Below, one piece after another: positions 1 to 37,195 of a stretch of DNA of 37,195 nt. The DNA is taken from the NCBI GenBank assembly GCA_947649355.1, contig CANSRG010000007.1, positions 1-37,195 of the forward strand, in the 5' to 3' direction. This DNA comes from an uncultured Mycoplasmatota bacterium. GTDB taxonomy: Bacteria; Bacillota_I; Bacilli_A; RF39; UBA660. Position 1 is the stretch's first letter, and each line of letters begins with the position of its first letter. Made by a program: the position numbers and the translations under genes. Under the pieces are notes generated by a model that made no database searches, was not told the DNA's origin, and saw only the letters and a program-made list of their open reading frames with translations.

Positions 1-151
1 CGTCCGTAAACTCTACTTTAAAACATCCAACAGTTAAACTATTTTCTCCAGTTTGGACATGTGTTACTTGCCATATGGCATAACTTATTCCTACTACACA
101 AAATATTCCTATTAGTATTCCTATTAGCAACAATTCTTTTTTCTTTTTCAT
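1..151 (-). CDS. SipW-type secreted surface protein, 5' end only
   Basis: The first 50 codons of a gene that runs off the left edge of the window. The start is the ATG at 151, with AAAGGAAG 9 bases upstream. The product begins with four lysines, then a hydrophobic core (about residues 7-23), then a GISYAIWQV junction. That junction resembles the Ala-x-aromatic processing region of TasA/camelysin-type precursors, with likely cleavage after Ala25. The mature part starts as a beta-rich sequence (TGENSLTVGCFKVEF). The same signal type occurs in the proteins at 10570-12096, 12177-13784 and 13879-14583, so the SipW-like peptidase at 9539-10435 is its likely processor. A 10-base G tract lies in its putative promoter. 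The function of the missing part is unknown. Confidence 0.75.
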   Translation of the reverse strand, partial: MKKKKELLLIGILIGIFCVVGISYAIWQVTHVQTGENSLTVGCFKVEFTD

Positions 152-269
152 ATGAATCAACTTCCTTTGTCTTAGTATATTCCTATATTTTTCTATGATA
201 CTAGTGTAACACAAGAATATACATTTACTATCCTTTTGTTGTATGTTTTCTTGTTTTATTCTCTTAATT

Positions 270-301
270 ATTGTATCATCATACCCCCCCCCCTAAGTCA
301 A
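270..301 (-). promoter_or_regulatory. Promoter with G10 tract in the -35/-10 spacer (putative phase-variable)
   Basis: On the minus strand a TTGACT -35 (296-301) is followed by TA, ten G (284-293 as C on the plus strand), TATGATGA, and a TACAAT -10 (270-275). The spacer is 20 bases, longer than the optimal 17; loss of three G would restore 17. A second -10 candidate, TATGAT (278-283), would leave only 12. The transcript would start about 110 bases before the ATG at 151. The elements are seen in the sequence; phase variation is inferred from the position of the tract. Confidence 0.55.
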
Positions 302-319
302 TTTACATTTAATTTACGT

Positions 320-1072
320 TTACTTTTTTTGATATTCAATATGATATAAAATTCTTACTAATAATTTCCAAGGAATAAATCTTGATAAAAATAAACCTAT
401 TTTCATTTTTATTGATGGAACAATAATTAACTTTTTTTGAAACATTTTGTCAATTCCATATCTAGCAACATATTCACTCGACAATCCTTTTACTGTAAAT
501 CCTCCTTTTGCGACTTTATTAAATTCTGTGTTTACTGGTCCAGGACACAAAGCACTTATTGACACTTTGTTGTTTTCTCTTCTTAATTCTTCATATATTG
601 CAAGTGATAATTTTAGAATGTAATTTTTTGTAGCATAGTAAGTGGATAATCTTGGCCCCGCTAAAAAGCCTGCACTACTACAAACATTTAAAATGTAACC
701 TTCTTTGTTTTCTGAGGCAAATTTTTTTAAAAATAATTTTGTTAAAATATGATAACTAACAATATTTAGCTCAATCATATCTAACTCTTTTTTTAAATCG
801 GTTTCTAAAAAATTTCCAAATAAACCAAACCCAGCATTATTTATCAATATATCAATATCTATATTTTTTAACTTCTCGTATAAAGAATATACTTCTTCTT
901 GTTTTGTTAAATCGCAAACAATTATTGTTACTTCTCCTTTTAATTCTCTTTTTAGTTCATTTAATCTTTCTTCTCTTCTTGCCACTAATATTAAATCTAT
1001 TTGTTTTTCATTTAAATATCTAGCCATATCTCTTCCTATACCAGAACTGGCTCCTGTAATAATCGCTCTCAT
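320..1072 (-). CDS. Short-chain dehydrogenase/reductase (SDR) family oxidoreductase
   Basis: A 250-aa classical SDR with a Rossmann fold that binds NAD(P). The cofactor motif TGASSGIG is at residues 6-13, the adenine-binding Asp at about 54 (CDL), NNAG at 78-81, the structural Asn at 103, the catalytic Ser in CSSAG (132-133), and Tyr145/Lys149 in YYATK. PGP follows at about 178. Length and motif spacing fit an intact enzyme. The substrate cannot be read; the Arg residues after beta-2 (ARRE, 31-34) suggest NADP preference, as in YdfG/DltE-like SDRs. The start ATG at 1072 has AGAGGAAAAT directly before it. Its own short transcription unit seems likely. Confidence 0.9.
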   Translation of the reverse strand: MRAIITGASSGIGRDMARYLNEKQIDLILVARREERLNELKRELKGEVTIIVCDLTKQEEVYSLYEKLKNIDIDILINNAGFGLFGNFLETDLKKELDMIELNIVSYHILTKLFLKKFASENKEGYILNVCSSAGFLAGPRLSTYYATKNYILKLSLAIYEELRRENNKVSISALCPGPVNTEFNKVAKGGFTVKGLSSEYVARYGIDKMFQKKLIIVPSIKMKIGLFLSRFIPWKLLVRILYHIEYQKK

Positions 1073-1311
1073 ATTTTCCTCTTTTCTATTTTAATATAAC
1101 AAAAGAATGAGAAAATTTCATTTTATATTTATTTTTTTGACATTTTTTTTATTTTCTTTTACGAATCTAATTGAACAATAAAAATGTGTTTTTTTCTTCG
1201 TTATCAATAAAGCATATGTGGTGTTGTATGGAGGTTGGTGAAATAAAAAAAGAAATAGTATTTATACTTATTTTCAATTAGAAATTAAAAATGATTTACT
1301 TAATTATTATA

Positions 1312-1352
1312 AAGAAAAAAATAGAACTATTTTCTTTCATAGATTCTATTTT
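1312..1352 (-). terminator. Intrinsic terminator after the lipoprotein gene
   Basis: On the minus strand a 9-bp stem AAAATAGAA/TTCTATTTT (arms 1344-1352 and 1318-1326) is followed by a T-rich run. A short inner CTAT/ATAG pairing extends it. The TAG stop of the gene at 1327 lies inside the hairpin. Confidence 0.7.
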
Positions 1353-2025
1353 CTTTTTTTGTCCATTCTAAAATTTCTAATATTTCAAAGTAATAATAAG
1401 CTTGTTTTTCTTTTTTGAGTTCTAATTCAGTAATTTCATATTTTTCTAAATCTTCTACTTGATATGTCTCATAATTAAACAATTTCTTTTTTGGTAATTG
1501 CATGCCAATTCGATTATCTATTTCATTTGTTTCAAGATTTTTTATTTCATAGAGATGAATAATATCTTCTGGAAACATATGATTTTCAAAATATAATTTT
1601 TCTAATTTTTTTATAATTTCATCATCAAACATCGTTATTGTTTCATAATTATAATCGTCATTTTGGAAACACTCTTTATATGGAATTACTTGTGTTGGAC
1701 AAAAATAAATTCCATCTTTTGTTTCTATCATAGAATATTTTTTATCTTCTACGAAAAAATCTTTTTTAATACCAATCAATTTCATTGTGGATGTATCATA
1801 ATATGCGTCTTCTTTTGAACGAAAATTTTGATCATAGTAGTAAAGGATATAATTGTCATTTGATTTAATAAATCCAACACGTTCTTTTTGATATTCTTCG
1901 TTTTCTAATATTTTTTTTATTGTGTGCTCATTTTTACTTCTACAACTAGTAAGAGAAAGGGGTGTACTTATAAGGGCAAGAGTACATAACATTCCTCTCA
2001 ATTTTTTTAAATTTTCTTTTTTCAT
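1327..2025 (-). CDS. Hypothetical lipoprotein
   Basis: I do not recognise the family. The product has a basic N-terminus, a hydrophobic segment and a lipobox LTSC, giving lipidation at Cys28 when counted from the chosen start. The mature part is acidic and lysine-rich with many aromatic residues (for example YYYDQN), and holds no motif I can name. An upstream in-frame ATG at 2037 exists, but TGAGG sits correctly spaced before the ATG at 2025 and a TATACT -10-like element directly abuts the 2037 ATG, so 2025 is preferred (232 aa). It follows the pyrophosphatase gene on the same strand at about 70 bases. It may be a cell-surface protein of unknown role. Confidence 0.7.
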   Translation of the reverse strand: MKKENLKKLRGMLCTLALISTPLSLTSCRSKNEHTIKKILENEEYQKERVGFIKSNDNYILYYYDQNFRSKEDAYYDTSTMKLIGIKKDFFVEDKKYSMIETKDGIYFCPTQVIPYKECFQNDDYNYETITMFDDEIIKKLEKLYFENHMFPEDIIHLYEIKNLETNEIDNRIGMQLPKKKLFNYETYQVEDLEKYEITELELKKEKQAYYYFEILEILEWTKKENRIYERK

Positions 2026-2097
2026 AATTTTCCTCATAGTATATTTTATGTTATTTTTTTGAAACTACATTTTAAATTATGTTTTTTATTCACTTTG

Positions 2098-3723
2098 TTA
2101 ATTATTTTTTTCTAAAGATTCCATTAACTTTGGTAACATTTGTTTTTTTCTAGATACTAAGTCCTTTATAAATGTTCCTTCTTCTAAATTAGTAATTCCG
2201 AAACTATCTTCTACTATTTCTTTTGCTGATTCATTATAAAGTACATAAGAACCATTTTTTATGATATCAGTAATAAATAAAGTTACTGTGTTGTATTCTC
2301 CTCTTGCTATTTCATTTAATTTTTCTATATAACTTTGTAGGTTTTCTTTGATACTATCAAAATCCATTGTGATTACTTGACTGATTCCTAATGATTCATT
2401 TCCTACTTTGTAAGATTTAAAGTCTTGGTAAATGATGTCTTCTACTTCCATACCTTCAATACTACTTCCTGCTTTTAACATAGCATAACCATATTCTTCA
2501 TAATTTTCATCACATAGTTTTGATAATTCTTCTACAGCTTCTTTATCTAATTCCGTTGTGGTTGGACTTTTTAAAATCAAAGTATCTGATAAAATTGCAG
2601 ATAACATGATTCCAGCGATTTCTTTTGGAATGTTTACATTATATTCTTTATATAAATTATATAAAATGGTACAAGTACATCCAACTGGCATACTTCTAAA
2701 GTTAATTGGAATACTTGTTCCAATAGCTCCTAAGTTATGATGATCGATGATTTCTACAATACTAGCTTCATCAATTCCTGAAACACTTTGTTCTAAATTA
2801 TTGTGATCTACTAAAATGACTTCTTTTTTATCATAATTTCCAACATCAGTAATTCTAATTAAACCTAAGCATTCATTTTTCTTGTTTAATATTGGATAGT
2901 TTGTGTATCCTTGTTTTGTTGCATTTTGAACAAAATCTGTTAAATAATCTAATTCATATACAACTGTCGGATTTTGGTTCACTAAAAGTGTACTAACATA
3001 ATTACTTAAAGTAATTTGATTACAAGTATTATAAGTATCATAGCTACTACTTATTACGTTGACTCTTTTTTCTTTTGCTAATTCTAGTAATTCTTTATCT
3101 AAATCAAAATTATTTGTAATGACTAAAAGTTTTATATTTGATTCTAGCCCATGTTTGATTACTTTATATCTATCCCCAACAATTAAAATATCTGTTGTAT
3201 CTAGAGGAGCTTGTTCTATAAATGTTTGACTTTGGTAGCTACCTGCAATTACATTTCCTTTTAACTCTTCATCAAATCTTAGAATTTCTCTACCTTTTAA
3301 AGAAGATAATAAATGTTCATAACTAGTTTCTAAATATTCTTTTGATTTTTCAATAAAAAGAGTTGCAATTTCTTTTAGAGTAATTAAGCTTTTTAAATGT
3401 TTTTCTTGATCTACTATTGGTACTGCTGTACAATGTTTTTCTTGCATATAATCAATAACTTCTTTTAAGCTTGCTTTTTCATGAAGCATTACTCCTTTGT
3501 TATAGTGTACATTTCGAAGTTGAATTTTAACATTATTTAAATATTCTGGTTCTTTGATTTTAAAATGATTTAAAACAAAGCTACTTTCTTTGTTGATATG
3601 ACCAAGTACTCTTGGACTGGTATTTTCTCCTCTTTGATTTTTAAAATAGGAAAAACTTATCGCGGAACAAACAGAATCGGTATCAGGATTCTTGTGTCCA
3701 AATACTAAAATTTCTTTTTTCAT
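2098..3723 (-). CDS. ppaC: Manganese-dependent inorganic pyrophosphatase with CBS and DRTGG regulatory domains
   Basis: Family II pyrophosphatase of the DHH superfamily, hydrolysing PPi to two phosphates in the cytoplasm. The metal ligands are visible: GHKNPDTDS (residues 9-17; His10, Asp14, Asp16), VDHNN (305-309), IDHHN (326-330) and Asp380 in SAILSD. The C-terminal DHHA2 part carries SRKKQ near residue 527. Between the first metal motif and VDHNN is an insert of about 230 residues: CBS1 (about 70-125), a DRTGG-like segment, and CBS2 (about 247-298). This is the layout of CBS-PPases regulated by adenine nucleotides. The 541-aa length fits that subfamily and not the 310-aa simple form. AGGTG precedes the ATG. 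Confidence 0.92.
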   Translation of the reverse strand: MKKEILVFGHKNPDTDSVCSAISFSYFKNQRGENTSPRVLGHINKESSFVLNHFKIKEPEYLNNVKIQLRNVHYNKGVMLHEKASLKEVIDYMQEKHCTAVPIVDQEKHLKSLITLKEIATLFIEKSKEYLETSYEHLLSSLKGREILRFDEELKGNVIAGSYQSQTFIEQAPLDTTDILIVGDRYKVIKHGLESNIKLLVITNNFDLDKELLELAKEKRVNVISSSYDTYNTCNQITLSNYVSTLLVNQNPTVVYELDYLTDFVQNATKQGYTNYPILNKKNECLGLIRITDVGNYDKKEVILVDHNNLEQSVSGIDEASIVEIIDHHNLGAIGTSIPINFRSMPVGCTCTILYNLYKEYNVNIPKEIAGIMLSAILSDTLILKSPTTTELDKEAVEELSKLCDENYEEYGYAMLKAGSSIEGMEVEDIIYQDFKSYKVGNESLGISQVITMDFDSIKENLQSYIEKLNEIARGEYNTVTLFITDIIKNGSYVLYNESAKEIVEDSFGITNLEEGTFIKDLVSRKKQMLPKLMESLEKNN

Positions 3724-3781
3724 TTTTTCACCTCTTCGTTATATAAATATAGCATAAATAAAAGAAATATCAAGATTACTT

Positions 3782-4306
3782 TTATCTATGTCCTTTTAAA
3801 TTTTGATCTCTTGTAAATTCTTTCGCAGCTAAATATACAGAATCTAGATTAGGGTTGTATCTATTTTCTTCTACATAACCTATTTCTTTTGAGTAGTTTT
3901 CATCCATTATTAACATAAGTGTGGTATCTATTACTTTTTGATTTTTAGATATCCATGTATGGCTTCCATCTACAGAATTGATTGTTCCTACAAGCACAGA
4001 TACCCCTCCCCCACAGATGTAACAATCATCGAGAGAGTAACTTAATTGCTTTGATGCTACTGTACAATATCCTAAATTTGCCCCATCTCTAAAAACATCT
4101 TCAAAACTAGCAATTCTTCTAATATTTTGAGAATCAATTTTCTCCCATAATTCTTCTGGAAATCCCTCTATTTTTCCAGTTAAATATCCTTTTATAAGCC
4201 ATTCTCTAAATCTTTTATTTTCTTTAAATAATTCTTTTAATAAGTCAAAACATTTATAATGAAATCTTGATTCTGAAATTAGACTTTTTAATATTTCTTG
4301 TTCCAT
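3782..4306 (-). CDS. Small protein with a Cys-His-Asp arrangement, downstream of uvrB
   Basis: A 174-aa product that I cannot assign to a named family. After a helical N-terminal half come GYCTVAS, then SHTWI and VIDTT, giving an ordered Cys-His-Asp set (Cys81, His116, Asp127 from the chosen start). That order and the HxW / VxD context are as in transglutaminase or NlpC-like papain folds, so a thiol peptidase or amidase-like activity is a reasonable guess. There is no signal peptide. An in-frame ATG at 4327 overlaps the uvrB stop, but GAGAGGAAG before the ATG at 4306 makes the later start better. The gene follows uvrB at 13 bases, so it is probably cotranscribed with it. Confidence 0.65.
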   Translation of the reverse strand: MEQEILKSLISESRFHYKCFDLLKELFKENKRFREWLIKGYLTGKIEGFPEELWEKIDSQNIRRIASFEDVFRDGANLGYCTVASKQLSYSLDDCYICGGGVSVLVGTINSVDGSHTWISKNQKVIDTTLMLIMDENYSKEIGYVEENRYNPNLDSVYLAAKEFTRDQNLKGHR

Positions 4307-4319
4307 TTTTTCTTCCTCT

Positions 4320-6266
4320 CTATTCACTTTTCATTTCAAATAAAATATCACGTAGTTCCATAGCTCTTTCGAAATCTAAATTTTTCGCGGCATTTTGCAT
4401 TTCTATTTCAATATCATGAATAATTTTATCTTTTTCTTTTTTCGTAATTGCTTTTTGTTTACTTTTCTCTTTTATTTCATTTGTAATTACTTCTTTAATT
4501 TCTTTTTTTATTGTTTGTGGCACTATATGATGAACTTCATTATATTTTTCTTGTATGGTACGTCTTCTTTTTGTTTCTTCAATTGCTTTTGTCATAGCTT
4601 CTGAATAAGTATCTGCATACATGATGACATGACCATTTTGATTTCTAGCAGCCCTTCCTATTGTTTGAACTAAACTTCTAGTACTTCTTAAGAATCCTTG
4701 TTTATCCGCATCTAATATACAAATTAAACTCACTTCTGGAATGTCTATTCCCTCTCTTAATAAGTTAATTCCTACTACTACATCATAGATACCCGCTCTT
4801 AAATCATGAATGATTTTTAATCTTTCTAAAGTTTTAATTTCGTTATGCAGGTATGCTACTTTAATATTCATTTCTTTTAAATAATTTGTTAATTCTTCAC
4901 TCATTCGAATGGTTAATGTTGTTATTAGAACTCTTTCATTCTTCGCTTTTCTAATTCTAATTTGCTCTATAATATCATCAATTTGTCCTTCGGTTGGTTT
5001 AATTTCAATATTTGGATCTAAAAGTCCAGTTGGTCTTATGATTTGTTCTACGAATAATTGATTTGTTTTTTCTAGTTCATAATCGCCTGGAGTCGCGGAT
5101 ACATAGATTGCTTGATTTATTTTATTTTCAAATTCTAGAAAAGTAAGTGGTCTATTATCTAGCGCACTTGGAAGACGAAAACCATAATCTACTAAAGTTG
5201 TTTTTCTCATCCTATCCCCATTATACATTCCTCTTACTTGTGGTAGCGTGACATGAGATTCATCTACTACTAGTAAAAAGTTTTCAGGAAAGAAATCAAT
5301 TAAACATGTTGGAGTTTCACCAGGTCCTCTTAAAGCCAAATGTCTTGAATAGTTTTCTACTCCACTACAAAAACCAGTTTCTTTTAACATTTCTAAATCA
5401 TAATTTGTTCTTTCTCGTAGCCTTTGTTCTTCTAATAATTTATTTTGGCTTTTTAGTTCTTCTAATCTTTCTTTTAATTCTGTTTCAATTCTTTCTATTG
5501 CTTCTAACATTTTTTCGTCGCTTGTAACAAAGTGGCTCGCTGGAGATATTGTAGTACTTTTAATATTTTTTACAATCGCCCCTGTCACAGGATCAAATTT
5601 CTTGATGCTTTCTACTTCATCACCAAATAATTCAATTCTTATGCCATTGGCATGTTCATTTACGGGAATAATATCAATAATATCTCCTCTTACACGAAAT
5701 GTTCCACGATGAAAATCAATGTCATTTCTTTCGTATTGCATGTCTACTAATTTATTTATAATATCATTTCTTCTAAAGATGTCTTTTACGGAAACAATTA
5801 ACATTTTTTGTTTATATTCTTCTTTTTCACCTATACCATATATACAAGATACACTTGATACTACAATAGTATCTTCATGGTTTATTAGTGCACTTGTTGC
5901 TGCATGGCGCAGTTCGTCAATTTCATCATTTATAGAAGAATCTTTTTCAATATAAGTATCACTTGATGGAACATATGCCTCTGGTTGATAATAATCATAA
6001 TAGGACACAAAATATTCGACGTGATTTTCAGGGAATAATTCTTTTAATTCTGAATAAAGCTGTCCTGCAAGAGTTTTATTGTGTGCTAAAACAAGAGTTG
6101 GTCTGTTCGTTTTTGCTATCACATTTGCAATCGTGAAAGTCTTACCAGTCCCTGTTGCACCTAGTAAAACTTGATGTTTCTTGCCTTCCTCTAATCCATC
6201 TACTAATTCTTTAATTGCTTTTGGTTGATCTCCTGATGGTTCATATTTTGATACTAATTTAAACAT
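4320..6266 (-). CDS. uvrB: UvrABC system protein B (excinuclease subunit)
   Basis: DNA-damage verification subunit of nucleotide excision repair, loaded by UvrA and partner of UvrC. The chosen start gives the canonical [18 protein letters not shown] opening (648 aa), with GGAGG eight bases before the ATG at 6266; an upstream ATG at 6281 adds five residues and has no better site. Visible motifs are Walker A GATGTGKT (36-43), the beta-hairpin region with [11 protein letters not shown], Walker B VVDESH, YVSATPG, the late helicase motif QTIGRAARN, and a C-terminal UVR domain ending in [19 protein letters not shown] -10 lies at 6308-6313. The full length is intact, in contrast to the broken 5' copy at 7398-7679. 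Confidence 0.97.
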
Positions 6267-6356
6267 TTTTGTGACCTCCATTCATTATTTCATTATTATT
6301 TTGTTATATTATAGTTCATTTCCTTTCATAATTTATTTAGAATCAGTAAATTATCT

Positions 6357-7202
6357 TTATTTATTTTTGATATTACTTATAAGATTATTTTTATTCTTAT
6401 TTTCTTTTTCTAATTCTTTTAATGATTTTTTAGGTGTTGGTAATTTCTCGGGCATAGTTCCACCATTTTTAGCAATTACCTCTCTAATATTTTTTCCTAT
6501 AGTATAATGAGTTTGATTTGCTTCTTTTTCACTACTAATATTATCTCTTTTTAATTTTTGTTCCGTTTGAGAAATTCTAAATAAATTAGCAATTAGTTCA
6601 TCACTTCCCATATTATCTAAAATATCTTCTCTATATCTTAACCCTTTTCTTTTAGCAATATCATCTGCTGTTTCACCATTGTATAAGCCTTTATAGCCTG
6701 CATTATGAAATTGATCAAAGTTTTTAACGCCCGCTTTTTTAGCGGCTTGATTTAAAGAATAATTACCCTTTTTGGTTAAACTTCTTTGATAGAATCTTTT
6801 TTCATCTTCTGTTAACATAGAATATTCTTTTTCAGTTAATTCTTGGCGTCTTGTCTGTACTGCAAAGTAAGTTTGACCTAAAGCAACAACTTCTTTTCTA
6901 GGATCTGAATTTTGTACTATTAAATAACAGGCATATCTTGATAGTTTATAATCTAATAAATTTTTAACACCACCATTAGGCATTTTTGATGTCTTTCCCA
7001 CTTGGGAAAAATGTTCAAAAACTTCATAATTGCTATTCTCACATGCTTTTTGAGCATTCTTTATTACATTACAAAATTTATCCCATCTTTTATATTCTAA
7101 TACATTTTGTAATTCTCTAGCTATCCAATACTCATTACCATTTGAATCAATATGTTTAATATCTTCAAATGTTTTTTCTTCATATAATTCTATTTCACTC
7201 AT
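6357..7202 (-). CDS. dinD: DNA damage-inducible protein D (DinD) family
   Basis: 281 aa. The N-terminal BRO-N/KilA-type part contains YWIARELQNVLEYKRWDKF (about 26-44) and FEHFSQVGKTSKMPNGG. It is followed by the DinD signature regions SRYACYLIVQNSDPRKE and GQTYFAVQTRRQEL, and by a C-terminal section with GETADDIAKRKG. In E. coli DinD is LexA-regulated and inhibits RecA filament activity; here only family membership is shown. The gene has its own promoter (7230-7259) and a GGGGG ribosome site 10 bases before the ATG. It lies between intact uvrB and a decayed uvrB 5' copy, which points to insertion by recombination. I see no clear GAAC-N4-GTTC box upstream. Confidence 0.9.
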   Translation of the reverse strand: MSEIELYEEKTFEDIKHIDSNGNEYWIARELQNVLEYKRWDKFCNVIKNAQKACENSNYEVFEHFSQVGKTSKMPNGGVKNLLDYKLSRYACYLIVQNSDPRKEVVALGQTYFAVQTRRQELTEKEYSMLTEDEKRFYQRSLTKKGNYSLNQAAKKAGVKNFDQFHNAGYKGLYNGETADDIAKRKGLRYREDILDNMGSDELIANLFRISQTEQKLKRDNISSEKEANQTHYTIGKNIREVIAKNGGTMPEKLPTPKKSLKELEKENKNKNNLISNIKNK

Positions 7203-7229
7203 TTTATCATTTCCCCCTATCTATTTATA

Positions 7230-7259
7230 ATTATAACATGATTTTTAATAGTTTAACAA
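7230..7259 (-). promoter_or_regulatory. dinD promoter
   Basis: Minus-strand TTGTTA (7254-7259), an 18-base spacer, and a perfect TATAAT (7230-7235), about 27 bases before the dinD ATG. Confidence 0.55.
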
Positions 7260-7397
7260 TATCACTAAAAAATGAAACGAATTAAAATATGAAAAAGTCA
7301 CAAATTCTATTTTTACATTTAGTATTGTTATCCATTTCATTGATTTTAGTCCATATTTTATGGACTTATTAACACTAAATAGCACCAAATAGCGCAG

Positions 7398-7679
7398 GAT
7401 TTCGGCAAACGTCATAATTCGAAGTAAACTACTCGACATGATTTTTAGGGAATAATTCTTTTAATTCTGGATAAAGTTGTCCTGCAAGAATTTTATTGTG
7501 TGCTAAAACAAGGATTGGTTTGTTCGTTTTTGCTATCACATTTGCAATAGTGAAAGTTTTACCAGTCCTTATTGTACCTAGTAAAATTTTCTTGCCTTCC
7601 TCTAATCCATTTACTAATTCTTAAATTGCTTTTGGTTGTTCTCTTGATAGTTTATATTTTAATACTAATTTAAACTTTT
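7398..7679 (-). pseudogene. Decayed duplicate of the uvrB 5' end
   Basis: This stretch aligns base for base with uvrB from its start codon to about codon 90. Roughly nine of ten positions match over the first 245 bases by eye; beyond that the match fades. The start codon is lost by a one-base deletion (AAAATG has become AAAAG), codon 22 or so is a TAA (7621-7623), there is a 6-base deletion near the Walker A region, and HVEYF has become HVE-stop. Most substitutions run towards A/T. An AAGGAGTG ribosome site and a TTGACA remain upstream, as if this were once a working uvrB start. It cannot make UvrB. Confidence 0.85.
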
Positions 7680-7998
7680 TGCACTCCTTGTTATGGCTAT
7701 TGTTATCCAGAATATTCGTGTCAAAAATTCATGTCCTGATTTTTAGTATCTCAATCTCTTCTTTTATGATTACACACGAATGTCAGCCATAAATTTATTT
7801 TATAATTTCAACAAAGTATAAAATAATTTTTAGCTTTTTGGTTATCTAAAAATCTTATGAACTCTTCGTAAAATAAAAAGTCACTAATATTAGTTTATCA
7901 TGACTTTTAAATTCTAAACAAGAAAACTATTCTGTTTTTTACATATTTTTATTCTAAATGTTAATTTATAAAAGTATCTTCCATTATTTATTTCTCTT
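7680..7998. other. Intergenic region with possible terminator
   Basis: No convincing gene in about 320 bases. On the minus strand TTGACA and AAGGAGTG remain from the former uvrB start region. A stem AAAAGTCA/TGACTTTT (arms 7876-7883 and 7901-7908) with TATTTTAC following on the minus strand may terminate the acyltransferase transcript. Confidence 0.4.
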
Positions 7999-8904
7999 TT
8001 ATTTGTGTCGAACCAAACATTCTTTATATACTTGGTGGACATCTAAAAATAAATCATAAATTTCTTTTGGAATAGAACATTTTAAACATAATGTTTCTAA
8101 ATCATCTATACCTGTTTCTTCTTGCATTTTTTCCATTAGTTTAAGTTGCTCTAAATATTTTATAATTCGATTTGGGTCCTTTAGGGTATTATGATGTTTT
8201 CCAGTCGCATCAAAATATTTAGGATGATAAGGATATTCTTTCATCTTTCTTTCACATAGTGATTCTGAATTTTCATATAATTTATTGATTTCTTTTAACC
8301 AAGCTTTTGCAAACAGCAATAAATTTTTCTTTTTAATAAAGTTATTTTTTGAAAACAAATCAAACTCTTTAGGATATAATGGTGTTCCATAAATTACTGC
8401 ATTTTCTTGAAACCTTTTTTGTGGCTCCATATATATAGGCACTACTGGTTTGTTCGTTACTGCAGAAAGATAAAATGCTCCCAATGGAATTGTTTTTAAA
8501 TGTTGTTCTTCAAAATGAAACATAATTCTTGGATCTACATGACGTCCTTCTGGAAACATAATTAAAGAATGATTTATATTTTTTAGTTTTTCTATCTCTG
8601 TTTCTAATTCTTCTTTTTTTAAAGTATCTCGAGTAATTGGATAGACGTGAAATAAAGATAATAATGGTGCTAATTTGGGAAAATTATTCCAAAATTCTTT
8701 AAACATAAATACATCAATATCATAATCTTTACTTAATAAGGACCAAATTAAATATCCATCAAAGTTATTTGTATGATTTGGTGCAAAAATGTAAGATGGC
8801 TCCACAAGGTTTTCTTTTTGATATTCTTTTGTATAACTATATAATTTCGCGATAGCTATATATCCTAGATAAGAGAAAAAAGGATGAATTGATTTTGTTT
8901 TCAT
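7999..8904 (-). CDS. PlsC-like 1-acylglycerol-phosphate acyltransferase
   Basis: 301 aa, membrane phospholipid synthesis. The PlsC domain shows motif I NHTNNFD (His44-X4-Asp49), a motif III FPEGR (117-121), and VVPIY as motif IV. The enzyme would acylate lysophosphatidate or a related acceptor; the exact acceptor cannot be read. The C-terminal 110 residues are an extension with few known landmarks (KYFDATGKHHN, then a helical stretch) not found in the 200-aa minimal PlsC. It lies 15 bases after the 175-aa gene in the signal-peptidase locus and may be cotranscribed with it; whether it is functionally tied to the surface proteins is unknown. Confidence 0.85.
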   Translation of the reverse strand: MKTKSIHPFFSYLGYIAIAKLYSYTKEYQKENLVEPSYIFAPNHTNNFDGYLIWSLLSKDYDIDVFMFKEFWNNFPKLAPLLSLFHVYPITRDTLKKEELETEIEKLKNINHSLIMFPEGRHVDPRIMFHFEEQHLKTIPLGAFYLSAVTNKPVVPIYMEPQKRFQENAVIYGTPLYPKEFDLFSKNNFIKKKNLLLFAKAWLKEINKLYENSESLCERKMKEYPYHPKYFDATGKHHNTLKDPNRIIKYLEQLKLMEKMQEETGIDDLETLCLKCSIPKEIYDLFLDVHQVYKECLVRHK

Positions 8905-8919
8905 AAAAGACTCACTTTC

Positions 8920-9447
8920 TTAAAAAGAAACATTTTCTAAATTTATAAATTCATATTCTAATGATTCATTTAAACTTCCTTCATAATTTTCTTCTAGCCA
9001 AAATTTTATCTCAAAATTCTTTTTTTCTGCTTGTAAATTTCCTTTTGCTAATAGAAAATAAATGTACTCTTCTGTTTCTCCTACTTTATATTCCATTAAA
9101 TAACGTATTGTATCATTTACTGATATTTTTATCTTTTCTTGTATGTTATTTTTTCGCATTTTTATTCCTAAAGAATAAGTTGTTTTTAAATAAGTGTCAT
9201 TTACCATTTGAATAGAGGAACTTACTAATTGTTCTAGTGCATAATCATCTTTCATGGAAATGATATACTTTTGTAAAAATTCATTTTTTTCTACATATGC
9301 ATAACTTGTAGGTTTTTCCATTTCTAATAATTTAAAAACTTCACTTTTTTGCATAGAATCATTGATAAAAAAAGTCGCGATGATTATAAATAGACATAGT
9401 GCAATTTCTCTTATTTTTCTATAAATTATTTTTGTAATACACACCAT
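8920..9447 (-). CDS. Membrane-anchored hypothetical protein next to sipW
   Basis: 175 aa with one hydrophobic segment (about residues 14-28) after a basic start, then an extracytoplasmic part predicted to be mixed helix and beta. No motif is recognised. AAAGGGGG precedes the ATG, and a good promoter (9476-9504) lies upstream. It is the first gene after the signal peptidase and may be an accessory of the surface-fibre locus, by position only. The signal lacks the Ala-x-aromatic junction of the SipW substrates, so it probably stays anchored. Confidence 0.6.
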   Translation of the reverse strand: MVCITKIIYRKIREIALCLFIIIATFFINDSMQKSEVFKLLEMEKPTSYAYVEKNEFLQKYIISMKDDYALEQLVSSSIQMVNDTYLKTTYSLGIKMRKNNIQEKIKISVNDTIRYLMEYKVGETEEYIYFLLAKGNLQAEKKNFEIKFWLEENYEGSLNESLEYEFINLENVSF

Positions 9448-9475
9448 TTCTAAATTCCCCCTTTGAATGGTGAAT

Positions 9476-9504
9476 ATTCTATCATATTTTTTTTAACTTT
9501 GCAA
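9476..9504 (-). promoter_or_regulatory. Promoter of the 175-aa gene
   Basis: Minus-strand TTGCAA (9499-9504), a 17-base spacer, and TAGAAT (9476-9481), about 28 bases before the start codon. Confidence 0.55.
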
Positions 9505-9507
9505 ATG

Positions 9508-9532
9508 AAAAAAAACTAGAATTGATTTTCTA
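9508..9532 (-). terminator. Terminator after the signal peptidase gene
   Basis: Minus-strand stem TAGAA/TTCTA (arms 9528-9532 and 9517-9521) followed by a G and eight T, just after the stop codon at 9539. Confidence 0.5.
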
Positions 9533-9538
9533 ATTTTT

Positions 9539-10435
9539 TTATAAATCTTTTTGTTTTCTAGATTTCCTTTTTTTCTTTTTGGTTGGTTTTATTTCTTCTT
9601 TTCGTTCTTCTTTTTTTTCTTCTACTATTTTTAATTTTGGTAAATCTATTTTTCTTGGTAAATCAGCTAATGTTACTTTTGGTTTTATATCTTTTTGCAT
9701 TATGATATATTCTTTTTTTAATATTGGTTCTAATTCATTTTCTTTTCTTTTGATTCCATATTTTTCTAATAATTTTTGTTCAATAATCTGTTTTTCTTTT
9801 TGTTGTTGTTCTTCTTTTTCTAGTTCTATTTTATTATTTTGTTCTAATTGGTCTTTTGCTGTTTTTAGTCTTACTATTTTTATAATGTCACTTCCAATAA
9901 TTAGTAATGCAGGAATTACAACTACAATTAACCAACCGCCTCTTGTTGCTAAGAAGTGTTGAATTAAACCTAATTTTGGAACTTTAAATAAAACTTTACC
10001 TAATACATTTTTAAATTTTGCTGGGGCAATATCTTGTGAAAGATTCGCATCTCCTTTTGTATAATATAAATATTCGCCATTTTCTACTTTGATATCAATT
10101 ACACGATGGGTAATAGTCATCCCTTGAGTTAGAGACGCGCTTGAAACAAATGTTATAACATCCCCTATTTTGATACTTTCTGGATTCTTTACAGTAATAT
10201 CTACTATTACATCATCAGGATTTATATTAGGAACCATACTCGGAGTTAAAATTGTATATAAACTTACTGGAGGTTTAAACTCTTCCCCTTTTGTTGCATA
10301 TATTTTTATACTTATAAAATAATATAATAAAAATGCCGCAATCATTACTAATATAACTAACACAACCCATGAAAGAATTCCTGTTATGAATTTAATTGTT
10401 TGTGTAAGTGAATTTACATTATTCTTTTTTCCCAT
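9539..10435 (-). CDS. sipW: SipW-type signal peptidase I
   Basis: 298 aa, family S26B: the ER/archaeal-type signal peptidase that uses a Ser-His-Asp set instead of Ser-Lys. The catalytic Ser66 is in TPSMVPN, His110 in THRVID (where the P-type enzymes have Lys), and KGDAN (127-131) with Asp129, plus Asp135, supplies the acid. One membrane segment is at about 20-40 and a second at about 168-186. The last 100 residues are an unusual lysine/glutamate-rich cytoplasmic tail ending in KKKKRKSRKQKDL. In Bacillus SipW processes TasA and TapA; here four precursors with TasA-like signals are nearby. It has its own promoter (10466-10494). Confidence 0.9.
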   Translation of the reverse strand: MGKKNNVNSLTQTIKFITGILSWVVLVILVMIAAFLLYYFISIKIYATKGEEFKPPVSLYTILTPSMVPNINPDDVIVDITVKNPESIKIGDVITFVSSASLTQGMTITHRVIDIKVENGEYLYYTKGDANLSQDIAPAKFKNVLGKVLFKVPKLGLIQHFLATRGGWLIVVVIPALLIIGSDIIKIVRLKTAKDQLEQNNKIELEKEEQQQKEKQIIEQKLLEKYGIKRKENELEPILKKEYIIMQKDIKPKVTLADLPRKIDLPKLKIVEEKKEERKEEIKPTKKKKRKSRKQKDL

Positions 10436-10465
10436 AACAAAAAAACCTCTCTATTCTCTATTTAT

Positions 10466-10494
10466 ATTATATCCAAAAATTAAAAAAAATACAA
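10466..10494 (-). promoter_or_regulatory. sipW promoter
   Basis: Minus-strand TTGTAT (10489-10494), a 17-base spacer, and a perfect TATAAT (10466-10471), about 30 bases before the start codon. GAGAGG serves as ribosome site. Confidence 0.6.
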
Positions 10495-10542
10495 GTAGTG
10501 AAGAATTAGAAAAATTTCTATCTATAAAATACAATTTTATGT

Positions 10543-10570
10543 AAAAAAAACACGAGAAACCGACTCATGT
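10543..10570 (-). terminator. Terminator after the 508-aa surface protein gene
   Basis: Minus-strand stem CATGAG/CTCGTG (arms 10564-10569 and 10551-10556, one G-T pair) followed by eight T. It separates this gene from sipW. Confidence 0.7.
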
Positions 10571-12096
10571 TAAATTAAATAATATGGATTATCAATTGTT
10601 CCATCACCATTTTTAATTTTTACTTCTTTTTTTAAATATATGGTTGGTCTAGACCAAGCAGCGGCGGCTGGAGCAAGACCAGCAGAGAGATCTCTAATAA
10701 AAACACTTCCACCATTAGTATAAAAAGCATAGGTAGCGGTACTCGACGTTGCATATGGAGTCATACAATATTGAGCTACTCCATTATTAAATAACCAATT
10801 GTTATTTTTGCAATAGCTTACTTTTGTTTCCCAATCTTTAAGGTTTGTATTTAAACAGGTTTCTCTATTCGTATTACTTCCTCCACTTGTTGCATATCCA
10901 TAATCAGATGGATAAAATAACCCTATTTTTCCTGTCCATTTCGTTGTTCTTTCTATATTGTCGTTACAATATTTTCCACTTGTACATATTTTTCCTTTAT
11001 TATTACTTCTTTCATATTCATAAAATTTTGCTGTTTTTATTATATTATAATCCACTTTATTTTCATTACTCCCTATATTCCATATGACTTCTTCTATCAT
11101 GTTTTTTGCATTTTCTGGAAATTTTATTTTACTAAAATCACATGGTATCGATGCATTATTTTTGTTTATATAACAAGTTTGATTGGATAATCCATTATAG
11201 TAGTATTCATTTAATATAGTCTTCATATTTGATTCTGACCATTCATTCACTCCAAACCCACTATTGACACTTGATTCTGAGGAATCCCAACTCCATGGAC
11301 CTATGGAATCATTTCTTATTAGTTTTATTCTTGACCCTTTTTCTCCATTAGTAGTTTCTATATTTTCCATACTACCTATAATTCTCCATAAAATTTTTTC
11401 ACCCATAGAATGTGTTTTTTGACAAGTTATTATTTCTAATATATTATTGTCCATTTTAAACTTTTCACATTCTTCCATTGATGCTAAATTAAGTCCAAAA
11501 TACCACTTTTCTTCACTATTATATAAATCATAAATATCGCTTTCATAGGTTTCTCCAAAGGATACATAATTATTTGGGTTAGGCCCAATATATCTTAGAT
11601 TATTGTCTATTGTTCCATCATAGACCAATTCGTTTTCATTTATACTAGCATTTTCTTTTAGACAAGTAGATATACTTTTTCCGCTTTGGCTACATGCTAT
11701 TATTGAGTTTGAAGCAGTTTTCTTTTCAAAATATAAAGTACATTTAGTTCTAGAACTTGTTTCTTGTTTATAATTAGTATAATTTACTAAAGCTGTCCAA
11801 TTCTCATCATCAAAAGAAATCGTGACTCCATTAGTACAACTTGATTTACTTGATAATGTATAGCCACTATCCTTATTTGGCATCTTAGTAGTTACTACAT
11901 CATCTATATAATAAGCGAAGTATAAATCTCCTGGACTTTCGACATTTCCTTTTATCACATTAAAGTTTTCTTTTACTTCAAATAAGGCAAAAGAAGAATA
12001 AAAAAACACTCCTCCTATTAGTAAGATACATAGAATAGTAAATAGTATCATACTTTCTTTTTTTCTATTTTTCTCTTTAAATTTTTTTAACTTCAT
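10570..12096 (-). CDS. SipW-type surface protein with variable-looking C-terminus
   Basis: 508 aa. A basic start, a hydrophobic core (about 16-32) and SSFALFEV give a TasA-like signal, with likely cleavage after Ala37. The mature protein is rich in Cys, Asn, Trp and Tyr. Ordered landmarks are YIGPNPNNYVSFG, ILWRIIGS, RIKLIRNDSIG, WSWDSS, GINEW-like GVNEWSES, GLFYPSDYGYATSGG, a C-x-MTPYATSS stretch, then RPTIYLKKEV and GDGTIDNPYYL. I know this layout from a large family in uncultured gut Firmicutes; the C-terminal part recalls C-type-lectin or formylglycine-like folds, an inference. The region before RPTIYL has odd codon and base use (10640-10745). Its promoter holds a G10 tract, so expression is probably phase-variable. 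Likely an adhesin or tip protein. Confidence 0.75.
   Translation of the reverse strand: MKLKKFKEKNRKKESMILFTILCILLIGGVFFYSSFALFEVKENFNVIKGNVESPGDLYFAYYIDDVVTTKMPNKDSGYTLSSKSSCTNGVTISFDDENWTALVNYTNYKQETSSRTKCTLYFEKKTASNSIIACSQSGKSISTCLKENASINENELVYDGTIDNNLRYIGPNPNNYVSFGETYESDIYDLYNSEEKWYFGLNLASMEECEKFKMDNNILEIITCQKTHSMGEKILWRIIGSMENIETTNGEKGSRIKLIRNDSIGPWSWDSSESSVNSGFGVNEWSESNMKTILNEYYYNGLSNQTCYINKNNASIPCDFSKIKFPENAKNMIEEVIWNIGSNENKVDYNIIKTAKFYEYERSNNKGKICTSGKYCNDNIERTTKWTGKIGLFYPSDYGYATSGGSNTNRETCLNTNLKDWETKVSYCKNNNWLFNNGVAQYCMTPYATSSTATYAFYTNGGSVFIRDLSAGLAPAAAAWSRPTIYLKKEVKIKNGDGTIDNPYYLI
10640..10745 (-). other. Base-composition anomaly, candidate hypervariable region
   Basis: The codons before RPTIYL end almost only in C or T and include runs such as GCC GCC GCT GCT. 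In one 38-base stretch (10658-10695) 24 bases are G or C by my count, far above the rest of the gene. This is what results when AAC/AAT codons of a template are mutated at A, as in diversity-generating retroelements. No template repeat or reverse transcriptase is in the window. Confidence 0.35.
10644..10657. repeat. 14-bp perfect palindrome
   Basis: TTGGTCTAGACCAA reads the same on both strands. It covers the Trp-Ser-Arg-Pro codons at the end of the variable-looking stretch. Confidence 0.6.
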
Positions 12097-12123
12097 ATAA
12101 AAACACCATAGCTTCCTATGATG

Positions 12124-12153
12124 ATTTTATCACAATGCCCCCCCCCCTGTCAA
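12124..12153 (-). promoter_or_regulatory. Promoter with G10 tract in the spacer (putative phase-variable)
   Basis: On the minus strand a perfect TTGACA -35 (12148-12153) is directly followed by ten G (C at 12138-12147), then CATTGTGA, then TAAAAT (12124-12129). The spacer is 18 bases; one G fewer would give the optimal 17. The ATG of the 508-aa surface protein is 28 bases further on. Elements seen; switching inferred. Confidence 0.7.
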
Positions 12154-12176
12154 GTAAAAAAAAAGAAACTAATTTG

Positions 12177-13784
12177 CTAATTAGCTTCTACTTCTATTTT
12201 CGCTTTGAAATTTTTTCCTTGGTTGTAATCTTGAGGTTTTCCTGTATCAATGAAACGATAAACTATTTCATATTCATAAGTAGTATTTGCTGGAATTAAA
12301 AGTGTTTTTACAATATATTCATCTTTTGTAGGAGAAACAGTCTCTTGTTTTATTGTAATTCCATTTCTTTTTACAGAATATACAAATTCACTATTTGGAT
12401 TAAATTCATTGTGAACATTCGTAAATTTAATGCTATATGGTAGTGTTTTATCACTCGTATTATTGATTGATAATTTTTGAGTAGATGTCCAATTTGGAGT
12501 AATTCCTGTCGCGATAACATCTTGTTTATGTGTTACATACAAAATATATTTATCTTTTGTTGTTACATCTAAAAGCCCTCCTGATGAAGTATCACATTTT
12601 TTATCGCATTTTCCATCATTATCAGTATCTATATTTTTATCAGGCACTTTATCCCCATCAGTATCAACATTTAAATCTGGCTTGCCGTCTCCATCAATAT
12701 CTATATTTATATCTGGAAAGCCATCTCCATCAATATCGCAGTTTAAATCACACTTTCCATCATTATTGGTATCTTGATTTGAAAGATTTTCATCTGGTTT
12801 GCCATCTCCATTAGTATCAATGTTAATATCTGGTTTGCCGTCTCCATCAATGTCAATGTTAATATCTGGTTTGCCATCTTTATCATTATCAATGTTTACA
12901 TCAGGTTTTCCATCTCCATCTAAATCAAGATTTGTTTCTGGCCATCCATCATCATTTGTATCACAGTTTATGTCACAAACTCCATCATTATCAGTATCTT
13001 GATTTGTTAGGTTATGATCTGGTTTGCCATCATTATCGGTATCAACGTTAAATACAGGATCTTTATTTCCCTTGTAATCAATGTTTACATCTGGTTTATT
13101 ATCTTTATTTTTATCAATATTTACATCAGGTTTGCCATCATTATCTTTATCAATATTTATTTCAGGTTTTCCATCTTCGTTAATATCAATATTTAAATCT
13201 GGTATTCCATCATTATCTAAATCAATATTTATGTCTGGGTTTCCATCTCCATCCATATCTATATTTGTTTCTGGCCATCCATCATCATTTGTATCACAGT
13301 TTACATCACAAATACCATCATTATTTTTATCTTGATTCATTAAGTTTAAATCTGGTAATCCATCATTATTCGTATCAATGTTAAAGTGAGGAATATGGTC
13401 ACGTCCATAATCAATATTTAATTCTGGTTTTTTATCCCCATTGGCATCAATATTCGTATCTCTTTTTCCATCTTTATCCGTATCTAGATTTGTTTCTGCT
13501 TTTCCGTCATTATTGATATCACAATTTAAATCACAAAAACCATCCCCGTTTAAATCACAGTTTAATTGGCAATTATTGTTTTCCCCTGGTCCATCCCCAG
13601 AGCCATACATTTTTACATATGTAAATGTCGCACTAACAACACCTAAAAAAAGTAGTAAAAATAATAGTAGAACAAAAACGAACGTCCTTTTTTTCTCTTT
13701 CTCTTTTTCCTCTTCTAATAATTCTTGATATTGTTCTTCATAATCAATATTTTCCTCTATATTATTTTTTTTGATATCTTTCAT
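12177..13784 (-). CDS. SipW-type stalk protein with calcium-binding repeats
   Basis: 535 aa. The N-terminal 33 residues are highly charged (EELLEEEKEKEKK-like), then comes a membrane core (34-50) and VSATFTYVK, a TasA-like junction with likely cleavage after Thr55. Residues about 72-395 are some 26 units of 12 residues, consensus IDxDxDGxPDxN, i.e. EF-hand-like/thrombospondin type 3 calcium loops. Three units are extended (L-x-NQDxxNDG) and followed by Cys-containing units, so there is a higher-order period of about nine units. The last 130 residues form a beta-sandwich-like domain ending FKAKIEVEAN, as in TasA-type subunits. It is probably a rigid, Ca-stabilised surface stalk in the SipW locus. 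Confidence 0.85.
   Translation of the reverse strand: MKDIKKNNIEENIDYEEQYQELLEEEKEKEKKRTFVFVLLLFLLLFLGVVSATFTYVKMYGSGDGPGENNNCQLNCDLNGDGFCDLNCDINNDGKAETNLDTDKDGKRDTNIDANGDKKPELNIDYGRDHIPHFNIDTNNDGLPDLNLMNQDKNNDGICDVNCDTNDDGWPETNIDMDGDGNPDINIDLDNDGIPDLNIDINEDGKPEINIDKDNDGKPDVNIDKNKDNKPDVNIDYKGNKDPVFNVDTDNDGKPDHNLTNQDTDNDGVCDINCDTNDDGWPETNLDLDGDGKPDVNIDNDKDGKPDINIDIDGDGKPDINIDTNGDGKPDENLSNQDTNNDGKCDLNCDIDGDGFPDINIDIDGDGKPDLNVDTDGDKVPDKNIDTDNDGKCDKKCDTSSGGLLDVTTKDKYILYVTHKQDVIATGITPNWTSTQKLSINNTSDKTLPYSIKFTNVHNEFNPNSEFVYSVKRNGITIKQETVSPTKDEYIVKTLLIPANTTYEYEIVYRFIDTGKPQDYNQGKNFKAKIEVEAN
12590..13571 (-). repeat. 36-bp coding repeats (calcium-loop units)
   Basis: About 26 tandem units of 36 bases, each encoding one 12-residue Asp/Asn-rich loop. 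Three units carry a 9-base extension (around residues 144, 261 and 333) and mark repeats of repeats. The units are diverged at synonymous sites, so this is an old array rather than a fresh expansion. The opposite-strand reading frames here are by-products. Confidence 0.85.
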
Positions 13785-13820
13785 ATAGTGTTCTCCTACT
13801 CTATTTTATTCTATGGAATT

Positions 13821-13849
13821 ATTATAGCATAAAAAAAAAAGAGAAACAA
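13821..13849 (-). promoter_or_regulatory. Promoter of the stalk gene, overlapping a terminator
   Basis: Minus-strand TTGTTT (13844-13849), a 17-base spacer holding ten T, and a perfect TATAAT (13821-13826) with a TGC extended -10. The -35 lies inside the terminator stem of the preceding TasA-like gene. Confidence 0.5.
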
Positions 13850-13862
13850 TAACAATTTCTCT
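13831..13862 (-). terminator. Terminator after the TasA-like gene
   Basis: Minus-strand stem AGAGAAA/TTTCTCT (arms 13856-13862 and 13840-13846) followed by ten T. Confidence 0.8.
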
Positions 13863-13878
13863 AAATTTTCATTAAAAA

Positions 13879-14583
13879 TTATACTAACTCTACTGAAATT
13901 TTTCCAGTTAAAGCTTTTCCACCAGCAGCTTCATCTTGAGACTCATCTTTATTCTCAACTTCCACTACAACATAGAAATAAGTATCTGTACCAGCTGCAC
14001 TACTAGCTACTGTTTCACTTGTAGCTAACACAATTGGAGTTGTTCCATTTATGTATTTTGTAGTTCCAACAAGTGTAGCACCAGTTAAATCAGTTTCTGA
14101 CTTTGTACAAGTTTCATAGAATTTGATTTTTGTTGGGTCTCCATCTACTGGAGCACTACCTTTAGTACAGTTAAAGAAATTATCTGCAGAAACGTCTACT
14201 CCACTACCACCTTTGTAAAGGCTAATTTTTACTTGATCATCTGCAAAATCATTTGCACTTGGAGTGTAAGTTAATTTTACTTGACCTGGAGTATTATTTG
14301 CATTTTTCGCACTAACTTTTATAGCTGCAACTTCTTTGTGTCCTGGATATGCATCTGTAGCAGTAAAGCTACCAGCATTTGCGTCTGGCTCAGCAATTAC
14401 GAAAGTATCTTCATCTTTTACTGTACCAGTAGAAACGTTAGTATTTCCTTCGTTATTTGTTCCTGAACCACCAAAACTATTTTGTACATTTGCTGTAAAA
14501 TATGCAAATGTTGCTCCTACAACTGCAACAAGTAATGTAGCAATAGCAATTACTGTTAATAGTACCATATTTTTCTTTTCCAT
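13879..14583 (-). CDS. TasA-like fibre subunit (SipW-dependent)
   Basis: 234 aa from the ATG at 14583. The signal is MEKKN, a hydrophobic core, and GATFAYFTANV, with cleavage expected after Ala27. The mature protein is beta-rich, Thr/Ala/Val-rich and acidic, has two Cys (in NFFNC and ETC), and ends GKISVELV like TasA/camelysin subunits. The gene has more G+C and a more restricted codon use than its neighbours, as expected of an abundant protein. An upstream in-frame ATG at 14622 lies in the -10 region and cannot be the start; GAGAGGAG is 12 bases before 14583, a long but usable gap. It has its own strong promoter and terminator and is the likely major subunit of the locus. Confidence 0.8.
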   Translation of the reverse strand: MEKKNMVLLTVIAIATLLVAVVGATFAYFTANVQNSFGGSGTNNEGNTNVSTGTVKDEDTFVIAEPDANAGSFTATDAYPGHKEVAAIKVSAKNANNTPGQVKLTYTPSANDFADDQVKISLYKGGSGVDVSADNFFNCTKGSAPVDGDPTKIKFYETCTKSETDLTGATLVGTTKYINGTTPIVLATSETVASSAAGTDTYFYVVVEVENKDESQDEAAGGKALTGKISVELV

Positions 14584-14612
14584 AATCCCATATATCTCCT
14601 CTCTATGATAAA

Positions 14613-14641
14613 AATATACCAAAAAGAAATAAGAAATTCAA
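14613..14641 (-). promoter_or_regulatory. Promoter of the TasA-like gene
   Basis: Minus-strand TTGAAT (14636-14641), 17-base spacer, TATATT (14613-14618), about 30 bases before the start at 14583. Confidence 0.65.
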
Positions 14642-14666
14642 GTCATTTTGATTACTTTTACATTTT

Positions 14667-15245
14667 TTATTTTTCATCTTTGTAAAATGGACTAATTGAA
14701 AGTAAGTAATCTAAGTAGTTTAATATTTCTTCTTTTGATTCTTTTTTATTTTTTCTTAACCATTCCATTCCAATATTAAAAATTGCTCCTAAGTAAAAGT
14801 TTGCTATAAAAGAACTTGGGATATTATGTAAAATATTTTCTTCTTTCGCTAATCTTTTTTCTACATCTTCTTTTAAAGCATCATAAATCATATCCATCGC
14901 GACACTATTTCTATTGTTTTGCATGATAGCTTGATAAACATGTTTTTCTTCTTTTATATGATTTAATAGTAATTCTATCATTTTTAGATAATATTCTTTT
15001 GTGTTTGTAATGTGTGTGTTTGTATCTAATGCTTCTTTTAAATTTTCTTTTAAATCTTTAATAAAGGAATCTAATAAAGCATATTTATCTTCAAAGTGTG
15101 CATAAAAGGTAGAACGATTTATCATTGCAACTTCACAGATTTCTGACACTTTTATACATTCAAATGTCTTTTTTTCTAATAAAGATATTAAAGATTCATA
15201 AATATTTTTTTTCGTTTTTTGAACTCGTAAATCTAATTGTTTCAT
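14667..15245 (-). CDS. TetR/AcrR family transcriptional regulator
   Basis: 192 aa. The N-terminal DNA-binding domain is typical: TKKNIYESLISLLEKK, then the helix-turn-helix IKVSEICEVAMINRSTFYAHF (about 31-51) and EDKYALLD. The C-terminal part is a helical ligand/dimer domain of the YfiR/DhaS-like type. It is divergent from the MMPL transporter gene (170 bases apart), the usual arrangement of a TetR repressor with its export target; control of the TasA-like gene downstream is also possible. It has a promoter at 15263-15291. The ligand is unknown. Confidence 0.88.
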   Translation of the reverse strand: MKQLDLRVQKTKKNIYESLISLLEKKTFECIKVSEICEVAMINRSTFYAHFEDKYALLDSFIKDLKENLKEALDTNTHITNTKEYYLKMIELLLNHIKEEKHVYQAIMQNNRNSVAMDMIYDALKEDVEKRLAKEENILHNIPSSFIANFYLGAIFNIGMEWLRKNKKESKEEILNYLDYLLSISPFYKDEK

Positions 15246-15262
15246 TTTTTCACTCCCTCTAT

Positions 15263-15291
15263 AGTATATCTTATGCCATTTTATTTTCCAA
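15263..15291 (-). promoter_or_regulatory. tetR promoter
   Basis: Minus-strand TTGGAA (15286-15291), 17-base spacer, TATACT (15263-15268), about 18 bases before the start codon. Confidence 0.55.
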
Positions 15292-15336
15292 CATTTTGTA
15301 GTTTATTTATACATACGTTTTTTTAAAATGTGTTGG
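15288..15336. repeat. Imperfect inverted repeat, possible operator
   Basis: CCAACATTTT (15288-15297) and AAAATGTGTTGG (15325-15336) are inverted copies with a two-base difference, in the tetR/MMPL intergenic region. The first overlaps the tetR -35. On the plus strand a TATAAT and AGAGGTG stand before the transporter start. Confidence 0.3.
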
Positions 15337-15415
15337 TTATCCATCATTTTCTTTTCTTTTGTAACTGCAGAAATAGTACTTCATGAATATAATACTGTAT
15401 CGAAAGAGGTGAATT

Positions 15416-17479
15416 ATGAAAAAAATTTCAAATTGGATTGCAAATCATAGTATTTTGTTAGTCACTATATTTTTGATTTTGTTAATTCCAAGCATTTATG
15501 GGTATTTAAATACCGATATCAATTATGATATTTTAAGTTATCTTCCTAGTGATATTGAAACTATAAAAGGTCAAAATATTTTATCCAAAGATTTTGGAAT
15601 TGGAGGATTTTCTTTTGTTTTTACTAATGAGTTACGAAATGATAAAATTTTAAATTTAGAAGAAAAAATAAAAGAAATAGATGGAGTGGAAAAGGTTTTA
15701 AGCATTGCTAGTATTAGTGATGTTGGAATTCCTATTTCTATGTTTCCTGATGAAGTTTTAGAACGAATTACACAAGATGGAGAAACCATACTATTTGTAG
15801 CTTTTCGTACTGGAATGAGTGATGAGATTACCCTACAAGGTATCGAAAAATTAAGAAGTCTTACAAAAGATAATGCTGTAAGCGGGATGAGTGCTATGAT
15901 ATTAGACACAAGAAAATTATCTGAAAGTGAAATGACTCTTTATATTATTTTTGCAGTTTTATTTTGTTTTGTTGTGTTACTTTTTGCGACAGACTCTTAT
16001 ATTATCCCATTTTTCTTATTAGCTAACATTGGCATTTCTATTTTACTAAATATGGGTTCTAATTTACTTTTAGGAGAAATTTCTTATATTACTAAATCTA
16101 TAACTGCTGTTTTACAGCTTGGTGTTACGATGGATTTTTCTATTTTCTTATATCATAAATATGAGGAAGCGAGAAGTAATTGTAAGAATAAACAAAAAGC
16201 AATGGAAAAAGCAATATTAGAAACTTTTCAATCTGTTATTGGGTCTTCTCTTACAACTATTGCTGGTTTTTTAGCTTTATGTGGTATGAATTTAACACTT
16301 GGAAAAGATATAGGTCTTGTCATGGCCAAAGGTGTCTTATGTGGATTATTTTGTGTTTTTACTTTATTTCCTGCTTTATTACTTGTTTTTGATAATCTTA
16401 TTTTAAAAACAAAGCATAAAAAATTATTACCAAATATGACACGAATGAAAGAATTTATTTGTAGCCATTACAAAATAATTATTTTAGTTTTTTGTGTTCT
16501 TGCTATTCCTGCTGTAATTGGAAATTCTAAAGTAGAAGTTTATTATAAATTAGACAATTCTTTACCAGAAGATTTACCAAGTCGAATTTCTAATAGTGTT
16601 CTTTCCCAAAAGTTTCATATTGTCTCACCACAGATTGTGCTTCTTGATAAAGATTTAAGTATTCAAAAATTAAATGAATTAACAGAAAAGTTAAAAGAGA
16701 TTCCTGGTATTGATATGGTTCTTACAAGTTCTTCTATTACTTCTTTAGGTATACCACTTGATTTATTACCAGAAGAAATTGTTGATATTATTCAAAATGA
16801 TTGTTATCAACTTGTTCTTCTTAATTCTACTTATGAAGTAGCTAGTTCTTCTTTGAACTCTCAAATAGATGAGATTAACTTACTTTTAAAGTCTTATGAT
16901 TCTTCGGCTATTTTAGCTGGGGAAGGTGCTTTAACAAAAGATCTTGTAGAAATTGCTGACCATGATTTTTTAGTAGTAAACTATCTTTCTATTGGAATTA
17001 TTTTTGTTTTAATGCTCGTAGTTTTAAAATCTTTTAGCTTGCCCTTTTTGTTAATTGTTGTTATTTTACTTGCAATATTTTTAAATATGGCTGTGGCTTA
17101 TTTTTCACAAACTACACTCCCATTTATTGCTTCTATAGTAGTTGGAACTATTCAACTTGGCGCAACAATTGATTATGCTATTTTAATTTCTACGACTTAT
17201 TTAGAAGAAAGGAAAAAAGAAAAAGATAAATTCTTAGCAATGAATCATACTCTTGATAAAACTGTTTCTTCTATATTAGTATCAGCTAGTTGCTTTTTTG
17301 CCGCAACAGTAGGTGTTTTTATAGTATCTAAAATTGATATGATTGCATCTATTTGTAATTTATTATCTAGAGGAGCCATTATTAGTATGGTCGTGGTTAT
17401 ATTTTTATTACCATCTTTACTACTTCTCTTTGATACCATTATTTTAAAAACAACTTATAAAAAGAAAGAAGGAATTTAA
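15416..17479 (+). CDS. MMPL/RND family transporter
   Basis: 687 aa integral membrane protein with the duplicated MMPL layout. It has one membrane segment at the start (about 11-30), an extracytoplasmic domain (to about 170), a cluster of five segments (about 172-330), a second single segment (about 350-368), a second outer domain, and a final cluster (about 515-680). LGVTMDFSIFLYHKYEE and LGATIDYAILISTTYLEE are the matching cytoplasmic-side signatures of the two halves, with the conserved Asp. It likely exports lipids or lipophilic compounds by proton motive force; the substrate is unknown. AGAGGTG precedes the ATG. It shares an operon with the next gene, with no gap between stop and start. 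Confidence 0.9.
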   Translation: MKKISNWIANHSILLVTIFLILLIPSIYGYLNTDINYDILSYLPSDIETIKGQNILSKDFGIGGFSFVFTNELRNDKILNLEEKIKEIDGVEKVLSIASISDVGIPISMFPDEVLERITQDGETILFVAFRTGMSDEITLQGIEKLRSLTKDNAVSGMSAMILDTRKLSESEMTLYIIFAVLFCFVVLLFATDSYIIPFFLLANIGISILLNMGSNLLLGEISYITKSITAVLQLGVTMDFSIFLYHKYEEARSNCKNKQKAMEKAILETFQSVIGSSLTTIAGFLALCGMNLTLGKDIGLVMAKGVLCGLFCVFTLFPALLLVFDNLILKTKHKKLLPNMTRMKEFICSHYKIIILVFCVLAIPAVIGNSKVEVYYKLDNSLPEDLPSRISNSVLSQKFHIVSPQIVLLDKDLSIQKLNELTEKLKEIPGIDMVLTSSSITSLGIPLDLLPEEIVDIIQNDCYQLVLLNSTYEVASSSLNSQIDEINLLLKSYDSSAILAGEGALTKDLVEIADHDFLVVNYLSIGIIFVLMLVVLKSFSLPFLLIVVILLAIFLNMAVAYFSQTTLPFIASIVVGTIQLGATIDYAILISTTYLEERKKEKDKFLAMNHTLDKTVSSILVSASCFFAATVGVFIVSKIDMIASICNLLSRGAIISMVVVIFLLPSLLLLFDTIILKTTYKKKEGI

Positions 17480-19078
17480 ATGAAAAAAAGAAATTACATA
17501 TTTATATTATTCATGATAGGAAGTATGCTTACACCTAGAACTTGCCTTGCTTATTCTAAAAACGAAACGATTTATTCTACTTTAAATGAAAAAGGTGAGA
17601 AAATTACTACTACTGTATCTAATCATCTTTCATTTGTTGATAACTCTGTTATTGAAGATGAAACTGAGCTTAAAAATATTTTAAATATTCATGGACAAGA
17701 GAGTTTTGTTTTAAACAATAATCGTTTAACATGGAATACATTTGATGAAGATATTTATTATGAAGGTGATACAGAAAAGAATTTACCAATTAAAACTACT
17801 ATCACTTATTATTTAAATGAGGAAGAAAAGGATCCTAAAGAAATTTTAGGCTCATCTGGAACAATTACAATTCGTCTTCACTTTGAAAACTTAGAAAAAC
17901 AAATACGAAAAGTAAATGGTGTAAACACCGAACTTTATACTCCTTTTGTCACGACTGTTGGTACGATAATAGATAGTAAATATAATAAAAACATTACTAT
18001 TTCAAATGGAAAAGTAGTAGGAACTGGTAAAAGAAATATTTTAGTAGGTATGGCTGCGCCTGGTTTATATGATTCTATCCATTTAGAAGAATTAAAAGAT
18101 TTTAATGATATTGTAATTACTTTTGAAACTACGAATTTTCTTTTAAATACAGTATATATTGTTTCTACACCAAAATTACTTGAAAATGCAGATTTGGAAA
18201 TATTTTCAAAAATGGATTCTTTATATAACAATGTTTCTTTATTACAACAAAATATGAATACTTTAGAAAATGGTGTTTTAGAATTAACAGAAGGAATTCA
18301 TTCTTTATCTAATGGTTCTTTAGGACTTATGAATTCTCTTAAAACTTTATCTACATCTACTAATACACTAAAAACTGGTGCAATCGAAATAGATAATGGT
18401 TTAAAAGAAGTTTTAAAATCTTTAAATCAAGTGAAGAAGGAACTTGCTACATTAGACACTAGTTCTCTTAATTCATTAGAAATTTTAAAAAAACAAAATA
18501 ATGAAGCAATAGAAACACTTATATATTCTACTAAAATGAGTGAAAGAGATTTGAAAGATGCTTATGAAAAAAATCAACTTGCTAATTATAAAGGTTCTGA
18601 TACTACTTTACTTCTTATAAAAAATACTTATGAACTTATTTCTTTATTAAACACTAATAATTTAGCTTTAACAAAATCTAGTACTACCATAAAAGATGTT
18701 ACTAAAAAAGTTAATACTCTTATTATAAGTTTAGAGACTGCAATAAAAAAAATCGAGAATGGTTCTTCTCAATTATCTAATGGAATATCAACTTTAAAAC
18801 TTGGTGTAGATAAAATTTATGAGGGTTCTACTTCTTTGCATAATGGTGTCCTTAATTTACAAAAAGGTGCATCTACTTTATGTGAAGGTACTTCTAAATT
18901 TAACAAAGAAGGAATTGGTACTTTAAATAAAAGTGCTTATACTTTAAAAAGTTATAGTGATAAAGTGGAGGCTTTAACCACACTAAGTGAAGAGTACAAT
19001 GGATTTAGTTCTAATAATAGTAATCAAACCGTTTTTGTTTCTAAAGTTTCTTCTTTAAAAAAGAGTTATAGAAAATAA
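17480..19078 (+). CDS. Secreted LxxG-heptad-repeat protein, MMPL partner
   Basis: 532 aa with a signal peptide (MKKRNYIFILFMIGSM, then TCLAYS) and a beta-type N-terminal domain. From about residue 245 there are long helical heptads of the Leu-x-x-Gly type (ELTEGIHSLSNGSLGL; IENGSSQLSNGISTLKLG). Such proteins (YhgE/Pip-like heptad proteins) commonly follow MMPL genes in Bacillota and probably form a periplasm-like extension of the pump. The end (EYNGFSSNNSNQTVFVSKVSSLKKS) fits the usual C-terminal GSVKFI-type region, so it looks complete although without a terminal membrane segment. GAAGGAA within the end of the MMPL gene is the ribosome site. A terminator follows. Confidence 0.75.
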   Translation: MKKRNYIFILFMIGSMLTPRTCLAYSKNETIYSTLNEKGEKITTTVSNHLSFVDNSVIEDETELKNILNIHGQESFVLNNNRLTWNTFDEDIYYEGDTEKNLPIKTTITYYLNEEEKDPKEILGSSGTITIRLHFENLEKQIRKVNGVNTELYTPFVTTVGTIIDSKYNKNITISNGKVVGTGKRNILVGMAAPGLYDSIHLEELKDFNDIVITFETTNFLLNTVYIVSTPKLLENADLEIFSKMDSLYNNVSLLQQNMNTLENGVLELTEGIHSLSNGSLGLMNSLKTLSTSTNTLKTGAIEIDNGLKEVLKSLNQVKKELATLDTSSLNSLEILKKQNNEAIETLIYSTKMSERDLKDAYEKNQLANYKGSDTTLLLIKNTYELISLLNTNNLALTKSSTTIKDVTKKVNTLIISLETAIKKIENGSSQLSNGISTLKLGVDKIYEGSTSLHNGVLNLQKGASTLCEGTSKFNKEGIGTLNKSAYTLKSYSDKVEALTTLSEEYNGFSSNNSNQTVFVSKVSSLKKSYRK

Positions 19079-19083
19079 TTTTA

Positions 19084-19109
19084 GACAGGATGCACTCCTG
19101 CCTTTTTTG
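19084..19109 (+). terminator. Terminator of the MMPL operon
   Basis: Stem CAGGA/TCCTG (19086-19090, 19096-19100) with flanking G-C, followed by CCTTTTTTG. Confidence 0.7.
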
Positions 19110-19232
19110 TTTCAAATAACTTTTTTGGGGATTTTCTCTTTTACAAATGCTTTTTTAGACACGATTTTTTTCTTTAAGCTCGGCTTAATGGCATCTATTT
19201 ACTTTCTAAATTAAAATATTAGTGTGATTCAT

Positions 19233-19489
19233 ATGTGGTATGTAGTAGATGTTAACAATTTAAAAAAATTTTTGGAAGTAATGTTCGTAAGTATCGATTA
19301 AGAAAGAGAATGACCCAAGAAGAACTGGCAGAAAAGATTGATGTTTCAACTGTATTTTTAAGTCAATTAGAAAATGGAATTTATGGAGTTCGATTTGATA
19401 ATATTGCTGTAATCGCGACAGTTTTAGAAATAGAACCTTTTTATCTTTTTCTTCCTAATCAAATTTCGCAGGTGATGTTAGATGCTTAA
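19233..19489 (+). pseudogene. XRE-family HTH regulator with a frameshift (copy A)
   Basis: The frame ending at 19489 encodes FGSNVRKYRLRKRMTQEEL, then an XRE helix-turn-helix through STVFLSQLENG and a short tail, clearly related to the intact gene at 21396-21629. The matching start (ATG 19233, MWYVVDVNNLKK) is in another frame. The switch happens at an A7T5 tract (19262-19273), where one extra base would restore a continuous protein. As it stands only a 59-aa product from ATG 19310 could be made, lacking helix 1. It may be a true pseudogene, a homopolymer sequencing error, or slippage. Its end overlaps the next XRE gene by 8 bases. Confidence 0.7.
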
Positions 19490-19694
19490 TTATCAAAAGA
19501 TTGGTACCTACTTAAAACATAAACGAAAAGAGCATCATTATTCTCAAAGTGATTTAGCTCAAATTCTTTTTGTTTCAAGACAAGTTATTTCTAATTGGGA
19601 ACGTGGGAAATCTTTACCAAATTACGAACTTTTATTTTGTCTTTCTTCTTTATATCATGTATCTATTTTAGAAATTCTACAGATAGAATCTTAA
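19482..19694 (+). CDS. XRE-family HTH regulator (copy B)
   Basis: 70 aa, almost only a Cro/CI-type helix-turn-helix: YLKHKRKEHHYSQSDLAQIL, then FVSRQVISNWERGKSLP and a final helix LLFCLSSLYHVSILEIL. AGGTGATG precedes the ATG; the start overlaps the end of the frameshifted XRE gene, so they form one unit. It is paralogous to 22267-22482. It converges on the rel gene with only one base between the stops, so the two transcripts must overlap. Targets are unknown. Confidence 0.85.
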   Translation: MLNYQKIGTYLKHKRKEHHYSQSDLAQILFVSRQVISNWERGKSLPNYELLFCLSSLYHVSILEILQIES

Positions 19695-19695
19695 A

Positions 19696-21117
19696 TCATT
19701 TTTTTATTTTTTGAATAATTCTTTTTGCGCTTGTTGTTGTAGCATATTGTTCCCAATCAGTACAAAAAGCTTTTCCATTTTCTTCTGTAAGAATCATTAC
19801 TTGATCTTTATTTTTAAGTTCATAATTTATAGGAACAAAAACTCCATTTACTCTCGCTCCTACCATGTTTTGTAATACTTCAGAATGAATTTGACTTGCA
19901 AAATCTATTAAAGTAGCATGTTTTGGTAGAACAATCAATTTCCCTTGTGGTGTATAAGTGTATATTTTATCCCCAAATAATTCTATTTGCACTTGCTCTA
20001 CAAATTGTTTATTATCCTCATAAAATTCTCCTAAGTTGGCTAAAGTTTGATAAAACATTTTATTTTTTAAATCTTTTTCCATATTTTGTTTGGCGTCAAT
20101 TCCGTAAAATTCCCAGTAAGATGCTAAGCCATAGTTTGCGATTTTTTCCATTCTTTCTGTTTTAATTTGAACTTGAATGTTTCCTATTTCTTTCATTAAC
20201 ACTAAATGAATGCTTTGATATAAATTATCTTTAGGGGAGGCAATAAAATCTTTTTCTTTTTCTTTATCTGTATCAAAATACTGTTTGATAAGATCCATCA
20301 CTTTATAACAATCATAGATGTTTTTTACTATAATTTTCATTGCTAATAAATCTTTTATTTCTTCTATTTTTTTGCCTTTTCTTAATTGTTGAAATAATTG
20401 ATAATTGTTTTTACAACGAAATTTGATTTGATTTGGAATTTGATTTTCTTTTAAAATTCTTTTTATTTTTTCTTCTATTTCTTTTATAGTAGATTCTGTT
20501 TTTTCCTCTAGATAGGTTCGCATGGATTCTGTTTCTTCATATTCTTTTCTTTTTATGACATGAAAAGCTCTACTAGCTAATTCGTTTAAATAAATTGATG
20601 TTCCTATTAAGTTTGCCATTGGTACATAAGTAGTTAATGTTTCTAGGGAATTTTCTATTTGTTTTTCTTCTTTTTTATACATGATTGTTCGCATGTTATG
20701 AAGTCGATCTGCTGTTTTTATGATTATAATTCTTGGATCTACTAAAAAACCAGATAATAATTTTCTTGTGTTGGCGTATTTTAGTCTTTGTTTTTCATGA
20801 AGGTTTCTTCCCTTTAGTTTGCTTACACCATCTACTAATTCAGCAATAGTATTATTAAATTCTTTTGCGAGTTCTTCTTTCAATATATCTGTGTCTTCTA
20901 TCGTGTCATGAAGTAAGGCAGCACAGATGGTATCAACATCAGCTTTTCTTAAAACTAGAATATATGCGACATTCAAAGGATGAATTATGTATGGTTCTCC
21001 ACTATCTCTTTTGGCATCACGATGGAGGTAATCTGCTAACTGATAGGCTTTTCTTACTCTTTGTAATTCTTCTTGTTTCAAGTATGTCTTTAATTGATTA
21101 AAAAATGCTTTTTCCAT
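19696..21117 (-). CDS. rel: RelA/SpoT-family (p)ppGpp enzyme, short form
   Basis: 473 aa from the ATG at 21117 (AAGGAG eight bases before; an upstream ATG at 21156 lies in the leader hairpin). The HD hydrolase domain is complete: HP at 46-47, HDTIEDT (70-76), and KTADRLHNMRT with Asp137. The synthetase domain keeps RCK (234-236), DLLAMKIIV (Asp256) and YQSIH (300-304), but the usual E-x-Q-x-R-T reads QVQIKT (315-320), so the catalytic Glu is Gln, and the conserved Gly before YQS is Leu. A TGS domain is at about 381-445; the helical, zinc and ACT parts of full-length Rel (about 730 aa) are absent. Probably hydrolase-dominant. A leader peptide and attenuator precede it. Confidence 0.85.
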   Translation of the reverse strand: MEKAFFNQLKTYLKQEELQRVRKAYQLADYLHRDAKRDSGEPYIIHPLNVAYILVLRKADVDTICAALLHDTIEDTDILKEELAKEFNNTIAELVDGVSKLKGRNLHEKQRLKYANTRKLLSGFLVDPRIIIIKTADRLHNMRTIMYKKEEKQIENSLETLTTYVPMANLIGTSIYLNELASRAFHVIKRKEYEETESMRTYLEEKTESTIKEIEEKIKRILKENQIPNQIKFRCKNNYQLFQQLRKGKKIEEIKDLLAMKIIVKNIYDCYKVMDLIKQYFDTDKEKEKDFIASPKDNLYQSIHLVLMKEIGNIQVQIKTERMEKIANYGLASYWEFYGIDAKQNMEKDLKNKMFYQTLANLGEFYEDNKQFVEQVQIELFGDKIYTYTPQGKLIVLPKHATLIDFASQIHSEVLQNMVGARVNGVFVPINYELKNKDQVMILTEENGKAFCTDWEQYATTTSAKRIIQKIKK

Positions 21118-21140
21118 ATTTTTCACTCCTTTTTTATTAC

Positions 21141-21174
21141 AAAAAAAGACATTCAAAACTAATTGATGTCTTTT
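21141..21174 (-). terminator. Leader terminator (attenuator) of rel
   Basis: Minus-strand 9-bp perfect stem AAAAGACAT/ATGTCTTTT (arms 21166-21174 and 21144-21152), loop of 13, then seven T. It lies between promoter and the rel ribosome site. Its second arm and loop (21149-21158, TTTTGAATGT) can instead pair perfectly over 10 bases with ACATTCAAAA in the leader (21205-21214). Confidence 0.7.
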
Positions 21175-21230
21175 ATCTTTGGCATGGAAAAGGATAAGAA
21201 TTCTTTTTGAATGTAATTTTTCTTTCTCAT
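21159..21230 (-). CDS. 23-aa leader peptide of rel
   Basis: The ORF MRKKNYIQKEFLSFSMPKIK plus DIN starts at ATG 21230, with AAAGGTGGGG five bases before it, and stops at TAG 21159-21161, inside the terminator loop. Codons 6-9 hold one strand of the antiterminator pairing. Lysine is the most frequent residue (6 of 23), but there is no run of a single amino acid. The position and overlaps indicate a translation-controlled attenuator of the rel gene. The peptide itself probably has no function. Confidence 0.6.
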   Translation of the reverse strand: MRKKNYIQKEFLSFSMPKIKDIN

Positions 21231-21257
21231 ACTATCCCCACCTTTGTAATTTTTAAT

Positions 21258-21286
21258 AGGTTACTACTTTTGAAATCACTTGTCAA
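21258..21286 (-). promoter_or_regulatory. rel leader promoter
   Basis: Minus-strand perfect TTGACA (21281-21286), 17-base spacer, TAACCT (21258-21263; a weak -10), ahead of the leader ORF. Confidence 0.45.
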
Positions 21287-21395
21287 TACAATTTTATCAT
21301 TTTCTTATTTTATGAAGTTTTATTTTTTTGTAACTTTAAGTACTACTTTCTGTTATTTTCGTTTTTTTAAAGTTAAACTTATAGTGTGATGTATT

Positions 21396-21629
21396 ATGAT
21401 AACAATGTTTCAAGAAATTACTAATGAAGAGTTAATGGTTATTTTTGGCAATAATGTAAAAAAATATCGAAAGAAAAGAAAAATTACTCAACAAGAACTT
21501 GCTGATAAATTAAATATTTCTACAGTATTTTTAAGTCGTTTAGAAAATGGAAAATATGGCTTTAAATTTAAAAATATTGCTTTACTTGCAAATATTTTAA
21601 AAATTGACCCCTATCTTTTATTTAAATAA
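21396..21629 (+). CDS. XRE-family HTH regulator (copy A', intact)
   Basis: 77 aa. VIFGNNVKKYRKKRKITQQEL opens a Cro/CI-type DNA-binding domain with STVFLSRLENGKYG as the turn and recognition helix. It is the intact paralog of the frameshifted gene at 19233-19489; both have TAGTGTGAT shortly before the start (21382-21390, 19220-19228). A second ATG at 21405 is possible, and no strong ribosome site is visible for either. It is divergent from the rel leader promoter and could act on it, which is inference. Confidence 0.8.
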   Translation: MITMFQEITNEELMVIFGNNVKKYRKKRKITQQELADKLNISTVFLSRLENGKYGFKFKNIALLANILKIDPYLLFK

Positions 21630-21719
21630 TTTTCTTTGTGTGTTATTGTTATATTTCTTGTTGCTAATTTTATTTTTTTTTATTATAATAAATTTAGTCT
21701 CAAGGAGAATGTGATATTT

Positions 21720-22034
21720 ATGGATGAATTTAATTATATAATTGAACCTTTACTTTTAGAAATACAACTTTTTTTTGCAACAGAAAATTTTCAATCTATT
21801 ATCGAACAATATTATGAAAAACACTTTGATATTCTTTTACATAAAAAGACAATTTCTATTAAACATCAAAAATATCGAAAGCAAATTGCCATTGGCATAG
21901 TTTTTTTAAAGAAAAATTATTATTGGGTAGTAACTATCAATAATCAATTTTTTTATCAAAAAAGATATTTTAAAAATTCTTTATTCACTTTTTTGGAATT
22001 TATTTTACCTAAATTAGAAACACTTTTCTTATAG
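21720..22034 (+). CDS. Hypothetical protein between XRE genes
   Basis: 104 aa, not recognised. It is rich in Phe, Tyr, Ile and Lys, with a helical start (EPLLLEIQLFFATENF) and a beta-like middle (YRKQIAIGIVFLKKNYYWVV). The ATG at 21720 has AAGGAG 12 bases upstream; the frame is open back to a TTG at 21636, which would add a hydrophobic 28-residue N-terminus. It follows the XRE gene on the same strand and may be its regulated or interacting partner, by position only. A weak hairpin (AAGAAA/TTTCTT, about 22042-22060) follows. Confidence 0.5.
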   Translation: MDEFNYIIEPLLLEIQLFFATENFQSIIEQYYEKHFDILLHKKTISIKHQKYRKQIAIGIVFLKKNYYWVVTINNQFFYQKRYFKNSLFTFLEFILPKLETLFL

Positions 22035-22112
22035 TAAAACTTTAAGAAACGAAAGATTTCTTTTCTATTTGCCTTTTTCTTAGTAAAATTATAAGTGGGA
22101 AGGAGGCATGTT

Positions 22113-22229
22113 ATGAAAAAATATTTAGCTGTATCAATATTTTTGACATTCTTTCTATGCTTAGATAGTCATATAAAAACTATTTTTACAGTCAATAATC
22201 TTTTTTTACAAAGAGGTTTTTTATATTGA
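22113..22229 (+). CDS. Small 38-aa membrane or secreted peptide
   Basis: A very good ribosome site (GGAAGGAGG) stands seven bases before the ATG. The product starts MKKYLAVSIFLTFFLCLDSH, a short basic start and one hydrophobic segment, followed by a polar-hydrophobic tail. It is too short for usual gene finders. It lies 37 bases before the next XRE gene and points the same way. Function unknown; a regulatory peptide or toxin-like membrane peptide is possible. Confidence 0.5.
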   Translation: MKKYLAVSIFLTFFLCLDSHIKTIFTVNNLFLQRGFLY

Positions 22230-22266
22230 TTTTTTCTAATCTATACAAAAGAAAGGGATGAAGTGT

Positions 22267-22482
22267 GTGTTAGATTATGAAAAAATTGGCAAGTTTTTGC
22301 AGCATTTAAGATTGGAAAAAGGATACTCTCAAAAGAAAGTTGCAGAAAAATTATTTGTAACTCGACAATTAGTCTCAAAATGGGAAAGAGGAATTTCTTT
22401 ACCTAGTAATGAACTTTTGGTATCTCTTTGTAAATTTTACAATATTTCTGCAAATGAAATTCTTGCAGGTGAAAAATTTTAA
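22267..22482 (+). CDS. XRE-family HTH regulator (copy B')
   Basis: 71 aa, Cro/CI-type domain: LQHLRLEKGYSQKKVAEKLF, then VTRQLVSKWERGISLP and LLVSLCKFYNISANEIL. I place the start at GTG 22267 and not ATG 22258: AAAGGG is correctly spaced from the GTG, and the resulting VLDYEKIG matches MLNYQKIG of copy B at 19482. Followed by a clear terminator. Confidence 0.82.
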   Translation: MLDYEKIGKFLQHLRLEKGYSQKKVAEKLFVTRQLVSKWERGISLPSNELLVSLCKFYNISANEILAGEKF

Positions 22483-22503
22483 GAAATTTCTATGTAATTG
22501 TAT

Positions 22504-22530
22504 AAAGTAACTTTCTTGTTACTTTTTTCT
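22504..22530 (+). terminator. Terminator after XRE copy B'
   Basis: Stem AAAGTAAC/GTTACTTT (22504-22511, 22518-22525), six-base loop, T-rich tail. Confidence 0.75.
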
Positions 22531-22570
22531 TTTTTTTACATAAAATAATACTATAAAAGAGATATTTCGT

Positions 22571-22599
22571 TTGACACAATCTCTATATTATAGTATATT
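22571..22599 (+). promoter_or_regulatory. tRNA-Cys promoter
   Basis: Perfect TTGACA (22571-22576), 17-base spacer, TATATT (22594-22599), 10 bases before the mature tRNA end. Confidence 0.75.
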
Positions 22600-22609
22600 A
22601 TTTATACAT

Positions 22610-22684
22610 GGAGCCGTAGCCAAGTGGCTAAGGCGTGGGTCTGCAACACCCTGATCACCAGTTCAAATCTGGTCGGCTCCTCCA
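22610..22684 (+). tRNA. tRNA-Cys (GCA anticodon)
   Basis: 75 bases with encoded CCA. The acceptor arms GGAGCCG and CGGCTCC pair perfectly, with T as discriminator. The anticodon loop CTGCAAC gives GCA (Cys). The T-arm is present with GTTCAAATC. It has its own promoter and terminator. The tRNA end may serve as an integration site for the accessory-looking genes to its right. Confidence 0.95.
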
Positions 22685-22726
22685 TAGGTTAATCTGTCCG
22701 AACTTCTATAGTTTAGGACTTAATAC

Positions 22727-22765
22727 AAAAGTATCTATTTCTACAAGAAGTTGATACTTTTTTTG
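22727..22765 (+). terminator. Terminator after tRNA-Cys
   Basis: 9-bp stem AAAAGTATC/GATACTTTT (22727-22735, 22753-22761) with an inner TTCT/AGAA pairing and a T run. Confidence 0.75.
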
Positions 22766-23052
22766 TGTTTAAGTTTAAAAAGGACAGGTTTTAAATAATT
22801 AGTATTTTAATCATATTTTAAATGATAAGAATAGAGAATTTGTTCTTGATATAATAGTAAAATTTAATATATAGTGTCTATGTGTGATAATGATAAACGA
22901 AAAAATTGATATGATTGGTTCATCGCTTGCTATTCATTATATTTATGATGGATTATGTAAAAAGGTTTATAATTTATTAGTTGGGAAATTTAAGCTTAAT
23001 CATTGTAAATTTTAAATATTATGTGTAGAATATTTTTAATTGAAAGTTTGTG
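22766..23052 (+). other. Intergenic stretch with a weak small ORF
   Basis: It contains an ATG frame at 22890-23015 (41 aa, starting MINEKIDMIGSSLAIHYIYD) without a visible ribosome site. This could be a gene remnant or chance in AT-rich DNA. Nothing else is recognised. Confidence 0.25.
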
Positions 23053-24696
23053 ATGATACTTATGACTAATAATGAATTATTGTTTAGTGAAAACAACAAA
23101 TTAGAACTTAAAGATATAAAAATAATTGATATAGATAAAGTGAATGATAGTTATTTATTTATTATATTAGAAAATGGGCAAAAAATACTAACTAATGGGC
23201 ATGATTTATATGATGTTTCTATTTATAACCATTTATCAGATATGTTTAACATGGGAGATAGATTTTGTGCAGTTATGACACAAGAATATTCTATAAGCGT
23301 TGTAGATTTAGTGACTATGGAAGTATTGTTTGAAGACGAAAAAGCCTATCATATAAGTAAACAGGATGACAGAACATTACATGTCATTATGAAAATTGGT
23401 AATGGAAACGCTCGTATCTATGATATTGAAACACAAAAATATTTACCAGCACCTGATGATTATGTGTTTGAAAATTCATTAGGTAATAATTTATACGTAT
23501 TTAGACAACCACATAACTTTGATACAAATTTTTATGATTATAAAAGATGCGTAATAAATGCAGATGGTAAAATTCTTTTAAAAAATATTGATGGTTGGAT
23601 AGAATTAAGTGATAATTATTTAGTTATTTCAAAGAAAAATAAATTATATGTAGTAAAAATTAATAAAGATAGAATTTTAGAAATGAAAACTATTGAACAA
23701 AACGAAAAAATTATCGCAAAGCCTACATATCATAATGGGAAACTTATTGTAATGGGAAAGGGAGTGATAAAAATATATACTCCTAATTTTCTATTAGTAA
23801 ATGAATTTTTTATAGATGAATTAGTTGAAGTTATTGATTATGAAATAGTTTTAGATATATTAAAACTTTGTTTATCACAAAGCAGTAATGGAAAACAAAT
23901 AAAAAAACATTTATTTATTAACTTAACTACTGGAAAATCAATCTCACATTTTCGTATTGATGGTTATCCCTACTGGGGACCTACAACATATATAGGTTAT
24001 GATAATATTGATTCCAAAATACACGATTATCACTTTTATAATGCAAATTTTGATTTAATTACCAAAGTATCTGCTAATGATTACGAAAGTGTTGAAAGCA
24101 ATAAAGAATGTATGTTTATTCTTAGAACATTAGATGGAGAAAATGAGCACAAACAACTATTAAATACTGAAAATGGCAATATAAAAGAAATTGATTACGA
24201 TTATATCCATTTTCATCTTTCATTACCTTATGGTTATGGTGTAAATCTTTTAACTCAAAAAATGGATTTTTTTGATGAGAATTTGAATATTGTAATTCCT
24301 AATTTTGATTATAAAAAATTTAATATGAGTTATTTACATGAAAAATTTGGTTATTTTATTATTAACGATTATATTTGTGTTAATAACCATTTTGTTGGAG
24401 ATTTTGGTCAATCTTTATGGAGAACAATTATACAAAAAGCAAATGGTGAAATAATTTTGGATTCTGTCCAACATAAATGTTTTCCGATGGGAAATTTTAT
24501 TCAAATTCTTCATAATGAAGATAGTGATTTTTTAAATACAATTACAGGTGAAATTGGCTCTTTAAGAATAACTGCTAGACTTGATGAAACTGGAAAGATA
24601 GATTTCAAAACAGTAAATAATGTCAATCATATTTTATCCATTGAAAATTATATACCTTTGGGTTTACAACAATTAAAGAAGATTAAACACCAATAA
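23053..24696 (+). CDS. Hypothetical protein, beta-propeller-like
   Basis: About 547 aa, no named family recognised. The sequence consists of many short beta-strand-like segments separated by Asp/Asn/Gly turns (INADGKILLKNIDGWIEL, NGKLIVMGKGVIKIY, NTENGNIKEIDYDYI), as in WD/WG-repeat or kelch-like propellers, with perhaps eight to ten units. There is no signal peptide or membrane segment, so it is probably cytoplasmic. The start is uncertain: GTG 23050, ATG 23053 and ATG 23062 are all close, none with a clear ribosome site. It stands alone after tRNA-Cys, convergent with a helicase gene, in what looks like an accessory region. Confidence 0.6.
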   Translation: MILMTNNELLFSENNKLELKDIKIIDIDKVNDSYLFIILENGQKILTNGHDLYDVSIYNHLSDMFNMGDRFCAVMTQEYSISVVDLVTMEVLFEDEKAYHISKQDDRTLHVIMKIGNGNARIYDIETQKYLPAPDDYVFENSLGNNLYVFRQPHNFDTNFYDYKRCVINADGKILLKNIDGWIELSDNYLVISKKNKLYVVKINKDRILEMKTIEQNEKIIAKPTYHNGKLIVMGKGVIKIYTPNFLLVNEFFIDELVEVIDYEIVLDILKLCLSQSSNGKQIKKHLFINLTTGKSISHFRIDGYPYWGPTTYIGYDNIDSKIHDYHFYNANFDLITKVSANDYESVESNKECMFILRTLDGENEHKQLLNTENGNIKEIDYDYIHFHLSLPYGYGVNLLTQKMDFFDENLNIVIPNFDYKKFNMSYLHEKFGYFIINDYICVNNHFVGDFGQSLWRTIIQKANGEIILDSVQHKCFPMGNFIQILHNEDSDFLNTITGEIGSLRITARLDETGKIDFKTVNNVNHILSIENYIPLGLQQLKKIKHQ

Positions 24697-24759
24697 TAAA
24701 GTTAGTATCTAAACATAAGCAATAAAAAATTTGTATATTAAATTCCATATCAATAAAAT

Positions 24760-24789
24760 AAAACTTTCCTTTTAATTATGGAAAGTTTT
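24760..24789. terminator. Bidirectional terminator
   Basis: Perfect 10-bp stem AAAACTTTCC/GGAAAGTTTT (24760-24769, 24780-24789), ten-base loop, T-rich on both strands, between two convergent genes. Confidence 0.8.
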
Positions 24790-24816
24790 CTCTTTATAAA
24801 TTTATTTTAAAAAAAA

Positions 24817-27549
24817 TTATACTTCTTTTTCTTCCTTACCTATTTCTTCTAATTTTTCTATAATTCTTTCTCTTTCACTATCCTCATTTGTTTTACATCT
24901 CATTATTTCTATATTTAATTTCTTTATAATGTTATCTTTTAATCTATCTCTTCTTTGTTGTTCTTTTCTTCTATGAAAGCCTCCATCTACTTCAATTATT
25001 AAAATTGGTTTTTTATCAAAATGATTATAAATCGTAAAATCACAATGAGAATTGCTATCAATAAATTTTAATTCTTCTTCGTTAAAAATGCTTCGATCTT
25101 TTACTAATTTTCTTAAAGGATACACCTCATCTTTTACTCGATAAGATTTAAATTTATCTAATTTTAAAATGTCTAATATTAAATGATACATAAATGTTTC
25201 TGAGTCAAACTTAGAATATGGAATATGTGTTTCTAAAAATCTTTTTCTTTCTCGTTCATTTACTTTATATAATAAATCGAAAATAGAATGAATTTTACTA
25301 TCTATTACTTCCATATTATTGTATTTAATGTAATTGATAAAATCTATTATATTCGAATTAGATTTTGATTTATATTCATAAGGTGTTACTAAGTATAATT
25401 TTTTTACAGCTCTTGATATTGCGACATTGATAGAATTTGGATTATCTAAAAATTTTGTAATTTCATTTGCTACAGTACTAAATATGATAATATCTTTTTC
25501 TTTTCCTTGAAATCCATGAACTGTATCTATTGCCATATTTGTATCTTCAAATTGTTTTATTAAATATTTTTTTTGTGGTTTATATGGTGTTACAATTCCT
25601 ACGGAGTCGTTATCAGTGTCTATTTGTTCATTTTTTATTACTTCATTTTTTATTACTGAATATTGTCGCACATTATAGTAGCTATTTCCTTCTTTTCTAG
25701 CATGATTTCCAGGAACACACCTATATTGTTTTATGGGATTTTTATTGTTTTCTTTCGAAAGAATAATTAGTTCGTTATTATAATATTTTTGATTACAGAA
25801 ATTGATAATTAACGGATGACATCTGTAGTGTTCTTTTAGTGTTACTGATGGCACATCTTCTATCTGTTTTGTCATTTCTAATAAACTATTTTTTGTATAA
25901 TTAAAATATTTTTTTAAATTATATTTTGAATATATTTGTTCGAATAATTTTATTTTTTTACTATCAATAATATTTGGAAGTTGTTTTCCATCCCCTACAA
26001 CAATAATATTTTTTGCTAGAGTTAATGCTGGAAATGCTGACACTAAATCTACTTGAGAAGACTCATCTACTATTAAATAATCAAATAAAAAATCTTCTTT
26101 TACACAATTTCTTAATGAATATGTAGTACTAAGTATAATAGGATAATCTTTTATAAATTCTTTAGTTTCTTTTAGAGTTTTCTCTTCATATATTTGTTTA
26201 TTATTATAATTTTTATAGACAATGTTTTTAAACAATTTCATAGACCATTCTGTATAAGTTTCAAATAATTCTTCTAGTTTTTTATTTTCTAAATTACTTT
26301 CTTTTTCCTTTAATAAATTTTCTAATTCTTCTTTTTTTCTCTCATAATATTTTTCTTCTATTTTATCTAAAATATCTTTAATGGAATTGATTTTTAAATC
26401 TGGTTTATAAAATTGATAAAATACTTTAGATTTTAAACATACTATATTACTAAAATAAGTATTTTTATTCTTTTGTCTATTTAAAAAAAGTAAATAATTA
26501 TGCAGTTTATCTGCTTTAAAATTTGGAATTTCTATTTTCTCTAATTTTTTAGAATCTATACTTTTTTTAAAATAATTTTCTTCTAATTTTAATGCAGTTA
26601 ATTCTTGTTTGATTTTAGCGATTTCATTTTTTTCTTGTAAATAAAATTCGATTTGCAAATAAGAATTTAGTAATTTTAGTTTTAATCTTTCTTCTTCTTG
26701 ATTATCAAGACACCAATCTATAGGATAAGGTTCTACTTTTAATTGTTCCTCTACAAATTTTTCTGTATTTTCATTTTTTCCTAATTTTGCACACAAAGAA
26801 GAAAGACCTTTTTTTTCTAACTTTTCATATACATTATCTGTTGCACTATTGTTGTTAGAGACTACCGCGATGGTTAAATTTTTTAAAATGGCATTTGCAA
26901 GAATATTTAATATTGTTTGAGTTTTTCCTGTTCCAGGTGGCCCTTCTATAATACTTATTCTATTTACAAATGCATTTTCTAAAGCTTTTTTTTGACTTAA
27001 GTTAAAAGAAAATGGAAATATTTGAAATATATTTGGAAATTCTATCTTTTCATTCTTTCCTTCTATATAAGTTTTTACTATAGATTTTTCTTTGGTAAAA
27101 TTTATTCTTTTATATAAATTTTTCAAGAAATTTTTTGCTTCTTTTTTCGAAGGTTCTTCATTTGCAATTTCACTTATTGTTAGATGATTTGCTAATTCTT
27201 TTAAATATTCGAATAGATTTTTTCCTTCTTCTTTTAAAATGTTGTTTTCTATATTTAATTGTTCTCTTGTATATAGTTTACTGGTATTATTTTCAAAAAA
27301 TATTTTATAATACCAATCAAATCTTAATACTTTTTTTATATTTGTTAACACTACTGTTGTTGTATATATGAAATTTTTATCTTCTATTGTTGGATTTTCA
27401 AAAATTTTAACATTTTCTCTTTTATATAAATAAGACTTTGATTCATTAAATTGTACTTTTACTTTATCGTTTGTGATGCTTATTACATTTTTTGTTATAT
27501 CTTTTCCATTTTTATCAACTATTAAATATGTTTCTTCTTTCAAAACCAT
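24817..27549 (-). CDS. Superfamily 1 helicase with C-terminal DUF2726/Vsr-like nuclease domain
   Basis: 910 aa from the ATG at 27549 (a TTG two codons later is better spaced from GGGGG). An N-terminal beta domain is followed by Walker A GPPGTGKT (203-210), AVVSNNNSATDN (motif Ia), an inserted coiled region, Walker B LIVDESSQ, VVGDGKQLPN, HGFQGKEKDIIIFS and NVAISRA of UPF1/Dna2-like SF1B helicases. The last 100 residues read CDFTIYN, ILIIEVDGGFHRR, RRDRLKD, a Vsr/DUF2726-type endonuclease core. Helicase-nuclease fusions often act in DNA repair or phage defence; its role here is unknown. A promoter at 27571-27599 excludes the longer frame open to 27750. Confidence 0.85.
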   Translation of the reverse strand: MVLKEETYLIVDKNGKDITKNVISITNDKVKVQFNESKSYLYKRENVKIFENPTIEDKNFIYTTTVVLTNIKKVLRFDWYYKIFFENNTSKLYTREQLNIENNILKEEGKNLFEYLKELANHLTISEIANEEPSKKEAKNFLKNLYKRINFTKEKSIVKTYIEGKNEKIEFPNIFQIFPFSFNLSQKKALENAFVNRISIIEGPPGTGKTQTILNILANAILKNLTIAVVSNNNSATDNVYEKLEKKGLSSLCAKLGKNENTEKFVEEQLKVEPYPIDWCLDNQEEERLKLKLLNSYLQIEFYLQEKNEIAKIKQELTALKLEENYFKKSIDSKKLEKIEIPNFKADKLHNYLLFLNRQKNKNTYFSNIVCLKSKVFYQFYKPDLKINSIKDILDKIEEKYYERKKEELENLLKEKESNLENKKLEELFETYTEWSMKLFKNIVYKNYNNKQIYEEKTLKETKEFIKDYPIILSTTYSLRNCVKEDFLFDYLIVDESSQVDLVSAFPALTLAKNIIVVGDGKQLPNIIDSKKIKLFEQIYSKYNLKKYFNYTKNSLLEMTKQIEDVPSVTLKEHYRCHPLIINFCNQKYYNNELIILSKENNKNPIKQYRCVPGNHARKEGNSYYNVRQYSVIKNEVIKNEQIDTDNDSVGIVTPYKPQKKYLIKQFEDTNMAIDTVHGFQGKEKDIIIFSTVANEITKFLDNPNSINVAISRAVKKLYLVTPYEYKSKSNSNIIDFINYIKYNNMEVIDSKIHSIFDLLYKVNERERKRFLETHIPYSKFDSETFMYHLILDILKLDKFKSYRVKDEVYPLRKLVKDRSIFNEEELKFIDSNSHCDFTIYNHFDKKPILIIEVDGGFHRRKEQQRRDRLKDNIIKKLNIEIMRCKTNEDSERERIIEKLEEIGKEEKEV

Positions 27550-27570
27550 TACCCCCAAAAAATTGTTTTT

Positions 27571-27599
27571 ATTATAACATAATTTCCATTTTTTGGTAA
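27571..27599 (-). promoter_or_regulatory. Helicase gene promoter
   Basis: Minus-strand TTACCA (27594-27599), 17-base spacer, perfect TATAAT (27571-27576), 21 bases before the ATG at 27549. Confidence 0.6.
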
Positions 27600-27612
27600 T
27601 TTTTTTTATATT

Positions 27613-27642
27613 AAAAAGATGAGACTTAAAATTCTCATCACT
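27613..27642 (-). terminator. Terminator upstream of the helicase promoter
   Basis: Minus-strand stem GATGAGA/TCTCATC (arms 27633-27639 and 27618-27624) followed by five T. It ends transcription coming from the ABC transporter operon. Confidence 0.7.
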
Positions 27643-27682
27643 TTTAAAAAAAGATTTATACAAAAAAGTTATATTTAAACCG

Positions 27683-27766
27683 CTAAAAAGTAACTCCATT
27701 CCATGATTCATGTGTTGGTTTATTTGCTGGACAGTCATCAAACATATCACTTACATCTGTTGACAT
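27683..27766 (-). CDS. Possible 27-aa small ORF or gene remnant
   Basis: ATG 27766 to TAG 27683 encodes an acidic, protein-like peptide (MSTDVSDMFDDCPANKPTHE, then SWNGVTF). There is no visible ribosome site. Its residue use is less AT-driven than chance frames here, so a degraded gene end is possible. Confidence 0.25.
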   Translation of the reverse strand: MSTDVSDMFDDCPANKPTHESWNGVTF

Positions 27767-27792
27767 ATTTTATCAACAACTTTAAATAAGAC

Positions 27793-30300
27793 TTAAATAT
27801 TCTCATCTCTTAATGAATCTAATATATTTTCTTTTTTTATTTTTCTTACTGAATACCACATAGTTAGAATTACAATTAGAAATACTCCTAAAATAGACAA
27901 GAATATTGCATCCCATGGAATTATAATTTTTCCAAATAAGAATGTATCTCCGATTGTTAAATTGATTAAATATATAAATATTCCCGAAACAGGGAGAGCA
28001 AAGAATAATGATTTTAAACCAAAGAATAAACTTTCAAAGAAAATCATTTTATTAAATCCTTTTGGAGATAAACCAATACTTCTTAACATAGCAAATTCTT
28101 TTCTTCTTAAATGAATACTTGTATGAATGGTATTAAATACACTTGTTACTCCTGTTAAAGTTACTAAAGTAATGAATCCATATAACAATATTTTAATTGC
28201 TATTATTCCATTTTTTTCACTTTCTAATTCTATTTTTGGGGAGAACGTAAAGAAGTTATTCTTTTTTCCATATTTTTTATCAATTTCTTCATAAAGTTTT
28301 TTGTAATCTTCTGTTCTAATTGTAAGATATTTTGTTTCTTTTTCCATTTTAAATAGCTCTTCTTCTTTTGCCATTTCATCAGATATTAAAAGGATTATTT
28401 GAGAGTTATCAATTGGAAGTTCTTTCATGATATCTGGTAATTCTTCTTTCATGGTAATACTTATGTTTTTACAATTATCATTTTGCATATTACACAAAGT
28501 TAACTCATTTGTTTCTTTTTCTATTATTTTTGTGAAATAAGATTTTCTAGAATTATTTTCATAAAATACAAAATTTAATTTATTATAAAAAATTGGTTTT
28601 TTATCTTTTGAAATTTTTTCAAAATCTTTTTGTTCTAATTTGACAATTGTAATTAAAGATAGTTGTTCTTCTTTATTAAACATTGCTTCATAATATCGAT
28701 AAAAATCTTTTTGATAAATTTCTTTCTCTTGCATTTTCAAATACATTGGTTTCATAGAGGATTTATAATAAGAAGTAATATTATCACGACTAATTATTTC
28801 TTCAATAATTTGTTCATCATCGGTGCTAACATAGATATCATAATCTGGTAAATCTTCTATTTTAGTTATAGAAAGACCTAGTGTAACGTAAGTACTAAAT
28901 GAAATAAATAACACGATACTAATAAATATAGAAAGTAGTGTGATTCTGTATTTTCTTTTATTTCTTTTCATATTTTTTAAGGCTATCTCGCCTTCCATTC
29001 CAAAGATTTTATGAATCCATTTTGGTGTTTTTACTTTTTTCCTTGGAATTTTTATTTCATCATTTTCACGAATCATTTCTATTGAAGAAACTTTACTTGA
29101 ACGTTTGGCTGGTATAAATGCTGATAGATACACTACCACTATCATAAATATTATTGGAATAATAACATATGATGGTTCTACTACAAATTGAAATGTCATT
29201 TTCCAAAAATCTTTTATTAAAAAGTTAATTACTTCTATTGTAACGTAAATTCCTAAAAATGCACTTAGTACTCCTAGGAAAATTCCAATGCCTCCTACTA
29301 AGAACGCTTCAAAAAATACAGTATATTTTATTTGTTTTGGAGAAGCTCCAAGAGAGGAATATAATCCAAATGATTTTTTTCTTTCCATTGTCGATATCGC
29401 AAAGGAATTATAAATTACAATGATGCATCCTATACTTAATAATGTTAAAGAAATGATTAGTACAGATATAATTGTACGATTTACATTATCATATTTAGAT
29501 ATTCCATAATAATATAAAAGACTTGAGTTTACTTCACATGTTGCTAAATCATTTAAAGATTCACATATTTCATTTGTTAATTCGTATGATTTTTTTACAT
29601 CTTTATATTCTCCATAAGTTCTATATTGTACGACATCTTCTTCGTTTGTAGTAAAGGCCATATAACCTGGAGCTGAATAATCTTCTAATTTACTTCTTCT
29701 TATTATTCCTACAATAGTATAAGTTTTCTTTTTCTTTGGAATTACTTTTTCTAAAGGAATTATATTGTTTTCTTCGTAAGTTGATACAAAAGAAATATTA
29801 TTGTTATAAACTTCTTCTTCCTCTATTATTCTAGGGCCAATATCTAATGTAATTTTATCGCCTATTTTATATTCTACTCCACCATTTGTAGATAGGTGTT
29901 CTGGTAAAACTATTTCGTCTTTTGTTTTTGGAAAAGTTCCTTCAATTAGCTCATTTTTCTCTAATAATTTTGCTTCTCCAGAAACTAAATAAAGATAAGG
30001 TTTATAATCATTTTCACTTTTTATATTTGAGTATCCTATCACTCCATAAGAATATGTATCTTTTAGGTTAATGTTTAAATCAAGTGTTTCTTTTTCTTCT
30101 TTTGTTAAGGAATCAAAATAAGCATGATGTGAACCATTATAACTTATGGCATCTTGTTGCATAGAATACAAAAATGTAGACATTAAAAGTCCTATTCCTA
30201 CCATTAAAGAAGTGGATAAGATTATGCCAATAATTGTTACGATGGTTCTTTTTTTATTCATGAAAAGATGTTTTAAAGTAAGACGATTTAATAGTTTCAT
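27793..30300 (-). CDS. ABC transporter permease with two FtsX domains
   Basis: 835 aa. A first membrane segment (about 15-38) is followed by a large outer domain (to about 270), then three segments with FtsX features (about 275-300, 322-350, 370-395; AISTMERKKSFGLYSSLGAS). A short linker with ALKNMKRNKRKYRIT starts the second half, which repeats the plan: one segment, an outer domain, and a final three-segment FtsX unit with HLRRKEFAMLRSIGLSPKG. This layout belongs to MacB/BceB-like exporters acting on peptides or lipoproteins. The start ATG overlaps the ATPase gene by four bases. Confidence 0.9.
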   Translation of the reverse strand: MKLLNRLTLKHLFMNKKRTIVTIIGIILSTSLMVGIGLLMSTFLYSMQQDAISYNGSHHAYFDSLTKEEKETLDLNINLKDTYSYGVIGYSNIKSENDYKPYLYLVSGEAKLLEKNELIEGTFPKTKDEIVLPEHLSTNGGVEYKIGDKITLDIGPRIIEEEEVYNNNISFVSTYEENNIIPLEKVIPKKKKTYTIVGIIRRSKLEDYSAPGYMAFTTNEEDVVQYRTYGEYKDVKKSYELTNEICESLNDLATCEVNSSLLYYYGISKYDNVNRTIISVLIISLTLLSIGCIIVIYNSFAISTMERKKSFGLYSSLGASPKQIKYTVFFEAFLVGGIGIFLGVLSAFLGIYVTIEVINFLIKDFWKMTFQFVVEPSYVIIPIIFMIVVVYLSAFIPAKRSSKVSSIEMIRENDEIKIPRKKVKTPKWIHKIFGMEGEIALKNMKRNKRKYRITLLSIFISIVLFISFSTYVTLGLSITKIEDLPDYDIYVSTDDEQIIEEIISRDNITSYYKSSMKPMYLKMQEKEIYQKDFYRYYEAMFNKEEQLSLITIVKLEQKDFEKISKDKKPIFYNKLNFVFYENNSRKSYFTKIIEKETNELTLCNMQNDNCKNISITMKEELPDIMKELPIDNSQIILLISDEMAKEEELFKMEKETKYLTIRTEDYKKLYEEIDKKYGKKNNFFTFSPKIELESEKNGIIAIKILLYGFITLVTLTGVTSVFNTIHTSIHLRRKEFAMLRSIGLSPKGFNKMIFFESLFFGLKSLFFALPVSGIFIYLINLTIGDTFLFGKIIIPWDAIFLSILGVFLIVILTMWYSVRKIKKENILDSLRDENI

Positions 30301-30980
30301 TTTCTCACCTTTTCATCTTGTATAATATGACCATCTTCTATGGTAATAATTCTATTTGCGTGCATAGCAAGATCTTCATCATGAGTTATCATTATAATAG
30401 TTTGTCCATATTTTTTGTTAGATATTTCTAATAGTTCCATAATTTCTTCACTACTTTTACTATCTAAATTTCCTGTTGGTTCATCTGCAAGTAATAAGGA
30501 TGGATGATAAATAAGAGAACGCCCAATACTTACTCGTTGTTGTTGTCCACCTGATAATTCATTTGGTAAATGATTTACTCTTTCTTCTAATCCTAATGTG
30601 TGAATAAGCTCTTCTAAATATTTTTTGTTTGGTTCTTTTCCATCTAATAAAACTGGTAAGGAAATATTTTCTCTAACATTTAAAATAGGAATTAAATTAT
30701 AAAATTGATAAATTAGTCCTACTTGACGTCTTCTAAATATTGCTAAGTTATTTTCATTTAGGGAAAATACATCATTTCCTTCTACATACACATTTCCTTT
30801 CGTTGGTTTATCTACTCCTCCTAAAATGTGTAAAAGTGTACTTTTTCCTGAGCCTGATGCTCCTACTATCGCGACAAACTCTCCTTTTTCTACTGAAAAT
30901 GAAATATCATCTAATGCTACTACTGATGTGTCCCCTTTTCCATAAATTTTACTTAGGTGACTTACACTTAAAATTTCCAT
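30297..30980 (-). CDS. ABC transporter ATP-binding protein (MacB/LolD/BceA type)
   Basis: 227 aa. Walker A GASGSGKST (40-48), Q-loop Gln92 in IYQFYNLIP, signature LSGGQ (142-146), Walker B LLADEPTGNLD (Asp166-Glu167), and the H-loop ITHD at about 197-200 are all intact. The LIPILNVRENI stretch is typical of the LolD/MacB/BceA group. It energises the permease encoded next. GGCGGGAG precedes the ATG at 30980. Confidence 0.93.
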   Translation of the reverse strand: MEILSVSHLSKIYGKGDTSVVALDDISFSVEKGEFVAIVGASGSGKSTLLHILGGVDKPTKGNVYVEGNDVFSLNENNLAIFRRRQVGLIYQFYNLIPILNVRENISLPVLLDGKEPNKKYLEELIHTLGLEERVNHLPNELSGGQQQRVSIGRSLIYHPSLLLADEPTGNLDSKSSEEIMELLEISNKKYGQTIIMITHDEDLAMHANRIITIEDGHIIQDEKVRK

Positions 30981-31003
30981 AAACTCCCGCCTTTCATGGC
31001 CTA

Positions 31004-31058
31004 ATTATATTAAATGTTTATGACATTTTGGTGACTTTTTTGATTACAATTTTGTCAC
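31004..31058 (-). promoter_or_regulatory. ABC operon promoter with possible response-regulator boxes
   Basis: Minus-strand TATAAT at 31004-31009 with no good -35 at the right distance. In its place are two similar plus-strand boxes, TGACATTTTGGTGA (31021-31034) and TTACAATTTTGTCA (31044-31057), the second reaching into the kinase stop. The cognate response regulator could bind here; inference. Confidence 0.35.
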
Positions 31059-32257
31059 ACTACTGTTTTATAAAAATGAATAATAAAAACTGTTCCCTTT
31101 TTTTCCTTACTTGTTACTCTAATTGTTGCATTCATACGATCTAATATACTTTTGGATAAATTTAATCCAATTCCAATACTATCTTTTTCTTGACTACATT
31201 TATAAAATCTTTCAAATACATGAGGAAGATCTTCTTTTTTGATACCAATGCCAAAATCTTTAATTTGTAATTCTACATATAGAGGTGTTTCTTTTAAAGA
31301 AATAATTATTTTACTATTTGTTTTTGAATGCTCTACTCCATTTTTTAATATATTTGATATTGCTTCTTTTAACCATAATTCATCACCAACTATAATACTA
31401 TTTTTCTCTACTTGTTCTTCTACTGTAATATTTTTTAGTACGATTAAAAGCTCTAATTCATCTATGACTTCTTTTATTAGTTTTGACATATTGATTTTAT
31501 CTTTTTTTAATTCAATCATTCCACTTTCTATTTGACTTACTTTTAAAATAGAAATTATTAACTCTTTTAAATGCAATATCAATTCTTCTTGTTTTTTTAA
31601 AAATTCCTGTCTTTTTTCTTGATTCATTTTAGTATTACACAATACATCATTTATAATCGAAAGACTAGTAAGTGGTGTTTTTAGTTGATGAGATATATCT
31701 GCAAGATTTTTAGAAAGTTCTTTTTTCGTTTCACAAGAATCTTCTAAGGCATTTTTTAATCTACTTGTTACTTTCATTAAATCATTTTGTAAACTTTCTA
31801 ATTCGCCACTTTGAAAATCTTTTAAATCTACTTTTATTTCTTCTTCTAATAATGAAAATAAATAGTTATCTAAATTTTTTATATCTTGGCTTCTTCTTTT
31901 TTCCACCTTATAAAAATAAAATAAGATTCCAATCGATAAAATGATATAAAACATGAAGTAGGTAATAAAAAATGTTTTTTGATAATTTTTTATCGTTTCT
32001 AAATATTCTAAAGAGTTAATGGAATTAAAGCCGTATTTTTTTAAAATTTCTTTGCCAACTCCTTTATTTTCTTTTTCTATATTTTCTATGATTTCTTTTT
32101 CAAGTTCTTGATGTTCTTCTAAAATTGAACCAAGAATAATACTATTATTATTAAATATTTCGTTTATACTTCTATGATAAAGTGCATAAGTAAGAGAAAG
32201 ACCTAAAATGAAAAAGAACAGGAGAACTAATACTAATTTTCTTAATTTTTTTCTCAT
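31055..32257 (-). CDS. Sensor histidine kinase
   Basis: 400 aa. Two membrane segments (about 7-27 and 96-116) enclose an outer loop of about 70 residues, so this is not the short intramembrane-sensing BceS type. After a HAMP-like linker comes the H-box ISHQLKTPLTSL with His190, the N-box (EAISNILKNGVEHS, Asn about 308), G1 DFGIGI, F-box FERFYK, and G2 GIGLNLSKSI. It phosphorylates the regulator encoded just before it (four-base overlap) and probably reports on cell-envelope stress, given the ABC exporter downstream. Confidence 0.93.
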   Translation of the reverse strand: MRKKLRKLVLVLLFFFILGLSLTYALYHRSINEIFNNNSIILGSILEEHQELEKEIIENIEKENKGVGKEILKKYGFNSINSLEYLETIKNYQKTFFITYFMFYIILSIGILFYFYKVEKRRSQDIKNLDNYLFSLLEEEIKVDLKDFQSGELESLQNDLMKVTSRLKNALEDSCETKKELSKNLADISHQLKTPLTSLSIINDVLCNTKMNQEKRQEFLKKQEELILHLKELIISILKVSQIESGMIELKKDKINMSKLIKEVIDELELLIVLKNITVEEQVEKNSIIVGDELWLKEAISNILKNGVEHSKTNSKIIISLKETPLYVELQIKDFGIGIKKEDLPHVFERFYKCSQEKDSIGIGLNLSKSILDRMNATIRVTSKEKKGTVFIIHFYKTVV

Positions 32258-32928
32258 AAATTTTCTCCTATTTTATATCCTACGCCGCGTACAGTAACAA
32301 TTATTTTTGGATTGATTGGGTCTTCTTCTATTTTTTCTCTTAATCTTTTTATATAAACAGTTAGTGTATTATCGTTTACATAAGCTTCATTTACATCCCA
32401 AATATCCGCAAGTATTTTTTCTCTTGTAAATACTATATTTGGATTTGTTGCAAGGATTAACAAAATTTTATATTCCATACTAGTTAAGAATAAATCATTT
32501 TTATTTTTTCTTACTTTTCCACTTTGGGTATCAATTGTGATATTGCCAAGGTTTATTAAGGGCGTTTCTCTTTTTTCTTTTCTTCTTATAACATTTTTCA
32601 TTCTAGAAATTAACTCTCTTGTTTTAAATGGTTTTGTTACATAATCATAAGCTCCCATGTCTAACCCTTGCACAATTGTTACTTCTTCATCACATGCAGT
32701 TAAACAAATAATTGGCAATTCTTTTCCTACTTTTTTTAATACTTCAAAACCATGCATATCAGGAAGATTTAAATCTAGCAACATTAAATCAAAATCTGGA
32801 GATAAATTATCTAAAGCTTCTTTACCAGTAGATGCGGTTTCTACTATAAATCCTTCTGTTTCTAAACAAAATTTTAAACTCATTAAGATAGATGGATCAT
32901 CTTCAACCATCAGTATTTTTCCTAACAT
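32254..32928 (-). CDS. OmpR-family response regulator
   Basis: 224 aa. Receiver domain with the acidic pair Glu9-Asp10-Asp11 (VEDD), phosphoacceptor Asp52 in LLDLNLPD, Thr77 and Lys99 (VTKPF). The C-terminal winged helix has LTSMEYKILLIL, NDNTLTVYIKRLREK and VRGVGYKI. The order regulator, kinase, ATPase, permease matches antimicrobial-peptide sensing and resistance modules of Bacillota. Promoter: TATAAT (32949-32954) with extended TGC. Confidence 0.95.
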   Translation of the reverse strand: MLGKILMVEDDPSILMSLKFCLETEGFIVETASTGKEALDNLSPDFDLMLLDLNLPDMHGFEVLKKVGKELPIICLTACDEEVTIVQGLDMGAYDYVTKPFKTRELISRMKNVIRRKEKRETPLINLGNITIDTQSGKVRKNKNDLFLTSMEYKILLILATNPNIVFTREKILADIWDVNEAYVNDNTLTVYIKRLREKIEEDPINPKIIVTVRGVGYKIGENL

Positions 32929-32948
32929 AATTGTCGCTCCTTTTTTTC

Positions 32949-32957
32949 ATTATAGCA
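32949..32957 (-). promoter_or_regulatory. Extended -10 promoter of the two-component operon
   Basis: Minus-strand TGCTATAAT about 20 bases before the start codon; no good -35. AAAGGAGCGACA supplies the ribosome site. Confidence 0.5.
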
Positions 32958-33009
32958 TTTTTTAGCTCAAAAAAAATGACGAATTTGTAAGTATTCCTCA
33001 TTTTATCTA

Positions 33010-34599
33010 TTATTTAATTAACATTTTATAAATGCTTCCCCGAACAATTACTAAAAGATTTAATTGTTCTGTGTTATATACTTCTTCAGGTACCTCGAAT
33101 ACCCAATATCCTTTTAGAGTTTCAGGAGTAATATCTTTTATTGAAGTTACTTTTTCTTTCTCTAATTTATATTGTACTTTTATAAAATCATTTGTAAAGT
33201 TTTTTGCTCCTTTTCTTGCTTTATAATATTCTGTATATTCATCAATTTGAAACATTCTTTCTAACACTAATAATGTTTTTTTGTTACTTGCTACTACTTT
33301 ATTTTTTAAATTTTGACAAGTGTTATTTATACAACTTTTATATTCATATTCGTAAGATTTTCCTAGATAAACTTTTTTTAACTCTATTTGAACCATTCCT
33401 ATTCTAGACTCTGATAACTCTAAAATCTTACCAAAATCAACAGTTCTTTTTTCTTTATTTTCAAAAACTTTTTCATAACGAAGACTTACTGTTTTATAAA
33501 TTGGTGTGATACTTCCTATTTCAAAAGTCAAGGACTCTAAAATTTTTAAAGATAAAGGTTCTTCTATTAAACTTTCATCAATTTCATAGGTAATTACATA
33601 GGTATTTTCTTCTTGGGGAGCAATTTTTGTTTCTCTTGTATATGGAATTCCTAAATCTCTAAAATAACTGGTTCTATCTAAAGTCGCATTTATAAGTCTA
33701 TTAGCAACTTCTATTTTAAAATTTTCATAATCTAGTGATTCTGATACATTACTATTACTCTTTATTCTTAGTGCTAATGCTAGATAATATTTTCCTTTAT
33801 CTATTACATTTCCGCCTTGATCTAAGTTTGTTAATACAGAGTCTGTAACAGTAACTACTAGATTATTATGAGTAATTTTTTTATTTTGTTTATAAGTTTT
33901 ATGATATACTTCAAAATTTAAGTAGAGTAATGTTCCTATTATTACTACAATAACTGATAATAATATGCTAAAAGTTATTTTATTTTCTAATACATAATAT
34001 TTAAATTCTCTTATAAACCTTCTTAATGTTCGTTTATATTTGTAAGCATCTTTTCCAAATGTTAATTCAAATTCTTCGGAATCTAAATCGTTAATTTCTA
34101 ATTCTTTTGCATCTTCTTCAAAATTAAATTTCTTTAAATCAAATCCTATTCCTCTTAAAATTGTAAATCCTAAAAATATAAACTGAGGAGCATATATAAT
34201 CCAGGCGATGTCTCTATACATTCTTATGGTTTGAGCTTCTATTTCTCCTTTTTCTATAGCTCCTAAGATACTATGGCTAATAGAAATTAAAATGAATAAT
34301 GCTATATAATATATCATTAAAAACATATAGAATTTTACATCTTTTTCTTTTTGTTTCATTAAGAAAAACACAGATAGTGCTAATAAAATAATAATGAGTG
34401 CTCCAAAATACATAAAATAATTGATATATGTTTCTGGTATTCCTGTTAAACTTGTGTAATAATTGGCTGAGACAAAGGAACTAAAAAATGATGCAATTGC
34501 ACCCGTTTTTATAATTAAATAAATTATTGGGATGCAAAGAAGTATATGTAGCAATTTAAAATGTTTAATTAAAAATGCATATGGTTTTTTTAGTACCAT
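33010..34599 (-). CDS. Polytopic membrane protein with extracytoplasmic C-terminal domain
   Basis: 529 aa from ATG 34599 (AAGGG seven bases before; an in-frame ATG at 34629 adds ten residues). The first 170 residues hold four membrane segments, then an acidic cytoplasmic loop (KELEINDLDSEEFELTFG), then another segment (about 210-230). The last 290 residues are outside and beta-rich, with a CINNTC pair of Cys. I do not recognise the family. It lies upstream of the two-component operon on the same strand, and a link to envelope sensing is only positional. Confidence 0.7.
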   Translation of the reverse strand: MVLKKPYAFLIKHFKLLHILLCIPIIYLIIKTGAIASFFSSFVSANYYTSLTGIPETYINYFMYFGALIIILLALSVFFLMKQKEKDVKFYMFLMIYYIALFILISISHSILGAIEKGEIEAQTIRMYRDIAWIIYAPQFIFLGFTILRGIGFDLKKFNFEEDAKELEINDLDSEEFELTFGKDAYKYKRTLRRFIREFKYYVLENKITFSILLSVIVVIIGTLLYLNFEVYHKTYKQNKKITHNNLVVTVTDSVLTNLDQGGNVIDKGKYYLALALRIKSNSNVSESLDYENFKIEVANRLINATLDRTSYFRDLGIPYTRETKIAPQEENTYVITYEIDESLIEEPLSLKILESLTFEIGSITPIYKTVSLRYEKVFENKEKRTVDFGKILELSESRIGMVQIELKKVYLGKSYEYEYKSCINNTCQNLKNKVVASNKKTLLVLERMFQIDEYTEYYKARKGAKNFTNDFIKVQYKLEKEKVTSIKDITPETLKGYWVFEVPEEVYNTEQLNLLVIVRGSIYKMLIK

Positions 34600-34647
34600 G
34601 AATATCCCTTCCATTCTTTTTAATATCATATCATTTTTTTTATAAAT

Positions 34648-34671
34648 AAAAAAGAGTTTCTTTTTGAACTC
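34648..34671 (-). terminator. Terminator after the kinase-like pair
   Basis: Minus-strand stem GAGTT/AACTC (arms 34667-34671 and 34654-34658) followed by six T; the first arm includes the stop codon of the gene at 34670. Confidence 0.6.
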
Positions 34672-35764
34672 AATGTTTTAAAGATTTTTTTAGATATTCT
34701 TCTTCTAATTTTTTATAATTATTATATCCTCCCCATCCTTTTTCCAGTAAAGTTTCAATAGGAAGGTTTTCTTCTTGATAAAGTAAATCTAAATCACATA
34801 TAACACATTCGCCTTGTTTTCTATCTTGGGCGGTTTTTTCTCCTACAAAATCTATTGTATATGGTTCTACTATAAATCCATAAGAATTATTATCTTTTAA
34901 TAGTTTTACTAAATTATCTTTTTTAGCATCTAGCCAAACATGTTTTTCTTCTCGCACTCTTTTATATACATCTTTTACATCTTCCATACTTATGTTATTT
35001 CGTTCTCCAAGAGAGGTTATGGTAATAGATAAGTTTAATTCTTCAATGTATTTTCTACACATAGGATATAATACATTGGAATCATTTGGAATGGCTTTAC
35101 AGAAACCCTCTTTGCCAAGCTGTATAATATAATCTCCCACTTTATATGTTATTTTTTGGGTACCTTTATCTAAGTAAATTACATCTGTTAATTTTTTTTC
35201 AGCTTTTCTTATGGCATCTTCTAAAATTATAATTATCGTATTTAGTAAATCTTTTTCTTTCACTTCTCTATTTATCCATTTTTCATAAAATTTTTCTTTG
35301 TTTTTCAAAAATATTTCCTCAAAATATGGAGAATCTTTTAATATGTTAAGATAACGAAATAAATCTTCGTCTTTTACTAAATCTAAATGATGAAAAAAGT
35401 ATTCAACATAATCTTTATTTTTTAAAAAATCTGCTTTCATTTTTCTATAAAATTTTTCATTAGTATATTCTAATAATAGATAGCTTATTTGTTCCCATGT
35501 TAAAAATTCAAAATAATTATTTTCATTATTTTTTTGTTTTATCATGAAAATAAGTTCAATATATTTTAAAAATAAGAATTTTAATTTTTCATTTTCTATT
35601 TTGGCAAGGCTTTTTAATACATCTTTTTGTTTCTCATAATTTATTAAAACACACAAAAATGTTTCTTCTGTTATTTCTTCCATGTTTTTTACTTTTTTTA
35701 AACTGTTTTCTATTGTAATGCCTTTTTGTTTTAAATCTGCTTTTATATGTTTTATTGATTTCAT
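34670..35764 (-). CDS. Kinase-like protein, second of a tandem pair (altered beta-3 Lys)
   Basis: 364 aa. The N-terminal 185 residues are helical and acidic/lysine-rich. The C-terminal part resembles a protein kinase fold: YLDKGTQKITYKVGDYIIQLGK (glycine loop to beta-3, 197-218), then IPNDSNVLYPMCRKY, a catalytic-loop-like WLDAKKDN (Asp279, Lys281, Asn284) and a metal-motif-like VICDLDLLY (Asp324). The beta-3 lysine position is Gln215 where the neighbour has Lys, so it may be a pseudokinase or use Lys218. It follows the 420-aa paralog by one base. Kinase assignment is from motif order and not certain; targets unknown. Confidence 0.65.
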   Translation of the reverse strand: MKSIKHIKADLKQKGITIENSLKKVKNMEEITEETFLCVLINYEKQKDVLKSLAKIENEKLKFLFLKYIELIFMIKQKNNENNYFEFLTWEQISYLLLEYTNEKFYRKMKADFLKNKDYVEYFFHHLDLVKDEDLFRYLNILKDSPYFEEIFLKNKEKFYEKWINREVKEKDLLNTIIIILEDAIRKAEKKLTDVIYLDKGTQKITYKVGDYIIQLGKEGFCKAIPNDSNVLYPMCRKYIEELNLSITITSLGERNNISMEDVKDVYKRVREEKHVWLDAKKDNLVKLLKDNNSYGFIVEPYTIDFVGEKTAQDRKQGECVICDLDLLYQEENLPIETLLEKGWGGYNNYKKLEEEYLKKSLKH

Positions 35765-35765
35765 T

Positions 35766-37028
35766 TTATTTTATCCCTGTTAATTTTCTTTCTCTTTGAT
35801 AACGAGATTCATACATTTTATGTTCTTCTAATATTACACTATTAAAAGTATCTTCTATGGTAGCCCATGGGACTTCATCTTCTTTATACAATGCTTCTAA
35901 ATCACAAATGACTATCTCGCCTTTTTTCTTTTTCTCTTTTGTTTTTCCTATAAAGCCTATTGTTTCTGGTTCTACTTCAAATCCATAAGAATTATTATCT
36001 TGTAATAATCTTACTATATTTTCTTTTTTTACATCTATCCAATCATTCCCACGATTTCTTATTTCTTTAAATAATTGATATGCATCCTCATTATATAAAT
36101 TTTCTGTTTCTCCATAATAAGAAATAATTATCGCGATATCTAACTCACTAATATATTTTCTACAAACAGGATATAAAAGAGCTTCATCGTTTGGGATTTT
36201 TTCTTGAAACCATTTTTTTCCTACTTTAATTACAAAATCGCCAACTTTATAAGTTTTACATATACTTCCACTTCTAAAGTATTCAATATCAGTTATATTT
36301 TTCTTTGCTAGCCTTAACCCATCTTCTATAATTAAAATAATAGTTTGAAATAAATCTTCGTTTTCTTTTGTAATTTTTTCTAATTTTAACCAAGTTTTAT
36401 AAAATGTTTGTTTATTTTTTTCAAATACTTCTTCAAAATATGGCGATTGTTTTAAAATTTTTAATGCATGAAATAAATTTGTAAAATATACATAGTTTAA
36501 ATTTTTAAATGCTTCTTCAATATTTTCTTTTTTCTGTAAAAAATCTTTTGTTACCATTTTATAATAAGGTTCTTCTTGTTTTTCTAATAATATATTCCAT
36601 CTTCTTGACCAAGGTAAAAACTCAAAAAAGTCTTTTTCATTTCTCATTATTTTTTGTTCTACCATTTCTTCAAAATATTTTTCAAAATAATTATACCAAT
36701 AGCAATTATCTTTTAATTTTATTAACATATTTTTTCTCTCATCATAATGTTTGATTAACAATTGAAACATTTCTTCTTTTAAATAATGCCCCTCTTCTAA
36801 CATTTCTAAGTATTCATGTTCTTCTAACATTCGATATAAAATTTCTAATTGATTTTTCACAATTTTATTAGCAAATAAATAAGAGTATATGTTCATATCT
36901 AATAATATTTTTATTTCTTCTTTTGTAAACTCTGTAATTTTTCTATTTTCTTTTATAAAATTTTCAATATTTGTTACATAATTTTTATAATCATTTTTCC
37001 AAATTGTATAAATCTCACTACGAACCAC
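35766..37028 (-). CDS. Kinase-like protein, first of a tandem pair
   Basis: 420 aa starting at GTG 37028 with AAAAAGGGGG seven bases upstream. The N-terminal 235 residues are helical. The C-terminal part has the ordered features of a protein-kinase-like fold: YFRSGSICKTYKVGDFVIKVG (glycine loop, beta-3 Lys268), a helix after IPNDEALLYPVCRKY, the catalytic-loop-like WIDVKKENIVRLL (Asp332, Lys334, Asn337), and VICDLEALY with Asp376 as the DFG-equivalent. The fold is short and lacks a typical C-lobe end. It is paralogous over most of its length to the next gene and cotranscribed with it. I have the impression of similar proteins in uncultured gut Bacilli; function unknown. Confidence 0.68.
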   Translation of the reverse strand: MVRSEIYTIWKNDYKNYVTNIENFIKENRKITEFTKEEIKILLDMNIYSYLFANKIVKNQLEILYRMLEEHEYLEMLEEGHYLKEEMFQLLIKHYDERKNMLIKLKDNCYWYNYFEKYFEEMVEQKIMRNEKDFFEFLPWSRRWNILLEKQEEPYYKMVTKDFLQKKENIEEAFKNLNYVYFTNLFHALKILKQSPYFEEVFEKNKQTFYKTWLKLEKITKENEDLFQTIILIIEDGLRLAKKNITDIEYFRSGSICKTYKVGDFVIKVGKKWFQEKIPNDEALLYPVCRKYISELDIAIIISYYGETENLYNEDAYQLFKEIRNRGNDWIDVKKENIVRLLQDNNSYGFEVEPETIGFIGKTKEKKKKGEIVICDLEALYKEDEVPWATIEDTFNSVILEEHKMYESRYQRERKLTGIK

Positions 37029-37056
37029 AAAAAAACCCCCTTTTTTGTTAATCTAT

Positions 37057-37084
37057 ATTATACACATTTTTTTATTTTTTTCAA
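37057..37084 (-). promoter_or_regulatory. Promoter of the kinase-like pair
   Basis: Minus-strand TTGAAA (37079-37084), 16-base spacer, perfect TATAAT (37057-37062), about 28 bases before the GTG. Confidence 0.65.
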
Positions 37085-37113
37085 GTTTCATAAATTTTTA
37101 TAATTTTCAATTC

Positions 37114-37144
37114 TATATAAAAAACAGAAATTTCCTTTCTGTTT
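37114..37144 (-). terminator. Terminator of a gene beyond the right edge
   Basis: Minus-strand stem AAACAGAAA/TTTCTGTTT (arms 37136-37144 and 37122-37130), five-base loop, then T-rich sequence. A minus-strand gene probably ends just outside the window. Confidence 0.7.
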
Positions 37145-37195
37145 CAGACTGTTGACAAAGTAAATTTGTTAGCAGTTTTTTTTATAAAAATGAAA

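Follow-up and report, generated by a model that had tools for sequence, protein, structure and literature searches.

Does a run of ten G residues between the -35 and -10 elements of a surface-protein gene act as a switch, and does it stand alone in its genome? The question is raised by positions 12124-12153 (minus strand) of the window, by which we mean the whole stretch of 37,195 nucleotides analysed here, contig C7 of a 1.46-Mb draft genome in 86 contigs. A sequence-only reading had described a G10 directly after TTGACA, within an 18-base spacer before TAAAAT. This arrangement is exact: the promoter reads TTGACA-G10-CATTGTGA-TAAAAT, with a spacer of 18 nt, and the start codon of P0001 lies 27 nt downstream of the -10 element (Table 1). 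The same reading found the tract striking for DNA of this composition, which the counts bear out. The expected number of tracts of at least eight Gs in the window is 0.01; two G10 tracts were found, and none of 100 shuffles had as many. The terminator-like hairpin between the promoter and the upstream gene P0002 has a folding energy of -11.5 kcal/mol, with a modest z-score of -1.96. P0002 itself appears to be membrane-anchored and has numerous DxDxDG-type repeats; it matches staphylococcal SD-repeat adhesins only weakly, probably owing to composition.

Table 1. Features of the window promoter and its surroundings, recurrent cassettes, and G tracts within coding sequence (window positions unless a locus is named)
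Feature	Position	Strand	Remark
-35 element TTGACA	12148-12153 (12153-12148)	minus	
G10 tract, proposed slippage site	12138-12147	minus	one of the genome's 44 credible tracts of G8 or more
Remainder of spacer, CATTGTGA	12130-12137	minus	five sibling cassette copies have 2 extra bases (TA)
-10 element TAAAAT	12124-12129	minus	TG at 12132-12131 before it (extended -10)
Hairpin CATCATAG-GAAG-CTATGGTG, then TTTTT	12104-12123	minus	immediately 3' of the -10
P0001, 508 aa	10570-12096	minus	predicted N-terminal helix/membrane anchor, large extracellular part
Terminator-like hairpin and T run	12155-12189	minus	between P0002 and the window promoter
P0002, predicted repetitive D/N-rich (DxDxDG) surface protein	12177-13784	minus	upstream gene, same strand, not under the G10 tract
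Second G10 tract, in TTGACTTA-G10-TATGATGATACAAT at 270-301	284-293	minus	spacer 20
Predicted surface-protein gene start, MKKKKELLLIGILIGIFCVVGISYAIW..., behind second G10 promoter	2-151	minus	truncated by contig end
Cassette A, AATTGACTTA-Gn-TATGATGGTACAAT			
Cassette B, TTGACTTTTA-Gn-TTATGGTAGAAT			
Cassette C, TTGACA-Gn-TA(T/C)ATTGTGATAAAATCATCATAGGAAGCTATGGTG			includes the window promoter
Coding G9-G11 tract, L042	at or near 1484	coding	
Coding G9-G11 tract, L046	at or near 1501	coding	
Coding G9-G11 tract, L056	at or near 1501	coding	
Coding G9-G11 tract, L075	at or near 2532	coding	
Coding G9-G11 tract, L032	at or near 1501	coding	

Distribution of poly-G promoters

The genome contains 46 raw tracts of at least eight Gs, of which two, of 50 G and 23 G, stand at contig ends and resemble sequencing artefacts. 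Promoter spacers account for 37 of the 44 credible tracts; 34 of these begin no more than 7 bases after TTGAC and three follow near matches of it. Of the other seven, six are found inside reading frames or where these begin, and one could not be placed. The composite pattern TTGAC-G8+-TANNNT has 39 matches genome-wide, overlaps counted, and its reversed form has none. The window tract is thus no isolated curiosity. Three recurrent cassette types, A, B and C, can be distinguished among these promoters, and their near-identical 5' regions show that they have been copied. The window copy of cassette C is without the TA that follows the tract in its five siblings, so that its spacer is 18 where theirs is 20. 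Contig ends lie within 500 bp of 26 of the 44 tracts (2.6 expected), and the repertoire is probably undercounted because the common 5' cassettes break the assembly. Tract lengths in this short-read draft are majority calls and may carry small errors. Studies of strains or colonisation in such bacteria would need the tract lengths themselves, which short-read assemblies flatten to the majority call.

The spread of these promoters was followed with the pattern TTGAC-N0-6-G8+-N4-14-TANNNT. Within the genus it occurs in 32 of 37 genomes, with a maximum of 91 matches in one genome (overlaps counted), as against 2 matches of the reversed control in all of them. Across the family it is found in 77 of 386 genomes and 47 of 150 genera; elsewhere in the class 10 of 258 genomes have it, with few matches each. 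Promoter strings are common to 'Candidatus Ventrenecus avicola', a chicken gut isolate, and rabbit-gut bins labelled 'uncultured Bacilli', which were hence placed in the genus. A scan of IMG/VR for the poly-G promoter returned one unrelated match only, and no report of such promoters for the lineage was found among open-access papers. On this evidence an uncultured lineage of animal-gut bacteria with reduced genomes would have a very large repertoire of genes phase-varied at their promoters. These promoters are also a natural collection, G-rich and with spacers spanning 17-22 bp.

Predicted products of the genes behind poly-G promoters

All 23 clearly readable frames downstream of the genome's promoter tracts encode an N-terminal signal or anchor. 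These proteins belong either to the family of P0001, beginning MKLKKFKEKN..., or to one with the pattern MKKKK..LLVVGILIG...SYAxW; one additional tract is upstream of a gene for a prepilin-like protein. In a sample of 20 congeners, nearly all readable genes fall in three such surface families and one is ABC-transporter-like. We infer that the products of poly-G promoters are surface-exposed or secreted. One cassette-A product has PARCEL/DUF285 repeats, which also occur in surface proteins of mycoplasmas (PMC2996958).

The gene behind the window tract had been taken to encode a SipW-type, adhesin-like surface protein. The surface location is upheld by the predicted N-terminal anchor; the two other attributes are not. 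Compared with NCBIfam, P0001 matches no family, the SipW-cognate model TIGR04088 included, and in Pfam it has no solid match. Its AlphaFold model is fairly confident (pLDDT 80.8), and a Foldseek search of it against the whole PDB gave no match to an adhesin or any other known fold (best E 0.78). The neighbouring P0003 scores 15.8 bits against TIGR04088, below the cut-off of 19. On these comparisons P0001 is a predicted membrane-anchored surface protein, not demonstrably of SipW type nor an adhesin, and we have set aside its assignment as a SipW-type adhesin. It has about 15 paralogues in the genome, which have their N-termini in common and diverge at their C-termini.

In the sister rabbit-gut genomes CANPXO and CANRDF, nearly every examined locus of the P0001-type gene family is free of G tracts; the exceptions are two loci of CANRDF (L169 and L195). 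Tract-less P0001 homologues in CANPXO, CANRDF and CANQEG (L132-L204) have promoters that overlap palindromes, with ordinary spacers of about 17 bp in several CANPXO and CANRDF genes, and some adjoin a small divergent gene for a Cro/CI-type HTH regulator. It seems that genes of one kind may be subject to random switching in some genomes and to dedicated repressors in others. In two congeners a sugar-transferase-like gene stands behind an interrupted G-tract promoter (L210, L218); the two spacers measure 18 and 20.

Proposed slippage and spacer length

The G10 tract, in our view, likely serves as the length-variable spacer of a promoter that is phase-switched by slipped-strand mispairing. Mispairing would insert or delete single Gs in the promoter tract, and the change in length would alter the distance and twist between the -35 and -10 elements and hence promoter output. 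Tract length would presumably vary within a clone, and some 37 such promoters, serving a large set of surface-protein genes, would then yield a mixed population. This agrees with what the sequence-only reading had proposed, and the pattern supports it strongly: there are the 37 promoter tracts, their presence in 32 of 37 congeners and the surface families downstream, and paralogues in the genome whose tracts are flanked identically have G9, G10 or G11. The coding tracts are consistent with slippage as well. Of five that could be assessed, one is in frame; in the other four the frame is open except for a break exactly at the tract, and another tract length would restore one long open frame in each. 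This suggests that translational phase variation occurs too. A complete mutS1 gene is present in the genome, so switching would not rest on loss of mutS, which is rejected as its cause.

The principle is a known one, while the scale and the lineage look new. Families of Mycoplasma surface proteins, small AT-rich genomes included, offer one likeness: in vlp, control is by a poly-A spacer and each member has its own switchable promoter. PARCEL/DUF285 repeats add to the resemblance; the differences here are the use of poly-G, the convergence of many unrelated cassettes on one spacing, and the RNA hairpin after the -10. In Neisseria meningitidis porA, gain or loss of a single base in a poly-G between -35 and -10 alters transcription of a surface protein (PMC3899988). 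As in porA, a homopolymer lies here between a recognisable -35 and -10 and the product is of surface type. That system involves few loci in a Gram-negative organism, whereas the present lineage of gut Bacilli has about 37 in a genome, with a default spacer of 20 and a leader hairpin. Slippage of G10/G11 controls the pilus genes of Bifidobacterium breve, likewise surface structures of a gut commensal, although the tracts tested there are few and lie inside coding sequence; its authors mention more G tracts, some in promoter spacers (PMC9187656).

Which lengths are active is less easily read. Ordinary TTGACA-TATAAT promoters of the same genome have a spacer of 17 in 20 of 39 cases and of 16-18 in 31 of 39. 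Poly-G promoters from 13 genomes have a spacer of 20 in 89 of 141 cases and of 19 in 32, with a whole range of 18-22. Spacers with a shorter non-G part have a longer tract (Spearman -0.46; as strong in 196 of 5000 within-species permutations), and the total spacing therefore seems constrained. As a reservation on the phase switch, the narrow peak at G10 could in part be a mutational equilibrium. Since ordinary promoters centre on 17, including those of rplU, rpoB and divIVA in the genus, which have short G runs (G5-G6) in a spacer still of 17, we favour the view that spacers of 20 or more are weak or off and those of 17-19 active. Most assembled poly-G promoter copies would then probably be weak or off, and the window promoter, at 18, would likely be an 'on' copy.

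The opposite polarity, in which A-like poly(dG).poly(dC) makes a spacer of 20 with G10 the tuned, active state and other lengths give less, appears to us about half as likely. In its favour, the mode at 20 is sharp and is shared by many species and by several unrelated cassettes, and the partial compensation between tract and non-tract length is what direct selection would produce. The peak of ordinary promoters at 17, housekeeping ones with G runs included, argues against it, as does rough geometry: a G10 corrects the length of the spacer, not its twist. Locked promoters, in which the G tract is interrupted, were used as a possible natural test of polarity. At a spacer of 19 or less 6 of 8 downstream surface genes are intact, at 20 or more 2 of 7, a difference that is not significant (Fisher p 0.13); one of the six intact genes (L120) is cut by a contig end, and dropping it gives 5 of 7 and p 0.29. 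An apparent rule that a locked spacer of 19 always leaves the gene intact and one of 20 leaves it dead (4 of 4 against 0 of 2) was weakened to these figures in the larger sample. The difference in intactness is suggestive, and leans against an active state at 20.

The remaining explanations give the tract no part in switching. It might be a fixed promoter element of near-constant length, spread by copying of the 5' cassettes and with no role for slippage, since the cassettes are clearly copied, the majority of tracts are exactly G10 and a mismatch repair gene is present. We hold this improbable. Lengths of G9 to G11 between identical flanks, genes out of frame at coding tracts and the convergence of unrelated cassettes with different flanks on the same tract all speak against it, and G10-G11 tracts slip readily in B. 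breve (PMC9187656). Still less probable is that genes are switched by DNA inversion or by recombination between cassettes, the G tract being incidental. Repeated 5' cassettes, mosaic genes and the crowding of tracts near contig ends make recombination between copies plausible as an additional process, but it leaves the constant tract and spacing unexplained. Around the window promoter we found no convincing pair of inverted repeats such as an invertible promoter would have, the sole pair being AT-rich and 75% complementary. Poly-G errors of two-colour sequencing chemistry, which the 50-G and 23-G tracts do resemble, are refuted as the source of the promoter tracts taken together. These are internal and bounded, they stand at a precise place behind TTGAC, and they are found again in dozens of independent assemblies, with the reversed control near zero.

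The leader hairpin

In many poly-G promoters an 8-bp hairpin, whose loop is often GAAA, stands straight after the -10, and a U run comes after it. In an alignment of 21 distinct leaders, whose members were picked for showing the hairpin, 95.1% of cells are paired and 29 cells are changed on both sides; none of 500 shuffles, and no slid register, came close in pairing and covariation. In an unselected comparison the hairpin is present in 25 of 50 poly-G leaders; among ordinary promoters it was seen in 1 of 30 and in 3 of 51. Within the window's own genome, cassette B and the long-leader form of cassette A are without it. About 24 of the 156 paired cells of the alignment are G-U, so an RNA hairpin fits better than a DNA operator, and the latter is disfavoured.

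The 5' arm of the hairpin occupies the eight bases after the -10, and transcripts normally start 6-8 nt after a -10. With such a start the 5' arm would precede the gene's own transcript, so that both arms would be found only in RNA coming from upstream. Genes with short leaders have the ribosome site GGUG inside the 3' arm; in those with long leaders the 3' arm has GGUA in its place, with a compensating change opposite. The hairpin and U run probably form a shield against read-through, which would make expression dependent on the switchable promoter. They would silence read-through RNA only, by acting like a terminator and by hiding the ribosome site, and a transcript from the gene's own start, having no 5' arm, would escape, so that the off state could stay tight. 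The idea can be put to the test, and would explain how a switchable gene avoids leakage by read-through.

Taken with the spacing, the hairpin points to a module of two parts: a slippable G tract that, at a spacer of 20 bp, is about one slip from activity, and a hairpin shield that acts on read-through RNA only, copied before dozens of surface genes across the genus. We put this forward tentatively, as a proposal somewhat short of probable. If true, each surface gene would answer to its own switch alone.

Such a shield would probably be new here, although it resembles a known protection. In IS10 and IS50, a hairpin formed by read-through RNA only hides the start region, and the elements' own transcripts begin inside the hairpin. 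The putative shield described here differs in that it would serve chromosomal surface genes with switchable promoters, and in that its U run makes it terminator-like also.

One paralogue, 72% identical to P0001, is found at another locus of the genome (L121, C20:11000-14500; gene at 544-2064, minus strand). Upstream of it the -10 and the hairpin are kept, and the -35 and the G tract have been lost.
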